Shown in pieces: positions 1 to 64,000 of a DNA stretch of 64,000 nucleotides. Source of the stretch: Candidatus Deferrimicrobiaceae bacterium (GTDB lineage: Bacteria; Desulfobacterota; Deferrimicrobia; Deferrimicrobiales; Deferrimicrobiaceae). How positions within the stretch are numbered: the first letter of the stretch is position 1; each line of letters starts with the position of its first letter. The stretch lies in the NCBI GenBank assembly GCA_036504035.1, contig DASXVV010000009.1, positions 124,001 through 188,000 of the forward strand, in the 5' to 3' direction. Both the position numbers and the translations under genes were made by a program. Under the pieces are notes generated by a model. That model was given only the letters and a program-made list of their open reading frames with translations. It was not told the DNA's origin and did not search any database.

Positions 1-2
1 GC

Positions 3-221
3 AAGACGATCTGCTACGAGATCTTCCGGGCGATCGAGCGCCAGGGCCCCTCGCTGTCGGGAAAGCAGCTCTCGCTGCAAGTGCACCCTGCGCTCGCCGA
101 GGAGCTGTTCGGCGACGACCGGAAATACATCGAGACGCTCGAACAGCGCTTCCGGATGACCGTCAACATCTCGGCTTCCGACAAGCTGCACATGGAACAG
201 TACCGGATGGAGCCGAGCTGA
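3..221 (+). CDS. rng: Ribonuclease G/E family, C-terminal end (partial)
   Basis: The window opens inside this gene; only the last 72 codons are present, read in frame from base 3 to a TGA at 219-221. The tail begins KTICYEIFRAIER, contains a VHPALAEELF segment and ends near LHMEQYRMEPS. This pattern (T-x-CYEIFREI, then V-x-P-x-V, then a basic strand followed by LH-x-EQY) is the C-terminal signature of RNase G/CafA, the endoribonuclease that processes 5' ends of 16S rNA and turns over mRNA. The S1-like and catalytic domains lie off the left edge. It is convergent with the lipoprotein gene, with only 4 bases between the stops. RNase E is less likely because no long acidic tail follows. Confidence 0.8.
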   Translation, partial: KTICYEIFRAIERQGPSLSGKQLSLQVHPALAEELFGDDRKYIETLEQRFRMTVNISASDKLHMEQYRMEPS

Positions 222-225
222 TCGC

Positions 226-933
226 CTACCGCTTCTCGAGCAGCTTCCCTTCCTTGTGCATGCCGTACCAGTTCGCCAGGTTGAAGCGGGCCGTCTTGAC
301 CCGCTCCAGCGGGACGTGAAAGAACGCGGCGGCCTTCCTTTCGACCGACTCGTCCGGCGCGCCTCCGCCGGGCGGCAATCCGGGCGTCGCCTCCGATGAC
401 GACGCGGTGCCCGCAAGTTCCAGCACCTTCTGTGCAATGTTGAAATCTTCCTCGCGCGGCTGGGCGAACGGCCCGAGCTTCCCGCCCGCGGGTCGACCCG
501 AGTTGAGCGCCGTCACCTCGGCCTCTGTGGGAAGCCCCCCCGTGATCGAGACCGACCCGGCCCGATAGTCCGCATTCGCGACCGTCAACCCCAGCGGGAT
601 GGCCCGCTCGTCGTCGTAGATCGACACCGTCACCTTCGCGGCGTCGGGATATTTTTCCTTCATCCGCCGCAGGAGGGTCAGCCCGGTCGGCTTGAGCTGC
701 TCCGTCTTCGGATTTTCGGGGATGATCGCGTTCGCGGCGATCTCCTGCCCCTTGGCCCCCTTCGATGCGATGACGTCCCGCACGGTCGCCCGCGCCACGG
801 CCCCGCTCAGGGCCGATTCGGGAAAGAGCCGCTCCATCTCGGACAGGTCCGAAAGCTTCAGGCACCCGGACGCCAGGCACGCAACGGCCAGAACGGCCGC
901 GAGCGACAGGACCCGGTTCAGTCGATTCCGCAT
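226..933 (-). CDS. Putative lipoprotein of unknown function
   Basis: A 235-residue protein. The start is the ATG at 933, preceded by a good ribosome binding site (GGAGGAG, about 938-945); longer in-frame extensions only read back through cca. The N-terminus has two Arg, a hydrophobic run and a lipobox ending LASGC at about residue 24, so it should be a lipid-anchored envelope protein. The rest is soluble, with a Pro/Gly-rich low-complexity stretch at about 185-200 and a basic C-terminal helix. I do not recognise a domain. It lies 28 bases downstream of cca on the same strand and is probably co-transcribed with it. Confidence 0.7.
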   Translation of the reverse strand: MRNRLNRVLSLAAVLAVACLASGCLKLSDLSEMERLFPESALSGAVARATVRDVIASKGAKGQEIAANAIIPENPKTEQLKPTGLTLLRRMKEKYPDAAKVTVSIYDDERAIPLGLTVANADYRAGSVSITGGLPTEAEVTALNSGRPAGGKLGPFAQPREEDFNIAQKVLELAGTASSSEATPGLPPGGGAPDESVERKAAAFFHVPLERVKTARFNLANWYGMHKEGKLLEKR

Positions 934-961
934 GAATCTCCTCCGGAAATGATGATTTGCT

Positions 962-2176
962 TCAGGTCGCCGGACGCGTCTGTCGCAGCGCCTCGACGCG
1001 TCGTTGCAGGATGAAGGGCCCACGATCGGCCGGCGCCAGAGACTCGATCTGTTCGGGCGGGATGCCCAATTCGGCCGCTCCCATGCGGGCGACGCGCAGC
1101 GCATCGGACCAGCCTGCCATCGCGCTTTCCCCGTCCCGGTCCGCATCGCACACCAGCGGCAGGATCGATTCCGCCCCCGCGGCGAGGGCCTGTTGGGCGA
1201 TCGTCACCCGGGTCGCGTCGCGCAGCTCGCGCCATCGATGACCGCTGCCGTGGTGCCGGCACACCGCCAAAAGGGCGCGCCGCCACTCCGCGGGAAGCCT
1301 CAGTCGGTTGCAAAAGCGAATGGAGGCTTCCGCGCCGGCCTCTTCGTGGCCATGGTGCTTCGGGTGAAGCATCGGGTCGGTGGAAAGTTTTCCGAGGTCG
1401 TGAAAAAAGGCGCAGAAACGGGCGAGGGGGTCGGACGAGCGGCCGGCCATCCGTTGCAGAACCTGGCTCGAATGGGTGAACAGGTCGCCTTCGGGATGGT
1501 GAGTGAGCGATCCCGCCGGGACCCGAGGCATGCGGAACAGCTCCGGCAAAAACTCGGTGCCGGCGCCGAACGCGACCATTTGCAGGAAAAAACGCGCCGG
1601 GTCGGCGGCGCCGAGCGCCTTGACCATCTCGCGCGAAAACCGCTCGTTGGGGATGCCGGAAAAGACATCGGGCACGGCCTGCACGCTCTCGCGAAGGAGC
1701 GCCTCGGTTTCCGGCATCATCCGCCAGCCGGAAGCCTCGAACCGGAAAGCCCGGAACACGCGGACCGAATCGTCGAGAAAGGCGCCGGGAGAACAGGCGC
1801 GCAGCCTTAGGGCCAGCGCGTCGGGCTTGCCGCCGAGCGGATCGATGAGCGTGCCGCAGAGATCCATCGCCATCGCGTTGGCGGTGAAGTCGCGGCGGCG
1901 AAGGTCGACGGGAATCGAATCGGGAGAGTCGAGCGGCGCGACCTCGATCTTTCCGATCGGCGGGAGATGGCGAAAGTAGATGGGCGTCGCGCTTTTCGCC
2001 TCGACGAGACGGAAGCCGGAACGGACAAGCTCGTCGGGCGGGATCGCGGCGAGCAGGTCGAGATCCTCGCCCTCGAGGCCGAGAACCCGGTCGCGAACGA
2101 CGCCGCCGACGAGAAAGATCCGGTCGTGCATCCGCGGCGGGAACAGGCTGCGGGCAAACTCGATCGGACCTTCCAT
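962..2176 (-). CDS. cca: CCA tRNA nucleotidyltransferase / poly(A) polymerase family with HD domain
   Basis: A 404-residue class II tRNA nucleotidyltransferase. The N-terminal head has the nucleotide-binding motif LVGGVVRD and the acidic pair EDLDLL, followed by the RRRDFTANAMAMD motif, which in this family positions the tRNA 3' end and discriminates the incoming nucleotide. A neck-helix region with FRFEA follows. The C-terminal half has an HD phosphohydrolase signature (FAH-type HDLGK near residue 250, then HHGHEEAG). The role is to add or repair the 3' CCA end of tRNAs. A strong ribosome binding site (GGAGGATC) precedes the ATG. The family also includes poly(A) polymerases and split A- or CC-adding enzymes, so exact specificity cannot be settled from the sequence. 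Confidence 0.88.
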   Translation of the reverse strand: MEGPIEFARSLFPPRMHDRIFLVGGVVRDRVLGLEGEDLDLLAAIPPDELVRSGFRLVEAKSATPIYFRHLPPIGKIEVAPLDSPDSIPVDLRRRDFTANAMAMDLCGTLIDPLGGKPDALALRLRACSPGAFLDDSVRVFRAFRFEASGWRMMPETEALLRESVQAVPDVFSGIPNERFSREMVKALGAADPARFFLQMVAFGAGTEFLPELFRMPRVPAGSLTHHPEGDLFTHSSQVLQRMAGRSSDPLARFCAFFHDLGKLSTDPMLHPKHHGHEEAGAEASIRFCNRLRLPAEWRRALLAVCRHHGSGHRWRELRDATRVTIAQQALAAGAESILPLVCDADRDGESAMAGWSDALRVARMGAAELGIPPEQIESLAPADRGPFILQRRVEALRQTRPAT

Positions 2177-2221
2177 CGGGATCCTCCAGGCATGATGCGC
2201 CGCCTCCGGGCGCTGGAGGAA

Positions 2222-3730
2222 TTATATACCCGGCGGCAATCCGCGTGAAAGAGCGGCAGAGCCCCTCCGCGGAGACAACGCGCCGTATCCGTCGTAGGCG
2301 CCTTCCCCGTGGACGACCTCCTGGAGCCGTCGGACAATGTCGGTCAGGGAACCGGCCTGGGCGGACAGTTCCTCGGACGAGGCGGCGATCTCCTCCGCGC
2401 CCGCCGCGTTCGACTGCGTCACCTTGTCCATCTGGCTGATGGCGCTGGACACCTCGGTGATCCCGCGCGCCTGCTCCGAGGAAGCCGCCGAGATTTCGCC
2501 TACCAGTTCCGTCACCTTGCTCACCGCGGCGGCGACATCCTGGAAGTCCATGTTGGTATTTTCGACGAGCGTGGTGCCCTCGAGGATATTCCGGATCGTC
2601 CCCTCGATAAGGTCGGATGTGCTCTTTGCCGAAGAGGCCGCACGCTGGGCCAGGTTGCGCACTTCGTCGGCCACGACCGCGAAGCCGGCCCCCGCTTCGC
2701 CCGCGCGCGCCGCCTCGACGGCGGCGTTCAGCGCCAGCAGGTTGGTCTGGAAGGCGATCTCGTCGATCGATTTGATGATTTTCCCGACCTCCTGCCCCTT
2801 CGATGAGATTTCGCCCATCTTTCCCACCATTTGCCTCATGGAATCGTTGGCCTTTCCGACGCTCGTTCCCGCCCGGTCGGCGAGCGACTTTGCCTGTCCC
2901 GCATTGTCGGCATTCTGACGGGTCATCGCCGACATCTGCTCCATCGCCGACGAGGTTTCCTCGAGCGAGGCGGCCTGTTCGGAAGAGCCCTCCGCCATCC
3001 CCTGGGCTGTGGAGGAAAGCTGCGTGGAGGCGGAGGTGACCTGGCCGGAACCGTCGACCAGCGAATCGACGACGCGGACCAGGGCGCCGCTGATCCTCCG
3101 GGAAATCAGAAATCCCATCGCGAGGGAGCCGAACACCCCGAGGACGACCATCGAGATCATCCCGATGGTCGCGGTACGGGCGGTTTTTTCATTGGATTCC
3201 GCCGTTTGCTTCGCCCGCGCGATCGACCGTTCGAAGAGGCGGTCGATGATCGACTGGATCTCGGAGGAGACCTTCATGGCATCGCCGGTGAAGACCGTCT
3301 GGCGCGCCGCGTACTGGTCCTTCCCCGAGAGCGCGAACACCTTTTCCTGGCTCGCATAGTACTTCCCGAAGTTCTCTTTCAGCTTCCCGACCAGCGCCCT
3401 TTCCTCGGCGCCGATGTCGGCTTTCTCGATCTCCTCGAATCCTTTCGCCAGGTCGGCGCGCCGTTCGGCGATGCCTTTCCGCTGGGCATTCAGCGTGTCG
3501 TCGTCCGTCCCCTTGATGTAATAGATCGTATAGGCCCGCATCTGTTGGTAATGGACCGCGATGTCGGCGATGATCCCCTGGGGAATCGTCACCCGGGTGT
3601 AAAGTCCCGCCCCGGCCTCGGCAACCTGCCGGATCCTCGTCACTCCCACGTAGCCGACGACGGCCATGACCACGGAAGACAACAGGAACGCGCTCATCAG
3701 TTTCGTCCCAAGCTTCATGCGTTCGAACAT
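2222..3730 (-). CDS. Methyl-accepting chemotaxis protein
   Basis: A 502-residue chemoreceptor. One transmembrane helix lies at about 11-30, a four-helix-bundle-type periplasmic sensor at about 31-185, and a second membrane helix at about 190-212. The cytoplasmic signalling rod follows, with the highly conserved hairpin tip around residues 345-385 ([20 protein letters not shown], then [13 protein letters not shown]), which contacts CheA and CheW. A canonical HAMP domain is weak or very short after the second membrane helix. There is no C-terminal NWETF-like pentapeptide for CheR. The gene follows a hybrid sensor kinase by 13 bases and is probably translated from the same transcript, so the two may report on related stimuli. 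The ligand is unknown. Confidence 0.9.
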
Positions 3731-3743
3731 CGACGGCCTCCTC

Positions 3744-6500
3744 TTAATTCATGGTTCTCCCCCCGTCCAGCGCGGTGCGAATCGCTGCGGCGAGGGAGGC
3801 AAACGGAACCGGCTTTGCAATGAAGGCGTTTATCCTCATTTCGATCGCCCTTTCCTCCGTCATCCGCTCGGTGTAGCCGGAACAGAGGATGACCGGGATT
3901 TCCGGGCGGATCCTGCGAATCTCGCGCACGAGACGGTCGCCCGTCATGCCGGGCATGGTCACGTCGCTGACGACGAGGTCGAAGTCTCCCGGGGATGCCA
4001 TGAACAGCTCGAGCGCGGCCTGCCCGTCGTCGCAATCCTTCACGGAGTACCCGAGTTTCCGTAGGCGGGATCCGATCAGGTGCAGGATCGCGGCTTCGTC
4101 ATCGACGAGAAGGATATGCTCGCTCCCCGGCCGGAGCGCGGTTTCGCGGGGCGGCATCGCGGGCTCGGGCTCGCTTTCAGCCGGAAGGTAGACATCGAAG
4201 GAAGAGCCGTTTCCGACCTCGCTCGATACGTCGATCGTTCCCCTGTGGGATAAGACGATCCCATGGACGACCGCCAGCCCCATCCCCGTGCCGCCGCCTT
4301 TCGCACGGGTCGTGAAGAACGGCTCGAAGATGTGATCCAGGAGCTCGGGGGGCATGCCGCAGCCTGTGTCCTCGACCGTCAGCCGGATGAATGGGCCCGG
4401 CGCGATGCCGGGGTGGGACGCGGCGAACCGGGCATCGACCGTCGCATCCGTCAGCCGGACGGTGAGTGTTCCCCCGCCTTCCGACATCGCCGCCGACGCA
4501 TTTGTGCATAGGTTCATGACGACCTGGTAGATCTTCGTTGGATTGGCCATCGCCCGCGACGCGGAATCGATCTCGGAGACGATCCGCACGGTGGAAGGAA
4601 CCGCGGCCCGAAGGAGCTTCAGCGTCTCCTTGAGAAGGTCATCGATTCGAACCGGCCGTTTCTCCTGCTGGTTCCGCCTGCTGAAGGCCAGGATCTGCTT
4701 CACCAGCTCGGTGGCGCGCCTGGCTCCGAGGAGGACCTGCGACAGGTTGTCACGCAGCGACGATCTCTCGGGGATGGACGCCATCGCCATCTCTGTATAA
4801 CCGACGATGGCCGTCAGGATGTTGTTGAAGTCGTGGGCGATCCCGCCGGCCAGCATGCCGATGGCCTCCAGGCGCTGGGAATCCGCCAGTCGCGACTCGA
4901 TCTCGACGTGCTCGGTCACGTCACGCCGGACGGAGACGTACCCGGCGATCGCCCCGGACTGGTCGCGGATCGGCGAGATATTGGCATCCTGCAGGATCAG
5001 GCGGCCGTCCTTCGTCCGGTTTCGGAAGCGCCCTTTCCAACTGTTCCCGGAGCGGATCGTGTCCCAGAGATCCTTGTAGAACGCCGCATCGTCCGCCCCC
5101 CCGTTGAGGATCCGGCAATTGCGGCCTACGGCCTCATCCCGCGCATAGCCGGTCGTGGCCTCGAAGGAGGGATTCACGTACTCGATGGTGCCGTCCGGGC
5201 CGGTGATGATTACATCTTCCGCGGCCTGCTCGACCGCGGCCGCAAGGCGTGTCACCCGCTGTTCCGAGGCATGCCGGGCCGCGATCATGTCGTTCGCCAT
5301 GGCGGCGAGATCCTTGAACTCGTCGAAGACCAGCCCTTCAAGCTCGATCGAGGCCGTGTCGACGGCGGCCCTCCGGAAAAAAGCGGAGAAGCGGTCGAAG
5401 GTGCTCTGCATCCGGTGCGCGGTGTAGCGGGCCACGCCGACGGCCCCGAGAAACAGGATCGCGAGCAGCGCGCAGATCCCGCCCATGGTCCGCCAGAAGC
5501 GTCCCGTCATCGCGGACCTGGCTTGCTCGACGCGTGCGTCGATGTCGGACAGCCCGACGCTGCCGCCCACGATCCAGCCCCACGGCGCGACCTTGCGCGC
5601 ATAGCAGATCGCGGCCCCGCCCGGGTCGCTTGCGGGCCGGAAGACAAAGCTTCCGCCGGTTCCGCCGTCCGCCAGCTTCCGGATCACCTCCCCGTCTTCC
5701 AGGTCGCAGGTCGTTCCGCCCTTGCCGTCGATCGGGGATCGGGACAGCGATTCGCCCTGGGGCGTCCCGGCGAACAACCGCCCCCCGTCCCCGAACCGGG
5801 TGCGCGCAATCCTGGCGAGCGCTTCCTCGCGGATCTCCTGGTCGGCGGCGTCGATATATTCGCCCGCGCCGATGACCCAGTCGTAGGGCCGGAATCGCTT
5901 GACGTACGAGATCTTCGCGAAATCGCTTCCATCTGCGCGGGGCTTCGACCAGTGATAGGCATAGAACCCCTCTCCCTTGTCGCGGGCGATGGAGATCATG
6001 TCGCGAAAGAGAAAGGCGCCGCGCGCATCGCGGCGATCGATCAGCCCCTGCCCTTCCATTGCCGGCCGGTCGGCGTTCAGGAGCTGGAGCCCGTCGAAGG
6101 TGAAGGCGAAACAGTACCCGCGCGCCCGGTTGAAACGGACGGGGCGCAGCGCATCCAGGATCATCCCCTGGATCTCGGCGTCGCTTTTGCTTCCCTTGTG
6201 CTTGTTCCAGAGATAGTTCGCGGTCGCGTGCGCCTGCCTGACGGTCGCCTGCGCAGATTCCCTTGCGTGCGATTCGGTTTGCGTCCGCAGGAACCCGACG
6301 AGATCGATCGTCCGTTCGACCTGCTCCCTGAGCTCGGTTTTCCGCTGCGCGACGAGATCCGCACGGATCTCCTTCTCGTCCTTCCGGAAGTGCTCGGACT
6401 CGGAACGGAGCCAGGCGCCACCCACCAGCAGCATCGCCGCAAAGGCGCCGACGACCCAGTTGCGCAGGATCGTGTTCTCGATGGTTCGCCTGAAGATCAC
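3744..6500 (-). CDS. Hybrid sensor histidine kinase (Cache-PAS-HisKA-HATPase-REC)
   Basis: A 918-residue membrane sensor. A membrane helix lies at about 12-32; a large periplasmic region with two Cache-like lobes follows ([10 protein letters not shown] ... [14 protein letters not shown], then [13 protein letters not shown]), and a second membrane helix lies at about 335-358. The cytoplasmic part has a PAS domain, the H-box [16 protein letters not shown] with the phosphorylated His, an ATPase domain (DTGCGMP, then the G2 box [12 protein letters not shown]) and a C-terminal receiver (VDDEAA, phospho-acceptor Asp in [11 protein letters not shown]). Cache domains typically bind small organic ligands. 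Translation starts at GTG 6500. The chemoreceptor gene lies 13 bases downstream. No separate response regulator is adjacent, so the output may pass through the attached receiver. Confidence 0.9.
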
Positions 6501-6647
6501 GTCTTTCCAGCTACAAACGTCATTCCATTATTATTCGGTTTCGAGCAGGCGATTATATGGAGGGATAAACCGAGTTCGCGGTAAGATATCGCGCATTTGC
6601 TGCGTGAGACTTTACTTACACTACTTCGGCGATCGTCCGGGTGGGGA

Positions 6648-7283
6648 TCAGTCCGTCAACCCGTGGTCCATCAGGTACCGGATCACTTCCGCGCTGTTCT
6701 TCATCCCCAGCTTCTGCAGGATGCGGCTCTTGTAGGTCGTGACCGTCTTCGGACTCACGCACAGCTCTCCCGCGATCTCGTTGTTCTTCCGGCCGGCGCC
6801 GATCAGCCGCATGACCTGGTATTCCCGGTCGGACAACTTCTCATGGGCTGCCTTTTCGACGTTCGGCTCAAGCTCGAAGGCCAGCTTCTCCGCCAGCGTC
6901 GTGCTGACATATTTGCGCCCCTGCGCGACACGCCGAATTGCTTCGATCAGCTCCTCCTGCGCGCTTTCCTTGGTGAGATATCCGGCTGCCCCGGCCCGCA
7001 GCGCCCGCACGGCGTATTGCTCCTCCGGGTGCATGCTGAGGATGAGCACCGGAAGCCGGGGCTTGCGCTCCTTGATGAGCCTGAGCAGTTCAAGCCCGTT
7101 GCGATCGGGCATCGAGATGTCGAGCAGGACGATGTCGAGCACGTCGCGGGCGATCCTGTCAAGCGCCTCGCGGGCCGTCGACACGCCCGCGACCACCCGG
7201 ATGTCATGGGTCTTGAGGAGGATCTCCTCGATCCCCCGCAGGACGATCCGATGATCGTCGACGAGGAGCGTCCGGATCGTCAT
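6648..7283 (-). CDS. NarL/FixJ-family response regulator
   Basis: A 211-residue two-component regulator. The start ATG at 7283 overlaps the TGA of the upstream kinase by four bases (ATGA), so the two are translationally coupled. The receiver domain (1-120) has the acidic pair VDDHR, the phospho-acceptor Asp in LLDISMPDRNG and the Lys in YLTKES. The C-terminal LuxR-type helix-turn-helix (about 145-205) has LSDREYQVMRLIGAGRKNNE and the recognition helix region SPKTVTTYKSRILQKL. It should bind DNA when phosphorylated by the adjacent kinase. The 147-base region between this gene and the next (6501-6647) holds no gene I can support. Confidence 0.92.
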   Translation of the reverse strand: MTIRTLLVDDHRIVLRGIEEILLKTHDIRVVAGVSTAREALDRIARDVLDIVLLDISMPDRNGLELLRLIKERKPRLPVLILSMHPEEQYAVRALRAGAAGYLTKESAQEELIEAIRRVAQGRKYVSTTLAEKLAFELEPNVEKAAHEKLSDREYQVMRLIGAGRKNNEIAGELCVSPKTVTTYKSRILQKLGMKNSAEVIRYLMDHGLTD

Positions 7284-8734
7284 GCCCGCGGCGCCCCGTC
7301 CCGCGGGAGACGCGCGCGGAGGGCGGTTCCGCCGCCGTGCGCCGCCCCGATCTCGAGCGTCCCGCCAAAATGATGAAGCCGCTCGCGCATGCCGATCAGC
7401 CCGAGCGACGCGGGATCGCAGATCTTTTCGGCAGGGATCCCGATGCCGTCGTCCCGGACCGTCAGCGTGACGGCGCGCTTCGTCTCGGCAAGGCGCACGG
7501 AAACCCGCGTCGCGCGGGCGTGCAGCCCGATGTTGGCCAGCGCCTCCCGGAATATCCTGAACAGGGCGGTCGACTGCCCCTGGTCGAGGACGATGTCGCG
7601 CGGGGAGACCAGCGTCTTGCAGGCGATTCCGCACTTCCGCTGGAACTCGCCGGCCTGCCATTCGATCGCCGGCCCGAGGCCGAGATCGTCGAGCATGACA
7701 GGTCGCAGTTCGGTCGAGATCCGCTTCACCGTCCCGATGGTCGAATCGATCAACGCCAGCATGTCCGTCAACCGCTCCCGAAGAAACGGGTGCGCACCGC
7801 CGAGGTTGTCCGAAACCCAGGACGTGTCCAGCCGAAGCCCCATCAGCCCCTGCCCCAGGATGTCGTGGATCTCCCGCGCGATCCGTTTCCGCTCGGCCTC
7901 GACGGCTTCCTGGATGTGCGTGGAGAGCTTGCGAAGCTGGTCGAGCGACTGCCTTAACGCCTGCTCCGCCCGCTTGCGCGCCTCGATCTCCTCGACCACC
8001 ACGACGAGGTAGTTCACCCGCCCGCCCGCCGCCGACCGGACCGCGCTGGTGATCCGGTTGACCCAGACCACGCGCCCGTCCTTGCGCACGTACCGTTTTT
8101 CGTTGGACACCGTGTCGACCTCGCCGCGGAATATCCGCCGGGACACCGCCAGGTCGTTCGCCAGGTCGTCCGGATGCGTGATCTCCTGGAAGGTCATCCC
8201 GAGCAACTCGTCGGCCGTGTAGCCGGTGATCTCGCAGTAGCGCGGGTTCGCCTTCAGGAAGCGCCCCCCCGGGGCGATGTGGACGATGCCTGCCGCCGCG
8301 AAGCGGAAGGTGTCCTCGAACTGCCGCTCGCTGTCGCGCAGCGACCTCTCCATCCGGCGGTGCTCCGTGACGTCGAAGGCATAGTGCAGGTAGAGTTCCC
8401 CGTCCAGCGGTGCCCAGCAGGCGTCCTCAACCCGTTCATCGATTTCGATGGTCCGCTTTTGCGGCTCGCCCGACGCCCAGAGCTCCGGAGCCCGGCACCA
8501 GGGGCACGGGCTCGCGCGCTTGCGCCATCCCGCGTAGCAGGTCAGCCCGGGCTCGGCTCCCACGCGCATGGCCGTCCTGTTTGCGGCGACGATCTCGCGG
8601 CTTCCGGGGCGGATCAGCAGTGCCGGGCACGGCAGGTTGTCGAGGAGGATCCGGTCGAGGCGAAAAACCTCCGAACGGCGTCGGTCCGACGCGCGGCGTT
8701 CGACCATCCGGGTAGGGACATGCTTCCTGCTCAT
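7280..8734 (-). CDS. PAS-domain sensor histidine kinase of the NarX/DegS type
   Basis: A 484-residue cytosolic kinase with no membrane segments. An N-terminal PAS-like domain contains a Cys-rich loop (LTCYAGWRKRASPCPWC) that could bind a metal or be redox-active; a second PAS domain lies at about 135-255 (EITGYTADELLGM). The HisKA_3 dimerisation domain has the phospho-His motif ERKRIAREIHDILGQGL, and a short HATPase domain ends the protein (DDGIGIP, GLIGMRERLHHFGG). It pairs with the downstream NarL-type regulator. Start choice is uncertain: ATG 8734 follows directly after a TATAAT box (8735-8740), which would make a leaderless message; a TTG at 8746 or an ATG at 8707 are alternatives. Confidence 0.88.
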   Translation of the reverse strand: MSRKHVPTRMVERRASDRRRSEVFRLDRILLDNLPCPALLIRPGSREIVAANRTAMRVGAEPGLTCYAGWRKRASPCPWCRAPELWASGEPQKRTIEIDERVEDACWAPLDGELYLHYAFDVTEHRRMERSLRDSERQFEDTFRFAAAGIVHIAPGGRFLKANPRYCEITGYTADELLGMTFQEITHPDDLANDLAVSRRIFRGEVDTVSNEKRYVRKDGRVVWVNRITSAVRSAAGGRVNYLVVVVEEIEARKRAEQALRQSLDQLRKLSTHIQEAVEAERKRIAREIHDILGQGLMGLRLDTSWVSDNLGGAHPFLRERLTDMLALIDSTIGTVKRISTELRPVMLDDLGLGPAIEWQAGEFQRKCGIACKTLVSPRDIVLDQGQSTALFRIFREALANIGLHARATRVSVRLAETKRAVTLTVRDDGIGIPAEKICDPASLGLIGMRERLHHFGGTLEIGAAHGGGTALRARLPRDGAPRA

Positions 8735-8797
8735 ATTATAAAACAACGTATCACGTTTTCGGCCGCAAGCAAGCGGGACTTTCCAGAAGCGACCCGC

Positions 8798-8836
8798 TTG
8801 ACTTCATTACCCGGTATGTATATTTTTATACATACC
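8798..8836 (+). promoter_or_regulatory. Promoter and palindromic operator of the LexA/PolB operon
   Basis: TTGACT (8798-8803) and TATTTT (8821-8826) are separated by exactly 17 bases and form a credible sigma-70 promoter. Superimposed on it is a perfect inverted repeat at 8813-8836: arms GGTATGTATA and TATACATACC around a TTTT centre. It covers the spacer, the -10 box and the expected transcription start. The last base of the right arm touches the ATG of the LexA-like gene, so there is no room for a Shine-Dalgarno site. The obvious reading is an SOS-type operator for autoregulation by that repressor. No second copy was noticed in the window. Confidence 0.75.
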
Positions 8837-9448
8837 ATGACGATGCCGCTCACCCCCCAGCAACAGCATGTCCTGTCGTTCATCCACGACTTCATGGCAC
8901 GCAACCGCTTCGCCCCGACGGCCCAGGAGATCGCCGAGCGGTTCGGCATCGCCGTCAAGAACGGCTATTACTACCTCGACCTGCTCGAGCGCAAGGGACA
9001 CATCCGCCGCACGCCCAACCGGCACCGGCAGATCGCGTTTCCGGGCGCCGGCGCGCCCTCTCTCCCCGTCCGGGTCCCGGTGCTGGGCAGCGTTCCCGCC
9101 GGCAGCCCGCGCGAGGCGATCGAGCTCGTGCAGGAAGAGCTTCTGTTCGACGCCTCGTTGGCCGGCGACGGCGACGTGTTCTCGCTGCGCGTCGCGGGCG
9201 ACAGCATGACCGGCGACCACATCGCCGACGGCGACTACGTGCTGGTGCACTGCCAGCCCGATGCCGCCGACGGCGACATCGTGGTCGCCGTGCTCTCGGG
9301 CGACGCCACCGTCAAGCGGCTGCGCCGGCAGGGCGGCGCCATCGTGCTCGAACCGTCCAACCCCGCCTACCCGCCCATCGCCGTGCCCGCCGACGCGTCG
9401 TCCTTCCGCATCGCCGGCAAGGTGGTCGGCGTCTACCGCAAGCTGTGA
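8837..9448 (+). CDS. LexA-like autocleaving SOS repressor
   Basis: A 203-residue LexA/S24-family protein with all functional parts. The N-terminal winged helix (about 4-68) has the LexA layout TPQQQHVLSFIHDFM and APTAQEIAERFGI. The self-cleavage site is Ala88-Gly89 in VPAGSP, and the catalytic dyad is Ser123 in AGDSMTG and Lys160 in ATVKRL. On DNA damage, RecA filaments would trigger cleavage and derepress the operon. ATG 8837 abuts the operator; a second ATG is at 8843. Its stop overlaps the next start (ATGATG-type junction at 9445-9448). It is probably a cassette-specific second LexA rather than the genome's global one, but the window cannot show that. Confidence 0.88.
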   Translation: MTMPLTPQQQHVLSFIHDFMARNRFAPTAQEIAERFGIAVKNGYYYLDLLERKGHIRRTPNRHRQIAFPGAGAPSLPVRVPVLGSVPAGSPREAIELVQEELLFDASLAGDGDVFSLRVAGDSMTGDHIADGDYVLVHCQPDAADGDIVVAVLSGDATVKRLRRQGGAIVLEPSNPAYPPIAVPADASSFRIAGKVVGVYRKL

Positions 9449-10068
9449 TGCGCGCCGCGCCGCTCGACCTCTACGATGCCTCCGCCCTTTGCCTGGCGCC
9501 GCCGCCGGGCCGCATGGCGGGCATCTTCGGCGAAGACGCCTGTGCGCTCGCGCTGCGGGCGCTCGCGGCCCCGCTGCTCGCGGGCGAAACCGTGGTGGCC
9601 GTCGACGCCGGAAACCGGTTCGACCCCTATGCCATCAGCCGGTCGGCTTCCGCCCTCGGCGGCGATGCCCGGGCGGCGCTTTCCCGCATCCGTCTGTCGC
9701 GCGCCTTCACCTGCCACCAGCTCGAGCGGCTGCTGTCCGAGCGTCTCGCCCCCGAGCTGTCGCGCCGCCGGGCGCGGCTGGCGCTGGTGCTCGGCCTGCA
9801 CGAGTCCTTTCGCGACGCCGACGTCCCCTATCGCGAGGCCTGCGCCCTCTTCCGCAAGAGCGTCGCCGCCCTCCGGAAGATCGCGACCTCCGGCGTGCGC
9901 GTGGTGCTGGCAAGCCATCCGGCGTCCGGCGACCGGGCCGGCTTCTTCATGCACCTCGCGCGGGAAGCGCGCCCGATGCTGCTCGTCCGGCGCGAGGGCG
10001 GTGCGTGGGGCGGCACGCTTTGGCTCGACGAAAAGCGCGCGCCCATCCCGCTTCTGTCAGGGAAGTAG
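9445..10068 (+). CDS. RecA-fold protein lacking a Walker A motif (ImuA/SulA-like position)
   Basis: A 207-residue protein translated from an ATG that overlaps the lexA-like stop. The layout resembles a RecA/RadA core: a strand-loop-helix where the P-loop should be (MAGIFGEDACALALRALAA), a second strand VVAVDAGNRFDPYAI, a hydrophobic Walker-B-like strand ARLALVLGL followed by HESF, and a later strand VRVVLASHP. However the P-loop has no GK[ST], so ATP hydrolysis is unlikely. In known SOS mutasome cassettes the second gene encodes ImuA, a RecA-like protein that recruits the polymerase, and SulA is a related Walker-less protein. By analogy this could be a recruitment or filament-binding factor. 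The fold assignment is inference from pattern only. Confidence 0.6.
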   Translation: MMRAAPLDLYDASALCLAPPPGRMAGIFGEDACALALRALAAPLLAGETVVAVDAGNRFDPYAISRSASALGGDARAALSRIRLSRAFTCHQLERLLSERLAPELSRRRARLALVLGLHESFRDADVPYREACALFRKSVAALRKIATSGVRVVLASHPASGDRAGFFMHLAREARPMLLVRREGGAWGGTLWLDEKRAPIPLLSGK

Positions 10069-10075
10069 CAAAGCC

Positions 10076-10369
10076 GTGGGCCGCACCGTCCTTCCTTTCA
10101 CCCAGACGCTCCACCAGGAAGAAGCGTCGTGGAAGGAATTCCGCCGGGCGCTTCGCAAGGAAGACCGCGAGTTGTTCGACGCCCTGTTTTCGGATGCCCG
10201 CTACCACACCACCGCCTGCGCCTGCTCGGGGCGCCCGGTGCCGTTCGAGGCGGTACTGATGAGCATCCTCCTCGAAGCGCGGCGCGCCGTACGCGACCTC
10301 TCGCTGCGGGTCGCCGCGCTCGAGGCCGCCGCCGGCAGCCGGCCCGACCCGTGCGCAACCGAACGCTGA
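10076..10369 (+). CDS. Small conserved-looking protein of the LexA/PolB cassette
   Basis: A 97-residue protein beginning at GTG 10076, 7 bases after the RecA-like gene, with a weak GGGAAG ribosome binding site. It is rich in charged residues and predicted mostly helical: ASWKEFRRALRKEDRELFDALF, then PFEAVLMSILLEARRAVRDLS and a final short coiled-coil-like heptad segment. A Cys pair occurs in TTACACSG. I recognise no enzymatic motif. Its 3' end overlaps the polymerase gene by 19 bases, so it is co-translated with it and is a good candidate for a polymerase accessory or adaptor subunit. Function is inferred from position only. Confidence 0.7.
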   Translation: MGRTVLPFTQTLHQEEASWKEFRRALRKEDRELFDALFSDARYHTTACACSGRPVPFEAVLMSILLEARRAVRDLSLRVAALEAAAGSRPDPCATER

Positions 10370-12588
10370 CCGGCTGGCTGCTCGACCTCGTCGCGCGGCC
10401 CGCGTCCGTCGACCTCGTCTTCCGCACCGACGGCGGCGCGACGCACGCCCTGTCCGCCCCCTTCCTGCCGTCGTTCGTCGTGGCCGGGCGCGACGTCCGG
10501 CGCGAGGCGGTGCTGGCGGCCGCGCGCGCGTGGGGCTGTCGCGTGGGGCGCGGCGAGGGCACCGAGATCTTCTCGGGGCAGCCGATTCCCGCCTGGCGCC
10601 TCCGCGTCCCGGCCTCGGGCCTGTTTGCCCGCATCGTCCGGATGGCCGAGGCCGAGTTCACCCCCGAGGCGCTCTTCAACGCCGACATCGCGCCCGAGCA
10701 GCAGTTCGCCTATGCCACCGGCCTGTATCCGCTGGCGCGCGCCCGCGTCACGATCGACGCCGACGGCGCCGTCTGCGGCCATGAGCTGCTCGACGACCCG
10801 TGGGATGTCGATGCGCCGCTGCCCGAGCTGACGGTGGCGACGCTGCGGGTCGACGGCCGCGGCCATCCGGCGCACGGCCAAGCCCGGCCGCTGCTGTTCT
10901 CCTTCGACGGCCGCACCGACCTGTTCGAGTGGACCGACGGCGCCGGCCTGCTGCACGACCTGTCGCGCCGGCTGCGCGAGGCCGACCCCGACCTGCTCGT
11001 CACCGAGTACGGCGACGACCACCTCGTGCCATCGCTGCACGCACTGGCCGAGCGCTGCCGCGTCCCCTTCTCGCTCGACCGCCCGCTCTCCCGAGCCGGG
11101 GGAGGCGACGGCGCGCGCCGCCCTCTTCCCCCCCGCTCCTACATGTCCTACGGCAAGGTCGTCTACCGCGCGGCCACCCACACCGCCTTCGGCCGCTGGC
11201 ACGTCGACGCCCGCAACTCGTTCCTGTTCGGCGACACGGGGCTGCCCGGGCTCATCGAGCTGTCGCGCCTGTCGGGCATCCCGCTCCAGCGGCTCGCGCG
11301 CTCCTCGCCCGGCACCGCCATCTCGGCGATGGAGGTCGCGCTCGCGATGTCGCGCGGCGTGCTCGTCCCGTTCAAGAAGCGCGAGCCCGAAGAATTCAAG
11401 ACGGGGCTGGCGCTGGTCGAGACCGATAAAGGGGGGCTGACCTACCTGCCGCGCCCGGGCGTCCGAACCAACGTGGCCGAGCTCGATTTCGCCTCGATGT
11501 ACCCGTCGCTGATGAACCGCTACAACATCTCGCCCGAGACGATCAACTGCGACTGCTGCGATCCGGGGCTGCCCGTGCCCGGCATCGGCGCCCACACCTG
11601 CACGCGGCGCCGCGGCATCATCCCCGACACGCTGGCGCCGATTCTAGAGAAACGGCGGCAGCTCAAAATCCGGCAGAAGGCGGCCGCGACGCCCGACGAG
11701 AAAGAGCCGTTCCGCCGCCGCCAAACGGCGCTCAAGTGGCTGCTCGTCGTCTCGTTCGGCTTCCTCGGCTACCGCAACGCCCGCTTCGGCCGCATCGAGG
11801 CGCACGAGGCGGTCACGGCCTGGGGACGCGAAAAGCTGCTGATGGCGAAGGAGACCGCCGAGCGCAGCGGCTATTCCTTCCTCCACGGGCTGACCGACGC
11901 GATCTGGGTCACACGGGACGGCGCTGCCGGGGACGACTACCTGGCGCTGGGCGACGACATCACCCGGGAGACGGAGATGCCGATCGCGCTCGAGGGAGTC
12001 TACGACTGGATCGCCTTCCTGCCGTCTCGGCAAAATCCGGCAGTCGCCGTGCCGAACCGCTTCGTCGGCGCGTTCCGCCACGGCGAGATGAAGGTGCGCG
12101 GCATCGCGCTTCGCCGTTCCGATACGTCGCCTTTCGTCGCCGCGCTGCAGCGGTCGATGCTCGACGCGATGGGCGGCGCGCACGATCTCGCGGCCTTGCG
12201 GGGCTTGCGGCCCGCGCTCGAAGCGATGGTCGAGGAAGCGGTGCGCGCGCTGCGCGACGGCCGCGTGCAGCCCGAGGCACTGGCCATCGCGCGGCGGCTC
12301 TCGAAGGCGCCCGACCAGTACGTCGCCAATACGGCGGCGGCGTCGGTCACGCGCGAATTGTGCGGGAGGGGGGTGGCGCTGCAGCCGGGAGCAAAGATCC
12401 GCTACCTGCTGGTCGCCGAAGGAGGGAAGCCGGGCAGAGTGCGACGCCCGGCCAGGCCTGCATCGCTTCCCGGCGGCCGCGCCATGGGCTTCCTCGACGG
12501 CAGCGAGTCGCCCGACCTCGACAAGTACGAGGAACTGCTGCGCGAAGCGGGGGAAGAGCTTCTCTGGATCACGCGGAACGCCCGCTAA
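10351..12588 (+). CDS. Divergent family B DNA polymerase, proofreading motifs lost
   Basis: A 745-residue PolB starting at GTG 10351 inside the preceding gene. Motif A is ELDFASMYPSLMNRYNIS with catalytic Asp379; motif B is around Lys462 (ALKWLLVVSFGFLGY, where family members usually have K-x3-NS-x-YG); motif C is HGLTDAIWV with Asp516, where the usual DTD has become LTD. The two metal-binding aspartates are therefore kept. In the N-terminal half the ExoI DxE, ExoII NxxxFD and ExoIII YxxxD signatures are absent, so 3'-5' proofreading should be lost. A Cys cluster (NCDCC, then HTC) follows motif A. Under LexA-type control this would be a damage-induced, possibly translesion polymerase. It is distinct from the housekeeping polA at 21658-24267. 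Confidence 0.88.
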   Translation: MRNRTLTGWLLDLVARPASVDLVFRTDGGATHALSAPFLPSFVVAGRDVRREAVLAAARAWGCRVGRGEGTEIFSGQPIPAWRLRVPASGLFARIVRMAEAEFTPEALFNADIAPEQQFAYATGLYPLARARVTIDADGAVCGHELLDDPWDVDAPLPELTVATLRVDGRGHPAHGQARPLLFSFDGRTDLFEWTDGAGLLHDLSRRLREADPDLLVTEYGDDHLVPSLHALAERCRVPFSLDRPLSRAGGGDGARRPLPPRSYMSYGKVVYRAATHTAFGRWHVDARNSFLFGDTGLPGLIELSRLSGIPLQRLARSSPGTAISAMEVALAMSRGVLVPFKKREPEEFKTGLALVETDKGGLTYLPRPGVRTNVAELDFASMYPSLMNRYNISPETINCDCCDPGLPVPGIGAHTCTRRRGIIPDTLAPILEKRRQLKIRQKAAATPDEKEPFRRRQTALKWLLVVSFGFLGYRNARFGRIEAHEAVTAWGREKLLMAKETAERSGYSFLHGLTDAIWVTRDGAAGDDYLALGDDITRETEMPIALEGVYDWIAFLPSRQNPAVAVPNRFVGAFRHGEMKVRGIALRRSDTSPFVAALQRSMLDAMGGAHDLAALRGLRPALEAMVEEAVRALRDGRVQPEALAIARRLSKAPDQYVANTAAASVTRELCGRGVALQPGAKIRYLLVAEGGKPGRVRRPARPASLPGGRAMGFLDGSESPDLDKYEELLREAGEELLWITRNAR

Positions 12589-12902
12589 TCCAGGTCGATG
12601 TCCTTCACCGGCTTCTCGACCGGCGCGTCCTTGGCCTTCTCCATGAACGTCTTGAACAACTTCTCCATCGCCGCCCCGCGCCCCTTTTCGGCCTCGACGC
12701 TCTGCCGGTACTTGTCCTCAATGCGGGACGCCTCCTCGGCCAGCACGCGCTCCGCTTCCTTCAATTCGGTCGCCTTCCGCGCGGCGCTTGCCGGATCGAC
12801 TTTCTCGACCACGACACCGCGCACGGTATCGACGACCAGCTGCGCCCCGCAACAGGGGCAGTCGACCTTGAGCACGGATCTCTCTTCCAAGGAATCGGAC
12901 AT
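12585..12902 (-). CDS. Small zinc-ribbon/coiled-coil protein
   Basis: A 105-residue protein. The ATG at 12902 is preferred because GGAGGG lies seven bases upstream; an in-frame ATG at 12929 gives 114 residues. The N-terminus has one CPCC pair (VDCPCCGAQLVVD), half of a zinc ribbon, followed by a long Glu/Lys/Arg-rich helix at about 45-95 and an acidic end. A complete ribbon might form by dimerisation. The stop overlaps the convergent polymerase stop by four bases. I do not recognise a function. It has its own promoter region toward the tRNA. Confidence 0.65.
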   Translation of the reverse strand: MSDSLEERSVLKVDCPCCGAQLVVDTVRGVVVEKVDPASAARKATELKEAERVLAEEASRIEDKYRQSVEAEKGRGAAMEKLFKTFMEKAKDAPVEKPVKDIDLD

Positions 12903-12951
12903 GCCATTCCCTCCGTCGGCCTGGTTCATGCGTTTATTCTAGCTGAGCCGG

Positions 12952-12990
12952 CACAAAAAAAGGGGCAGGCCCCGCAAGGCCTGACCCTTT
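12952..12990 (-). terminator. Rho-independent terminator after tRNA-Thr
   Basis: Read on the minus strand, AAAGGGTCAGGCC pairs with GGCCTGCCCCTTT around a short GC loop and runs into a T-rich tract (the A run at 12955-12962 of the plus strand). It lies directly downstream of the tRNA gene and insulates the small zinc-ribbon gene from it. Confidence 0.8.
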
Positions 12991-12998
12991 GATTGTTA

Positions 12999-13073
12999 TG
13001 GAGCCGATGGTCGGGATTGAACCGACGACCTGCTGATTACGAATCAGCTGCTCTACCACTGAGCTACATCGGC
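12999..13073 (-). tRNA. tRNA-Thr (anticodon CGT)
   Basis: A complete 75-base cloverleaf on the minus strand, including an encoded CCA end (plus-strand TGG at 12999-13001). The acceptor stem GCCGATG pairs with CATCGGC. The anticodon stem GCTGA/TCAGC encloses loop TTCGTAA, giving anticodon CGT, which reads threonine codon ACG. The T arm contains GGTTCAATCC. ACG is a frequent threonine codon at this GC content. A consensus promoter and a hairpin terminator bracket it, so it is a single-tRNA unit. Confidence 0.95.
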
Positions 13074-13106
13074 CCGTCTGGAAACGGACGGAAATCGAAG
13101 AGGGAT

Positions 13107-13135
13107 AATCTATTTCGGCACACCCGAAATGTCAA
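13107..13135 (-). promoter_or_regulatory. Sigma-70 promoter of tRNA-Thr with palindromic spacer
   Basis: On the minus strand TTGACA (13130-13135) and TAGATT (13107-13112) are 17 bases apart, a near-consensus promoter that would start transcription about 27 bases before the tRNA. The spacer itself is an inverted repeat, TTTCGG-GTGTG-CCGAAA. The -35 element overlaps the last codons of the DnaE-like gene. The spacer repeat may be a regulator site or simply a weak hairpin ending the upstream operon. Confidence 0.65.
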
Positions 13136-13815
13136 GCAAGGGAAGGCGCAAGGGCACTTTCCGCCGCACAGCGGGCGGCCTCGAACGCGTCCCGGTAATG
13201 CGCCTTGAGCCAGGCGAGGCGATATCCCTCGGTCGCGAAACCGGCCAGGCGCGTCTCGGGGAGGGTAAATGCGCCCGTGCGCCGCAGGAAGTCGAGCATC
13301 TCCTTCGCCGCCGACCCGGAGATTCCGTTGGCTGAAGCCCCCTCGGAAAAGCGCACAGCAACGGCGAACATCGCCGGTTCGTCGTAGCGGGAATAAGCGC
13401 GGGCGAAACGAACGGCATCATCGGGCGTAAAGCGGGCCACCTCGGTACCGATTCGGGCCAACTGTTCTTCGTACAACGGAAGGCCGTGCGTCTCGGCAAA
13501 GTAAGGCGTAAGCGCGGGAACCTCGCAGTCGGAGCGCTCCCGCCCATGCCGCCGATCGATATAGCGGTCGAGGAGGCCGGCGGTCAACGTCGACATCCGG
13601 TAGAGTGCCTGGAAAGCGACCAGGTGGGCGAAACGGACGGGGTCCAGGCGTCGCAGGTAGTCGAGGGCGTCTTCATGGTCGAAGCGGGGAATCCCTGCGG
13701 TGTCCCCGGCGGAGAAGAGCCGATAGGTCGCGGGATCGTCGAAAGGAATCGCATCGGCGGACAACAGGACGGCACCTTCGGCGGGGAGTCGCCCGATCAC
13801 GCTTTCGATGGACAT
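13132..13815 (-). CDS. Stand-alone fragment of DNA polymerase III alpha (DnaE-like)
   Basis: A 227-residue protein starting at ATG 13815 (TTG 13821 is possible). It matches one continuous stretch of family C polymerase: IPFDDPATYRLFSAGDTAGI corresponds to the DnaE segment ending in GDTxGVFQ; then comes the segment that in DnaE reads ALYRPGPL...DFIDRKHG (here ALYRMSTLTAGLLDRYIDRRHG), the GLPLYEEQ segment (DnaE GVIVYQEQ), and the RLAWLKAHY segment (DnaE YQTAWLKAHYP). The PHP domain, the PDxDxDF catalytic pair, the beta-clamp motif and the OB fold are all missing, so it cannot polymerise on its own. The frame is intact and the spacing to the upstream gene (15 bases) is operon-like, so it may be a domesticated domain rather than debris. 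Confidence 0.65.
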   Translation of the reverse strand: MSIESVIGRLPAEGAVLLSADAIPFDDPATYRLFSAGDTAGIPRFDHEDALDYLRRLDPVRFAHLVAFQALYRMSTLTAGLLDRYIDRRHGRERSDCEVPALTPYFAETHGLPLYEEQLARIGTEVARFTPDDAVRFARAYSRYDEPAMFAVAVRFSEGASANGISGSAAKEMLDFLRRTGAFTLPETRLAGFATEGYRLAWLKAHYRDAFEAARCAAESALAPSLA

Positions 13816-13830
13816 GGGCAAGGGAGAAGC

Positions 13831-14241
13831 TCAGGCCAGCCGGACGTCGACATGCGCCCATCCGGGGATCGCGCGCAGATTTTCCTGAAGGCCGTCGGGG
13901 TCGAACATCCCGAAGTCGGGAGCGGTCCCCCGGAGTTCGACCCATCGTCCCTCGGGATCTCGGCGCCACTCCCCCCCACCGACGATGACCCACCCCGGCT
14001 TTCCGACCCCGTGGGAACAGCAGCCTTTCCCGTAGACGGTCTCAAACGGGAGTTCCATCCGGCCACAAAACCGCTCGACCACCGCGGAATGCGTCGCATC
14101 GCGCGTCGACAGGACGATATACTCCTCTTCATCGGCGCGTAACTGCATGAACAGGCCGCAGTTTCCTCTTTCCGCCGGAATCGAGGCCGTCAAGTCGACC
14201 AGGAAAAAGCCGAATCTTCCCCCCGATATTCGAAGAACCAA
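13831..14241 (-). CDS. Hypothetical protein, possible Janus/Ocnus-type fold
   Basis: A 136-residue protein. I chose TTG 14241 because a strong GGAGG lies five bases upstream; the in-frame GTG at 14256 would place that ribosome binding site inside the gene. Visible landmarks are a strand EEYIVLST followed by a His (DATHSAVVERF), a Gly-rich turn VIVGGGEWRRD and a terminal segment FDPDGLQENLRAIPGW. That order vaguely resembles the 14-kDa phosphohistidine phosphatase (Janus/Ocnus) family, where a His after the first strand is catalytic, but this is a weak guess. It lies directly upstream of the DnaE fragment and probably shares its transcript. Confidence 0.55.
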   Translation of the reverse strand: MVLRISGGRFGFFLVDLTASIPAERGNCGLFMQLRADEEEYIVLSTRDATHSAVVERFCGRMELPFETVYGKGCCSHGVGKPGWVIVGGGEWRRDPEGRWVELRGTAPDFGMFDPDGLQENLRAIPGWAHVDVRLA

Positions 14242-14318
14242 CAGTTCCTCCCCCACATACGATTAAACAGTAAGTACGACTATTACCATACGATGTTGCA
14301 ACAATAGAAACGGAAACG

Positions 14319-15608
14319 CTAGGGACTCCCGATCCGCTCGAGCACCGCCGCGATCGAACGATCAAGCCTGGCCCCCCTGGAAGCGACCATCCGAGCCTCC
14401 GCTTCCTGGCCGCATAACTCGAGCGATATAACTTTCCCGAGCCAGGCCAGCGGAGCTAGCGGGGTGATCGCGATCACCCGGTCGAAGCAATCGATCGCCA
14501 TCCTCGGATCGTGCCTGACCTTAAGGATCTCCCACCCCATGGCTAGCAACACGACCGCATTCCCGGGGGACAGCGCGAGCGCCCGTTCGTAGCAGGCCAA
14601 GGCATCATCGATACGGCCCAGTCTGTCGAGCGCGGCGCCCTTCCCCATCCAAGCGAACAGGTTCCCCGGTTCGAGTCCGAGCGCCTGGTCGAACGCCCGG
14701 ACGGCTTCTGCAAACCGGTCCGCCTTTTCGAGGATCGTTCCCTTGTCGAACCACGCGTAGGCACACGCCGGATCGATCGCGAGCACCTCGTCGAGCATCG
14801 CCAGCGCCTCGCCGGTGTGGCCTTGCGCCGCTTTGGCCATCCCCCAGCCGATCCTGGCGGAAACCTGACCTTCGTCCCGCGCGATCGCCTCCGCGTAACA
14901 GGCGACAGCCTGCGTGTGTTCCCCCAGCTTGAGGTGGGCATCGCCCTCGAACTTCCAGGCGGCCCCGCTCTCGGGCACAAGCTCCCTTGCCCGGCGCGTG
15001 CAGGCGATAGCCTCGGAATAGCGCCCCAGAGCAACGTAGCAGATGCCGGCATTCAACCAGGCGTTCGCGTACGCGGGCTCGACCCGGACGACGATCTCGA
15101 AGCAGCCAACGGCTTCCTTGAATTCGGCCAGCAGACTGTGGCAGATCCCCTTGTTCATCCAGGCGGGCGCGTTCCCGGAATCGATGGCAACGGCTTTCCC
15201 GAAACAGCCGATCGCTTCGCGATCCAGCCCGGCGGATTTGTGGAGGAGCCCCTTGTCGAACCATGCCGCGCCACAAGCGATATCGCAGGCAATGGCCCGA
15301 TCGAAGAGCAAAATCGCCTGTGCAGCGTTGCCCATGGCCTGGGCAGCGACCCCCTTCCCGACCCATGCCCGCGCATGCCCGGGAACGATCGCCAGCACCC
15401 GGTCGAAACAATCGTCCGCTTCGAGATGGCGCCCCATCCTTCCCGATGCGACGCCACGCTGGTACAACGCCTCGATATTGCAGGGGGAAACGGCAAGCAG
15501 GTCGTCGAAGCGATCCACGGCTTCCTGGTACTTGCCGGAATCCGCCAACGCGACACCTTCGGAGAGGCTCATTTCGATCGCCTGTTCGTCCAGCCGGTCT
15601 CCCGTCAT
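14319..15608 (-). CDS. TPR-repeat protein
   Basis: A 429-residue protein made almost entirely of tetratricopeptide repeats: about twelve 34-residue units with the recurring pattern AW-x-x-KG-x-x-x-x-x-x-G-x-x-x-EA-x-x-x-F-x-x-A. It starts at ATG 15608 with a good GGAGGATCG site. No signal peptide or catalytic domain is visible, so it is likely a cytosolic scaffold. A terminator at 15674-15705 separates it from the tlpA-like gene upstream, so it has its own promoter or relies on read-through. The partner is unknown. Confidence 0.85.
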   Translation of the reverse strand: MTGDRLDEQAIEMSLSEGVALADSGKYQEAVDRFDDLLAVSPCNIEALYQRGVASGRMGRHLEADDCFDRVLAIVPGHARAWVGKGVAAQAMGNAAQAILLFDRAIACDIACGAAWFDKGLLHKSAGLDREAIGCFGKAVAIDSGNAPAWMNKGICHSLLAEFKEAVGCFEIVVRVEPAYANAWLNAGICYVALGRYSEAIACTRRARELVPESGAAWKFEGDAHLKLGEHTQAVACYAEAIARDEGQVSARIGWGMAKAAQGHTGEALAMLDEVLAIDPACAYAWFDKGTILEKADRFAEAVRAFDQALGLEPGNLFAWMGKGAALDRLGRIDDALACYERALALSPGNAVVLLAMGWEILKVRHDPRMAIDCFDRVIAITPLAPLAWLGKVISLELCGQEAEARMVASRGARLDRSIAAVLERIGSP

Positions 15609-15673
15609 ACCGATCCTCCGTCTAGGATATGGATGACGACCTCGGGATAAAGTTGCCGGGAATCGCAGGGCAA

Positions 15674-15705
15674 ATAAAAAAAGCCCCGGGGAAATCCCCC
15701 GGGGC
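15674..15705 (-). terminator. Rho-independent terminator of the TlpA-like gene
   Basis: On the minus strand GCCCCGGGGGATTTCCCCGGGGC folds into a stem of about ten GC-rich pairs with a short loop, followed by TTTTTTT. It lies 44 bases after the stop of the TlpA-like gene. Confidence 0.88.
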
Positions 15706-15748
15706 GTCATGTGCATCGTTTGTGTGAAAGTCTTGTATTCGGTGCCTG

Positions 15749-16261
15749 TCAGCCCTTGCCCACCGCATTCAGCAGCTTGTCGGGGGAAGCCCAGTAGAAA
15801 TTGGGCTCGATGAACTTGATCGCGCCGGTCTTGTCGACGACGACCGAGGTGGGCAACGCGTTGATCCCGTAGTCTTCCCAGGTACGGAGCCCTTCGTCGA
15901 TCAGGATCGGGAAAGCGATGCCCAACTTGTCGCGAAGGCGCTGGACCTTGGCGAGGACGACCCCTTTTTCGGAGTCCTGGTTGATCAGAAGGACGGCCAC
16001 GTCGGTGCGGGTGCCGAATTGATCGCGCAGGAAGGTCAACTCCTCCTCGCAGCGGGAACACCAGGTCGACCAGAATGCGATCACGACCGTCTTCCCTTTG
16101 AACTGTTCCAGCGTGACCCGTTTCCCCTCGAGATTCTTCAGGGAGAAATTGGGGGCAGGTTCACCGGCGATCAGCGCGGTCGCCCGGGCGGGAACCGCCA
16201 CCGTGAGCATCACCATGAGTGAAGCCAGGATCGAGAGTTTCCGGAACAAGGGGGACAACAT
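15749..16261 (-). CDS. TlpA/ResA-family periplasmic thioredoxin-like protein
   Basis: A 170-residue exported thioredoxin-fold protein. Residues 1-28 form a signal peptide (hydrophobic LASLMVMLTVAV, cleavage near ARA-TA). The AhpC/TSA-Redoxin core has APNFSLKNLEGKRVTLEQF and the active site WCSRC at about 69-73, then the cis-proline loop in INALPTSVVVD. Proteins of this kind reduce apocytochrome c thiols or other periplasmic disulfides. It is monocistronic, with its own terminator. Its partner is not visible here; ccsA at 28945-29772 is a plausible functional relative but is distant. Confidence 0.88.
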   Translation of the reverse strand: MLSPLFRKLSILASLMVMLTVAVPARATALIAGEPAPNFSLKNLEGKRVTLEQFKGKTVVIAFWSTWCSRCEEELTFLRDQFGTRTDVAVLLINQDSEKGVVLAKVQRLRDKLGIAFPILIDEGLRTWEDYGINALPTSVVVDKTGAIKFIEPNFYWASPDKLLNAVGKG

Positions 16262-16380
16262 GCTGCAACCTCCAGAACTTGATGAACTTTACCTTAGCAA
16301 TTGGGGTGCCAAGTGCCCCACTTGAGGGAGCCTGGTATAAATATGATTGCATTATCGATGTGTTACAATTCTTTCAACTG

Positions 16381-16420
16381 ATCCCCCACCCCGGGATACT
16401 TGGTCCTCGAGGTGGGGGAT
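16381..16420. repeat. Inverted repeat in the tlpA-fecR intergenic region
   Basis: ATCCCCCACC (16381-16390) and GGTGGGGGAT (16411-16420) are perfect complements enclosing 20 bases. No T tract follows on either strand, so it is not a standard terminator, though it lies 51 bases beyond the stop of the FecR-domain gene. The surrounding 209-base gap (16262-16470) is AT-richer than its neighbours and has no open frame I can support. Confidence 0.6.
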
Positions 16421-16470
16421 TTGACGCAACTTTCAGTTTTATACCCGTTTATGGCTTGACAAGCCGCTAA

Positions 16471-18150
16471 TTATCGACCTCCGCGCCAGCCGCGCCCCGG
16501 GTCGGGATCACGGCCGGGCCTTTGATCGCGGTTGTTTTGATCGCGGTTGCCTTGATCGGTCCCCTGGGAACGATCGACCGGTGCGAAGGAACGAGGCGGA
16601 GCCGCTGGGGGCTGGATTCGTTCGCGCTCGACCGGCGGGGGAGCTACCGGCGTCGGAACGACCGGGGCGACCCGTTCGGGCGTGGGCCTCGGCTGTGTGC
16701 GAAATTCCGGAGTTGGCGCGACGCGTGCCGGAGAGGGTCGCGCCGGCATGGTCCTGCGCTCCGGTGCCGGACCGGTCCGGAACGAGGGCGTGGCGCCGGG
16801 ACTGCGTCCGTAGTTTCCCGGCGGGGTCCTCACCCCTTCGCGGCCGGGGGAAGTGACCGCCGGCCTGCGGATCTCGGGCGTCGGTCGCTGGAACGTGTTC
16901 GGGCCCGTAGCGCGTGGGGTGCGGACGACCGGCGCCGGACGGACGGACGGCCGCGGGTTGGAGCGATCGACGTGCACGTCGCGCCAGCCCGGGGCGCCCT
17001 GTCGGGCGGGCTCACGCACGAAGACGGTCTGGCGTGGAAGCGGCTGCCGCCACGAGGTCAGAGCCTGTGCGTTGCGGGGAATGGCCGGACGGGTGAACCG
17101 CTCGCCCGGGCGCAGCGGAACCCATCGCGTGTTCCCGCCCTCACGAACAAAACGTACCCTCGCCGGGAAATATCCGGCTGGGCGAAAGTGGTGGCGCCCC
17201 GATCCGAAGGAAACGCTGATGAACGACCCGTAAGGGGACCAGCACCAGCCGAAAGCCGGCGAGTTCACCCAATTTCCGCACCGATACGGATACCAGCCCC
17301 AAGGCTCATCGGAGATCCAGGTCCATCCGAACGAGGCGACCCAGACCCATCGACCGAAATAATACGGACTCCAGCCGGCCGCCACGCGCGGCCGCCAGAC
17401 GGCGCCGTAGTCGGGTACGGTGACCCACTCCCCGTAGTCGCTCAACTCGTTGACGACTGCCGGCGGAGCCTCGACGGACCGCTCGACTTCGCTCATCTCG
17501 GGCGGCGGCCCCTCTTCGTCGATCGGGCCGCTGTCGGCCAGCCTGCCGATCGTCACCCCGTCACCGACATACGCCTCCTCGCCTGCACGGACCCGGTACT
17601 TGGCATCGCCAGCCTTGATGCGCGCCTCCCCTTCCCGGACTTGCACGGTGCTTTCCTCGTCCGCACCGGTGGCGACGATCCGGTAGCGTCCCGCCTTCGG
17701 AAAGCGGACGATCTGCCCGTCTTCGAGCGCGACATTGACCGGTTCGAAGAATTCGTCGTCCGGAAGGAGAAAATTCGCCGCACCCTCGTGGAGGGTCAGG
17801 CTCGCCCGATCTTCGCGCAGGTCGCGCAGTTCGAGATCGGAGCCCTCGCCAAGGCGGATCCGGTCTTCCCCGTTGAGCACGACTTCCGCCGAGCTGCCTT
17901 CGGGAATCCGGACGCGTGAGCCGCTCGAGAGCGGGGCGTTGCCCTCGAATTCCTGCCAGTCGCTCTCTCCTGGCCCGATCACCCACGCAGACCCGTCGAT
18001 GACCCGGAGTCGCGCCACGGACCAGGCCGGGACGCTTTCGCCGCCTACGGCGCTTTCGTCATCGGCGATTTCCGCACGGCTCGCAATCGGGAAGACCAGA
18101 AGCGCCAGGATCCCGGCGAAACATAATTTAGTGGCCATTCGCTTCTTCAT
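16471..18150 (-). CDS. Secreted FecR-domain protein with DUF6600-like Trp-rich region
   Basis: A 559-residue exported protein. The signal peptide is at 1-26 (cleavage near SRA-EI). A FecR-type beta domain lies at about 50-205 (SSGSRVRIPEGSSAEVVL, then ARIKAGDAKYRVRAGEEAYV). Next is an aromatic-rich block at about 240-320 with repeated Y-G-x-W and W-x-P-Y motifs, typical of the DUF6600 family, and then a long Pro/Arg-rich low-complexity tail to the end (about 340-559). This is a surface or periplasmic protein; the tail might contact peptidoglycan or polysaccharide. The start has a strong GGAGGAACGAAC site. It is divergent from ubiE, with a 72-base shared promoter region. Confidence 0.8.
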   Translation of the reverse strand: MKKRMATKLCFAGILALLVFPIASRAEIADDESAVGGESVPAWSVARLRVIDGSAWVIGPGESDWQEFEGNAPLSSGSRVRIPEGSSAEVVLNGEDRIRLGEGSDLELRDLREDRASLTLHEGAANFLLPDDEFFEPVNVALEDGQIVRFPKAGRYRIVATGADEESTVQVREGEARIKAGDAKYRVRAGEEAYVGDGVTIGRLADSGPIDEEGPPPEMSEVERSVEAPPAVVNELSDYGEWVTVPDYGAVWRPRVAAGWSPYYFGRWVWVASFGWTWISDEPWGWYPYRCGNWVNSPAFGWCWSPYGSFISVSFGSGRHHFRPAGYFPARVRFVREGGNTRWVPLRPGERFTRPAIPRNAQALTSWRQPLPRQTVFVREPARQGAPGWRDVHVDRSNPRPSVRPAPVVRTPRATGPNTFQRPTPEIRRPAVTSPGREGVRTPPGNYGRSPGATPSFRTGPAPERRTMPARPSPARVAPTPEFRTQPRPTPERVAPVVPTPVAPPPVERERIQPPAAPPRSFAPVDRSQGTDQGNRDQNNRDQRPGRDPDPGRGWRGGR

Positions 18151-18222
18151 GTTCGTTCCTCCCTACCTTATTGAACACCATTTCCCGCGTAGGGTTCCCC
18201 GATTTGCGATAAAATCATCCCC

Positions 18223-18942
18223 ATGTACCGCATGGATGCCAAGAATCGTTCGATCGGCGAGATGTTTTCCGCCATCGCCCCCCGCTACGATTTCCTCAAC
18301 CGCCTGCTTTCGGCCGGGATCGACCGTCGCTGGCGGAAGCTGGCCGTCCGCGCGCTCCTGCCGGCCCGCGGCGGCCGGTACCTTGACGTCGCCACCGGCA
18401 CGGCCGACGTTGCCCTCGAGATCTTCCGGCAAAAGGGCGATGAGGCGAGGGTCACCGGCGCCGACATCTCGATGGGGATGATGCGCTTCGGACAGCAAAA
18501 AGTTTCCATGAGTGGCCTCTCTGGCCGGATGGCCTTCGTCCAGGCGCCGTGCGAATCGCTCCCGTTCCGCGATGGAGCCTTCGATTCCGCCTCCATCGCT
18601 TTCGGCATCCGTAACGTCGTGGATCGCGCACGGGGGCTGTCCGAGATGTGCCGGATCGTCCGGCCGGGGGGACGCATCGTGATCCTCGAATTTTCTCTCC
18701 CCGAGAATCGCTTTTTCGCCATGATCTACAACTTTTACTTCAATACGCTACTACCCCGGATCGGTGGGCTTTTTTCAAATAAAAGCGCCTATGTCTATCT
18801 TCCTGAATCGGTGCATGCTTTCCCTTCCCCTGAAGCATTCCGGAAGATGATGCTCGATGCCGGGTGCGCCTCCGTCGACACGAGGCCCCTGACGTTCGGT
18901 ATCGCCACGCTTTACGTCGGCACGCGTCCCGCGGCGCCCTGA
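18223..18942 (+). CDS. ubiE: Demethylmenaquinone/ubiquinone biosynthesis C-methyltransferase
   Basis: A 239-residue class I SAM-dependent methyltransferase of the UbiE/MenG family, which methylates the quinone ring. Family landmarks are the N-terminal MFSAIAPRYDFLNRLLS, SAM motif I YLDVATGTADVAL, LPFRDGAFDSASIAFGIRNV, and PGGRIVILEFSLPE. In an anaerobic deltaproteobacterium the likely product is menaquinone (gene name menG). The start may be ATG 18223 or ATG 18232 (six bases apart in frame plus three); neither has an obvious Shine-Dalgarno. The LOG-family gene follows 15 bases later in the same operon. Confidence 0.92.
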   Translation: MYRMDAKNRSIGEMFSAIAPRYDFLNRLLSAGIDRRWRKLAVRALLPARGGRYLDVATGTADVALEIFRQKGDEARVTGADISMGMMRFGQQKVSMSGLSGRMAFVQAPCESLPFRDGAFDSASIAFGIRNVVDRARGLSEMCRIVRPGGRIVILEFSLPENRFFAMIYNFYFNTLLPRIGGLFSNKSAYVYLPESVHAFPSPEAFRKMMLDAGCASVDTRPLTFGIATLYVGTRPAAP

Positions 18943-18957
18943 GGGAAACCCGAATCC

Positions 18958-19542
18958 GTGCAGACCCGTAGTCTCTGCGTCTTTTGCAGCTCGAGCAACC
19001 ACCTTCCCGCCGCCTTCCGGAGCGATGCCGAAGCGCTGGCAGACCGCCTGGTCGCCGCGGACATCAGCCTGGTCTATGGCGGCGGGTCGGTGGGACTGAT
19101 GGGGGTGCTTGCGGATCGGGTCTTGTCGCGCGGAGGACGGGTGGTCGGTGTGATCCCTCGATTCCTGGCGGACAAGGAGTTGGCGCACGGGCGCCTGACC
19201 GAGCTGGTCCTGACCGAGACGATGCACGAACGGAAACAGGAGATGAGCCGCCGGGCCGACGCGTTCGCCGTCCTTCCGGGCGGCTTCGGAACGCTCGAGG
19301 AATTTTTCGAGGTTTTGACCTGGAAACAACTTCGGCTGCACGCCCGCCCGATCGTCGTCGCGAATACGGGGGGCTGGTTCGATCCGGTCTTGGCTTATTT
19401 CGAAAAAGCGGTTGAATTGCAGATGGTTCGCCGGAAAAGCCTCGATCTGGTCACCGTCGTCGATGACGGTGCCCAGATCGTCGAAGCACTGTTCAAACTG
19501 CGCCGCACCGATATCCTGAACCCGACCTTCGAAAAAACCTGA
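18958..19542 (+). CDS. LOG-family protein (TIGR00730; cytokinin-riboside phosphoribohydrolase-like)
   Basis: A 194-residue Rossmann-fold protein of the LOG/YvdD family with the diagnostic PGGFGTLEEFFE motif at about residues 101-112 and the upstream YGGGSVGLMG loop. Family members hydrolyse AMP-type nucleotides or cytokinin riboside monophosphates, releasing the base; in bacteria they are general nucleotide 5'-monophosphate phosphoribohydrolases. Translation starts at GTG 18958. The stop directly abuts the convergent YXWGXW-type gene at 19543. Confidence 0.9.
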   Translation: MQTRSLCVFCSSSNHLPAAFRSDAEALADRLVAADISLVYGGGSVGLMGVLADRVLSRGGRVVGVIPRFLADKELAHGRLTELVLTETMHERKQEMSRRADAFAVLPGGFGTLEEFFEVLTWKQLRLHARPIVVANTGGWFDPVLAYFEKAVELQMVRRKSLDLVTVVDDGAQIVEALFKLRRTDILNPTFEKT

Positions 19543-19983
19543 TCAACCCCGGTCTTCCCAATGTCCCGGCATCCAGACCTGCCGCTCGACGGTGAGATAG
19601 TGGCCGGCGACCCATGCCCTGCCCCGGTCGCGACCGCCGCCGTCGTCGCCGAATTCGTCGTCGGCATCTCTACCCCCCCGCGCCATCTCCCAATGCCCCG
19701 GCACCCATTGACGCTCGATCCGGGACTCGTAATGCCCTTCGATCCAGACGCGGTCTCGGGGCGGGGCGTAGTATCGGGGCTCCGGGGCGTAGTAGCGCGT
19801 CTCGGGGACGTAAACCCTGGCCGGTTGCGAATTTTCGATGATGTTTCCGAGAATCTGAAGCCCCAGGATTCCGGTCATGATCTTGCCCGCCGTGGCCCAG
19901 CCTCGATCGCCTGCCAATGCTGGCTTCGGAACCGTGGTCGCCAACATCGCTGCCGCCAGGATGACCGCCATGATCTTTTTCAT
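19543..19983 (-). CDS. Small exported protein with YXWGXW/BcpO-like repeats
   Basis: A 146-residue protein. The signal peptide is at 1-24 (MKKIMAVILAAAMLATTV, cleavage near ALA-GD). A hydrophobic glycine-rich stretch with ILGLQILGNII follows, then a Tyr/Pro/Arg-rich region with a twofold Y-Y-A-P-E-P-R pattern, then two copies of a W-V-x-G-H-Y / W-x-P-G-H-W unit separated by an Asp/Gly/Arg-rich linker. The WxPGHW pattern resembles the YXWGXW repeat seen in small envelope proteins. No catalytic residues are evident. It follows the sigma/anti-sigma cluster by about 100 bases on the same strand and may belong to that regulon. Confidence 0.75.
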   Translation of the reverse strand: MKKIMAVILAAAMLATTVPKPALAGDRGWATAGKIMTGILGLQILGNIIENSQPARVYVPETRYYAPEPRYYAPPRDRVWIEGHYESRIERQWVPGHWEMARGGRDADDEFGDDGGGRDRGRAWVAGHYLTVERQVWMPGHWEDRG

Positions 19984-20080
19984 TGTCGTTGCCCTCCGTT
20001 CCAGTCGCTTCTTATCCTTTTGAACCCGGTCCAAAGGGAAAAGTTCCTGTCGCAGGGAGGATCGGCGATTACTTTTACGC

Positions 20081-20551
20081 TTATTCGGCAGAGATGACGA
20101 GGATGAGGACGCCGTTCTGGTAGGTGGGGCCGCCGACGAGCACCATTCCGCCACGGTTAAGCCCAAGCGCGGTCGTCAGCTTGTTCTTGCCCCCTTCGAG
20201 GATCTGGACGTCGAGCTTGATCTTGCTGCCTTCGATCGAGGCTGGCGTAGCCTTGAGGATGCGGTTGCCGGGCAGCGGGATCTCGCCGGTCTCGCCGACC
20301 CCGAGGCTGCGCTTCTGACGGTCGAGCATCTTGTAGGAAGAATAGTTGAACATCGACTGAAGCTTGGATTTGAGCTTGGAGAGCGCCGGATCGATCGATT
20401 TGCCCTCGTGCGACGCGTGCGCAATGGCGACCTCGATGGACACCGTCGGGCCGGCAAGGGCCGTGGCAGGCAGAAACATCGCCAGGACCAGCAGGAGGGA
20501 TAAGGCGAGGGAAACTGTCTTTCCGGAGCGGTCAGCCGTGGTTGTCGTCAT
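20081..20551 (-). CDS. Exported protein of unknown function, third gene of the ECF sigma operon
   Basis: A 156-residue protein starting at ATG 20551 (GTG 20557 possible), inside the end of the anti-sigma gene. Residues about 12-35 form a signal peptide (LALSLLLVLAMFLPATALAG). The mature part has a Lys-rich helix (SKLKSKLQSMF) and alternating strands (RILKATPASIEGSKIKLDVQI, GGMVLVGGPTYQNGVLILVIS). It could be an envelope protein made in response to the stress that activates the sigma factor. No family recognised. Confidence 0.7.
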   Translation of the reverse strand: MTTTTADRSGKTVSLALSLLLVLAMFLPATALAGPTVSIEVAIAHASHEGKSIDPALSKLKSKLQSMFNYSSYKMLDRQKRSLGVGETGEIPLPGNRILKATPASIEGSKIKLDVQILEGGKNKLTTALGLNRGGMVLVGGPTYQNGVLILVISAE

Positions 20552-21014
20552 CGTCACTGATCCAGATCACCTGTGGAAAATCTGCGCCGCGATCGAGCAG
20601 CGCCACGGTGGAAGTCTCGGAATCGAGCGTCTCGACCTCGACCCGGAAATCGCCCGGGCTGATGGGTCCCCGACCGACAACGGAAGGATAGACCATCAGC
20701 GTGAAAACGGCAAGTGCCGCCGCAGCGGGCAGCCAGAGCCAGTGACGCCAACGCCGGGCCGTCCGTTTCGCCTCCTGCTTCTCGGCGATTCCGGCGCGGA
20801 CACGGGTCCACATGGCGTCGAGCTGCGGCGAGCGTTCGCGCGCCCCGCCCGCGGCCCAAGCGCGGAGCAGGTCACCCGAGGCCCGGTACGCTTTGACCGT
20901 GTCCGCGCATCGGGGGCAACCCGCAACATGGGCGCGCACCCTTTCGGCCTCGGGGCCGGTCAGCCGGTTGTCGATCCATTCGTGAAGCAGTTTATCGTCT
21001 TTTTTGCAATCCAT
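20532..21014 (-). CDS. Anti-sigma factor with zinc-finger anti-sigma domain
   Basis: A 160-residue single-pass membrane protein. The N-terminal 60 residues have the ZAS pattern H-x3-C-x2-C: LLHEWIDNRLTGPEAERVRAHVAGCPRCA. This domain clamps the cognate ECF sigma factor. A basic patch RRWRHW precedes a single membrane helix at about 103-122, and the C-terminal part should be periplasmic and ends in an Asp-rich tail. It begins at ATG 21014, 7 bases after the sigma gene. The pairing and order are standard for an ECF sigma operon. Confidence 0.9.
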   Translation of the reverse strand: MDCKKDDKLLHEWIDNRLTGPEAERVRAHVAGCPRCADTVKAYRASGDLLRAWAAGGARERSPQLDAMWTRVRAGIAEKQEAKRTARRWRHWLWLPAAAALAVFTLMVYPSVVGRGPISPGDFRVEVETLDSETSTVALLDRGADFPQVIWISDDDDNHG

Positions 21015-21021
21015 GGCGCGC

Positions 21022-21612
21022 CTACGCTTCCCGGAACTTCTTGAGGGTTTCCTTGAGCCGCCCGCGTGCATAGTGTAGCCGCGACATCACGGTGCCGACC
21101 GAGCACCCGAGCGATTCGGCGATCTCGTCGTAGGACAGGCCGTCGACCTCGCGCAGGATGATCACGGCCCGATGGTACTCGGGCAGCGCCGCAATAGCCG
21201 CGGCCAGCGCGTCGGCCAGCTGCCGGTTCCCGGCAAGTTCCTCGGGGGTGCGGGGATAGTTCCCCGTCTCGGCTTGGCATTCATCCTCGGTCCCCTGCGT
21301 CTCGTCGAACGCCACCTCTCCCTTGCGGCCGGTCTTCCGCCAGCGATCGATCGAGCCGTTGACCAGCATCCGGTAGAACCAGGTGAAGAAACTGGATCCG
21401 CCGCGGAAGTCCTTGAGGCTGTAGAACGCCTTGATGAAGGCATCCTGAACCGCGTCGACAGCCTCGTCGGGGTCGCCCAGGATGCCGAACGCCACGCCGT
21501 ATGCCCGCCCCTTGTATCGTTCCATGATCTCGCGGAACGCCTCCTGGTCGCCGCCCGCCGCCGCCTTCACCAGCTCGGCTTCGGGAACCGGACTCGTCTC
21601 TTCCTTTTTCAT
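21022..21612 (-). CDS. ECF RNA polymerase sigma factor (RpoE-like)
   Basis: A 196-residue sigma-70 family protein with only regions 2 and 4. Region 2 has AVDAVQDAFIKAFYSL and FFTWFYRMLVN (-10 recognition); a variable linker with ten or so acidic residues follows; region 4 has LPEYHRAVIILREVDGLSYDEIAESLGCSVGTVMSRLHYARGRL in two segments (helix-turn-helix for the -35 box). Its activity is presumably held by the membrane anti-sigma encoded immediately downstream, and the two exported proteins nearby are candidate targets. Confidence 0.94.
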   Translation of the reverse strand: MKKEETSPVPEAELVKAAAGGDQEAFREIMERYKGRAYGVAFGILGDPDEAVDAVQDAFIKAFYSLKDFRGGSSFFTWFYRMLVNGSIDRWRKTGRKGEVAFDETQGTEDECQAETGNYPRTPEELAGNRQLADALAAAIAALPEYHRAVIILREVDGLSYDEIAESLGCSVGTVMSRLHYARGRLKETLKKFREA

Positions 21613-21657
21613 GTGACGAGCCTGGAGTCCAATATATTCATCCCGATTTTCACGAGG

Positions 21658-24267
21658 TTAATGAACCTCGCCCCAGTTTTTCCCGGTTCCGGCCGTGACC
21701 GTGAGCGGGACGGAAAGCTTGACCGCCCCCTCCATCGTCTCGACGAGGATCGACCTGGCCTCGGCCGCCTCGTCCTTCGGCGCCTCGGCCAGCAGCTCGT
21801 CGTGCACCTGGAGCAGCAAGCGGGCCTTCATCCCCCGGGTTCTAAAGGCGCGGTCTGCCCGGATCATGGCGATCTTGATGATGTCGGCGGCGCTCCCCTG
21901 GATCGGCGCATTGACGGCCATCCGGTCTGCCGCATCCCGCATTATGCGGTTCTGGGAAACGATGTCGCGAATGTAGCGACGGCGCCCGAAGATCGTCGTG
22001 ACGTACCCGTCGCGGCGGGCCCGGACCTTGACCTCCTCGAGGTATTCCCTGACGCCCGGGAATCGCTCGAAGTAGCCGTCGATCAGCGGCTTCGCTTCCT
22101 TGGGCGCGATGCCAAGCTCCCGGGATAGCCCATAGGGGCTCATCCCGTAGAGGATGCCGAAATTGATCACCTTGGCCCGGCGCCTGAGCTCGGGCGTCAC
22201 GTCGGCGGCCTTCACGTTGAACACGGACATGGCGGTGGACTGGTGGATGTCCTCCCCTTCGCGGAACCCCCGGACCAGCGTAGCATCGCCTGACAGATGG
22301 GCGAGCAGCCGGAGCTCGACCTGGGAGTAGTCGGCGCCGACGAAGAGGCACCCCGGCTCGGGAATGAAGCCGCACCGGATCCGTTGCCCCAAGGGCGTAC
22401 GCACGGGAATGTTCTGGAGGTTCGGGTCGGACGAGGACAGCCGCCCGGTTCCGGCCTGGATCGAATTGAAAGTCGTATGGAGCCGCCCGTCCCGCGGATC
22501 GATCAATCCCGGCAGGACGTCGACGTAGGTCGACTTGAGCTTCGCCAAGGTGCGATATTCGAGGATAAGCGCGGGGATCTCATGGGTATCCCGGAGCTGC
22601 TCCAGCACTTCGACATCGGTCGAGTAGCCGGTCTTCGTTTTCTTGACGGGGGGCAGGCCGAGCTTTTCGAAAAGCAGGAAGGCGAGCTGCTTCGGCGAAT
22701 TGATGTTGAAATCGCCTCCGGCGATGTTTGCGACCTTCCGTTCGATCGCCTTCGTCCCCTCGTCCAGCTCGGCGGATAGCTGCGCGAAGATGCCGGTGTC
22801 GATTTTGATGCCCGCGCGCTCCATCCGGAAGAGGACCGGAAGGAGCGGCATGTCGATGTCGTCGCTGACCGACGTCAGCTCGGCTTCGGCCAGCTTTTCC
22901 TCGAGGGCGCCTCCCAGACCCGCCAGACTCCTGGCGATCTCCGCCGCGCGCGCCTCGGGGGTGCCCTCCTCCCCGGCTGCGACCGATCCGGGCAGGTATC
23001 GTGCGAACAGTTTCGTCGGCGTCGGCGACCCTTCGTCCGGCGAAAGCAGGTATCCCGCGACAAGAAGGTCGATCAGCGGCAGGGCGTCGAGGGCGGACAG
23101 GCCCGGCCGCAAGCGGAGAAGCCGCTTCCCGTCGAACACGTACACCCGCCCGCCGTGCTCCAGGAACCGGGAGACGACCGCGTCCACTTCCTCGGGCGGG
23201 AAGAGGAACGTCTCGCCGTCCGGGATCGCAAGTGCGGCGGCAGCACCGGTTCCGTCGCCCGGATGCAGCCCCGCCCGCTTCGGAAAAGGCGTACCGAGCG
23301 CCGATGCCAGCGCCTTGGCGCTATCGATTGCGCGCCACGAGACCGCCTCGGACGATTTCGGTGCGGCCGCTTCCGCCCCGCCCGATCCTCCGGGCCTGAA
23401 AAGCGGCATCGCGTTCCGTTGCTCGAGCTCGAGATCGTCGACCAGCTTCCGGAAGCCGAGTTTTTTGAAAAGAGGTGTGGCCCGCCCCACGCTGATTCCG
23501 CGAGGCGCCAGGTCGGCGAGGCCGACGTCAAGCGGGACGTCGCGATCGATCGCGGCGAGCTGCCGGCAGAGGCGCGCCTGGTCCGCGTTTTTCTCGATCT
23601 TTTCCCGCCTGGCGCCCTTGAGCCGGTCGGTGCCGGCCAATAGCGCATCGAGCGACCCGAATTCGCGCAGCAACTCGGCTGCCGTCTTTTCGCCGATGCC
23701 GGGCACGCCGGGAATGTTGTCGGAGGGATCTCCCGCAAGCGCGAGCAGGTCGACGACTTGCCCCGCGTCGACGCCGAACGTCTCGCGCACCTGCTCGGGC
23801 CCGACCTCGCGATCCTTCAGGCCGTCCCGAATCCGGACGTTCTGCGAGACGAGCTGGTAAAGGTCCTTGTCGGAGGAGATCACGACGACTCGCATCCCGG
23901 CCTCGTCGGCCAGGCGCGAAAGAGTCCCGATGACATCGTCGGCCTCGGCCCCCGGAATCGCCACGCGCGGGACCCCCAGGGCGTCGATCACCTCCTCGAC
24001 CAGCGGGAACTGCACCGAGAGATCCTCGGGCACCTTGAGGCGGTTGGCCTTGTACTCCGGATACAGCAGGTGCCGCGGGGTCGGCTCGGGCGTGTCGAAC
24101 ACGGCGGCGATGGCGTCGGGATTTTCCTGTCGGAGGATCTTCAGGAGGATGCGCGCGGTTCCGAGTACCGCGTTGGTCGGTGTGCCGTCGGGCGCCGTGA
24201 GCCGGGGCACCCCGTAAAACGTCCGGTAGAGGACGTTATGTCCGTCGATCAGATAAAGAGATTTCAT
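21658..24267 (-). CDS. polA: DNA polymerase I
   Basis: An 869-residue PolA. The 5'-3' exonuclease (1-290) has LIDGHNVLYRTFYG, IPGAEADDVIGTL and DPSDNIPGVPGIGEKTAA. The middle domain (about 300-490) lacks the DxE catalytic pair of 3'-5' exonuclease, so proofreading is probably absent, as in many bacterial Pol I enzymes. The polymerase domain has motif A DYSQVELRLLAHLSGD, motif B RRRAKVINFGILYGMSPYGL and motif C LLQVHDELLAEAP. Its role is Okazaki-fragment maturation and gap filling. The ATG at 24267 lies inside the RDD gene (32-base overlap), making it the last gene of the ccsA-hem run. Confidence 0.96.
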   Translation of the reverse strand: MKSLYLIDGHNVLYRTFYGVPRLTAPDGTPTNAVLGTARILLKILRQENPDAIAAVFDTPEPTPRHLLYPEYKANRLKVPEDLSVQFPLVEEVIDALGVPRVAIPGAEADDVIGTLSRLADEAGMRVVVISSDKDLYQLVSQNVRIRDGLKDREVGPEQVRETFGVDAGQVVDLLALAGDPSDNIPGVPGIGEKTAAELLREFGSLDALLAGTDRLKGARREKIEKNADQARLCRQLAAIDRDVPLDVGLADLAPRGISVGRATPLFKKLGFRKLVDDLELEQRNAMPLFRPGGSGGAEAAAPKSSEAVSWRAIDSAKALASALGTPFPKRAGLHPGDGTGAAAALAIPDGETFLFPPEEVDAVVSRFLEHGGRVYVFDGKRLLRLRPGLSALDALPLIDLLVAGYLLSPDEGSPTPTKLFARYLPGSVAAGEEGTPEARAAEIARSLAGLGGALEEKLAEAELTSVSDDIDMPLLPVLFRMERAGIKIDTGIFAQLSAELDEGTKAIERKVANIAGGDFNINSPKQLAFLLFEKLGLPPVKKTKTGYSTDVEVLEQLRDTHEIPALILEYRTLAKLKSTYVDVLPGLIDPRDGRLHTTFNSIQAGTGRLSSSDPNLQNIPVRTPLGQRIRCGFIPEPGCLFVGADYSQVELRLLAHLSGDATLVRGFREGEDIHQSTAMSVFNVKAADVTPELRRRAKVINFGILYGMSPYGLSRELGIAPKEAKPLIDGYFERFPGVREYLEEVKVRARRDGYVTTIFGRRRYIRDIVSQNRIMRDAADRMAVNAPIQGSAADIIKIAMIRADRAFRTRGMKARLLLQVHDELLAEAPKDEAAEARSILVETMEGAVKLSVPLTVTAGTGKNWGEVH

Positions 24268-24721
24268 GGGAGGGCTGCCTTTGCTCGACCACCAGCGTCT
24301 CGGCGAGGGTATCGCCCGCCCGCTGGCCGTCGGGATCGTAGAAACCGAGATACGTCTCGACGAGCAGCACGGCCAGCCCCACCGTGTAGGCAAGGAAGGG
24401 ACCGACCGCCGGGACGAGATAGAGCAGGAACGGGACGACGATCGTTCCGTTTCGCAGGAGGGATGCGGAGAAATCCATCGGCTCCCCGTCGACGCGCACG
24501 ACCTTGAGGCCGGCCAGCCACTTGCCGGCGCTCCGGCCGCCGGGGAAAGCATCGGCCATCAGCAGGTAGAACAGCGCCGCGAATGCGCCGGCCGCTCCCT
24601 CGATCCGCCAGAGGCAGAGCGCCACGATCAGGTCAGCCGCCTTGCCGACCATCCGCGCCAGGTAGCGCGCCCGCCGTGCATCGCGGAAGTACGCGCGTTT
24701 CTCTTCCCAGCGGGTGGCCAT
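24236..24721 (-). CDS. RDD-family membrane protein
   Basis: A 161-residue inner-membrane protein with three or four hydrophobic helices (about 27-60, 85-118). It has the RDD hallmark: a basic stretch around the conserved Arg (RARYLARMVGKAADL), GRSAGKWLAGLKVVRVDGEPMDF, and a terminal Asp in the QRAGDTLAETLVV segment. RDD proteins are linked to ion transport or membrane homeostasis, but function here is unknown. It overlaps polA by 32 bases and follows the small DUF4177-like gene by 4 bases. Confidence 0.82.
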   Translation of the reverse strand: MATRWEEKRAYFRDARRARYLARMVGKAADLIVALCLWRIEGAAGAFAALFYLLMADAFPGGRSAGKWLAGLKVVRVDGEPMDFSASLLRNGTIVVPFLLYLVPAVGPFLAYTVGLAVLLVETYLGFYDPDGQRAGDTLAETLVVEQRQPSHEISLSDRRT

Positions 24722-24725
24722 CGCC

Positions 24726-24929
24726 TCAGCCCCCGTCCCCGGTCGCGGCTCGGGTGAAGAACAGGAACGCCATCGTCGGGCGGCGACTCCCGTGCTGGGT
24801 GACGAAGTTGATAGATTCGAATCGGTACCCGTCGGCCATCGCGGCGTTGAGCGCCTGCTCGATCGCGCGATCGGAGACCTCGCTCAACTCGATCACCCGG
24901 TATGGGGCGTTTTCGACGGGGGTCGGCAC
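24726..24929 (-). CDS. Small DUF4177-like protein
   Basis: A 67-residue protein from GTG 24929, six bases after hemB. The pattern YRVIELSEVSDRAIEQALNAAMADGYRFESINFVTQ, split by a helix, then MAFLFFTR, matches the one-helix, beta-strand fold of DUF4177-like proteins, where a Gly-Trp/Tyr-Glu segment is typical (here GYRFES). No function is known. Its tight placement in the heme operon suggests constitutive co-expression. Confidence 0.7.
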   Translation of the reverse strand: MPTPVENAPYRVIELSEVSDRAIEQALNAAMADGYRFESINFVTQHGSRRPTMAFLFFTRAATGDGG

Positions 24930-24935
24930 GTTTCG

Positions 24936-25913
24936 TCAGCCCGCGATCAGCTTCGCCGCGTCCTTGGCGGCGTAGGTGATGATCATCTCGGCGCCGGCGC
25001 GCCGGATGGCGGTGAGGATCTCCATCATCACGCGCGGACCGTCGATCCAGTCGAGTTTTTCGCCCGCCTTGACGATCGAGTATTCGCCGCTGACGCTGTA
25101 GGCGGCGACGGGATAGTCGAATTCTTCCCGGACGGCGCGGATCACGTCGAGATATGCGAGCGCCGGCTTGACCATCACGATGTCGGCACCCTCCTGGATG
25201 TCGAGCGCGACCTCGCGGAGCGCCTCGAGTCCGTTCCCGGGGTCCATCTGGTAGGAGCGTCGGTCGCCGAACGACGGCGTGCTCTCGGCCGCGTCGCGGA
25301 ACGGGCCGTAGAAGCCGCTGGCGTACTTGGCCGCATAGGCCATGATCGGGATCCCGCTGAAGCCCTCGTCGTCGAGCGCCTCGCGGATGCGGCCGACCCG
25401 GCCGTCCATCATGTCGGACGGAGCGATGATATCGGCGCCTGCCCGTGCGTGCGTCACCGCGCTCTGCGCCAGGATCTCGAGCGTGGCATCGTTGTCGACC
25501 TCGCCGGACTTCGTCAGGATGCCGCAATGGCCATGGTCGGTGTATTCGCAGAAGCAGACGTCGGTAACGACGACGAGGTCGGGAACCGCGTTCTTGATCG
25601 CCCGGACGGCGGTCTGGATGATGCCCTTGTCGGAGCAGGCGTCGGAGCCGACCGCGTCCTTCTTTTCGGGGATGCCGAACAGGAGGACGGCTGGAATGCC
25701 GAGCTTCTTGACGGCTTTCGCCTCCTTGACGAGGTTGTCGACGCTCATCTGGAAGATCCCCGGCATGGAAGGAATCTCGTGCATCGCGTTCTTCTCGTGC
25801 GTCACGAAGAGCGGATAGATCAGGTTGTCGACGGAAAGGCGGGTCTCGCGGACCATCCGGCGCAGCGTCTCGGTGCGACGCATCCGGCGGGGGCGATATT
25901 CGGGAAAGTTCAT
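24936..25913 (-). CDS. hemB: Delta-aminolevulinic acid dehydratase (porphobilinogen synthase)
   Basis: A 325-residue HemB, which condenses two 5-aminolevulinate molecules to porphobilinogen. Landmarks are the N-terminal [18 protein letters not shown], the metal/active-site Cys segment [16 protein letters not shown] (three Cys in the Zn-binding type arrangement C-x-C-x6-C), the Schiff-base Lys in [17 protein letters not shown], and the second Lys in [11 protein letters not shown]. The start overlaps the hemD stop by 4 bases. Confidence 0.97.
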
Positions 25914-26692
25914 CGGGCGGCTCCTTTTTGGCGGAAATGGACCTCGATGGCGTCGAGCATGCCGGCGATCGTGTATTGATCAGGCATGATCCCGACGGAC
26001 ATGTCTCTGTTTTCGACGGATCGGGCGGTCACCTCGCCGATGACGGCGATCGTGCTGCTGGAAAGGATGGATCGGGCGCGATCCTCCCCCAGAAGCAGGA
26101 TAAAGTTCCGGAAGGCCGACGGGGAGGCGAAGGCGCAAACGTCGGGGGGGGTTTCCGCAATAGCCCGCGCGGCGCCTTCGTCGAGATCGGGCAGCCCTGT
26201 GCGGTAGGTGACGGGCGCGACAACGATGCCACCCTGAACGACGAGGCCGTCGACGAGCGCTTCGCGCCCCTCGGCCGCTCGGGGAACCAGGAAGCGCTTC
26301 CCGGATATACCCTCTTTGGCGAGGGCGTCGAGCAGGCCTTCCGCCGTATGCGTTCCCGCCTCGAGGAAGACCGTCATGCCGGCATCGGAAACCGCGCGCG
26401 TCGTGCCGGGCCCGACCGATCCGATGCGAAGCCCCGGCGGAAGCCCGGCGGCGATCGCCGCAGTTGCGCGCGGCGCAAAATATCTGACGCCGTTTGCGCT
26501 GGAAAAGAGCAGCCAGTCGAAGGAGGGAAGCGCCGAGATCGCGGCATCGAGCGGCCCCGGGTCGTCGACTGCGACGATCCGAACCGTGGGGAAAAGGACG
26601 GGGACCCCGCCTCGGCCGCGGATCAGGTCGGCGAATTCCCTCGCCTGCCCCTCGCCGCGGGTGACCAGCACGCGAATCCCGCGAAGGGGCAT
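25910..26692 (-). CDS. hemD: Uroporphyrinogen-III synthase
   Basis: A 260-residue HemD: it cyclises hydroxymethylbilane with inversion of ring D. The sequence is typically divergent but shows the two-lobe layout, with an N-terminal [17 protein letters not shown], the [15 protein letters not shown] segment at the linker between lobes, and [15 protein letters not shown] in the second lobe. Its place between hemC and hemB supports the call. The C-terminal segment ends near [11 protein letters not shown], usual for the family. Confidence 0.93.
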
Positions 26693-26701
26693 GGCTGCCG
26701 T

Positions 26702-27643
26702 TCAGCCCTTCGACGCGGCGTAGACTTCGTCGAGGATGGCCTTGGCGCCGCGCGACAGCAGCTCTTCGGCCAGCGAGACGCCCATGGCTTCGGGATCGTT
26801 CCGGGAACCGCGACGCTCTCCCCGGATGATCTCGGTCCCGTCGGGGCGACCGACCAGGCCGTTGAATCGCAATTCGTTCCCCTCGATGCGGCCGAAAGCG
26901 CCGATGGGCACCTGGCACCCCCCCTCGAGCCGGGTCAGGAAGGCGCGCTCGGCGCGCACCGCGACCGATGTCTCGGGATCGTCGAGGAAGGCGACCGCCC
27001 CGCGCGTATCGGCATCGTCGCTCCGGATCTCGATGCCCAGCGCTCCCTGCCCGACAGCGGGAAGCGAGACTTCGGGATCGATCAGTGACGAGATCCGGTC
27101 GGCCCAGCCAAGCCTCCGCAAGCCGGCCGCCGCGAGGATGATCGCGTCATACTGACCTTCGTCCATCTTGCGGATGCGGGTGTCGAGGTTGCCGCGGAGC
27201 TGGTCGATCTGCAGGTCGGGGCGGGCGGCGAGGAGCTGCGTCTGCCGGCGAAGGGAACTGGTGCCCACCTTGGCGCCCTTCGGGAGCGTGTCGAACGTCT
27301 TCGCCTTGTTCGAAAGAAATGCGTCGCGCGGATCTTCGCGCTTGGTGGTGCACGAGATCTCGAGGCCGGCGGGCAACTCGGTCGGCACGTCTTTCATCGA
27401 GTGGACGGCGAAATCGATCTTCCCGGTCAGCAGCGCGTCCTCGATCTCCTTCACGAACAGTCCCTTGCCGCCCACCTTGGCCAGCGGGACATCGAGGATC
27501 ATGTCGCCCGTGGTCTTGATCTTGAAGATCTCGACCTTCCGGCCGGTCTTCTCCTCGACAAGCGCCTTGATGTGTTCGGCCTGCCACAGCGCGAGCAGGC
27601 TGCCCCGGCTCCCCAGGATGATGACGCCGTCCGGTCTATTCAC
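26702..27643 (-). CDS. hemC: Porphobilinogen deaminase (hydroxymethylbilane synthase)
   Basis: A 313-residue HemC from GTG 27643. It joins four porphobilinogens into hydroxymethylbilane. Family motifs: GSRGSLLALWQAEHIKAL at the N-terminus, DFAVHSMKDVPTELP, the GTSSLRRQTQL arginine cluster, RGNLDTRIRKMDEGQYDAI split over the substrate site, and the cofactor Cys in LEGGCQVPIGAF. It overlaps hemA by 8 bases and precedes hemD by 9. Confidence 0.97.
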   Translation of the reverse strand: MNRPDGVIILGSRGSLLALWQAEHIKALVEEKTGRKVEIFKIKTTGDMILDVPLAKVGGKGLFVKEIEDALLTGKIDFAVHSMKDVPTELPAGLEISCTTKREDPRDAFLSNKAKTFDTLPKGAKVGTSSLRRQTQLLAARPDLQIDQLRGNLDTRIRKMDEGQYDAIILAAAGLRRLGWADRISSLIDPEVSLPAVGQGALGIEIRSDDADTRGAVAFLDDPETSVAVRAERAFLTRLEGGCQVPIGAFGRIEGNELRFNGLVGRPDGTEIIRGERRGSRNDPEAMGVSLAEELLSRGAKAILDEVYAASKG

Positions 27644-28922
27644 GGTCTTTCCCTCCGTCGGTCAGGTCGAACAGTTCCCGGACCACGGGTACCAGTTCCA
27701 TTGGGTCGCGTCCGTCACCGTCGTTTTTGAGCGCCATCAACGGCGCGTGAAGCACCTTGTTGACGATCGAGGAGGCCAGCCCCTCGACCACCTTGCACGT
27801 TTTCGGGTCGTCGGTTCCAAGGATCGACAGCGCCTTGGCGACCTCGTGCGCGCGGATCTCGTCGAACTTGCGCCGCAGCGAGATGATGGTGGGCGTCACC
27901 TGCTGGGCGTCGAGCCACTTGCGGAACGACGCGACCTCGGACACCACGATATCTTCGGCGATCCCCGCTTCCTTGTGACGCTCCTCGAGGTTGGTCTCGA
28001 TGACATTGTTGAGGTCGTCGATATCGTAGACGTAGACATTGTCGATGTCGTTGATGTCGGGGTCGATGTCGCGCGGCACCGCCATGTCGACGAAGAACAT
28101 CGGGCGGTTGCGCCGGATGCGGATGACTTCCTCGACATCCTGCCGCCGGAGGATGAACGTGGGCGATCCCGTGGAAGAGATGACGATGTCGGCAGTCTTG
28201 AGGTGAGACACCATCTCCTCGAAGCGGATGGCGGTGCCCTCGAACTCCTCGGCCAGCTTGACCGCACGCTCGAAGGTGCGGTTTGTGACCATGATGCCCT
28301 TGACGCCTGCGTTGAGCAGGTGGCGCGCCGCGAGCTCGCACATCTCGCCGGCCCCGATCAGCATGACCGTCTTGTCTTTCAGGTCGCCGAAGATCTTGCG
28401 CGCGAGTTCGACGCCCGCGTACGAGATCGAGACCGCGGAGCTGGCGACCTTGGTCTCGGTGCGGACCCGCTTGGCAACCGAGAATGCCTTGGAGAAGAAC
28501 TTGTCGAGTACCGGGCCGATCGACTTGAACTCGCCCGCGTAGCCGTAGGCGTCCTTGACCTGCCCCAGGATCTGCGGCTCGCCGAGGACCATCGAGTCGA
28601 GGCTCGAGGAGACGCGGAACAGGTGATGAACGGCATCTTCGTCGATGTGATGGTAGAGGTGGCCCTCGACGTCGGGAAGCGCCAACCCGTGATGGTCGGC
28701 CAGGAACGCCTTGACTTCGCCGGTTCCCCGATAACCCTCGTCGGCCAATACGCAAACCTCGACCCGGTTGCAGGTCGAGATGATGACGCCTTCGGAGACG
28801 GACGGCAGCGACAGAAGCGAGCGCAGCGCGTCGCCGATCGTGTCGGCGGGAAAAGCGAGACGCTCGCGGATCTCGACCGGCGCCGACCTGTGATTCAAAC
28901 CGACTATGACGATATGGCCCAT
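27636..28922 (-). CDS. hemA: Glutamyl-tRNA reductase
   Basis: A 428-residue HemA, the first committed enzyme of C5-pathway heme synthesis, reducing Glu-tRNA(Glu) to glutamate-1-semialdehyde. The N-terminal catalytic domain has NHRSAPVEIRERLAF and the active-site Cys in IISTCNRVEVC; the NADPH-binding domain has LIGAGEMCELAA and STGSPTFIL; the C-terminal helical dimerisation domain follows. hemL, the next enzyme, is not in the window. ccsA lies 22 bases upstream in the same operon. Confidence 0.97.
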   Translation of the reverse strand: MGHIVIVGLNHRSAPVEIRERLAFPADTIGDALRSLLSLPSVSEGVIISTCNRVEVCVLADEGYRGTGEVKAFLADHHGLALPDVEGHLYHHIDEDAVHHLFRVSSSLDSMVLGEPQILGQVKDAYGYAGEFKSIGPVLDKFFSKAFSVAKRVRTETKVASSAVSISYAGVELARKIFGDLKDKTVMLIGAGEMCELAARHLLNAGVKGIMVTNRTFERAVKLAEEFEGTAIRFEEMVSHLKTADIVISSTGSPTFILRRQDVEEVIRIRRNRPMFFVDMAVPRDIDPDINDIDNVYVYDIDDLNNVIETNLEERHKEAGIAEDIVVSEVASFRKWLDAQQVTPTIISLRRKFDEIRAHEVAKALSILGTDDPKTCKVVEGLASSIVNKVLHAPLMALKNDGDGRDPMELVPVVRELFDLTDGGKDRE

Positions 28923-28944
28923 CGGAAAAGAAACGTCCCTTCGT

Positions 28945-29772
28945 TTAACCGTTGAGAGCTGCGTATGTGTGCTTGCCCGCAGGCAGCAGGTTGATGCCGA
29001 GGAAGGTGAAGACGACCAGGAGAAACCCGACGATGGCGAGGATGGCGGCCTTGCGCCCGCGCCAGCCGACGGTCAACCGGCCGTGGAGCAGCGCGGCGTA
29101 GACCAGCCATGTGGCAAGCGACGCGGTCTCTTTCGGGTCCCAGCTCCAGTAGGTGCCCCAAGCGTTCTGGGCCCAGAGCGACCCGGTGATGATCCCGATG
29201 GTGAGCATCGGGAACCCGATCGTCAGGCACCGATAGTTGATCTCGTCGAGCACATCGAGCGACGGAAGCCGCTGGAAGATGGCGCCCATGCGCTTCCCCT
29301 TGACCTGCCGCTCCTGCATCAGGTACATGAGGCCCGCGGCGAACGCCACGGCGAAGAACGCGTAGGCAATGAACAGCACTATGACGTGTACGGGAAGCCA
29401 GGAGGAGTTGAGCGCCGGATTGAGCTTCTGGATCTCGGACTGCTGGAAAGCCGAAAGCAGGCTGAAAAGGAAGGCCAGCGGCGCGACGAAAGCGCCCAGC
29501 ACCCGCAGCTTGTACCGGATTTCGGTCAGCAGGAACACCCCGACGATGACGAGGGCAAAGAAGGACAGCGACTCGAACAGGTTGGTGATGGGGGTGTGTC
29601 CCGCCTCGACGAAGCGCATGCAGAAGCCGAGAAGGTGCAGGAAACCGCCGATGAGCAGGAACATGCGGCCCAGCCGCGCGCCCCGCTCCCTGAGCGTGAC
29701 GATGAAGTAGAGGTAAAGGAGGGCGCCGACCAGGTAGAGGATGGTGGTCGACTTCAAAAGGAGCGTTTGCAT
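28945..29772 (-). CDS. ccsA: Cytochrome c biogenesis protein CcsA (HemX-like)
   Basis: A 275-residue integral membrane protein with eight predicted helices. The tryptophan-rich WWD heme-binding motif is visible (WAQNAWGTYWSWDPKE, about residues 205-220), with flanking His residues (GHTPITNLFESL and AALLHGRL). CcsA with CcsB exports and attaches heme to c-type cytochromes (system II). Encoding it in front of hemA links heme supply to cytochrome c maturation, a common order in deltaproteobacteria. ccsB is not in the window. Confidence 0.92.
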   Translation of the reverse strand: MQTLLLKSTTILYLVGALLYLYFIVTLRERGARLGRMFLLIGGFLHLLGFCMRFVEAGHTPITNLFESLSFFALVIVGVFLLTEIRYKLRVLGAFVAPLAFLFSLLSAFQQSEIQKLNPALNSSWLPVHVIVLFIAYAFFAVAFAAGLMYLMQERQVKGKRMGAIFQRLPSLDVLDEINYRCLTIGFPMLTIGIITGSLWAQNAWGTYWSWDPKETASLATWLVYAALLHGRLTVGWRGRKAAILAIVGFLLVVFTFLGINLLPAGKHTYAALNG

Positions 29773-29831
29773 CGGGATATTCTAAACCATGGCTTCGCCG
29801 TGGACAAGTGGCGCGTCATGCAACATTCGCG

Positions 29832-30518
29832 TCACGACTCCCCGACGACCAGGCGGGTCAGCTCGGCCACCTCGGACCGAAGCGCACGGGCCTCCTCCCG
29901 GAGCGCCGCGACTTCGGCCTCGAGCGCCTCGATGCGCGCGTCCCGGCCGGTCCGGGCGGCTTCGTCGCTCGGGCCTTCCTCCGGGGCCGCCGCCGGAAAA
30001 GCCGGGGACGCCGGCTCGGCGGCCGGCATCCCGCCGAACAGCTGGGCGTACCGCTGCTCCTTGCGCCCGGGCTGGCGGGGAAGGATGGCGACCATCGGAG
30101 GCGTCTCGCCACCAAGTTTCTGAAGAATCGCCCCCACGCAGGCGAGGTCTGGCAGGTCGCACATCCGGCCGGCGCGGGTCCGCAGCTCGCCCGGCGTCTG
30201 AGGGCCCCGGAGCATCAGCTCGCACAGGATCGCCAGCTCGGGGCGCCCGAGATCGAGCTTCTCGACCATGAAATGCCGGTATTTCGAGACCCGGCCGCTG
30301 TCCCCGGAAAGAATCGCAAGCTGCTTGCGCCCGAGCGTCCCGAGAGCCCGCGAGACGTCGGCCTCGCACAGGTCGGTGACGGGGTCGCGGTTCGACTTCT
30401 GGTTGCAGGCGTTGACAAGCGCGTTGAGCGACAGCGGGTAGTATTCGGGCGTCGCCAGCTCCTTCTCGATCAGGGCGCCGAGCACACGCGTTTCGATAGC
30501 GTCGAGCTGCGGCTCCAC
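29832..30518 (-). CDS. yceH: YceH family protein (DUF480)
   Basis: A 228-residue protein starting at GTG 30518. The DUF480 core is clear: LDAIETRVLGALIEKELATPEYYPLSLNALVNACNQKSNRDPV in consecutive pieces, then RGPQTPGELRTRAGRM, a tandem winged-helix arrangement. The C-terminal half (about 165-228) is a Pro/Ala-rich linker followed by a coiled coil of the EALEAEVAALREEARALRSEVAEL type. Function is not established for the family. It follows the 59-residue gene by two bases. Confidence 0.9.
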   Translation of the reverse strand: MEPQLDAIETRVLGALIEKELATPEYYPLSLNALVNACNQKSNRDPVTDLCEADVSRALGTLGRKQLAILSGDSGRVSKYRHFMVEKLDLGRPELAILCELMLRGPQTPGELRTRAGRMCDLPDLACVGAILQKLGGETPPMVAILPRQPGRKEQRYAQLFGGMPAAEPASPAFPAAAPEEGPSDEAARTGRDARIEALEAEVAALREEARALRSEVAELTRLVVGES

Positions 30519-30520
30519 GG

Positions 30521-30700
30521 CTACGGTTTCTTCTTGTATACGTTCAGCCCGATCTTTTCCTCGCGCCCCTCGAGCGTTGCGTTGCCTTCCGTCGAGGCGA
30601 TAATAATCGTCTTCCCCGAAGACGAGGGCCCGAATTCCTTCTTCAGGTCGACCTTGATCGTAAGGATGTTCCCTTCCACGGTCATTTCTACGTTTTTCAT
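30521..30700 (-). CDS. Conserved-looking small protein (59 residues)
   Basis: A short gene with excellent signals: ATG 30700 preceded by GGAGGAAAA, TAG at 30521-30523, two bases before yceH. The product starts MKNVEMTVEGNILTIKVDL, continues with EFGPSSSGKTIIIASTEGN and ends in GLNVYKKKP. The strand-rich pattern suggests a small beta-sheet domain. SSSGKT superficially resembles a P-loop but the protein is far too short for an NTPase. Function unknown. It is the likely first gene of the yceH-ccsA-hem transcript. Confidence 0.8.
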   Translation of the reverse strand: MKNVEMTVEGNILTIKVDLKKEFGPSSSGKTIIIASTEGNATLEGREEKIGLNVYKKKP

Positions 30701-30759
30701 TTTTCCTCCGGGATGTGGTTTATGGACGGATTATATTCGTTTCGCGCTACCATTTCGCC

Positions 30760-32340
30760 ATGCGCCTATTTCCGCCGACGGAGGCCCGCCTCCGGATCCT
30801 CCCGATGGGGGCCTTGCTGCTCGCCGGAATCCTCGCGATATCCGGCTGCCGCCAGCGATTGCCCGTCGATGAGAGAACCGTCGTCATCGCGCTGTCCGGG
30901 GCACCATCGTCGTTCGACCCCCGGCTCGCGACCGACGCCTATTCCGAGCAGCTCCTCCAGATGACCCATGCGGGGCTGATGCGGCGCGACACCCACGGCG
31001 ACCTCGTTCCCGACCTGGCGCAAGACTTCGAGATGCACTCTCCCGTCGAGATCGCCTTCCACCTGCGCCCCGACCTCCGGTTTCACGACGGGCGGGAGGT
31101 CACCGCCACGGACGTACGCGATACCTTCGTGTGGATCCTAGACTCCGGTAATCGTTCCCCGCACAAGTCGGCCTTCGACATACTGGCCGGAATCGATACC
31201 CCCGACCGGCACACCGTGGTCTTCCGCCTGAAAAGCCCTTACGCCCCCTTCCTCGCCGAGATGACGCGCGGGATCGTCCCCTCGGGCACTCCGGCCCGCG
31301 GCTACGCCCCGCCGATCGGGGCCGGCCCGTTCAAGGTCGAGGACGTGGAGCCCGGCGACTCCGTGTCGCTTGCGCGCTTCGACGGCTTCTTCGGCGGCCC
31401 TCCCGCAGTGCCGCGCATCGTCGTGAAGTTCATCCCCGACAGCACGCTGCGCTTCCTCGAGCTCAAGATGGGGAGCGTCAACTTCGTCCTCAACGGGATC
31501 GATCCGGAAATGCTCCCCGAGGCCGGGAAGAATCCCAACCTCGTCACCGAGGAGTCGGCGGGAGGCAACGTGTCTTATCTCGGGTTCAATCTCCGGGACC
31601 CGGTGCTCGCCGATATCCGGGTGCGGCGCGCCATCGCTCTGGCCATCGACCGGGGAGCGATCATCCGCGCCTTATGGAAAGGGAAGGCCGACCCTGCCGA
31701 TTCCATCCTGGCGCCCGGCATCCGGGCGCACGCCGACGGATTGCCGGACGTGCCGTACGATCCCGTCCAGGCAAGGCGGCTGCTGGACCAGGCGGGACAC
31801 CCCGACCCCGACGGGGAAGGCCCGGCCCCGAGGTTCACGCTGACCTACAAGACGTCCCAGAATGCGCTGCGGCTCCGAATCGCGACCGCGATCCAGGACC
31901 AGCTCCGGCAGGTCGGCATCGCCCTCGACATCCGGTCCTACGAGTGGGGCACCTTCTTCGGCGACATCCGGAAGGGGAACTTCCAGCTTTACAGCCTGAC
32001 CTGGGTGGGGCTGCGCGACCCGGACATCTTTCACCTCGCCTTCCACTCGAAGCAGATGCCCCCCGACGGCGCCAACCGGAACCGGTACGAGAACGCCGAG
32101 GTCGACCGGCTGACGGAAGCGGGGCAGCGGGAGACGGACCCGGCCCGAAGGAAAGCGATCTACGACCGGGTCCAGCGGATCCTCGCGCGCGACCTCCCCG
32201 TCTTTCCCCTCTGGGCAAATCGGAACGTGCTGGTGCGCGACCGCCGGGTAACCGGGTTCACGGTCACGCCCGAGGAGGATTACACCAGCGTCCGCTCCAT
32301 GAAGGTCGACCCGCCTCCCCGGGAGGCCGCCGCCCGATGA
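30760..32340 (+). CDS. ABC transporter substrate-binding lipoprotein, peptide/nickel family
   Basis: A 526-residue SBP_bac_5 family protein. I chose ATG 30760; upstream in-frame codons precede the likely promoter. A signal peptide with lipobox LAISGC at about 25-30 anchors it to the membrane. The family pattern is clear: DPRLATDAYSEQLLQMTHAGL, the VTATDVRDTFVWIL segment (usual VTAEDVVFSxxR), IGAGPFKVEDVEPG and LGFNLRDPVLADIRVRRAIALAIDR. It should capture oligopeptides or similar solutes. It overlaps the first permease by four bases (ATGA). Confidence 0.93.
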   Translation: MRLFPPTEARLRILPMGALLLAGILAISGCRQRLPVDERTVVIALSGAPSSFDPRLATDAYSEQLLQMTHAGLMRRDTHGDLVPDLAQDFEMHSPVEIAFHLRPDLRFHDGREVTATDVRDTFVWILDSGNRSPHKSAFDILAGIDTPDRHTVVFRLKSPYAPFLAEMTRGIVPSGTPARGYAPPIGAGPFKVEDVEPGDSVSLARFDGFFGGPPAVPRIVVKFIPDSTLRFLELKMGSVNFVLNGIDPEMLPEAGKNPNLVTEESAGGNVSYLGFNLRDPVLADIRVRRAIALAIDRGAIIRALWKGKADPADSILAPGIRAHADGLPDVPYDPVQARRLLDQAGHPDPDGEGPAPRFTLTYKTSQNALRLRIATAIQDQLRQVGIALDIRSYEWGTFFGDIRKGNFQLYSLTWVGLRDPDIFHLAFHSKQMPPDGANRNRYENAEVDRLTEAGQRETDPARRKAIYDRVQRILARDLPVFPLWANRNVLVRDRRVTGFTVTPEEDYTSVRSMKVDPPPREAAAR

Positions 32341-33257
32341 TCCCGATGATCCTATCCCGGCTGCGCCATACGCTCCCCGTCGTCCTGGGCGTCGCCACGA
32401 TCGTGTTCCTGCTGATCCATCTCGTGCCCGGCGACCCGGTGGACGTGATGCTCGGCGAGAGCGCCGTGGGGGCCGACAAGACCGAGCTCCGGCACGCGCT
32501 GAAGCTGGACCGGCCGCTCCTCTCCCAGTATGCGGATTTCATGGGCGGGCTCGCGCGCGGCGATCTCGGCGTCTCGTTCCGTAGCCGCGAGCCGGTGTCC
32601 CGGGAGATCCTTTCCCGCTTTCCCGCAACGTTGCTGCTGGCATGCGCTTCGCTCGCCGTGTCGCTATTGATCGCCGTCCCCCTCGGGATCGCCGCGGCGA
32701 TGCGCCCCCGCTCCTGGATCGACCTGCTGTGCGGCACGACCGCCATGCTCGGCCTGTCGACGCCCAACTTCGTCATCGGCCCGCTGCTCGTTCTGCTCTT
32801 CTCGATCCAGCTCGGGATCTTCCCCGTTTCGGGATACGGCGGATGGCGCCACCTCGTTCTGCCGGCGCTCACGCTCGGGAGCGGCATGTCGGCCATCCTG
32901 ATGCGGATGCTCCGGTCGTCGCTGCTCGAGGAAACCCGCCAGGATTACGTTCGCACGGCCGTGGCCAAGGGAAGGTCGCCCCTGGGCGCGGTCCTGCGGC
33001 ACGCGCTGCCCAACGCGCTCATTCCCGTCGTCACCGTACTCGGGCTCCAGTTCGGGGCGTTGCTCGCGGGAAGCGTCATCACCGAGACGCTTTTCTCCTG
33101 GCCCGGCATCGGCCGGCTGATGGTGCAGGCGATCGATGCGCGCGACTATCCCCTCGTGCAGGGGTGCGTGCTGTTCATCGCCCTCATCACGGTGGGGGTC
33201 AACCTGGCCGTAGACCTGCTTTATGCCCGGCTCGACCCGAGGCTCCGGCATGACTGA
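32337..33257 (+). CDS. ABC transporter permease, DppB/OppB type
   Basis: A 306-residue inner-membrane permease with six helices. The family N-terminus is PVVLGVATIVFLLIHLVPGDPVDVMLGE, written here in two overlapping parts, and the coupling (EAA) loop RTAVAKGRSPLGAVLRHALPNALIPV in pieces contacts the ATPases. The GSVITETLFSWPGIGRL segment is typical of DppB. It partners with the next gene to form the channel. The start overlaps the binding protein stop by four bases. Confidence 0.94.
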   Translation: MIPMILSRLRHTLPVVLGVATIVFLLIHLVPGDPVDVMLGESAVGADKTELRHALKLDRPLLSQYADFMGGLARGDLGVSFRSREPVSREILSRFPATLLLACASLAVSLLIAVPLGIAAAMRPRSWIDLLCGTTAMLGLSTPNFVIGPLLVLLFSIQLGIFPVSGYGGWRHLVLPALTLGSGMSAILMRMLRSSLLEETRQDYVRTAVAKGRSPLGAVLRHALPNALIPVVTVLGLQFGALLAGSVITETLFSWPGIGRLMVQAIDARDYPLVQGCVLFIALITVGVNLAVDLLYARLDPRLRHD

Positions 33258-34119
33258 CGGGACGCTCCCTCGCCTTCTCAAGCACCGGGGCGCCGCGGCC
33301 GGCTTGGCGTTCCTAGCCCTGCTCTCCCTCGCGGCGGTCCTGGCGCCGCGCCTCGCGGCGTTCGACCCGGCGGCGCAATCGCTCGGGGCGGGGCTGTCGC
33401 GCGCCTCCGCCGTCCACTGGCTCGGGCAGGACCGCCTCGGACGCGACATCCTTTCGCGGCTGCTCTACGGCTCCCGAATCTCGCTCGCCGTGGGGCTCGG
33501 CACCGTCGCGCTTTCGATCGTCCCCGGCCTGTTCATCGGGGCGATATCGGGCTTCGCCGGTGGAAAGGTGGACGCCCTCTTCATGCGCCTGTGCGACCTG
33601 TTGCTCGCCTTCCCCGGCCTGCTCCTTGCCATCGCGATCACGGCGGTGCTCGGCCCGTCCCCGTGGCATGTGATCCTGGCGTTGTCGATTCTGGGCTGGG
33701 TCGGTTATGCCCGGCTGATCCGCGGGCAGGTGCGCAAGGTGCGGGAGTCCGAGTTCGTCCAGGCCGCGCGGTCGGTCGGCGTTTCCCCGGGCCGACAGCT
33801 CGTCCGGCACGTCCTCCCGAACGCCTTGTCGCCGTTGATCGTCGAGGCGACGTTCGGGATCGGCCGCGCCGTCGTGTCCGAGGCGGGTCTGAGCTTCCTC
33901 GGGCTGGGAGTCTCGCCGCCGACGCCGTCGTGGGGCGCGATGATCGCCGAGGGGCGCCATTTCCTCTTCATCGCGCCGCACCTGACGCTGGCGCCCGGGC
34001 TGGCGATCATGCTCACTGTGATGGCATTCAATTTCGTGGGGGACGGGCTTCGGGATGCGATGGACGTTCGCGATCCGGGGGTCGAGGGAACGGCTACCTC
34101 GGCTCGCGACGGCCGCTGA
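33250..34119 (+). CDS. ABC transporter permease, DppC/OppC type
   Basis: A 289-residue second permease of the importer from ATG 33250, overlapping dppB-like by 8 bases. The DppC family N-terminus is followed by LGQDRLGRDILSRLLYGSRISL, then the coupling loop EFVQAARSVGVSPGRQLVRHVLPN in pieces and AVVSEAGLSFLGLGVSPPTPSWG. ATP-binding subunits (DppD/DppF) are not found nearby, so shared ATPases elsewhere are expected. The 3' end overlaps the convergent TPR gene by 26 bases. Confidence 0.93.
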   Translation: MTDGTLPRLLKHRGAAAGLAFLALLSLAAVLAPRLAAFDPAAQSLGAGLSRASAVHWLGQDRLGRDILSRLLYGSRISLAVGLGTVALSIVPGLFIGAISGFAGGKVDALFMRLCDLLLAFPGLLLAIAITAVLGPSPWHVILALSILGWVGYARLIRGQVRKVRESEFVQAARSVGVSPGRQLVRHVLPNALSPLIVEATFGIGRAVVSEAGLSFLGLGVSPPTPSWGAMIAEGRHFLFIAPHLTLAPGLAIMLTVMAFNFVGDGLRDAMDVRDPGVEGTATSARDGR

Positions 34120-35815
34120 TCATCGCCATCAACCGGTCGGCCACGGCGGGGTCGATGCTCTTCAGCACCCGGTATTCGTCGAGCGCGAGGCGGCGATTGC
34201 GCAGCAGCAGCCAGCAACGCCCCAGCGCGAGGCGGGCCTCTGCGTGCTCGGGCGCGAGACGGATCGCATTGAGCAGCGCCCGCGTCGCGTCTTGCACGCG
34301 CCCCATCGCCGAAAGCGCCGTCCCGAGGTTGTAGTGCGCCTCGGCGTAGTTCGGACGGATGCGGACGGCCTGCCGATAGGCGGAAACCGCTTCCCGGTAT
34401 CGCCTGCCTTCGACCAGCACGGCCCCCAGGTTGCTGTGCGCCTCCGAAAAGTCAGGCATGATCCGGATGGCCTCGCGAAAAGCGCCGATCGCATCCTCGG
34501 GACGGTTCAGCTTGTACCAGGCGAATCCCAGGTTGTCGTAGGCCACGGCGAAGTCGGGGGCAATCCGGACCGCCTCGTTGTAGGACGTTACCGCCTCCCG
34601 GTATTTCCCCATCCGATAAAAGGCAAAACCGAGGTTGTTGTGCGCCACTGCGATGTCCGGAGCCAGGAGCGTGACGCGGCGAAACGCGTCTGCCTCCTCC
34701 CGGACAAGGCCCAGCTGTCCGCACGCCTCGCCCAGGTTGTACCACGCCATCGCGAAATCGGGGCGCAACCGGGCCGCGCGCCGATACGCCGCGGCCGCTT
34801 CCAGCCAGCGCTCCAGACGCGCGCACGCGTCGCCCAGCTGGAACTGGGCGTCGGCATCCTCGGGGCGCAGGGCGACAAGCCGCCTGGAAACATCGGCCGA
34901 CTCCCGGTAGTGGCGCAACTGGGAGTGCGTCTCCGCAAGCGCCCGGAGCGCCTGGTGGAAATCAGGTCGGAGGGCGACCGCCCGCACATAGTATCCGACG
35001 GCCTCCTCGAACCTTCCGAGGGCGTCGCTGCAGTAGCCTGCGAGAAACCATGCATCGGCGTTCCCCATCGACAGCGCCGCGACCTCGAGGAATCGGGGAA
35101 GCGCCTCCTCGAACTCCTCGGCCCAGAGGCACCGAAGCGCGAGCCCGTAAAGGTACTCTCCGGTCCCGAGCATCGTGTCGCCTTCCCGGGCCGACCATTC
35201 CGCCAGGCCGACGGGGGCGGCCGGAAGCGCCGCATTGCCGGGGAGGAACAGGTTTGCGGCAGGAACGGCGAATCCGTATTGCCGCCCCCTGTGGGAATGG
35301 CTGAGCGAAACCCCCACGACCTCTCCCCGCTGGTTGACGACGGGGCACCCGTTCGTAGCCGGAGAGACGAACGCCGTGATCTGGAGAATCGTCCCGAGAA
35401 GCGGCACTTCGCGAACCCCGGAAACGATGCCTGCGGTGACGCCCGGCGGCAGATCGTCGGGACCGCCGACCACCATCACGTGGTCGCCCACCTCTGGCGT
35501 GTCGGCCGCGAAGCGCACGGCGCGCGGCCTGGCCACCCCCGGGGCGATCCGCAGGCGTACCAGGTCGCCGTCCCGATGCTCGGATACCACCGATATCACT
35601 TCGAATTCCCGCCCGTCAGCGCACCGGACCGATGCTCTGGCGCCCCCCCGAAGCAGCTGTCGGGTGGTGACGACGTCCCCCCGCGCATCGGCGAAGAACC
35701 CGCATCCCTGCTGGAGGAGCTGCCCCTGATCGCCCACCGTCACGACGGTCGCCGTAGCGTCGCGAACGCCTCCGAGAAGAGCCGGCAACCCCTGTTTTTC
35801 GCTCATCACCTGCAT
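34094..35815 (-). CDS. TPR protein with degenerate trypsin-like protease domain
   Basis: A 573-residue protein. Residues about 15-200 follow the trypsin/DegP fold: GCGFFADARGDVVTTRQLL stands where GSGFIxxxGxxxTNxHVV is expected, and SPATNGCPVVNQRGEVVGV where GxSGGPxxNxxGxxxG is expected. The catalytic His is Gln and the nucleophile Ser is Asn, so it should be inactive. Residues about 225-560 hold about ten TPR units of the A-x-x-x-YR-x-A-x-x-x-x-P-x-x-x-x-A-x-x-NLG type. It is likely a scaffold that uses a dead protease domain for binding. The start may be ATG 35815 or ATG 35806. No signal peptide is seen. Confidence 0.85.
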   Translation of the reverse strand: MQVMSEKQGLPALLGGVRDATATVVTVGDQGQLLQQGCGFFADARGDVVTTRQLLRGGARASVRCADGREFEVISVVSEHRDGDLVRLRIAPGVARPRAVRFAADTPEVGDHVMVVGGPDDLPPGVTAGIVSGVREVPLLGTILQITAFVSPATNGCPVVNQRGEVVGVSLSHSHRGRQYGFAVPAANLFLPGNAALPAAPVGLAEWSAREGDTMLGTGEYLYGLALRCLWAEEFEEALPRFLEVAALSMGNADAWFLAGYCSDALGRFEEAVGYYVRAVALRPDFHQALRALAETHSQLRHYRESADVSRRLVALRPEDADAQFQLGDACARLERWLEAAAAYRRAARLRPDFAMAWYNLGEACGQLGLVREEADAFRRVTLLAPDIAVAHNNLGFAFYRMGKYREAVTSYNEAVRIAPDFAVAYDNLGFAWYKLNRPEDAIGAFREAIRIMPDFSEAHSNLGAVLVEGRRYREAVSAYRQAVRIRPNYAEAHYNLGTALSAMGRVQDATRALLNAIRLAPEHAEARLALGRCWLLLRNRRLALDEYRVLKSIDPAVADRLMAMISGRREPR

Positions 35816-35854
35816 GGTGCTATAAGATTACCATTTTAAGCCGGGAGGGTCCGA

Positions 35855-36994
35855 ATGGCCGCAGGAAGCAAGATCGCCAACCCGTATCTCATGGTCGGCT
35901 TCGAGGGAACAGACGTCCCGCCTTGGCTCCGCGCACGCCTCGCGGATGGGACCGTGGGGGGCGTCGTCCTCTTTTCGCGCAACGTGGGCGATGCGCGGCA
36001 GGTCCGGGAGTTGTGCCGGAAGATCCGGGGAGCGGCGGGAGTCGAGCGACCGGCCCCGCTGATCGCCATCGACCACGAAGGAGGCCGTGTGGTCCGGCTC
36101 TCCCACCCCGACTTCACCCGTTTTCCGCCTGCGCGCGCCTGCGCCCTGTTCGAAGGCGGGGGCGAAACGATCGCGGAAGAAACCGGACGCGCGATGGGGT
36201 GCGAGCTTCGGGCCGTCGGGATCGACATCACCTTTTCCCCTGTCTTCGACGTCGACAGCAACCCGCGAAACCCCGTCATCGGCGACCGCGCGTTTTCGGA
36301 CCGGCCCGAGGAAGCGGCGTGCCTCGGGAATGCTTTTACCCGCGGTACGATCGCCGCAGGCGTGATCCCGGTCGGGAAACATTTCCCGGGCCATGGCAAC
36401 ACGGAAACCGACTCCCACCTCGCGCTTCCCGTCGTCCGAAGCGCGCGAAGCGTTCTGGATGCACGCGACCTCCTCCCCTTCCGGGAGGCGATCAGCGCCG
36501 GGATTCCGGCGCTGATGACCGCGCACGTCCTCTACCCCGCGCTCGACCGTAAACGGGTCGCCACGCTGAGCCCTTCGATCCTGGTCGACCTGCTGCGGAC
36601 GGAGATGCGGTTCCGGGGGGCGGTTTTTTCGGATGCGCTCGAGATGAAGGCGATCGCCGATCGATACTCCGCCGGGGAAGCGGCCGTGCTCGCTGTCGCC
36701 GCCGGGTGCGACGCCGTGCTCGTCTGCCGGGGGGAAACCGATCAGGAGGCCGCGGCCGAGGCGCTGGCGGTCGAGTGTGCGCGTTCGCCCGCCTTCCGGC
36801 GTCGAACTGCGGAATCGCTCCGACGCGTCAATCGCCTGACGAAGAAGGTAACGCTGCCGGGGTCGGCCCGGTCCTCCCTGCGGCAGGTGGGGTGCCGGGC
36901 GCATCGGGCGTTGGCGCAGCTCCTTTCGGAACGATGGCAAGGTAGCGGGAAAACATCTGCGGCCGGTAGATCCGGTAATATTGGAGAAGATTGA
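35855..36994 (+). CDS. nagZ: Beta-N-acetylhexosaminidase (GH3)
   Basis: A 379-residue cytosolic glycoside hydrolase family 3 enzyme. It carries IAIDHEGGRVVRL, the family signature KHFPGHGNTETDSHLALP (with the catalytic His/Asp loop in this stretch) and the nucleophile-region SDALEMKAI (Asp). NagZ splits GlcNAc-anhydro-MurNAc from recycled peptidoglycan. The length is slightly more than usual because of a basic tail that runs across the end of slt. The ATG 35855 follows a GGGAGGG site. The promoter region is shared with the divergent TPR/protease-like gene (39 bases). Confidence 0.93.
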   Translation: MAAGSKIANPYLMVGFEGTDVPPWLRARLADGTVGGVVLFSRNVGDARQVRELCRKIRGAAGVERPAPLIAIDHEGGRVVRLSHPDFTRFPPARACALFEGGGETIAEETGRAMGCELRAVGIDITFSPVFDVDSNPRNPVIGDRAFSDRPEEAACLGNAFTRGTIAAGVIPVGKHFPGHGNTETDSHLALPVVRSARSVLDARDLLPFREAISAGIPALMTAHVLYPALDRKRVATLSPSILVDLLRTEMRFRGAVFSDALEMKAIADRYSAGEAAVLAVAAGCDAVLVCRGETDQEAAAEALAVECARSPAFRRRTAESLRRVNRLTKKVTLPGSARSSLRQVGCRAHRALAQLLSERWQGSGKTSAAGRSGNIGED

Positions 36995-39044
36995 GAAACA
37001 CGCGCCGGACGTAGACACGCGTCTCGCGGTAGGAGACGGTTTCCAGGAATGTCGCCGGATCTCCGGCGCTGCGCTCCCACCATCGCGAGACTGCGGTCTC
37101 TCCGGCGTTGTAGGCCGCCACGGCACGGATGTAATCGCCGTCGAAGCCGCGGACCAGCCGCGACAGGTAGGCCGCACCCAGCTCCACGTTGAGCTGCGGG
37201 TTGACCAGATCCATCCGCTTCGGCCGGCTTCGGCCGAGCCTGCGCGCCACGTCCGATGCCGTCGCCGGCATCAACTGCATGAGCCCGACCGCCCCGGCCG
37301 GCGAGAGGATCGCCGGTGCAAACTGCGACTCCTGCCGGATGACCGAATGGAGCACGAGCGGGTCGATCCCCGATTTCTTGCTGTCGCAATCGCCCACCAT
37401 TTCGGGCGCCAGCGGATACTGGATCTTTTCGAGCAGTCCCGCCCTCTCCGGGTCGGTGGGCTGCCGGTCGGCTTCCCGCAATGCCCCGCGGAGATCTCCC
37501 GCCAGGTACCGGAAGAATCCGGCCGTAGCCCCCTCGGAAATCCCCACGACCTTGCGGACCTTCCCCCGGTCGATCCGGTCGGCTTCGAGGATCGCATATT
37601 CGAGCATCCCCAACCGGGTCAGCCGTTCGGCACGAAGCAGCTTTTCCGCGTCTCCCTTTCCCCAGTCGGCGCCGAGCACCCTGCCCCAGAGCGTCTCGCG
37701 ATCGGCCGCGAACGAGAGCGTTTCCATCGAGGAGGGCGCGTTGAACATGGCATACGGATCCCGGCCCAGCCGCCCGAGCGCGAAGATCGCATAGATGCCT
37801 GCGTCGGCATCGGACGCGACCTGCCGGTATCCGGATTCGGCCGTTTCCTTCTGGCCGAGCGCCTCCTGCGACCTGCCCTTCCAGAACCGGTGGCGTGCCC
37901 GCTCGACCGCCGTGTTCCCGCTTCTCGTCCCCGCGTCGAATGCCGTTACCGCCTCGGGAAACCGTTTCATCCGATAGAGCCCGTAGGCATGTCGGAAGGC
38001 CGACTCCTGCCGGATCGCCTCGTCGGAGGCGGCGCGCAGCTTTCCGAAGGCCTCGGTCAGCCACGGGAGATCTCCCTGCTCCTCGGCGACCCAGGCCTCC
38101 AAGTGAAGCGCCCGTTCCGCGACGGCGGACCGGCAGATTCCCCCGGTGGCGATGTTGTCGAGCATCCGGCGTGCCTCGGCCAGCTTCCCCGCCTTCCACT
38201 GGACGCGCGACAGCAGGAACGAGGCCTCGCTGCACCGCCCGGCGGGCGATGCCGAGATTGCCTGGTCGAGCATGGCGCGCGCCGCCTGCGTATCTCCCTG
38301 CCGGCGAAGCAGCTCGGAAAAGTCGTAGACCAGCGAATAGTAATCGTCGTTGGGCGGGAACTTGCGCAAAGCCTCCCGGTAGAGCAGGCGCGCCTGGTCG
38401 ATGTCGCCGGCCCGGGACAACGCCTTGGCGAACCGGGAATAGAACGAGACCGGCAGGTTCCATGTGCTGAAGCTGCCGTCCGCATGGCGGGCCGACAGCC
38501 GTTCCGCGGAAAGCGTTCCGCCCTCCTGGGCGCTATAGGAAACGAAATTGCCCAGATGCGTCTCGGCGGCGCCAACGGGATCGCCGGCTTCCAGCAGCCG
38601 CGCCTTGACGTATCCTTCCCTCGCCTTTCGCACCGCGTCCGGAACGCGCCCCCGCTCGGCGAGGGCCAGCCAGCGTGCCGCGACCACCAGGTTGTCCTCC
38701 ACGGTGGACAGGAACGCCAGGTCGACCGCCAGGAGCGGGAGCAGCGGCGATGCGGGATCATGGGTCGCCAGGTTGTCGTACGACGCGACCGCCTCGGGGA
38801 GGCGGCCTTCCCGGGCATAGGACATCCCGGTGAAGAGGACCGCGTAATCGGATAATCCGTAGCCCTCCATCGGCACTTCCCTGAACTTTTCGCGGGCGAG
38901 CGGGTATTTTTCGGCCAGGAGCAGCTTCCAACCCTCGCGGAGCGCCTGGTCGGGGGGGGAAAGCGTGCGCTCGGCGGACGCGGGGACCACGAAAAGGATG
39001 CAGGAAAGCAGGACGAACGAGGCAAAAGTGATGTTGATCTTCAA
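36828..39044 (-). CDS. slt: Soluble lytic murein transglycosylase
   Basis: A 738-residue exported enzyme. The signal peptide is at 1-24 (start TTG 39044). A long superhelical domain of TPR-like helical pairs covers about 30-545, as in E. coli Slt70, and the catalytic SLT domain about 555-700: HSVIRQESQFAPAILSPAGAVGLMQLMPATA in pieces, with the catalytic Glu in RQESQF and the AVAAYNAGE motif. It cleaves glycan strands to 1,6-anhydro-MurNAc products that NagZ would process. A Pro/Ala-rich tail ends it. The 3' end overlaps nagZ in antisense over 167 bases (36828-36994). Confidence 0.93.
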   Translation of the reverse strand: MKINITFASFVLLSCILFVVPASAERTLSPPDQALREGWKLLLAEKYPLAREKFREVPMEGYGLSDYAVLFTGMSYAREGRLPEAVASYDNLATHDPASPLLPLLAVDLAFLSTVEDNLVVAARWLALAERGRVPDAVRKAREGYVKARLLEAGDPVGAAETHLGNFVSYSAQEGGTLSAERLSARHADGSFSTWNLPVSFYSRFAKALSRAGDIDQARLLYREALRKFPPNDDYYSLVYDFSELLRRQGDTQAARAMLDQAISASPAGRCSEASFLLSRVQWKAGKLAEARRMLDNIATGGICRSAVAERALHLEAWVAEEQGDLPWLTEAFGKLRAASDEAIRQESAFRHAYGLYRMKRFPEAVTAFDAGTRSGNTAVERARHRFWKGRSQEALGQKETAESGYRQVASDADAGIYAIFALGRLGRDPYAMFNAPSSMETLSFAADRETLWGRVLGADWGKGDAEKLLRAERLTRLGMLEYAILEADRIDRGKVRKVVGISEGATAGFFRYLAGDLRGALREADRQPTDPERAGLLEKIQYPLAPEMVGDCDSKKSGIDPLVLHSVIRQESQFAPAILSPAGAVGLMQLMPATASDVARRLGRSRPKRMDLVNPQLNVELGAAYLSRLVRGFDGDYIRAVAAYNAGETAVSRWWERSAGDPATFLETVSYRETRVYVRRVFLNLLQYYRIYRPQMFSRYLAIVPKGAAPTPDAPGTPPAAGRTGPTPAALPSSSGD

Positions 39045-39131
39045 AAGACAATCTCCGGTAGGCGCTCAACAGGAACGGCTAAGTCATGATATTATCACGG
39101 GAACTTTTACGACTCAAGGCAAGCGGGGCCC

Positions 39132-39977
39132 ATGGAACTCTCGTTGTCTACGCATCTGTTCGTGTTTCACCCGCTCGCGGAGCGGATCATCCGCCTGTTT
39201 CCGCAGTTCGGGTTCTCGAAGGCCGAACTCTGGGGGATGCCGCCCCATTTCCCGGCGGGCGATCCCGTCGCCGGCGACGCCCTGGCAAGCCTGCTCGAAC
39301 GACACGGTGTCACGGCCGCCAGCGTCCATTCTCCGCTTTATCCCGATGTGCGGAATTACCGGAAGGAACGGTGGTATTCCCTCAGCACCGAAGACGGGGC
39401 GCACCGCGCGGAATCGGTTGCGGCGACGCTTCGGTCCGCCGATTACCTGGCCCGTCACGGCGGTGGAGTCCTCGTCCTGCACACCGGCTTCCCGGCCGAG
39501 CACTGGTATCCGCACCGGTGGAAAGCGTTCCTTTCCTCGCTCGATGCGCTCAGCGCGGCCCTTCCCGACACCGTGCGCTTCGCGGTCGAGAACACCCCCG
39601 GCGAGTCCACCCGCACGGAGCGGATACTCGAGCTCGTCGACCGCTATCCCGCCGAACGGGTTGGAATCTGTCTTGACCTTGCGCATGCCCACATGCAGGG
39701 AAGTGTGCTGAACGCGATCCGGACCGCAGGCCCCAGGCTTATCCATGTGCATGCCTCCGACAATCACGGTGTCCACGACGATCACCTGGTGCCCGGCAAG
39801 GGGACCATCGCGTGGGAGCCGGTCCTCTCGGCCCTCGGGGAGGTTGCGTTCGACGGGATGTTCACGCTGGAGCTGCGCGACTACACGATCGGCGATGACG
39901 CCCCGTATCGCTCCTTCGAAGCGCTGCTGACCGAGTGCCGGTCCGCACTCGACCGGCTGTTCGGGGAGGCCCGATGA
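39132..39977 (+). CDS. Sugar phosphate isomerase/epimerase-like TIM-barrel protein
   Basis: A 281-residue xylose-isomerase-like TIM barrel (AP endonuclease 2 family). It shows ASVHSPLYPDV, the strand FAVENTPGES (metal ligand Glu), GICLDLAHAHMQG (Asp and His) and IHVHASDNHGVHDDHLVPGKG in pieces, the expected metal-binding ladder. The substrate is unknown. It overlaps the AmgK-like gene by four bases, so a role in amino-sugar recycling is plausible but unproven. ATG 39132 has only a weak GGGGCCC upstream. Confidence 0.85.
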   Translation: MELSLSTHLFVFHPLAERIIRLFPQFGFSKAELWGMPPHFPAGDPVAGDALASLLERHGVTAASVHSPLYPDVRNYRKERWYSLSTEDGAHRAESVAATLRSADYLARHGGGVLVLHTGFPAEHWYPHRWKAFLSSLDALSAALPDTVRFAVENTPGESTRTERILELVDRYPAERVGICLDLAHAHMQGSVLNAIRTAGPRLIHVHASDNHGVHDDHLVPGKGTIAWEPVLSALGEVAFDGMFTLELRDYTIGDDAPYRSFEALLTECRSALDRLFGEAR

Positions 39978-41041
39978 CCGCCGACGCCGACCTGCCCGCA
40001 GTCGAGCACGCCCTTTCCGCGATCTTCCGCCGCCCGGTCCGGCCTCGCGAAATCCGGGCGCTGGCAGGCGATGCTTCGACCCGTCGATACTACCGTGTCC
40101 TCCTCCCTCCCGAATCCGGCCGCGACTCCGTCATCCTCATGCGATATCCCGACGAGATTCCCGCCGGGACCGAGCTTCCCTTCCTCAACGTCCGCCGTTA
40201 CTTCGTGAAAGCGAACATCCCCGTCCCCGCCGTCCTGGCCCATTTTCCCGAGGACCGGGCGCTCTGGCTCGAGGATCTCGGCGACACGATGCTCGAGGAC
40301 CAGGTCAAGGCCGACGGGGTCGCCGCGTGTCTTCCGTTTTACGAGCGATGCATCGAGATCCTCGTCCGGATCCAGTCCGACGGGACGCGAATCCTCGACC
40401 GCGACGCCATCCCGGCCGGCCTCGCCTTCAACGTTCCGAAATTCGCCTGGGAGATCGACTTCTTCTTCGAGCATGCCGTCCGCGGCTTCGGAGGCATCCC
40501 GCTATCCGTGCGCGATGAGCGTGCGATCGAGGACCTGCTGCTTCCGCACCTCGAACGGTTGGCCGCGCTCCCCCGGGTCCTCACGCACCGGGATTTCCAC
40601 AGTCGAAACTTCATGGTGCGGGAGAACGGCGATCTCGTCCTGCTCGATTTCCAGGATGCCCGGATGGGCAACGTTTATTACGACCTGGCGTCGCTGCTGC
40701 GCGATTCCTACGTCACCCTTCCGGAGACGATGGAGGCTGATCTCGTTTACGGATGGCAGAGCGCCGCATCCGCCGACCTCCGGCGCGCAGCCGGCGATCC
40801 GTCAGCCTTCGGCTACCTTCTCGACCTTATGGCGCTCCAGCGCAACATCAAGGCGATCGGCACCTTCGGCAACCAGGCGCACGTTCGCGGCAAGCGTCTC
40901 TACCTGCAGTTCATTCCGCCGACGGTCGCCCACCTTGCGCGCAATTTCGCGCGCAACCCCGAGCTGCGCACCCTGGCCGGGCGCCTGCTCCCGATCCTGA
41001 CCGCTTTGTCACAAAAAGCATCCGGCGAGGCATCGGCATGA
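39974..41041 (+). CDS. Aminoglycoside phosphotransferase-family kinase, AmgK-like
   Basis: A 355-residue kinase with the APH/choline kinase fold: N-lobe [11 protein letters not shown], then [10 protein letters not shown], catalytic loop [14 protein letters not shown] and metal-binding [19 protein letters not shown]. This pattern and the adjacent nucleotidyltransferase match the AmgK-MurU pair, in which AmgK phosphorylates MurNAc (and GlcNAc) at C1 during cell-wall recycling. AmgK is usually about 340 residues. ATG 39974 overlaps the previous stop and its own stop overlaps the next start, so all three are coupled. Confidence 0.85.
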
Positions 41042-42003
41042 AAGGGATGATCCTGGCTGCGGGGCTCGGAACCCGGTTGCATCCGCTCTCCTACGAAATG
41101 CCGAAACCGGTCGTGCCGGTGCTCGGTCGGCCCCTGTGCGCCTGGACGATGGCGTTTCTCGCCCGCAGCGGCGTGAAATCGTTCGTGCTCAACCTGCACC
41201 AGCATCCGCGCCTGATCCAGCAGGCCGTCCTGGGCTGGGCAGGGAAACGCACGCCGGTCCAGTTCACGATCGAGCCCGATATCCTGGGCACGGGCGGCGG
41301 CATCGGCAACGCCCGCAACCACCTCAAGGGCGGCACTTTCGTCACCGCCAACGGCGACACGATCGTGAACTTCAACTTTGCGCAGGCGCTCGCATACCAC
41401 CGGCGAAAGAAATCGCTGGCCACGCTGGTCCTCTTTCCCAATCGCGACAAGCGGTACACGCCGGTCTGGATCCGACCCCACGGCCGGCTCGCCGGCTTCG
41501 GGACCGACGCCGGCGACGGGCGTCTCTCCGGCTTCTACACCGGCGTCCAGATCATCGAGCCCGAGCTGCTCGACCTGATCCCGCAAGGCAAGCCGTCATG
41601 CATCATCCGCGACATCTACATCCCGCTGATCGCGCGGGGCGCACCGATCCACGGCTTCCTGACCAAGGGATCGTTCCGCGAGTTCGGAACGCCGTCCGAT
41701 TATCTTCGCGAGACGCTCGCCCTGCTCGGCGAGCCGGCCGAACGCGATCCCGCCCCCGTCTTCTCGGCCCCCGGGGTCGAGGTCATCCAGCCGGCCTGGA
41801 TTTCTCCCCGGGCGCGCATCGCGTCCGGGGCGACGATCGGCCCCAACGCCGTGATCGAGGCCGACGCCTCGATCGAGACCGGGGCGCGCGTCTCCGATGC
41901 GGTCGTCTGGCCCGGAGCCGTCCTGGGGCGGGGCGAAGCGGTCCGGGGCGCCGTCCTCACGGCGCAAAGACGCTTGAGCATCAACCTGGGTTCCCCCCCA
42001 TAA
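41038..42003 (+). CDS. Nucleotidyltransferase, MurU-like with left-handed beta-helix tail
   Basis: A 321-residue sugar-1-phosphate nucleotidyltransferase. The N-terminus [18 protein letters not shown] and PKPVVPVLG bind the nucleotide; [10 protein letters not shown] supplies the metal-binding Asp. It follows the AmgK-like kinase with a 4-base overlap, so it is likely to make UDP-MurNAc from MurNAc-1-phosphate (MurU). It is about 100 residues longer than the short MurU form, because a hexapeptide-repeat tail (about 245-305: [20 protein letters not shown]) is attached. Mannose- or glucose-1-phosphate transferases remain alternatives. Confidence 0.82.
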
Positions 42004-42068
42004 CCATTCCTCCGAATTGGCATCTAACCGCGAGCCGGCAATTCAATCGCTCAATCAGGAGGTACGAC

Positions 42069-42683
42069 ATGAAGGTTCTCGTCCTGTTCCACTCGACTTA
42101 CGGCCACGTTTACCGGATGGCGGAAGCCGTTGCGGAAGGAGCCCGGGAGGTTCCGGGCGCCGAAGTCGTCCTCCGGCGCGTCCCCGAGACATTGAGCGAC
42201 GAGATCCTCGCCAAGATGGGCGCCCTCGAGGCCCGGAAGGCGTTTGCGCACGTCCCGATCGTCACGGTCGACGAGCTGCCCGGCTACGATGCGATCCTGT
42301 TCGGAACCCCGACCCGCTTCGGAAACATGTGCGGCCAGATGCGCCAGTTCCTCGACGCCACGGGCGGGCTCTGGGCCACGGGCGCCCTCGTCGGGAAAGT
42401 CGGCAGCGTTTTCGCAAGCAGCGCCACGCAGCACGGCGGCCAGGAATCGACCATCCTGAGCTTCCACATCACGCTGCTTCACCAGGGTTTTGTCGTAGTG
42501 GGGCTGCCCTATGCGTTTCAGGGGCAGATGCGGAACGACGAGATTACCGGGGGGTCGCCCTACGGCGCCTCGACGATCGCGGGCACGCAGGGAGAGCGGC
42601 TTCCCTCGGCCAACGAGCTCGCGGCGGCACGGTTCCAGGGCAAACACGTGGCCTCGATCGCCACGAAGCTCGCCCGAGACTGA
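42069..42683 (+). CDS. wrbA: NAD(P)H:quinone oxidoreductase, WrbA family
   Basis: A 204-residue flavodoxin-like enzyme with the WrbA layout: [20 protein letters not shown] (FMN phosphate loop), [31 protein letters not shown] and the TIAG segment near the C-terminus ([19 protein letters not shown] in parts). It carries out two-electron reduction of quinones, avoiding semiquinones. An AGGAGGTACGAC site precedes ATG 42069. It follows the MurU-like gene by 65 bases and may share its transcript without a functional link. Confidence 0.94.
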
Positions 42684-42690
42684 AAGACGA

Positions 42691-44154
42691 TCAGGCGGGA
42701 TCGCCGGGGAGGGCTTCCTTCCCGGCCTTCCCGTGCCGGTCACGCAACAGGGCGCTCCCGTAGGACGCGTTGAAGGGCCCGCTCCGCTCGTCGAATACTT
42801 CCGAAAGCCGGACCAGCAATCGCCTCCCCGCCACTAGAAGATCTTCCCGTCCCGTCAGCTCCGCACAACGGATCAAAGCCGCCGCGGCCCCTGAATTTGC
42901 CCCGAAGGGATATCGGGGAACCCGGAGCAGTCCCTGGTCGTCGGGCCTCCCGACCCGATCGGAAAACAGGCCGACGCGGGGGTCGAACAGCGTCAGCCGC
43001 ACCCGGTCGATCACATCCGTCGCCCGGTCGAGCCAACCCGAATCCTGCGTGGCATCCCGAAGGTCGAGGTAAGCGGTAACCGCCGCCACCTGATCGGCGA
43101 GATATCCCGGGTACAGCTTCTCCGAAAGGAAGCGCCCCACCTGGATGGCGCGCTGCAAGAGGCCGTCTCCCGAAGTACCCTCTCCGCTCTCGGGGAAGGC
43201 CCGGGCCGCGACGATCAACGCAGAGACGGCGAGAGCATTGTATTCGGAGACGATGATCCGCCGACCAGTCGCAGCATCGGCATCCGGGCCGGAAAAGAAG
43301 GCGCCGCTTTCCGCGTCGCGCAGCGAAAGCAACAGAAATCGAAGCGTTCCGCGGGCCGCGTCGGCAAAAAGCGGATCACCGGAAAGTTCGAAGGCCGAAG
43401 CGCAAAGCGACAGCATGCCGGCGTTGTCTTCCAGCCTTTTCTCGGGAACGGCCCCGGTCCAGTCTCGCCGCTCGGCATAGCGGAAGAAGCCCCCGCCGTC
43501 CGTGTCGTGCACCTCGGATTGCACCATGCGGCGCAGGATGGAAAGGAACGTCTCCCCCGGCTCGGCCCCGGGCTCGAACAACCAGAGGTCGCGCAGGAAC
43601 GCGAGCGCGTCGACCATCAGGTGCTTCGGCTCGCCGAAAAAGCCGGGGTGCACAGGGTCGACCTGCGAGATCACGGCCTGCCGGACCAGCGGGAGCAGAT
43701 CTTCGCCGGGAACGTCGCCGGAATCGGATGCAGACGAATCCGTCGAATCGGATGCCTCGGGAACCCTTGGGGGAATCGCCAGCCAGGCATCGATCCGTTC
43801 CCGGTCATTTCGATAGAACGCAGCGCAGCGGTCGAGCACGGCGAGCAGCGGGTCGGGCGGAAGGCGGGTTGCCCCGGTCAGGATCCGGCCATCGGGGAAC
43901 AGAACCGCCACGCTCGGCCATCCTCCCTGGTTGTAGCGGTCGTTGAGGTCGGGTCGCAGGTCGGAATCGACCCGGATGCAGACGTAGGACTCCGAAAGCC
44001 GCGCCCGGATACGTGGATCGGAGAGCGAAACGCCCTCGAGATCGCGGCATCCGGGACACCACCCGGCCGAGATCAGGAGGAACAGCAGCTTTCCCTCGGA
44101 GCCGGCGCGCGCGAAGGCTTCCGCCCCCCAGTCGTTCCAGGCGATCGCGGACAA
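42691..44154 (-). CDS. DUF255/YyaL-like thioredoxin-domain protein
   Basis: A 487-residue protein when started at TTG 44154, five bases after uppP; TTG 44196 within uppP is the alternative. The N-terminal thioredoxin fold has WNDWGAEAFARA and the WCPGC motif (about residues 32-36), typical of the DUF255 family (usually with TCHWC). The rest is an (alpha/alpha)6-toroid-like region with internal pattern RLEDNAGMLSLCASAFEL and SEYNALAVSALI. It is shorter than full-length YyaL proteins (about 650-700). Function unknown. It is convergent with wrbA, 7 bases apart. Confidence 0.8.
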   Translation of the reverse strand: MSAIAWNDWGAEAFARAGSEGKLLFLLISAGWCPGCRDLEGVSLSDPRIRARLSESYVCIRVDSDLRPDLNDRYNQGGWPSVAVLFPDGRILTGATRLPPDPLLAVLDRCAAFYRNDRERIDAWLAIPPRVPEASDSTDSSASDSGDVPGEDLLPLVRQAVISQVDPVHPGFFGEPKHLMVDALAFLRDLWLFEPGAEPGETFLSILRRMVQSEVHDTDGGGFFRYAERRDWTGAVPEKRLEDNAGMLSLCASAFELSGDPLFADAARGTLRFLLLSLRDAESGAFFSGPDADAATGRRIIVSEYNALAVSALIVAARAFPESGEGTSGDGLLQRAIQVGRFLSEKLYPGYLADQVAAVTAYLDLRDATQDSGWLDRATDVIDRVRLTLFDPRVGLFSDRVGRPDDQGLLRVPRYPFGANSGAAAALIRCAELTGREDLLVAGRRLLVRLSEVFDERSGPFNASYGSALLRDRHGKAGKEALPGDPA

Positions 44155-44158
44155 TGGG

Positions 44159-44962
44159 TCAGCCTTGCCGATATAGGTAGAAACAGAGTACGGCAAGAAA
44201 CGCGGTATAGGGCGCGAACCATTTGAAGCGGCCCTGGACGACCAGCCGCTCGACCAAAAGCAACGACAGGTAGCCCACCACCAGCGCCAGCCCGAATCCG
44301 ATGACGGAAGGGATCATGTCGGGAAGCACGGACACACCCGCCCCCTTGCGAAGATTCATCAGCGCGGCGCCCAAGATGGCGGGAAGCGAGATGAGGAAGG
44401 AAAATCGGGCGGCGCGCACGGAGCCGATGCCCAGCAGGAGCGCCAGCACGATCGTGGACCCGGACCGGGAAAGGCCGGGGAAGACGGCGAGTCCCTGGAG
44501 GGTGCCGATCGCGAGGGCCTCCCACCAGTCGATCCGCTCGGGATCCCACTTGTCGCGGAGCCGCATTCCGCTGACGATCAGCAATCCGGTCAGCACCAGG
44601 TAGCGAAGGCCGATCCCCAAAACCGTGAGTTGCGTCTCGACCACTTTGTGAAAGGCGAGGCCGATGATGCCGGTCGGGAGGGTAGCGAGCAGGATAAGGC
44701 CGATCTCGCGCCGCCCCCACGCGCGCTTCGGGAAGAATTTTCGACGGTCGAAGAGCGATCCCGCCATGTCGGCGATCTCTCGGCGGAGGAAGAAGAGGAC
44801 CGCTCCGAGAGTCCCCAGGTGCAGGAGGGTATCGAAGGCCAGTTCGGGTTCGTTGAGCCCGAGCAGCTTCTGGGTGAGGAACAGGTGCCCGGAGCTGCTG
44901 ACGGGAAGGAATTCGGTCGCCCCCTGAAGGAGCCCCAGGATGATCGCCTGCAGGATCGTCAT
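44159..44962 (-). CDS. uppP: Undecaprenyl-diphosphatase
   Basis: A 267-residue membrane enzyme (BacA family) that dephosphorylates C55-PP to the carrier lipid used in cell-wall synthesis; overexpression gives bacitracin resistance. Its diagnostic motifs are LQGATEFLPVSSSGHL near the N-terminus and FPGLSRSGSTI at about 170-180. Eight membrane helices are expected. ATG 44962 overlaps the phosphomannomutase stop by four bases. It fits the local theme of envelope building and recycling. Confidence 0.96.
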   Translation of the reverse strand: MTILQAIILGLLQGATEFLPVSSSGHLFLTQKLLGLNEPELAFDTLLHLGTLGAVLFFLRREIADMAGSLFDRRKFFPKRAWGRREIGLILLATLPTGIIGLAFHKVVETQLTVLGIGLRYLVLTGLLIVSGMRLRDKWDPERIDWWEALAIGTLQGLAVFPGLSRSGSTIVLALLLGIGSVRAARFSFLISLPAILGAALMNLRKGAGVSVLPDMIPSVIGFGLALVVGYLSLLLVERLVVQGRFKWFAPYTAFLAVLCFYLYRQG

Positions 44963-46308
44963 ATCGAAGCCCGTACCGCGGCTTCCATGATGGCCCGGAT
45001 CCCGTCGACCGTGGCCTGGTCCTTCCCCTCGAACCGGAGCACCAGGACCGGCTGCGTGTTGGAGGCGCGCACGAGCCCCCATCCGCCGTCGAACAGCGCC
45101 CGGACGCCGTCGACGGAGATCACCTCGTTCGCTTTCGGGGCGACGATCGCCGCGACCCGCGTGACGACGTCGAACTTCCGGTCGTCGGGGCAATCGACCC
45201 GGATCTCGGGCGTCGAGACCACGGGCGGCAAGTCGGCGAGCAGCGCGGAAAGCGGCCGGTCGGCCGACGCGACGATTTCGAACAGCCGCCCCGACGCGTA
45301 GATCGCGTCATCGAACCCGAGGAAGCGGTCCTTGAAGAAGATGTGGCCGCTCATCTCGCCGGCGATCTCGGCATGCTCCTCCTTCATCTTCTGCTTGATG
45401 AGGGAATGACCCGCCTTCCACATGACGGGCCTTCCGCCCCGACGTGCCACGTCGTCGTACAGGTTCTGCGACGCCTTGACCTCGGAGATGACGGCCGAGC
45501 CCGGCTTCCGGGAAAGGATCTCGCGGGCGAACAGCACCAGGAGGTAATCGCCGTAGATGACGTTGCCCAGCTCGTCGACCGCCCCGATGCGATCGGCGTC
45601 GCCGTCGAAGCCGACGCCGAGGTCGGCGCCGTTGTCCTTGACCGTCTGGATCAGGGCGCGGAGATTCTCGGGGACGGTCGGGTCGGGGAAGTGGTTGGGA
45701 AAGCGGCCGTCCATCTCGCAGAACAGTTCGACCACCTCGATCCCCAGCGCCCGGAACAGGTCGGGCGCGACGCGGCTGGCGGTGCCGTTGCCGGCATCGA
45801 CGACCACCTTGAGCTTGCGGGGAACGTGCAGCACGGACAGGACATAGTCCTTGTAGTCCTGTTCGACGGACAGTTCCGTGACCTTGCCTTCCCCAGTGGC
45901 GAATTCGCCACGCTCGATCAGCCGACGAAGCTCCTGGATCGTCTCGCCGTAGATCGACGACGGCCCGATGCAAAGCTTGAAGCCGTTGAAGTCGGGCGGG
46001 TTGTGGCTTCCGGTGATCATCACGCCGCCGCCGGCGCCGGTCTTGTGGATGGAGTAGTAAAGAAGCGGCGTCGGGACGACCCCCACGTCGATGACGTCTA
46101 GCCCCGTCGACAGCAGCCCTTCGACCATCGCGTCGCGAAAGCCCGGGGAGCTCAGCCGGCAGTCGCGCCCCAGGGTGATCGAACGGATTCCCTGCCGCAA
46201 GGCATAAGTGCCGAACCCTTTTCCGAGCAGCGTCACGGTCTCGGGGGTGAGGTCTGTGCCGACCAGCCCCCGGACGTCGTATTCCCGAAAGATGTGAGGA
46301 TTGATCAT
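44959..46308 (-). CDS. Phosphomannomutase/phosphoglucomutase
   Basis: A 449-residue alpha-D-phosphohexomutase. The start is ATG 46308 with GGGAGCGGAT just upstream; a longer in-frame form reads back into the repeat at 46325. Domain 1 has the active-site phosphoserine loop ITGSHNPPDFNGFKL, domain 2 the metal-binding GVGFDGDADRIGAV, domain 3 the sugar-binding GEMSGHIFF, and domain 4 the phosphate-binding RASNTQPVLVLRFEG. It resembles AlgC-type enzymes that act on mannose and glucose 1/6-phosphates for surface polysaccharides. Gene order with uppP suggests envelope metabolism. Confidence 0.92.
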   Translation of the reverse strand: MINPHIFREYDVRGLVGTDLTPETVTLLGKGFGTYALRQGIRSITLGRDCRLSSPGFRDAMVEGLLSTGLDVIDVGVVPTPLLYYSIHKTGAGGGVMITGSHNPPDFNGFKLCIGPSSIYGETIQELRRLIERGEFATGEGKVTELSVEQDYKDYVLSVLHVPRKLKVVVDAGNGTASRVAPDLFRALGIEVVELFCEMDGRFPNHFPDPTVPENLRALIQTVKDNGADLGVGFDGDADRIGAVDELGNVIYGDYLLVLFAREILSRKPGSAVISEVKASQNLYDDVARRGGRPVMWKAGHSLIKQKMKEEHAEIAGEMSGHIFFKDRFLGFDDAIYASGRLFEIVASADRPLSALLADLPPVVSTPEIRVDCPDDRKFDVVTRVAAIVAPKANEVISVDGVRALFDGGWGLVRASNTQPVLVLRFEGKDQATVDGIRAIMEAAVRASI

Positions 46309-46324
46309 ATCCGCTCCCATTGGC

Positions 46325-46505
46325 AGGGACATGGTAAGGACCATGATGCCGGGATCGCGCCCGGATTTGGGTCAGATTTTGCCGCAACGATTGAGCCAAA
46401 CCGGAGGCGTAGCAGCGCTACGTCGAGGATTTGGCGATCGAAGCGCGGCGAAAGATGGCCCGAAGACGGGATGCGAGATGGCATTTTGGTCCTTACCATG
46501 TCCCT
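46325..46505. repeat. 181-bp palindromic MITE-like element
   Basis: The ends are imperfect 26-bp inverted repeats: AGGGACATGGTAAGGACCA is shared exactly by both ends (46325-46343 and the complement of 46487-46505), and 24 of 26 positions match overall. The inside is also an extended imperfect palindrome around a centre at about 46415 (CGTAG-CAGCG-CTACG), so the whole element could fold into one long hairpin. It fills the gap between the malic enzyme stop and the phosphomannomutase ribosome binding site. No transposase is encoded and no target duplication was seen. The short frames within it look like by-products of the repeat. Confidence 0.75.
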
Positions 46506-47950
46506 TAGTCGAGGTTGATCTCGGCGTATTCCTTGGCGGCACGGCGCGCGACCTTGGTACGCTGGGCCGCCTTGGCAACTTCCCTCGCGACGGCGGGCGC
46601 AACCTTGCGATTGAACACCGACGGGATGATGTAGTCCTCGGACAGTTCTTCCTTGCCGACGCAGGCAGCGATCGCGTAGGCGGCCGCCAGTTTCATTTCC
46701 TCGTTGATCGACACCGCGTGGGAATCGAGCGCCCCGCGGAAGATGCCGGGGAACGCGAGGACGTTGTTGATCTGGTTCGGGTAGTCGGAGCGACCGGTCG
46801 CCATGATGCGGACGTAGGGCGCCGCCTCCTCGGGCATGATCTCGGGATCGGGATTGGCCATGGCGAAGACAATCGGGTCCTTCGCCATCTTCTTGAGGTC
46901 GGCGACGCTGATGAGTCCCGGGCCGGCCAGTCCCATGAACATATCGGCGCCCTTGATAACGTCGGAGAGCCGCCCCTGCTCGTTGTTGGGATTGGTGTGC
47001 TCGGCGTACCAGTCCTTCATGAAGTTCATGTGCGTCTTGCGGCCCTTGTAGATCGCGCCCGTCCGGTCGACACCGATGATGTTCTTCGCCCCGGCGTTCA
47101 TGATGATCTTGGAGCAGGCGACACCCGAGGCGCCGACGCCGGCCACGACGATCTTCATGTCTTCGAGCCGCTTCTTGACGATCTTGAGCGCGTTGAGCAA
47201 CGCCGCGAGGACGACCACCGCGGTGCCGTGCTGGTCGTCGTGGAAGACGGGGATGCCCATCTCCTTCTTGAGGCGTTCTTCGATCTCGAAACAGCGGGGG
47301 GCGGAGATGTCCTCGAGGTTGATGCCGCCGAACGTGGGCTCGAGCGCCTTGACGATCTTGATGATCTCTTCGGGGTCCTTCGTGTTGATGCAGATCGGCC
47401 AGGCATCGATGTCGCCGAATTCCTTGAACAGCATCGCCTTGCCTTCCATGACGGGCATGGCCGCCTCGGGGCCGATGTCGCCCAGGCCGAGAACGGCAGT
47501 GCCGTCGGAGACGATCGCGACCGTGTTGCCCTTGATCGTCAGGTTTTGGGCCTTTTTGACATCGTGGTGGATCGCCATGCAGACGCGTGCGACGCCGGGG
47601 GTGTAGGCGATAGAAAGGTCGGCGCGCGTCTTGACCGGAATCTTGTTGACGATGGCGATCTTGCCGCCGAGATGTTTAAGGAAGGTGCGATCGGAAACGT
47701 TGATGATCTTGACGTGCTCGACGGCCTTGACTCCCTCGATGATCTCCTGGGCGTGTTCGACGTCGCGGGCGCGCACCGTGATGTCGCGGGTGAGCGTTCC
47801 CTTGCCGTGTCCCGAAAGGTCGACTGCGCCGATATCGCCCCCGACTTCGCCGATGGCCGTCGTCAGCTTGCCAAGCATGCCGGGCTTGTTCTCGATCTCC
47901 ACGCGCATCGTGATGCTGTAGCTTTCACTCGGGGTCAGGGTCGACGGCAT
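46505..47950 (-). CDS. NADP-type malic enzyme with N-terminal ACT domain
   Basis: A 481-residue malate oxidoreductase (decarboxylating). ATG 47950 has a strong AAGGAGGCTTT site. Residues about 10-80 form an ACT domain (SITMRVEIENKPGMLGKLTTAIGEVGGDI in parts), a ligand-binding regulatory module. The catalytic core has AYTPGVARVC, SDGTAVLGLGDIGPEAAMPVMEGK in parts, PVFHDDQHGTAVVVLA and the NAD(P) fold VAGVGASGVA. It converts malate to pyruvate plus CO2, linking TCA flux to NADPH supply. The stop codon abuts the palindromic element. Confidence 0.94.
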   Translation of the reverse strand: MPSTLTPSESYSITMRVEIENKPGMLGKLTTAIGEVGGDIGAVDLSGHGKGTLTRDITVRARDVEHAQEIIEGVKAVEHVKIINVSDRTFLKHLGGKIAIVNKIPVKTRADLSIAYTPGVARVCMAIHHDVKKAQNLTIKGNTVAIVSDGTAVLGLGDIGPEAAMPVMEGKAMLFKEFGDIDAWPICINTKDPEEIIKIVKALEPTFGGINLEDISAPRCFEIEERLKKEMGIPVFHDDQHGTAVVVLAALLNALKIVKKRLEDMKIVVAGVGASGVACSKIIMNAGAKNIIGVDRTGAIYKGRKTHMNFMKDWYAEHTNPNNEQGRLSDVIKGADMFMGLAGPGLISVADLKKMAKDPIVFAMANPDPEIMPEEAAPYVRIMATGRSDYPNQINNVLAFPGIFRGALDSHAVSINEEMKLAAAYAIAACVGKEELSEDYIIPSVFNRKVAPAVAREVAKAAQRTKVARRAAKEYAEINLD

Positions 47951-48246
47951 AAAGCCTCCTTGTCTGATATCGGGACACGGTATTTTAAGCGCCATGCCGG
48001 ATCAAATCAACAATCCGATGCACCGGGGATAAAACAGGCGCATAAGGCGACGGCAAGAGGACATCAGTGCAGCGCAGAAAACCGCACATGAAGGTTATTT
48101 CCTACATTTTTATAAGTTATTGGACTACATCAAAAGGTTATGCTTTGCCTTATTGTATTACTTATTTCACTATAGTGTATTTTCCCTTTACAGTCCCCGA
48201 GTAATCGCGGTATTCTTTTGCCAACAAGAGAAAAGGAGATATAACT
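47951..48246. other. AT-rich intergenic region with divergent promoters
   Basis: 296 bases between the divergent malic enzyme and XRE-cupin genes. The right half (48085-48200) is markedly AT-rich for this genome. It contains TTGCCT, TTGTAT and TATAGT-like elements and a perfect 10-bp palindrome, but no promoter pair with good spacing stands out. No open frame with coding character was seen. Confidence 0.6.
48168..48177. promoter_or_regulatory. Candidate operator CACTATAGTG
   Basis: A perfect 10-bp palindrome in the AT-rich region, about 70 bases upstream of the XRE-cupin gene and overlapping a TATAGT sequence that could serve as a -10 box. Autoregulation by that DNA-binding protein is a plausible but untested reading. 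Confidence 0.35.
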
Positions 48247-48789
48247 TTGGAAAATATTGACGTCGGCAAGAGAATCAAGAGCATCCGGAAACGCAAGGGC
48301 CTTACGCTACAGGAACTTGCAGAGAAGAGCGGAATCTCCGCAACGGCCATCAGCGCCATCGAGCGGAACGTGTCCTCGCCGACCGTGACGACGCTCGCAG
48401 GCATCGGGCGGGCGCTCGGCGAATCGCTCTCCTCGCTTCTCGGCGAGAGCGACATCGAGTACGTCGTGACCCGCGGAAACCAGCGTGAACGGCTGGCGAC
48501 CGAGATCCGGGACGTCGACTTCAGCAGCCTCGCTTCCGGCATCCCCGGGCAGCGGTTCCAGCCCATGCTCAGCGTGCTGAAGCCCGGCGCCGGCAGCGGC
48601 ACCGACTACATCAACCACCGCGGCGAAGATTTCTTCTACGTCGTGGACGGTTCGCTCGTGGTCGAGATGATGGGCCGGGAAGAGAAGCTCGAGGCGGGCG
48701 ACAGCCTCTACCTGCGGAGCAACACGCCTTACCGCTGGAAGAACAGCTCGAGCAGCCAGACGCAACTCCTGGTCGTGTCGACTCCGTAA
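48247..48789 (+). CDS. XRE-family transcription regulator with C-terminal cupin domain
   Basis: A 180-residue regulator from TTG 48247, eight bases after AAGGAG. The helix-turn-helix lies at about 7-62 (GKRIKSIRKRKGLTLQELAEKSG, ISATAISAIERNVSSPTVTTL in parts). The cupin_2 beta-barrel lies at about 100-178, with metal-ligand-like His and Glu in YINHRGEDFFYVVDGSLVVEM in parts. HTH-cupin proteins sense small metabolites. It is transcribed divergently from the malic enzyme, which could be its target. A terminator follows at once. Confidence 0.92.
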   Translation: MENIDVGKRIKSIRKRKGLTLQELAEKSGISATAISAIERNVSSPTVTTLAGIGRALGESLSSLLGESDIEYVVTRGNQRERLATEIRDVDFSSLASGIPGQRFQPMLSVLKPGAGSGTDYINHRGEDFFYVVDGSLVVEMMGREEKLEAGDSLYLRSNTPYRWKNSSSSQTQLLVVSTP

Positions 48790-48813
48790 CGGGGAAAACG
48801 ACCGAGATCGGCA

Positions 48814-48850
48814 AGCCGCCCCCCGGATGATCCGGGGGGCGGCTTTTTTT
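48814..48850 (+). terminator. Strong hairpin terminator between XRE-cupin and nth (bidirectional)
   Basis: AGCCGCCCCCCGGA pairs with TCCGGGGGGCGGCT around a TGA-type loop and is followed by TTTTTTT on the plus strand. On the minus strand it is followed by a short stretch ending the nth message. It separates two convergent genes. Confidence 0.9.
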
Positions 48851-49502
48851 ATTGAACGGAGAGTCCCTGTTTCGGGCAGATCGGTTCGAGGCCGCATTCG
48901 GGACAATGCGGTTTACGGGCGACGCACACCCGACGTCCGTGCCAACCCAGCCGGGTCGTGAAATCCCACCAGCGCGATCTGGGGATGACCGCAGCCAGAT
49001 CCTGTTCGATCCGGACCGGATCCTTGGATGCCGTCAAGCCCAGCCGGAACGAAACCCGGCCGACGTGCGTGTCGACCGGCAAGGCGGGTATCCCGAAACA
49101 TCCGCCGAGCACGACCGAAGCTGTCTTCCGGCCGACGCCCGGCAGGCGGGTGAGCGCCTCGAGGTCGGCAGGCACCTCGCCGCCGTGCCGAGAGACCAGC
49201 GCGGCGGCCAGCTCCCGGATCGCCTTGGCCTTGTTCCGGTAGAAGCCGGTCGAGCGGACCGCTTCCTCCATCGCTTCCTGCGAGGCGCCGGACATGGCCG
49301 CTGCATCGGGCCATTGCGCAAAAAGGCCCGGCGTCACCCGGTTCACCCGGTCGTCGGTGCACTGCGCCGCCAGCACCGTCGAGACCAGAAGTTGGATGGG
49401 CGTCCTGAAATCCAGGACGATGCGGGCGTCGGGGTAGGTCGAATCGAGGAAGGAAAGAATGACGGGGACGGCGGATTCGACGCCTTTCCGTCGCGTCGTC
49501 AT
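48849..49502 (-). CDS. nth: Endonuclease III (DNA glycosylase/AP lyase)
   Basis: A 217-residue Nth that excises oxidised pyrimidines. The helix-hairpin-helix LTRLPGVGRKTASVVLG contains the catalytic Lys, the VDTHVGRVSFRLG segment contains the catalytic Asp, and the C-terminal [4Fe-4S] cluster has the Cys spacing C-x6-C-x2-C-x5-C (CVARKPHCPECGLEPICP). It is translated from an ATG that overlaps the preceding 89-residue gene's stop by four bases. Confidence 0.95.
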   Translation of the reverse strand: MTTRRKGVESAVPVILSFLDSTYPDARIVLDFRTPIQLLVSTVLAAQCTDDRVNRVTPGLFAQWPDAAAMSGASQEAMEEAVRSTGFYRNKAKAIRELAAALVSRHGGEVPADLEALTRLPGVGRKTASVVLGGCFGIPALPVDTHVGRVSFRLGLTASKDPVRIEQDLAAVIPRSRWWDFTTRLGWHGRRVCVARKPHCPECGLEPICPKQGLSVQ

Positions 49503-49768
49503 GTTTCGGTGCGCCGGAGCACGATGATCTCGAGGCCCCGGACATCAAGCTCGAGCGTGGCGCCGGGAAGGTCGCAGGTGAAGAGCGTCCCGGGCTCGCC
49601 CTCTTCGAGTTCGACGGAAAAGGCGTGCCGGCCCTCGAGCCAATCGAGCATCGCCCGGACCTCGACGAAGGTCATGTCGATCGCGTCGGGTGCGATGATC
49701 TTGTAAAGCTTCTCCCGGTGGATGATCGGGTAGATCTCGAATCCGTCAGTATCCTTGTTGGAAGGCAT
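49499..49768 (-). CDS. Hypothetical 89-residue protein coupled to nth
   Basis: A small acidic protein from ATG 49768 with a GAGGAGAAGG site. It contains YPIIHREKLYKIIAPDAIDMTFVEVRAMLDWLEG in pieces and then alternating strands (FTCDLPGATLELDVRGLEIIVLRR). No motif recognised. It lies between the AMMECR1 gene (9 bases) and nth (4-base overlap), so it is part of that operon. Confidence 0.7.
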   Translation of the reverse strand: MPSNKDTDGFEIYPIIHREKLYKIIAPDAIDMTFVEVRAMLDWLEGRHAFSVELEEGEPGTLFTCDLPGATLELDVRGLEIIVLRRTET

Positions 49769-49777
49769 TCCTTCTCC

Positions 49778-50347
49778 TCATCGCTTTTCGGAAAAGACTT
49801 CCGCGGTGAACGCATGGATCGCGGCCCCCTCGCGCCACGCATCGAGCGGCAGCCCCGCTTTCACGCAGGTCTGGGAAAGGAACGTTTCACGGTCCCAGCC
49901 GTATTCGATGGCCACCTGGGGCAACAGCAACCCGCGCCGGCTCCCTTTCGAAACCACAAGGCCGTCGATGCCCACGCGCACTTCCTCGGGGCGGATCGGG
50001 CGAAGCGGCGTCAGCACGGAGATCTCGAACCGCAGCCCGGCAGCCTCGGCCCCGGTGACGGGCGGGAACCGCGGGTCTTCGATCGCGGCCGCGATAGCGC
50101 ATTCCTGGACCGTGCGATAGAGCGGCGCGACGGGCTCGGTATAGCCGATGCACCCTCGCAAACGCCCTCCCTTCGTCAAGGTGACGAAGGCCGCCCCGGG
50201 TTCCGAGAGTTTCGGCGTCGCGGGCGCTTCGGCGGAGAGATCGCCGTTTTTCAGGTAACCCTCGACGGCATGGCGCGCGATGGAGAGCAGTTCCGCGCGC
50301 GCTTCCTCGGGCAGATATGGGGGTTCGGCGGATTGTCCGTTGCTCAT
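49778..50347 (-). CDS. AMMECR1-domain protein (AmmeMemoRadiSam system protein A-like)
   Basis: A 189-residue AMMECR1-domain protein. The hallmark LRGCIGY lies at about 63-69, in the context FVTLTKGGRLRGCIGYTEPVAPL in parts, with later EDPRFPPVTGAE and LLLPQVAIEYGWDRETFL. In many bacteria and archaea this domain occurs with a MEMO1-like protein and a radical-SAM enzyme of unresolved function; neither is in this window. ATG 50347 is 14 bases downstream of the HD-GYP gene. Confidence 0.92.
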   Translation of the reverse strand: MSNGQSAEPPYLPEEARAELLSIARHAVEGYLKNGDLSAEAPATPKLSEPGAAFVTLTKGGRLRGCIGYTEPVAPLYRTVQECAIAAAIEDPRFPPVTGAEAAGLRFEISVLTPLRPIRPEEVRVGIDGLVVSKGSRRGLLLPQVAIEYGWDRETFLSQTCVKAGLPLDAWREGAAIHAFTAEVFSEKR

Positions 50348-50360
50348 GCGCGGGGCATGG

Positions 50361-51497
50361 TCATGCGAGTCTTGCCTGGTGGGACATCCGGAAGATGGCC
50401 GGGTCGAGTCCTTCGGGAATCATGACGTCGTCGGGAACCTCGATGCGCCCCTGGCACGCCAGGAACATCGGGACGATCTCCGGGTCGAACTGGCTGCCCG
50501 AGCAGCGAACGATCTCGGCATTGGCCGCTTCGACGGGCAAGGCCTTGCGGTAGGCACGTGTGGAAGTCATGGCATCGAACGTGTCGGCGACGGCCATGAT
50601 GCGGGATTCGAACGGGATCTCGGTACCGGCAAGATGGGACGGGTAGCCCTTGCCGTCGAATCGCTCGTGGTGGTGGAGGATCGCGGGCAACAGCGGCTGG
50701 AAAAACGGGATCGGGTCCAGGATCTTGGTGGCGACCTCGGGATGCCGGACGATCTCCATGAACTCTTCGTCGTTCAATCGCCCCGGCTTGTTGAGGACGA
50801 CCTCGCGCACGCCGATCTTGCCCAGGTCATGGAGGATGGAGGCGCGCCGGAGGTTCTCGAGCGGTATGTCTTTCATGCCCATCATCTTGCCGATGGCGAC
50901 CGAATACATCGTGACCCGCTGCGAATGGCCCCGCGTGTAGAGGTCCTTGGCCTCGAGCGCCTTGATCATGGCGTCGATCGAGCGGACGTACATCGAATTG
51001 ATGAGCTCGGTCTGCTCGCGCACCTTGCGCTCGAGATTGAGCTGGTAATCCTGCAGCTCCCGCTCGAGCGACTTCTTCCGGATGGCGTTCTCGATCGTGA
51101 TGAGCAGGACGTCGAAGTTGAACGGCTTGGTGATGTAGTCGCAGGCGCCCATCTTGAGGGCGGAGACTGCCGTGTCGAGCTCGGCATAGGCGGACATGAC
51201 GATGCCGGCGGTCTCGGGCGCGCGCCGGGTGGTCTCGCGCAGCAGCGCGATGCCGTCCATGACGGGCATGCGGATGTCGGTGAGCATGACGTCGTAGGGG
51301 GAAAGGGCGGCGTCCTGGATGCGCGCAAGCGCATCCTTGCCGTTCGAGGCCTCGTCGACCTCGAACCCTGCGATTTCGAGCCGTTCGCGGACGATGCTCC
51401 GGATGTATTCCTCGTCATCGACCACGAGGACCCGCCTTGCGGCAGGTGGCGTCCGGAATCGGGTGTCCGGGAACTCTATGGATGCACCGGCAGCCAT
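50361..51497 (-). CDS. Response regulator with HD-GYP phosphodiesterase output
   Basis: A 378-residue protein from ATG 51497 (AAGGA site). The receiver (about 20-140) has VVDDEEYIRSI and phospho-acceptor Asp in MLTDIRMPVMDG. A linking coiled coil precedes the HD-GYP domain (about 180-350): GHSQRVTMYSVAIG, ILHDLGKIGV, and the diagnostic HHHERFDGKGYP. HD-GYP proteins degrade cyclic di-GMP (or cGAMP in some deltaproteobacteria). No cognate kinase is adjacent. All the metal-binding His/Asp residues visible are intact. Confidence 0.94.
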   Translation of the reverse strand: MAAGASIEFPDTRFRTPPAARRVLVVDDEEYIRSIVRERLEIAGFEVDEASNGKDALARIQDAALSPYDVMLTDIRMPVMDGIALLRETTRRAPETAGIVMSAYAELDTAVSALKMGACDYITKPFNFDVLLITIENAIRKKSLERELQDYQLNLERKVREQTELINSMYVRSIDAMIKALEAKDLYTRGHSQRVTMYSVAIGKMMGMKDIPLENLRRASILHDLGKIGVREVVLNKPGRLNDEEFMEIVRHPEVATKILDPIPFFQPLLPAILHHHERFDGKGYPSHLAGTEIPFESRIMAVADTFDAMTSTRAYRKALPVEAANAEIVRCSGSQFDPEIVPMFLACQGRIEVPDDVMIPEGLDPAIFRMSHQARLA

Positions 51498-51548
51498 CAA
51501 TTTCCTTTTCGGCAGAATCGGCCGAAATATTCAGTCGAAATACGCCGC

Positions 51549-52580
51549 CTAGACATTGAAGCGGACGTGCATGATATCGCCGTCCCGGACGACATAATCC
51601 TTCCCCTCGAGCCGAAACTTTCCCTCGGTCTTCGCCTTCGCGAAGGATCCGCAGCGGAGAAGATCTTCATAGGGCACGACCTCGGCCCGGATGAACCCCT
51701 TCTCGAGATCGGAATGGATCTTTCCCGCCGCTGCCACCGCGGTCATCCCGCGTCGGATGTTCCAGGCCCGCACCTCGTCTTCCCCCACCGTCAGGAAACA
51801 GATGTATTCCATCGCGTCGAACGCTGCCTTGACGAGCCGGTCGCGCGCGCTGGCCGCGATGCCCATCTCCTTGAGGAAGTCGGCCTGCTCTTCGGGCGTC
51901 AGCTGTGCGATCTCTTCTTCGATCTTGGCAGAGAGCCGAATCAGCGGGATGCCTGCAGCGGCGGCCACCGCGTCGAGCTCGGGATAGGCGGTCGTGCCGA
52001 CCTCCGCCTCGCCCATGTTCAAAACCAGGAGAAGCGGGGGCTGGCTCAGGAAGCGGAAGCCGGAAAGGATGCGCGCTTCTTCGACGCTGAATTCGACGTC
52101 CCGGATCGGCTTGCCCGCCTCGAGGGCCGTGACGGCCACCTGGAGCGCCGCCCACTCGGAATCGTGCTTCTTTTCCTTGTTCATCCGCTCGATGCGCTTC
52201 TGCGCCACAAGGTAGTCCGCGGTGATCAGCTCGGACAGGAGTGCGTGGATATCGCGCACGGGATCGAGCCCCTCGGGGGGCGCCGGATTATAGTCGTCGA
52301 CAAAGCCGCGGACGACCAGCGCAAGCACCTCGACTCCCCGGATCTTGAGCGCGGACTCGCTGCCGATCAACTCGTGCTCCCCGGGGTCGATCTCCTCGAA
52401 GGTGATCGAGACGTGCGTGACCTTCTTCGGCTTGAACAGCCCGGTCATCCGGTCGACGCGTTCGTCGGGAACCTTGATGGTGCAGATGCCGTTCGACTTG
52501 CCTTGGATCTCTCCGCCTGAAAGCGAACGGAACAGCGTGCTTTTCCCGACGCCCGACTTGCCGAAGATGCCGACTTTCAT
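51549..52580 (-). CDS. Divergent YchF/Obg-family GTPase-like protein with TGS domain
   Basis: A 343-residue YchF relative. The P-loop is GIFGKSGVGKSTLF (YchF usually has GLPNVGKSTLF), the NxxE-type nucleotide base motif is in LLLVLNMGEAE, and the C-terminal TGS domain ends GKDYVVRDGDIMHVRFNV. The switch II region differs strongly: where YchF has VDIAGLVKGAS this protein has FEEIDPGEHELIGS, with no DxxG. YchF proteins bind ribosomes and hydrolyse ATP. It is probably a paralogue specialised for another task. It overlaps the PIG-L gene by four bases. Confidence 0.85.
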   Translation of the reverse strand: MKVGIFGKSGVGKSTLFRSLSGGEIQGKSNGICTIKVPDERVDRMTGLFKPKKVTHVSITFEEIDPGEHELIGSESALKIRGVEVLALVVRGFVDDYNPAPPEGLDPVRDIHALLSELITADYLVAQKRIERMNKEKKHDSEWAALQVAVTALEAGKPIRDVEFSVEEARILSGFRFLSQPPLLLVLNMGEAEVGTTAYPELDAVAAAAGIPLIRLSAKIEEEIAQLTPEEQADFLKEMGIAASARDRLVKAAFDAMEYICFLTVGEDEVRAWNIRRGMTAVAAAGKIHSDLEKGFIRAEVVPYEDLLRCGSFAKAKTEGKFRLEGKDYVVRDGDIMHVRFNV

Positions 52581-53374
52581 CGTGGATCCTCCTGGCGATT
52601 CTCCCCGTCTTCGGCCGGGATTCCGGCGAACAGGTCCCGCTCGGGAAGGCCGGCGGCGGGGATGCGCGAAGCCGCCAGGACGTAGCTCTCTTCCCGCGCG
52701 AAATCGCGGTATCCCGCACGGGAAAGAATGCGCGTGTAGTCTTTCGCCTGGGTCCGATGGCAATAAAACGCCTCGGTCTTCACGTCGATGACAGCGGAGG
52801 TGTCGATGAAGGTGGTCAGCGTATCGGCCGGCACTCCCCGGAGAGGAACACCCCAAGCGTCGAAGACCGCCTGCGCCACTTCGAAGCGGTAAAGCTTCAG
52901 CGCCTTCCATGCCGGGATTCCCGAAGCGGCGAGTTCAGGGAAGCGGCCGCTGTCGGCTGCGGCCTCGAAAGCCGCGGCGGCGACGTTGCACATGACGGTG
53001 TGGTCCGGGTGTCCCGACACGCCGTCGGGGCCGAAACCGATCACGACGTGGGGACGGAAGCGGCGGATGGCGGCGGTCGCCCGAGCGACGATCGACTCGA
53101 AAGGGGTAGAAGCCAGCTTCCCGTCGCCGAAGCCGAAGATCTCGACCGCGTCGATCCCGAGTACCGCGGCCGCGGCGTGCAGCTCGCGCTCCCGCAAGGC
53201 GCCCAGCCCTGCCCGGTCGGTCAGGGGCGGGTCGCCGAGCTGGCCCGCCTCTCCCCGTGTCGCGGTCGCCAGCCGGATGGACACGCCTTCGCGGGCGTAG
53301 CGCGCGATGGTCCCCCCCGGGCCGAACGTCTCGTCGTCGGGATGCGCCAACAGCAGCAGGAGCCTTCGTTCCAT
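52577..53374 (-). CDS. PIG-L/LmbE-family deacetylase
   Basis: A 265-residue zinc-dependent N-acetylglucosamine-type deacetylase. The motif LLAHPDDETFGPGG at about 8-21 supplies two metal ligands (His, Asp), and the third His is in GVSGHPDHTVMC. Such enzymes remove acetyl groups from GlcNAc conjugates, as in bacillithiol and glycolipid synthesis; the substrate here is unknown. ATG 53374 is the first with the conserved motif at a normal distance. Divergent from the secreted protein gene at 53481. Confidence 0.92.
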   Translation of the reverse strand: MERRLLLLLAHPDDETFGPGGTIARYAREGVSIRLATATRGEAGQLGDPPLTDRAGLGALRERELHAAAAVLGIDAVEIFGFGDGKLASTPFESIVARATAAIRRFRPHVVIGFGPDGVSGHPDHTVMCNVAAAAFEAAADSGRFPELAASGIPAWKALKLYRFEVAQAVFDAWGVPLRGVPADTLTTFIDTSAVIDVKTEAFYCHRTQAKDYTRILSRAGYRDFAREESYVLAASRIPAAGLPERDLFAGIPAEDGENRQEDPR

Positions 53375-53480
53375 GGGATCCAGAATAGCACAGGGCAAGA
53401 TTCTTCCAAATAAACCACCGAAACCAGTATGATTGGAGACGCCCGATTCGCGGCAGCAGACCCACACCCCGGAGGGAACG

Positions 53481-54341
53481 ATGACCCGATTTTGCCTGCG
53501 CGTCCGGACCGTTTGCCTGGCCGCCCTGCTCTCCTCGATCGCTGCGGCCGGATACGCCGGGAATGGCGATATCGCCATCATCGTCGACGGCCTGCCGCTC
53601 GACGCCAAGGCGATCGCCATCAAGGACGAGGTTTACGTCCCCGCCTGGATCCTCGAAAATTACGCGCACACCAAGGTGAACTGGTCACGCCAGAGCAACC
53701 TGCTCGAGATCATCACGACGCCTTCGAACACCGCATCCGAGCCGCAGGACTGCGTCCTCAAGTTGAAAGTAGGCTTCTATCTCGACGCGGAAGGGTTCGT
53801 CATCGGACAGAATACCCGTCTCTACCTGCTCAACGTCGACCCCAAGGACTTCCGGACCGAGGACGGCAAGACCGCCGCCGAGCGCGCCCACGAGGGAAGC
53901 ATCGAGCGGATCGGAAGCGTCTCCGAGGCGATGCGGAGTTATCTCCGTCTTCCCCCGCTCGACCGGTTTACGGCGCGAGGCTGGGCTGTCGTCGCCAAGA
54001 TGCCCAAGGATGAAATCGCGACGCTGTCCTCGACCGTCGAAAAATACGAGACGCTCTACAAAAGCCTTTATTACGATCTGATCACCAACCTGGTAATCGG
54101 TAAACAGCAGGCGCTGAGCACTTCTTCGGTCATCGACGGCGCACTCAAGGGCATCCGGATCGACAACATCCAGGTCAAGGACGACGGCACGGCGGAGATC
54201 ACCCTGCCCAACGGACTTTATTACCTGTATGCCCGCATGCTTTACCGCAACCGGCAGGTCGTCTGGGACATGCCGGTCTCCCTCCGGGGCGGTGAAAGCG
54301 TCATCGAACTTTCCAACCGCAATGCGGCGTTGATGAACTAG
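53481..54341 (+). CDS. Exported protein with copper amine oxidase N-terminal-like domain
   Basis: A 286-residue protein starting at ATG 53481 after a GGAGGGAACG site. The signal peptide is at about 1-24. Residues about 30-85 resemble the copper amine oxidase N-terminal (stalk) repeat: IIVDGLPLDAKAIAIKDEVYVPAWIL in parts, then strands ending LLEIITT. The remainder is helical with a conserved-looking YYLYARMLYRNRQVVWDMPV segment in parts. Function unknown. It is convergent with amt1, 11 bases apart. Confidence 0.75.
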   Translation: MTRFCLRVRTVCLAALLSSIAAAGYAGNGDIAIIVDGLPLDAKAIAIKDEVYVPAWILENYAHTKVNWSRQSNLLEIITTPSNTASEPQDCVLKLKVGFYLDAEGFVIGQNTRLYLLNVDPKDFRTEDGKTAAERAHEGSIERIGSVSEAMRSYLRLPPLDRFTARGWAVVAKMPKDEIATLSSTVEKYETLYKSLYYDLITNLVIGKQQALSTSSVIDGALKGIRIDNIQVKDDGTAEITLPNGLYYLYARMLYRNRQVVWDMPVSLRGGESVIELSNRNAALMN

Positions 54342-54352
54342 GCGATGCTTCT

Positions 54353-55573
54353 CTACCAGTTGTACCCGGACTCGCCGTGCTGGTCGAGATCGAGCCCCAT
54401 GATTTCGTTCTCGCGCGAGACACGCAGCCCCATCGCCCTGTCCAGCCCCTTCATCAACAGGTACGTCACGGCAAACGCGTAGGCGGCCACGATAACCGCC
54501 CCCAGCGCCTGGGTGGCGACGAGCCGCGCGTTCCCGAAGAACAGGCCGTTGGCGCCGGTCGCGTTGACCGTGGTCGTGGCGAAGAGCCCGACCGCGATCG
54601 TCCCGAAAATCCCTCCGACCCCGTGGACGCCGACGACATCGAGCGAGTCGTCGTAGCCGAAGCGGCCCTTCAGCATGACGGCCCAGTAGCAGAGGGCGCC
54701 CGCGATCAGTCCGATGATCAGGGCCCCGACCGGATTCACGAACCCCGACGCCGGCGTGATGGTGCCCAACCCCGCGATGCACCCGGAGGCGGCGCCGAGA
54801 ACGGTCGGCTTTCCGCGATGCCACCATTCGACCAGAACCCAGGACATCGTGCCCGCGGCAGCCGACATATGGGTCGCGACGAAGGCGCTGGTGGCCAGGT
54901 TGTCTGCGGCCAGGGCGCTGCCGGCATTGAACCCGAACCAGCCGAACCACAGGATGCCCGCGCCGAGCACCGTCATCGGAAGATTGTGCGGCATCAGGTT
55001 GTCCGTCCCGTATCCCTTGCGCTTGCCGACGACGATCGCCGCCGCCAACGCGCTGACACCCGCCGTGATGTGGACCACGGAACCCCCCGCAAAATCGAAC
55101 AGCTTGAGCGGGCCGCTGCTGAGCCACCCCCCGCCCCACACCCAGTGCGCCACCGGGTTGTAGACGAGCAGCGCCCATAGCAGAGTGAAGACGAGGTATG
55201 TCGAGAACTTGAACCGCTCGGCAAAGGCGCCCGAGATGAGGGCGGGCGTGATGACCGCGAACATCATCTGGTAGATCATGAACGCCTGGTGCGGCACCTT
55301 GGGCGCGTAGTGCGACGCCTCGAACCCGACACCCGCCAGGCCGAACCAGGACAAGTCGCCGATGATGCCGCCAAGGTCGGGGCCGAAGGCGAAGCTGTAG
55401 CCGACGAGCATCCACTCGATGCTGATGAGGCCGATGACGATGAAGGATTGCATGAGGGTCGTCAAGATGTTCTTCTGCCGGACCATGCCGCCGTAGAACA
55501 GCGCCAGTCCCGGGGTCATGATCATGACGAGCGCGGCTGAAACGAGCAGCCACGCGGTATCGCCGGATTGCAT
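54353..55573 (-). CDS. amt: Ammonium transporter Amt (copy 1)
   Basis: A 406-residue, 11-helix Amt protein. Diagnostic segments are MTPGLALFYGGMV, the FDFAGGSVVHITAGVSALAAAIVVGKRKGYG block in parts (first pore His), the GWFGFNAGSALAA segment, and GVHGVGGIFGTIAVGLF (twin-His region second member). A GGAGGATATC site precedes ATG 55573. It is about 75% identical by eye to the neighbouring copy and the same length. A sigma-54 promoter lies 47 bases upstream. No glnK/glnB gene accompanies it. Confidence 0.97.
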   Translation of the reverse strand: MQSGDTAWLLVSAALVMIMTPGLALFYGGMVRQKNILTTLMQSFIVIGLISIEWMLVGYSFAFGPDLGGIIGDLSWFGLAGVGFEASHYAPKVPHQAFMIYQMMFAVITPALISGAFAERFKFSTYLVFTLLWALLVYNPVAHWVWGGGWLSSGPLKLFDFAGGSVVHITAGVSALAAAIVVGKRKGYGTDNLMPHNLPMTVLGAGILWFGWFGFNAGSALAADNLATSAFVATHMSAAAGTMSWVLVEWWHRGKPTVLGAASGCIAGLGTITPASGFVNPVGALIIGLIAGALCYWAVMLKGRFGYDDSLDVVGVHGVGGIFGTIAVGLFATTTVNATGANGLFFGNARLVATQALGAVIVAAYAFAVTYLLMKGLDRAMGLRVSRENEIMGLDLDQHGESGYNW

Positions 55574-55619
55574 ACCGATATCCTCCTGTGCTCAGGTGAT
55601 GGGGCCGACCTGGACAGGG

Positions 55620-55634
55620 GCAAGCGGCATGCCA
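55620..55634 (-). promoter_or_regulatory. Sigma-54 promoter of amt copy 1
   Basis: On the minus strand TGGCAT-N5-TTGC (-24 GG and -12 GC elements with the required 10-base spacing between GG and GC), one base off the TGGCAC-N5-TTGC consensus. It lies 47 bases upstream of the ATG and fits NtrC-type nitrogen control of ammonium uptake. Confidence 0.75.
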
Positions 55635-55749
55635 TCGCCTACCCATACGAAATGATTGTGTTTTTTATGACAGGTGAAGAAGAAGGGAGAACGTTACCGT
55701 AGCATTAGCGCCATTATCGATTACTTCCATACATATATGTGATGACAAA

Positions 55750-55777
55750 GAAGGGCACCGGCGTCCCGATGCCCTTC
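55750..55777 (-). terminator. Probable terminator of amt copy 2
   Basis: On the minus strand GAAGGGCA pairs with TGCCCTTC around a 12-base loop, followed by TTTGTC. It lies 66 bases after the stop of amt copy 2. The T tract is short, so termination may be partial and allow read-through into copy 1. A palindrome ACATATATGT sits just beyond at 55731-55740. Confidence 0.5.
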
Positions 55778-55842
55778 CCCCCGTGTGGTGTGGTCGGCCC
55801 CATCACCTTCGCGGAGGAGCGATAAACCGTGATTCCTTCAAG

Positions 55843-57063
55843 CTACCAGTTGTAGCCCGCCTCGCCGTGCTCGGAGAGATCAAGCCCCATGATCTCCTCT
55901 TCCCGGGTCACGCGGAGCCCCATGACCTTGTCGAGAACCTTGAGCAGCACGAAGCTCACGCCGAACGCGTAGACCAGGGCGACGCAGACCGCGGCCAGCT
56001 GGATCAGGAACAGCTTCGGGTTTCCGTAGAACAGGCCGTTGGCCCCGCCCGCGTTGACCGCCGTCGTTGCGAAAAGACCCGTGGCCAGCGCCCCGAAAGT
56101 GCCGCCGACGCAGTGGACTCCGACGACGTCGAGCGAATCGTCATAACCGAAGCGCCCCTTGAGCATGATGGCGCTGTAGCAGAGCACCCCACCGACAAGC
56201 CCGATGGCCAGGGCGCCCAACGGTTCGACGAAGCCCGAGGCCGGCGTGATGGCCACGAGACCCGCCACGCATCCGGAGGCCGCCCCGAGGACCGTCGGCT
56301 TCCCGCGGTGCAGCCATTCGGCAAACACCCACGAGAGCGTGGCCGCTGCGGCTGCGACATGGGTCGCGACGAAAGCGCTGGTCGCCAGCCCGTTCGCCGC
56401 GAGCGCGCTCCCCGCATTGAAGCCGAACCACCCGAACCAGAGGATTCCCGCGCCCAGCACCGTCATCGGCAGGTTGTGCGGGGAAAGGTTCTCGGTGCCG
56501 TAGCCCTTGCGCTTGCCCACCACGATCGCCGCAGCCAGGGCGCTCACGCCGGAAGTGATGTGGACGACGGTTCCGCCTGCGAAGTCGAGCGCGCCCAAGT
56601 TTCGGATCCAGCCGCCGATCCCCCAGACCCAATGCGCCACCGGATTGTAGACCAGCAGCACCCAGAGAAGCGTGAAGACGAGGTAGGTCGAGAACTTGAA
56701 CCGCTCTGCGATGGCGCCCGTGATGAGCGCGGGCGTGATGACCGCGAACATCATCTGGTAGACCATGAACGCCTGGTGCGGGACCGTTGCCGCATAATCC
56801 TTGAAGGGCGCCAGCCCGACGCCGCGAAGCCCGAACCAGGACAGGTCGCCGATGATCCCGCCATGATCCGGGCCGAAAGACATGCTGTAGCCGACCAGGA
56901 TCCATTCGACACTGACCAGCCCGATGACGATGAACGACTGCATGATGGTTCCCAGGATGTTCTTTTTCCGGACCATCCCTCCGTAGAAAAAGGCGAGTCC
57001 CGGGGTCATCAACATGACAAGTGCTGCGGAAATGAGAATCCAGGCGGTATCTCCACTGTTCAT
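55843..57063 (-). CDS. amt: Ammonium transporter Amt (copy 2)
   Basis: A 406-residue Amt starting at ATG 57063 (GAGGAACCG site). It has the same motifs as copy 1: MTPGLAFFYGGMV, LDFAGGTVVHITSGVSALAAAIVVG in parts, WFGFNAGSALAA and GVHCVGGTFGALATGLF, where a Cys occupies the position of a Gly in copy 1. The first periplasmic region and the C-terminal tail differ most. A perfect sigma-54 promoter lies 52 bases upstream. The two genes are a recent tandem duplication with separate promoters, suggesting different expression levels or affinities. Confidence 0.97.
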   Translation of the reverse strand: MNSGDTAWILISAALVMLMTPGLAFFYGGMVRKKNILGTIMQSFIVIGLVSVEWILVGYSMSFGPDHGGIIGDLSWFGLRGVGLAPFKDYAATVPHQAFMVYQMMFAVITPALITGAIAERFKFSTYLVFTLLWVLLVYNPVAHWVWGIGGWIRNLGALDFAGGTVVHITSGVSALAAAIVVGKRKGYGTENLSPHNLPMTVLGAGILWFGWFGFNAGSALAANGLATSAFVATHVAAAAATLSWVFAEWLHRGKPTVLGAASGCVAGLVAITPASGFVEPLGALAIGLVGGVLCYSAIMLKGRFGYDDSLDVVGVHCVGGTFGALATGLFATTAVNAGGANGLFYGNPKLFLIQLAAVCVALVYAFGVSFVLLKVLDKVMGLRVTREEEIMGLDLSEHGEAGYNW

Positions 57064-57114
57064 GAACGGTTCCTCCGCGTGCCTTGATGGGTGCCGACCC
57101 TTCTTTGCAAGGGA

Positions 57115-57129
57115 GCAACTCGCGTGCCA
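57115..57129 (-). promoter_or_regulatory. Sigma-54 promoter of amt copy 2
   Basis: A perfect match to TGGCAC-N5-TTGC on the minus strand, 52 bases upstream of the ATG. The spacing and both invariant pairs (GG at -24, GC at -12) are exact. Confidence 0.85.
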
Positions 57130-57230
57130 GCAGAAAGAACCCAATCTTATCGGTGCGCTGGATGTCCTGGCGGGAAATTACGGTGCGGAGGTTGGCAGGA
57201 AATTGTCTTATTTCGAACTATTATGGTGAT

Positions 57231-58112
57231 TCACACACATTTGTCGACCTGGCCTGCGGCCAGGATGGAGGTGACGCGCCCGGTGGCGTCATCCCGCAGC
57301 AGGGCAAAATCCCAGGCGATCCGGACCGGAACGCCGGCCTTCGCATGGAGGGGGAACACGGCGTCCTCCGGGCGTCGGCCCAGGAAAAGTTCGACGACAA
57401 GGCGCCTGAAATCGGAGCGGTGCGCCTCCGGCAGGAGCAGGTCGGCCATCCTCCGATTGAGCAGGTCAGCCGCCTTCAGGCCGGTCACCTCCTCGAAGCG
57501 GCGGTTGACGCGCCGGATCTCCCCTTCGCTGCCCAGCTGGATCACCGGCACCGGCACCAGATCCAGGATCTGACGGGAAAAATAGCGCTCGTCCGCGAGC
57601 GCGTCTGCCTGTGTTTCATATCCGGCCTTCAGCGCCTTGAACCGATCTGCGACGCGGAGGGCGGTCAAGGCATGGCCGGTCCGGGAGGCGAGCGAAGCCA
57701 GATCGGCCAGTTCGTCGTGATCGAAAGACGCCTTGCCGGCGATCGACACGATCAACGCCCTTCCCGGCTCGCCCGCGCCCGCCACCGGAACCGCTGCGAC
57801 CTTCCCGCCGGTTCCTGCGCAGACGACCGCCTCGGCAGCCCCAATTTTTCCGGGTCCCGCTTCCTGGGCGATCCAATCCGGAAGCACGTCGAGCCCCTCC
57901 CCCGCCGCCCCGGCGATTCGGAGGGCGCCGGCAGCGCCGCGTTCGACCCAGAGCGCCGAGCGGTACGCCCCGGGCGCGCAAAGCGCTTCGCAGAGGGCGG
58001 ACGCCAGCGCCGTCTCGCTGCTGCCTTCGGCAGCCTCGATCCGTCGATGCCCTTCCCGGATCGAGGATTCGCGCGCCCGAAGGGCGGTTCCTTGCAACCA
58101 GTCGCGGATCAA
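57231..58112 (-). CDS. GAF-PAS sensory protein without kinase domain
   Basis: A 293-residue cytosolic protein beginning at TTG 58112, overlapping the hybrid kinase stop by four bases. Residues about 30-165 look like a GAF domain and 180-290 like a PAS domain (LDLVPVPVIQLGSEGEIRRVNRRFEEVTGL in parts). No histidine kinase, cyclase or DNA-binding output follows. Translational coupling suggests it acts with the hybrid kinase, for example as a sensory adaptor in trans. The GAF part is alanine/glycine-rich and poorly conserved. Confidence 0.75.
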   Translation of the reverse strand: MIRDWLQGTALRARESSIREGHRRIEAAEGSSETALASALCEALCAPGAYRSALWVERGAAGALRIAGAAGEGLDVLPDWIAQEAGPGKIGAAEAVVCAGTGGKVAAVPVAGAGEPGRALIVSIAGKASFDHDELADLASLASRTGHALTALRVADRFKALKAGYETQADALADERYFSRQILDLVPVPVIQLGSEGEIRRVNRRFEEVTGLKAADLLNRRMADLLLPEAHRSDFRRLVVELFLGRRPEDAVFPLHAKAGVPVRIAWDFALLRDDATGRVTSILAAGQVDKCV

Positions 58113-59932
58113 GGGCGCGAAGCCCCGCCGGAAATGATACGAGCCAAAAGCTCGCGAAGTTCCCGGATCCGATATGGCTTGGCGATGACGCCGCAGAAAC
58201 CGAAGGCGCGATAGTCGGCCATCACGGGGTCGTTACTATAGCCGCTCGAGACGATGACGCGCGCGTGGGGATCGAGGTCGAGCACCTTCCGTACGGCCTC
58301 CTTCCCCCCGATCCCGCCGGGAATCGTCAGGTCCATGATGACCGCATCGAAGGCCGCACCTTCCTGACGTGCGCGGTCGTAGGCCTCGATCGCGGCGGCA
58401 CCGTCCGCGACGCCCAACGTCTCGTATCCGATGGTGCTAAGCACTTCCACCGCAACCTTGCGCACGCTCTCCTCGTCGTCCATGATGAGGACCCGCCGGG
58501 GGCGGGAGGGGATCGGCTGCGAAGGGACGTCGACGACCGGCGAGCGGGGAGATCCGTCGAATGTTGCCGGAAGATGGATCCGGAAGGTGGTCCCCCGACC
58601 CGGCTCCGATTCGACCGTGAGCGCTCCCTCGTGCTGCTTGACGACGGAATAGCTGACCGCGAGCCCAAGGCCGCTGCCGTCTTCCCGGGTGCTGAAAAAC
58701 GGATCGAAAATATGCTTGAGCCGATCGGCCGGGATGCCGACGCCCTGGTCCTCGATCGAGATCCGGACGCAGCGGCCCGGCGCCATCGGCAGGCCATGCC
58801 CCCTCGAGAGATCGACATTTTCGGCACGGATATGGATCATCCCCCCCGCCGGCATCGCCTGGTCAGCATTGCTGACGAGGTTGTGGATGACCTGGTTGAA
58901 TTGTCCCGCGTCGATATCGACCGGGTAAAGGTCTTCCGGGAGTGCGTATTCGCATCGGACGTTGGACCCGCGCAGCGCGAACCCGGCCGAATCGCGGATG
59001 ACGTCGGCGATCGAGGTGGTGCGACGGATCGGCGCTCCGCCCTTCGAAAACGTCAGGAGCTGCAACGTCAGATCGCGGGCGCGCAGGGACGCCCCCTCGG
59101 CCTCGACCAACCGGTCGCGGACGTCGCCGCCCTCCGGAAGCCGTTCGAGTGCGAGCGATATATTGCCGAGGATGGCGGTCAGCAGGTTGTTGAAATCGTG
59201 GGCTATGCCGCCAGCGAGCACGCCGATCGTCTCGAGTTTTTCGGCATTGAGCAGGTTCTGCTCGAGCGCCTTCCGCTCGGTGATGTCGCGGAAGATGCTG
59301 CGCGCCGCGATCACGTTCCCTTCCTCGGTCCGAGCCGTCACGTATCCCTCGACGACGATTCGCCGCCCGCCCTTCGCCAACAGCGCGAATTCGACCCGGC
59401 CGACATCGCTGTTGCCGAGGATTCGCTCGAAGCAGCGCCGGCAGTGGTCGAGGCTGTCGGGAGCGATGATGTCGAACATCGTCATCCCGGCGAGCTCCTC
59501 CTCGGAATAGCCCATCGCCTCGCGCCAGGCGCGGTTGACTGTGATGAACCGGCCCTCGGAATCGATGATCTGGATGTAGTCGAGCGCGCTGTCGAAGAAA
59601 TCCTGGAGCCGGGCCTCGTTTTCCCGCAAGGCCGCCTCGATCCGGGACCGTTCGTCGATCTCGGCCCAGAGCCGGTCGTTCACCCCGTGGAGGTTTTCGA
59701 CGACCTGCGAGAAGGAATCGGTGATCGTCCCGATCGGATCGAGCGAAAGCAGCGTCTCGTCGTCGATCGTATCCGCGTTGCCTACGGAGCAATGCATGAT
59801 CTTCAGGAGGTCGTCGGTCTTGTCGCGGAGATAGCGGACCAGGACGGTTTTCCGGGCCTCGAGCGCGTCGATCCGGGCCTTCAGCATCTCGATTTCGGGC
59901 AACGGCCGGCTCTGTTCTTCGATATCGGACAT
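58109..59932 (-). CDS. Hybrid sensor histidine kinase (PAS-HisKA-HATPase-REC), cytosolic
   Basis: A 607-residue soluble kinase. An N-terminal coiled coil (about 10-40, 85-110) leads to a PAS domain (LDYIQIIDSEGRFITVNRAW in parts, about 110-225), HisKA with [17 protein letters not shown], HATPase with DQGVGIP and GSGLGLAVSYSVV, and a C-terminal receiver (IMDDEESVRKV; phospho-Asp in IMDLTIPGGIGG). No membrane segments, so the input is cytoplasmic. The TusA-like gene ends 10 bases upstream, so sulfur-uptake genes and this kinase may share a transcript. Confidence 0.91.
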   Translation of the reverse strand: MSDIEEQSRPLPEIEMLKARIDALEARKTVLVRYLRDKTDDLLKIMHCSVGNADTIDDETLLSLDPIGTITDSFSQVVENLHGVNDRLWAEIDERSRIEAALRENEARLQDFFDSALDYIQIIDSEGRFITVNRAWREAMGYSEEELAGMTMFDIIAPDSLDHCRRCFERILGNSDVGRVEFALLAKGGRRIVVEGYVTARTEEGNVIAARSIFRDITERKALEQNLLNAEKLETIGVLAGGIAHDFNNLLTAILGNISLALERLPEGGDVRDRLVEAEGASLRARDLTLQLLTFSKGGAPIRRTTSIADVIRDSAGFALRGSNVRCEYALPEDLYPVDIDAGQFNQVIHNLVSNADQAMPAGGMIHIRAENVDLSRGHGLPMAPGRCVRISIEDQGVGIPADRLKHIFDPFFSTREDGSGLGLAVSYSVVKQHEGALTVESEPGRGTTFRIHLPATFDGSPRSPVVDVPSQPIPSRPRRVLIMDDEESVRKVAVEVLSTIGYETLGVADGAAAIEAYDRARQEGAAFDAVIMDLTIPGGIGGKEAVRKVLDLDPHARVIVSSGYSNDPVMADYRAFGFCGVIAKPYRIRELRELLARIISGGASRP

Positions 59933-59942
59933 CGGGGAACTG

Positions 59943-60203
59943 TCAGCGACCGCTTCGGATGGCCAGGACGTAGTGGCCGTCCCGTTTTTCGGAGGAAACC
60001 TGGAATCCCATGTTGAAGGTCGCGTCGGAGATCGTCCCGACCGAGTCGCGGTTGTCGGTCAGGACATCGAGGCCGACCGTTCCCGCGCCGAGAGGGCCCT
60101 TGAGTTCATTGACCTTGCGCAAGGCCAGAAGCAGCGACGCGGGACAGACCTGCCCGCGGAGGTCGAGCGTGACGACCTGTCCGGACGGCGCAACATCCGT
60201 CAT
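59943..60203 (-). CDS. TusA-family sulfur carrier protein
   Basis: An 86-residue TusA/SirA/YeeD-like protein. The conserved Cys that carries persulfide is in DLRGQVCPASLLLALR at about residue 20 (family consensus CPxP; the second Pro is replaced by Ser here). Its place next to the YeeE-like membrane protein matches the TsuA-TsuB (YeeE-YeeD) thiosulfate-uptake pair, in which this small protein accepts or processes the sulfur. It starts at ATG 60203, 13 bases after the transporter. Confidence 0.88.
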   Translation of the reverse strand: MTDVAPSGQVVTLDLRGQVCPASLLLALRKVNELKGPLGAGTVGLDVLTDNRDSVGTISDATFNMGFQVSSEKRDGHYVLAIRSGR

Positions 60204-60216
60204 GGAGATTTCTCCT

Positions 60217-61320
60217 TCATACGATTTGGTTGACGATCTTGCTGCCTGCCCAGGCGCCTGGGAAAAGCCCGGCCACGAAAAGAATGCTCGACAGGGAAAA
60301 GATCGGCAGTCCGCCCATCACGTGCCATACGTTGCAGCCGGGCGCCATGCGCGAGGCAAGCCCCATCAGGATCCCGCCGGCAAGACCGGCGGCCAGTTGG
60401 CCAACGGGGACGCGAAAACTGATCCGGAACTCGCGCAACGAAACGGCCGAAAGGAAACTTCCGGCCAGAATGCCGACGATCAGCGGAAACTGGATCCAGG
60501 CGATGCCGTCAAACCCTGCGCCCGGCCCCCCGCAAATCCGCAACCCCGCGGGGAAGGAGACGTCCAGCGGAGTTTCCTTGAAATAGGCGACCCCGGCGTA
60601 GTGGCTCGGGGCGAGCCAGGACTCGAGCCACGCCGCCACCTTTGCGTAGGACGTGGTGATGCCCATGGGCATCCCGGCGACCAGGTACGAGACGAGCCCG
60701 AGTAGCGCGAGGGCGATCGCGACGATCCAGGGCTGGACGTAACCCTCGACGGGCGTCCGCCGGAAGAGCTTTCCCGCCCGGGCCCACCGGTAGATCACGA
60801 ATGACGCCGGAAGGAAGACGATCGCGACGAGCCAGGTCGGATCGACACCGAGCAGGATCGGCAGCGTCGGGCGTGCGGCGAAATATGCCCCCGTCCTCGC
60901 GAACGCAGACCAGGCCGGATGGAACTCGGCATAGAGGGCGCTGCCGAGGACGAGCCCCCCCACGGCCATCATCGCCGGAACATTCCCAGCCCCCGATCGA
61001 TAGAGCGTTCCGACGACGCAGCCGCCGGCGACCACCATACCGATGCCGAACATCACCCCTCCGATGAGGGTGGCGACGGACGCACCCCCCAGCAACGGAA
61101 AGGGATAGAACGGCAGCAGCTGCAGGCGCCGCGCGAGGTCGAAGAGGACCATCGAGACGACCACGAGCAGCACCAACGCGCGCAGCATGAAGGTCCGTCG
61201 AAACAGGAAAACATCGCGAAAGGCGCCGGCGAAGCAGAAATCGGCCCTGTGCATCAGGAAGCCTGCAGCCGCTCCGACCAGCAACCCGGTCAGGATGATC
61301 TGCGACGCCGATAGATCCAT
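60217..61320 (-). CDS. YeeE/YedE-family (TsuA-like) sulfur-compound transporter
   Basis: A 367-residue membrane protein with about ten helices. Conserved cysteines of the YeeE thiosulfate channel are in FLMHRADFCFAGAFRD, GGCVVGTLYRSGAGN and MAPGCNVWHVMGG, matching the C-x-x-G-x-x-YR-type loops that pass the ion. With the TusA-like protein it probably imports thiosulfate or a related sulfur anion. It is shorter than some two-domain members but spans both repeats. Confidence 0.9.
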   Translation of the reverse strand: MDLSASQIILTGLLVGAAAGFLMHRADFCFAGAFRDVFLFRRTFMLRALVLLVVVSMVLFDLARRLQLLPFYPFPLLGGASVATLIGGVMFGIGMVVAGGCVVGTLYRSGAGNVPAMMAVGGLVLGSALYAEFHPAWSAFARTGAYFAARPTLPILLGVDPTWLVAIVFLPASFVIYRWARAGKLFRRTPVEGYVQPWIVAIALALLGLVSYLVAGMPMGITTSYAKVAAWLESWLAPSHYAGVAYFKETPLDVSFPAGLRICGGPGAGFDGIAWIQFPLIVGILAGSFLSAVSLREFRISFRVPVGQLAAGLAGGILMGLASRMAPGCNVWHVMGGLPIFSLSSILFVAGLFPGAWAGSKIVNQIV

Positions 61321-61348
61321 GAACGACCCCGCAGGGAGGACCGCATCG

Positions 61349-62110
61349 TTACTCGAAGGTCTCGGTCACGTTGATCGTGCCCGCGTAGGTGGACTGCCCC
61401 CCGCTCCGGTCGCGTGCGGAAACCATGAAGACGGCCTTGCCCTTGAAATCCGCAGGCATGGTCCAACGGAGGGTTCCCTCGACGGGGTCGATCGACATGC
61501 CGTCCGGACCTGAGACGAGGGCGAACCGGATGGGATCGCCGTCGGGATCGACGGCCTGCACGCGGCCGGTGTAGAGGTTTCCTTCATGGCGCACATCGAC
61601 GATTCCGGCGATCGAAGGGGGCGAGTTGTTGACCTGGGAACGAAGCGTGACCGAGCGCCCCCGGTCTTTCCCGTCGAATGGGGTAATGGTGACGGTCACG
61701 AAATCGCCGCGCCGAACGACCTTGCCGAGCCGGATGCCGTTCCCGGCGGGTGCACCGTTGAGGGTCCAGGCGTATTCGAGCGTGACCGGATCGCCGTCGG
61801 CGTCGACCGCGGACGCGGCGACGCCGATGGACTCTCCCGACCCGGCGCCGGCGACGAAGTTGGCGGTCTTGATCTGCGGGGGGGAATTGCCCTTTAGAAG
61901 CGAAGGGCCGCCTTGCGGGGCATCCTGATCCTGCTGCATGGCCGCCTTCGGATTGGCATTGATGTTGTCCCAGGTGACCCCCTCGCCGGCCGGATGCCCG
62001 GCGGGATTCGAGGCAGACGGCGGTGTCCCCCCGATCGTGGGGGATTTGGCCGGCCCCGAACAGGCGGTCGCGAGCATGAGAAGGGTCGATATGACGAATG
62101 TGTTTTTCAT
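61349..62110 (-). CDS. Lipoprotein with tandem cadherin/Ig-like domains
   Basis: A 253-residue lipoprotein. The lipobox LATAC at about residues 13-17 follows a short hydrophobic leader. After a Pro/Gly/Ser-rich linker there are two beta-sandwich repeats with the D-x-D-G-D-P signature (AVDADGDPVTLEYAWTLNG and AVDPDGDPIRFALVSG), typical of dystroglycan/cadherin-like domains. It is 10 bases downstream of the pilX-like gene and may be part of the pilus-assembly operon or a cell-surface adhesin. Confidence 0.82.
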   Translation of the reverse strand: MKNTFVISTLLMLATACSGPAKSPTIGGTPPSASNPAGHPAGEGVTWDNINANPKAAMQQDQDAPQGGPSLLKGNSPPQIKTANFVAGAGSGESIGVAASAVDADGDPVTLEYAWTLNGAPAGNGIRLGKVVRRGDFVTVTITPFDGKDRGRSVTLRSQVNNSPPSIAGIVDVRHEGNLYTGRVQAVDPDGDPIRFALVSGPDGMSIDPVEGTLRWTMPADFKGKAVFMVSARDRSGGQSTYAGTINVTETFE

Positions 62111-62120
62111 GGCACCCGCG

Positions 62121-62693
62121 TCAGTATTGGTAAAGGATGGAATATTTGACCCGCTCGGACGGGTTGACCTTGCTTTGGGTCAGTTCCTCGATCGTATAGA
62201 GAAAGGGCATGCTGACGACGACGATTTCACCGGATCCCGTGTTGACGACGCCGGAGTTTTGCAGACCGGTGTTCGGGCCCGAATTGCCCGCGACCGTGTC
62301 GACGATCTTGGAATAGACCCGGTAATCGCCGAGGGTGAAGGCGATATCGTACGTCGCGGGACGCGCCGGGTCGATTACGATCGAGTTATCGTAGCTGTTC
62401 GGCCATGCCGACGTCGGGGTGGTCAACTTGTTGACCAGGTCGGGATTGTTGTATTGATCCCACGACGCGTCCAGCGGCGTGGTCAGCGTGCCCCGGTCGC
62501 CGATCCACTGGAACGTGATCTCGGCGCCGCCCTTGGCGGCCTGGACCGCCGTTCGATACCGCTTGGCCTGCCCGAAGATGGCGCTGCCCCGGGCGACCAT
62601 GTATAGAAGACCGGCGGCCGCGATGAGGGCGACGACGGTCAGGAGAAGGACGAGGATGAGCACCGCCCCTTTTTCGTCGAGAGTTTTTTTCAT
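62121..62693 (-). CDS. PilX-like type IV pilus assembly protein
   Basis: A 190-residue protein with the PilX/PulK-type N-terminus: a short leader KKTLDEKGAVLILVLLLTVVALIAAAGLL in parts, where the Gly-Ala junction before the hydrophobic helix resembles a prepilin-type site (G before A-V-L-I). The rest is a globular domain of strands. The gene order pilV-pilW-pilX on the minus strand supports a minor pilin that helps initiate pilus assembly. Confidence 0.8.
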   Translation of the reverse strand: MKKTLDEKGAVLILVLLLTVVALIAAAGLLYMVARGSAIFGQAKRYRTAVQAAKGGAEITFQWIGDRGTLTTPLDASWDQYNNPDLVNKLTTPTSAWPNSYDNSIVIDPARPATYDIAFTLGDYRVYSKIVDTVAGNSGPNTGLQNSGVVNTGSGEIVVVSMPFLYTIEELTQSKVNPSERVKYSILYQY

Positions 62694-62697
62694 CGGG

Positions 62698-63765
62698 TCA
62701 CCTCAAACTCGACGGGCGAATGAGGAGGGTGTGCACCTTCCATCGATAGTTCAGGAGGCCCGACATGTCTTTTGGAGCCCCCACCGGGGCAAATGTGTTG
62801 TCGCCAACGAAAATGCTGGACTCGGGATGTTTATATCGGTCGTCGCGCGCCCCTTCATGGGCCAGGATGCTGACCCGGACATCGCGCAGTCGCGTCCGGA
62901 TCAGGGCCGCGGCGTTGTCGGCCGCCCCGGCGACGTTATCGACTTCGGGCGCGTTTCCGAGCATGTTGATGCCGAAAGCGACCCGGAAATCCCGGACGCA
63001 ATCGAGCAGCGGCAGCAATGGACCGCGGGTGCCACCTCCCGGACCCGTGCTGTTGACGATGACCGACTTGACGAGAACGCCCGTCCCCGGGGCGCAGAGC
63101 GCCGGGACGTTCGTATTATCGATGAAATATTCAGCCCGATTGAAGGGCATGCGTGGCACCGCGCCGTCGGTCAACCCGTGGATCAGGTTGACGGCCGGCG
63201 ACGCAGGCTGGAAGGCGGCGTCGCTCGTGCCGGCATAGGTCGTCATGCCGATATACCGGCGCTGAACCGTCGGGTCGGCTCCCGTTCCGAGGACAAGCAC
63301 CTCGTCGGTGCCGGCAAAGCTCAGGGCGTTGTCACCCCAGGTCCGCTTGATGTCCCCGGCCTGGAGGGTGGTCCACCTGCCGCAGGCCGCGTCCGTTCCG
63401 ACGGAAACAGACTTGATCACGAGGATGTCGGACCCGTAGAGCCCCGCCCCCACGAGATTGATGATGGCCCGGGGCGGATTGCCGTCGTCGCTGGCGTCCG
63501 CCAACACCGCCGCGCCCTCGGTATAGCCCGGCAGGAAGGACCACGGGAGGCCGTAGCCGGCGCTCTCGATATCTTTCCGGAGAACTTCGAGGCCGATGAC
63601 GGTCTCAACGCCGGTCTCCGCGATCTTGCTCTGGCGCCGGAATTCTCCGATGACGTTGAGAAAGAACAGCATCACGGCGTCCATGACGACAAACATGATG
63701 ACGATGGTGATCATGACCTCGATCAGCGTGAACCCCGACCTGCGATCCTCGCGCGGCGCCCTCAT
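62698..63765 (-). CDS. PilW-like minor pilin
   Basis: A 355-residue minor pilin from ATG 63765. The class III-type prepilin signature RRSGFTLIEVMITIVIM is at about 9-25: peptidase cuts after Gly and the Phe is methylated, with Glu at +5. The large C-terminal globular domain has several Cys (for example ACGRW, LCAPG, LDCVRD) that may form disulfides. It overlaps the upstream pilV-like gene by four bases and precedes pilX-like by 4. Confidence 0.88.
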   Translation of the reverse strand: MRAPREDRRSGFTLIEVMITIVIMFVVMDAVMLFFLNVIGEFRRQSKIAETGVETVIGLEVLRKDIESAGYGLPWSFLPGYTEGAAVLADASDDGNPPRAIINLVGAGLYGSDILVIKSVSVGTDAACGRWTTLQAGDIKRTWGDNALSFAGTDEVLVLGTGADPTVQRRYIGMTTYAGTSDAAFQPASPAVNLIHGLTDGAVPRMPFNRAEYFIDNTNVPALCAPGTGVLVKSVIVNSTGPGGGTRGPLLPLLDCVRDFRVAFGINMLGNAPEVDNVAGAADNAAALIRTRLRDVRVSILAHEGARDDRYKHPESSIFVGDNTFAPVGAPKDMSGLLNYRWKVHTLLIRPSSLR

Positions 63766-64000
63766 CGGGACCCGGTCCCCGCGCTGATGACCGTCGTGAT
63801 CTTGTGCCGCTTCTGCGTCGGCACCCAGCGTCCGCCGCTGAACCTGCGTGCAGCCCATGTGACCTCTACGGCCACCTGCGTGTTGTTTCCGTCGAGCGGG
63901 GTGATCGCCCGCGTCACCGAATAGTCCACCGCCTTCCCCCGAATGTTCCGGTAGATGTGGAGCGGCGTCGCCGTGCTCGCGAGGTTGACGAATGTCGTGT
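63762..64000 (-). CDS. PilV-like protein, C-terminal part (partial)
   Basis: The gene runs off the right edge; the last 78 codons are in frame to a TGA at 63762-63764. The tail has VDYSVTRAITPLDGNNTQVAVEVTWAARRFSGG in parts, a strand-rich C-terminal domain like those of type IV pilus modification protein PilV, whose N-terminal prepilin signature would lie outside. The call rests mainly on its position before pilW and pilX. Confidence 0.6.
   Translation of the reverse strand, partial: TTFVNLASTATPLHIYRNIRGKAVDYSVTRAITPLDGNNTQVAVEVTWAARRFSGGRWVPTQKRHKITTVISAGTGSR

Follow-up and report, generated by a model that had tools for sequence, protein, structure and literature searches.

Background

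To date, bacterial mutasomes built around the B-family polymerase PolB2 have been described, in the literature that we found, by genome analysis and structure modelling only, and our search retrieved no experiment on any bacterial PolB2 operon. A predicted operon of lexA, iRadA, arCOG07300 and PolB2 genes is given for Leptospirillum ferriphilum (LFML04_0990-0993) in Makarova et al. 2014 (PMC4104785). A complex of PolB2, iRadA and a PPB2 trimer has been modelled by Timinskas et al. 2025 (PMC11791011), who characterize these mutasomes by the loss of the first Asp of the DxD motif, a dead exonuclease and a conserved D(K/R) loop ahead of the palm in the polymerase, an inactive RadA that lacks the N-terminal domain, and a helical PPB2 protein of about 90 aa defined by its MGRT start. 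According to the same study, the bacterial genes are arranged in the order iRadA-PPB2-PolB2, and lexA is enriched in their neighbourhood. The PolB2 of Sulfolobus, Dpo2, is damage-inducible and free of exonuclease; it is an efficient extender of mismatched ends, and targeted mutagenesis depends on it (PMC8764526, PMC7390963). In Pseudomonas putida, a mutasome is encoded by the operon lexA2-imuA-imuB-imuC(dnaE2), which is both headed and controlled as one unit by LexA (PMC3901139, PMC5261740).

Here we describe a locus that very probably represents a bacterial PolB2 mutasome operon under a LexA switch of its own, encoding a damage-inducible translesion or extender polymerase.

Organization of the operon and identity of its products

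The window, i.e. the whole stretch of DNA analysed, comprises 64,000 nucleotides of a Candidatus Deferrimicrobiaceae genome. It contains four co-directional genes (8837/8843-12588) behind a palindrome, as the first-pass annotation had proposed. The features are as follows:

8798..8826, + strand: predicted sigma-70-type promoter, TTGACT at 8798-8803, 17-bp spacer, TATTTT at 8821-8826
8813..8836, no strand assigned: predicted LexA operator, two perfectly inverted 10-bp arms around a 4-bp centre
8837..9448, + strand: lexA, 203 or 201 aa (start at ATG 8837 or ATG 8843, respectively), LexA DNA-binding domain and S24 peptidase
9448..10068, + strand: iRadA, 206 aa, alternative start GTG 9445, RadA/Rad51 family
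10076..10369, + strand: PPB2 (arCOG07300-like), 97 aa, GTG start, N-terminus (M)GRT
10351..12588, + strand: polB2, 745 aa with GTG start, B-family DNA polymerase

The left edge of the segment under study, 8798, is the first base of the predicted -35 box. The 97-residue frame called earlier as the third gene was recovered, running from GTG 10076 to 10369. Two overlaps, of 4 and 19 bases, had been reported; the latter, between PPB2 and polB2, is correct with polB2 read from GTG 10351, whereas the former, between lexA and iRadA, is obtained only from GTG 9445, and the likelier start, ATG 9448, reduces it to 1 base. The gap between iRadA and PPB2 is 7 bases.

The product of the first gene exceeds the cut-off of the LexA family TIGR00498 (169.8 bits vs 110.95) and combines a DNA-binding domain and an S24 peptidase with the Ala-Gly cleavage site and the catalytic Ser and Lys of LexA. 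These residues (A86-G87, S121 and K158, numbered from ATG 8843) are intact, and are the same as the A88-G89 and S123/K160 that had been read as signs of a self-cleaving repressor with numbering from ATG 8837. This LexA is the only one in the genome; the only other S24 protein (G000:C8:194674) was considered as a second LexA and dismissed on account of its XRE-type HTH and of the Ala that, by eye, replaces the catalytic Ser.

The second product, searched alone, gave no confident match in Pfam or NCBIfam; a profile of 18 sequences matched archaeal RadA with an E-value of 3.8e-12, and the AlphaFold model (pLDDT 93.4) had its best Foldseek matches among Dmc1, RadA and Rad51 (best E 6.8e-12). The RecA fold assigned earlier is, in the model, a Rad51/RadA fold, and by profile and model the protein is a member of the RadA/Rad51 family. 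It lacks the N-terminal domain of RadA as well as the Walker A motif, whose GKT is replaced in the alignment, a change that would be expected to abolish ATP hydrolysis. The third product is identified as PPB2 by its (M)GRT N-terminus; MGRT is found in 20 of 21 homologues. Its model is all-helical, and the model of the monomer gave no significant match to solved folds (the published resemblance is to a sigma factor).

That the fourth gene encodes a B-family polymerase, as previously annotated, is borne out by matches to PF00136 and to the NCBIfam type-B polymerase; among solved structures, archaeal PolB is the closest. The possibility that it is a DNA polymerase II of the E. coli type was rejected, since its score with PRK05762 is 62.6 bits, where the cut-off is 570, and it has lost exonuclease residues. 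Most of the exonuclease carboxylates are gone: ExoI has no DxE (it reads DGR), the Asp of ExoII is changed to Leu, and the Tyr of ExoIII is lost, which leaves the ExoIII Asp as the sole remaining residue. In the polymerase domain, motif A (DFASMYPS) is intact and motif B is conserved. Motif C has become LTD in place of DTD, with loss of the first Asp; all homologues that span this motif have I or L, then T or V, then D. The two catalytic aspartates pointed out earlier as Asp379 and Asp516 correspond to D378 and D515 of our frame P0004 (the offset comes from counting the GTG), and both are invariant in 18 homologues. Motif A is preceded by a TDKGG loop (residues 357-361 of P0004), in which D358 is invariant and K359 nearly so. 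A canonical beta-clamp motif was not evident by eye at the C-termini of iRadA and PolB2 in the window; only a fraction of PolB2 mutasomes carry one.

A conserved operator in front of lexA

No other AT-rich inverted repeat in the window equals the palindrome at 8813-8836, GGTATGTATA-TTTT-TATACATACC, in quality, and none as good arose in 40 simulations with a first-order Markov model. When three mismatches or fewer are allowed, the 20-bp core of the palindrome has one match in the window and none in 100 shuffled versions. The palindrome covers the -10 box and the predicted transcription start, and ends at the first ATG (8837). The promoter itself, a match to the consensus only, is the sole one in 8600-9000, where 0.1 would be expected. 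The proposal of a palindrome embedded in the promoter was correct: the repeat overlaps the predicted -10 of TTGACT-17-TATTTT.

The site is shared by the family. An inverted repeat with the consensus TATGTATGTTAACATACATA is found upstream of lexA at 15 loci, only a few bases from the lexA start, and its mean conservation is 1.51 bits per column, compared to 0.39 and 0.45 in the flanks. In the window's copy, TATGTATATTTTTATACATA, the outer arms are kept and the centre is ATTTTT, vs GTTAAC in the consensus. Where the cassette is split, operators are found with its parts: before lexA, iRadA and polB2 in G010, before lexA and polB2 in G004, and, in G011, before lexA-polB2 and before an iRadA-PPB2 unit that lies about 9 kb away on the opposite strand. 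In G024, a single operator is located between divergent lexA and polB2 units. That separated pieces keep operators of their own is an independent line of evidence suggesting that the site is of importance to the cassette and is read by the LexA associated with it.

Distribution and fate of the cassette in related genomes

Co-occurrence of the four families, by which the first-pass annotation had proposed to check its reading, was assessed in 59 genomes (the genome itself and its relatives) and was confirmed. PPB2 is present in 21 of them (G004 gave a second, marginal hit that is not counted), each of which also has PolB2; PPB2 was found in none of the genomes without PolB2. In 20 of the 21, lexA is on one contig with another cassette gene; in G007, pieces of the cassette are on different contigs. 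The only genome with PolB2 and without PPB2, G023, is 74% complete, and its polB2 adjoins a contig end.

Loss of the cassette can also be followed. G005, which has neither PolB2 nor PPB2, retains an orphan lexA with its operator, whose product has Arg in place of the catalytic Ser. The cassette of G015 is decayed, with a large deletion in polB2, with iRadA and PPB2 absent from the contig, and with two operators left. A member of the same family without PolB2, G012, has instead lexA-imuA-imuB-dnaE2 under an E. coli-type box, TACTGTATATACATACAGTA (the assignment of DnaE2 comes from NCBIfam, those of ImuA and ImuB from the sequence as read); its LexA belongs to another subfamily, with another operator, than that of the PolB2 cassettes.

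Extent of the regulon

The search of the 3.17-Mb assembly for the operator (up to three mismatches in 16 specified bases) returned a single site. With 14 specified bases and the same tolerance there were 25 matches, vs 24 for a reversed control pattern, thus there is no genome-wide excess of the operator. The region upstream of recA, read directly in this genome, contains none. In the relatives, matches to the consensus outside the cassette are scattered over unrelated sites, most of them within coding regions, and among the off-cassette contexts read after pattern searches of the genome itself and of 30 genomes there was no repair-gene promoter. The site is of the type TATGTAT-N6-ATACATA and not CTGT-N8-ACAG, and recA is without it, which sets the system apart from a canonical LexA SOS regulon.

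The genome encodes one RecA and, elsewhere than in the operon, one Y-family polymerase and one PF07733 gene (a frame of 1176 aa), with no second DnaE. With one Y-family polymerase and a single DnaE, PolB2 is the only candidate for a multisubunit mutasome in this genome among the families searched.

To judge from these patterns, the sole LexA of the genome appears to control nothing but the cassette. This would mean that, in this bacterial family, a single operon is all that is left of the LexA response: the one LexA of the genome, which has a non-canonical operator of its own, would serve an archaeal-derived PolB2 mutasome as its private switch, accompany the cassette when it splits and, once the cassette is gone, lose the Ser of its protease. 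We consider this proposal about as likely as not. It is derived from strict pattern searches that degenerate sites could escape and from relatives most of which are fragmented assemblies.

Proposed mechanism and alternative explanations

By analogy with the homologues, LexA binding, RecA-dependent cleavage, assembly of the complex and extender activity may be envisaged as follows. In undamaged cells, a LexA dimer would sit on the 24-bp palindrome over the -10 box and start site and keep lexA and the three downstream genes off. Upon damage, RecA filaments on single-stranded DNA would induce LexA to cleave itself at Ala-Gly, and the operon would be transcribed. iRadA, PPB2 and PolB2 would then form a single complex, whose polymerase, deficient in proofreading, could carry synthesis past lesions from primer ends that are distorted or mismatched, at the cost of mutations. 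The function originally suggested for the locus, a LexA-controlled mutasome around a PolB, is well supported by the co-occurrence of the families, with PolB2 accompanying PPB2 wherever the latter is present. Points that count against the proposed mechanism are the divergent centre of the window's operator, the C-termini of iRadA and PolB2, where no canonical clamp motif was evident by eye, the PPB2 monomer model with no match among solved folds, and the literature search, which retrieved no experiment on a bacterial PolB2 operon.

A different view would be that the products form a complex for DNA repair or for the regulation of replication, in which PolB2 is catalytically dead and structural, and LexA a mere autoregulator. 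In its favour, none of the bacterial homologues examined has kept the first Asp of DxD, and inactivation was inferred early, by Makarova et al. 2014 (PMC4104785). However, D378 and D515, the expected metal holders, are conserved together with motifs A and B, and the PolB2 of Sulfolobus, with a substitution of the same kind, is an active polymerase (PMC8764526, PMC11791011), which makes a dead enzyme highly improbable. Still harder to sustain is the idea of a variant imuA-imuB-dnaE2 cassette with a PolB in place of DnaE2. Both are indeed headed by lexA, followed by the gene of a RecA-fold protein, but the operon contains no relative of ImuB or DnaE2, its second and third genes are RadA/Rad51 and PPB2, and the two cassettes differ in LexA subfamily and operator. 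The swap suggested by the first-pass annotation is therefore rejected as a statement of descent on the family assignments, and stands solely as a functional analogy, which is supported by G012: since it has imuA-imuB-dnaE2 and no PolB2, the two mutasomes look like alternatives within one family.

The remaining alternative differs from the PolB2 mutasome under its own switch in regulon size only, and regards the operon as one of many LexA targets in a conventional genome-wide SOS regulon. It gains some weight from the fact that the cassette LexA is the only one in the genome, and from the degenerate operators that could be missed, given that the operator of this very genome already departs from the family consensus. 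Against it are the single site in 3.17 Mb and the near-equal counts for operator and control, the site-free upstream region of recA, the scattered and mostly coding off-cassette matches in relatives, and the cassette-less G005, whose LexA is without its catalytic Ser; on the whole we find it unlikely, yet the most serious of the competing explanations. If, on the contrary, the one-operon regulon is real, the LexA response would have been cut down to mutagenesis alone, with recA outside its control.

Comparison with known systems

The Leptospirillum operon comprises the same four families, lexA included, in a different lineage (PMC4104785); with that gene set described there and the hallmarks given in PMC11791011, the gene content of our locus is therefore not new. 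Compared with the PolB2 mutasomes of the latter study, the window agrees in gene order, the MGRT start, the loss of DxD, the DK loop, the dead exonuclease, the dead RadA and the nearby lexA, and shows no clear clamp motif at the C-termini inspected by eye. Its relatives, in contrast to the single bacterial order reported in PMC11791011, break this order by divergence (G024) or splitting (G011, G010 and G004). What appears to be new, from sequence comparisons, is the regulation: a precise operator conserved in the family before the cassette and its separated parts, and a sole LexA with an apparent regulon of one operon. This is the regulatory piece that the locus adds, and it turns SOS control of bacterial PolB2 into a simple question of binding and induction.

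Sulfolobus Dpo2 belongs to the same polymerase family as PolB2 of the window and likewise has no proofreading. The neighbourhood of archaeal PolB2 is enriched in orc1/cdc6 and not in lexA (PMC11791011), whereas here lexA heads the operon. The cassette of P. putida employs C-family and Y-family proteins where the window has PolB2, and that bacterium also has LexA1, unlike the genome studied here, in which the LexA of the cassette has no companion. The eukaryotic Pol zeta (Rev3) resembles the PolB2 mutasome in being a multisubunit B-family extender with a dead exonuclease (PMC11791011); its accessory subunits, however, are unrelated to iRadA and PPB2, and the complexes are not homologous. The cassette, in which neither ImuB nor DnaE2 is encoded, represents a system of its own, derived from archaea, that, by analogy, would function like the imuA-imuB-dnaE2 SOS mutasome without being its descendant. 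As a kind of system it is established; the lineage and the details of its regulation are new.

The lexA start and its operator

The operator, a palindromic predicted LexA site, directly abuts the first ATG of lexA (window 8813-8843), and the predicted promoter would place the transcription start within a few bases of the same codon, so that the lexA message, judged from this arrangement, is probably leaderless or nearly so. Equally tight spacing between the operator and lexA was found in the family. In two more distant relatives with the PolB2 cassette (loci L063 and L064), the family operator is absent upstream of lexA, and a different motif common to both, ACAAATGTATRGTAT, is located there.

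Genes downstream of polB2

Two genes on the opposite strand follow the cassette:

12588-12929, - strand, small gene of 114 aa with a CPCC motif, directly 3' of polB2 and convergent with it
13132-13821, - strand, DNA polymerase III alpha finger-domain protein of 229 aa (PF17657, E 7.5e-29)

A Pfam search of the 114-aa protein gave no match. The 229-aa protein comprises little besides the finger domain and is free-standing, the full-length DnaE of the same genome being encoded by a separate gene. It is intact, at 56-57% identity, in both other members of the genus examined (G001 and G002); in nearly all remaining relatives its best match is a part of a long DnaE-like frame.

Loss, decay and rearrangement of the cassette in relatives

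Three loci from relatives represent genomes in which the cassette is missing or degraded:

L143 (G005), 5340-5987, orphan lexA with no cassette, operator kept, Arg in place of the catalytic Ser (GDRM)
L144 (G015), 120-2488, decayed PolB2 cassette, two operators kept
L148 (G012), 1-5527, lexA-imuA-imuB-dnaE2 cassette with an SOS box of E. coli type

The decayed cassette adjoins a gene with an MCGRF start, assigned by eye only as SRAP-like; enrichment of SRAP near polB2 has been reported. G012, the bearer of imuA-imuB-dnaE2, belongs to the same family and is devoid of PolB2. Among the PolB2 cassettes, polB2 is divergent in that of G024 (L060), while those of G011 (L145), G010 (L146) and G004 (L147) are split into separate units; all four depart from the single gene order published for bacteria.
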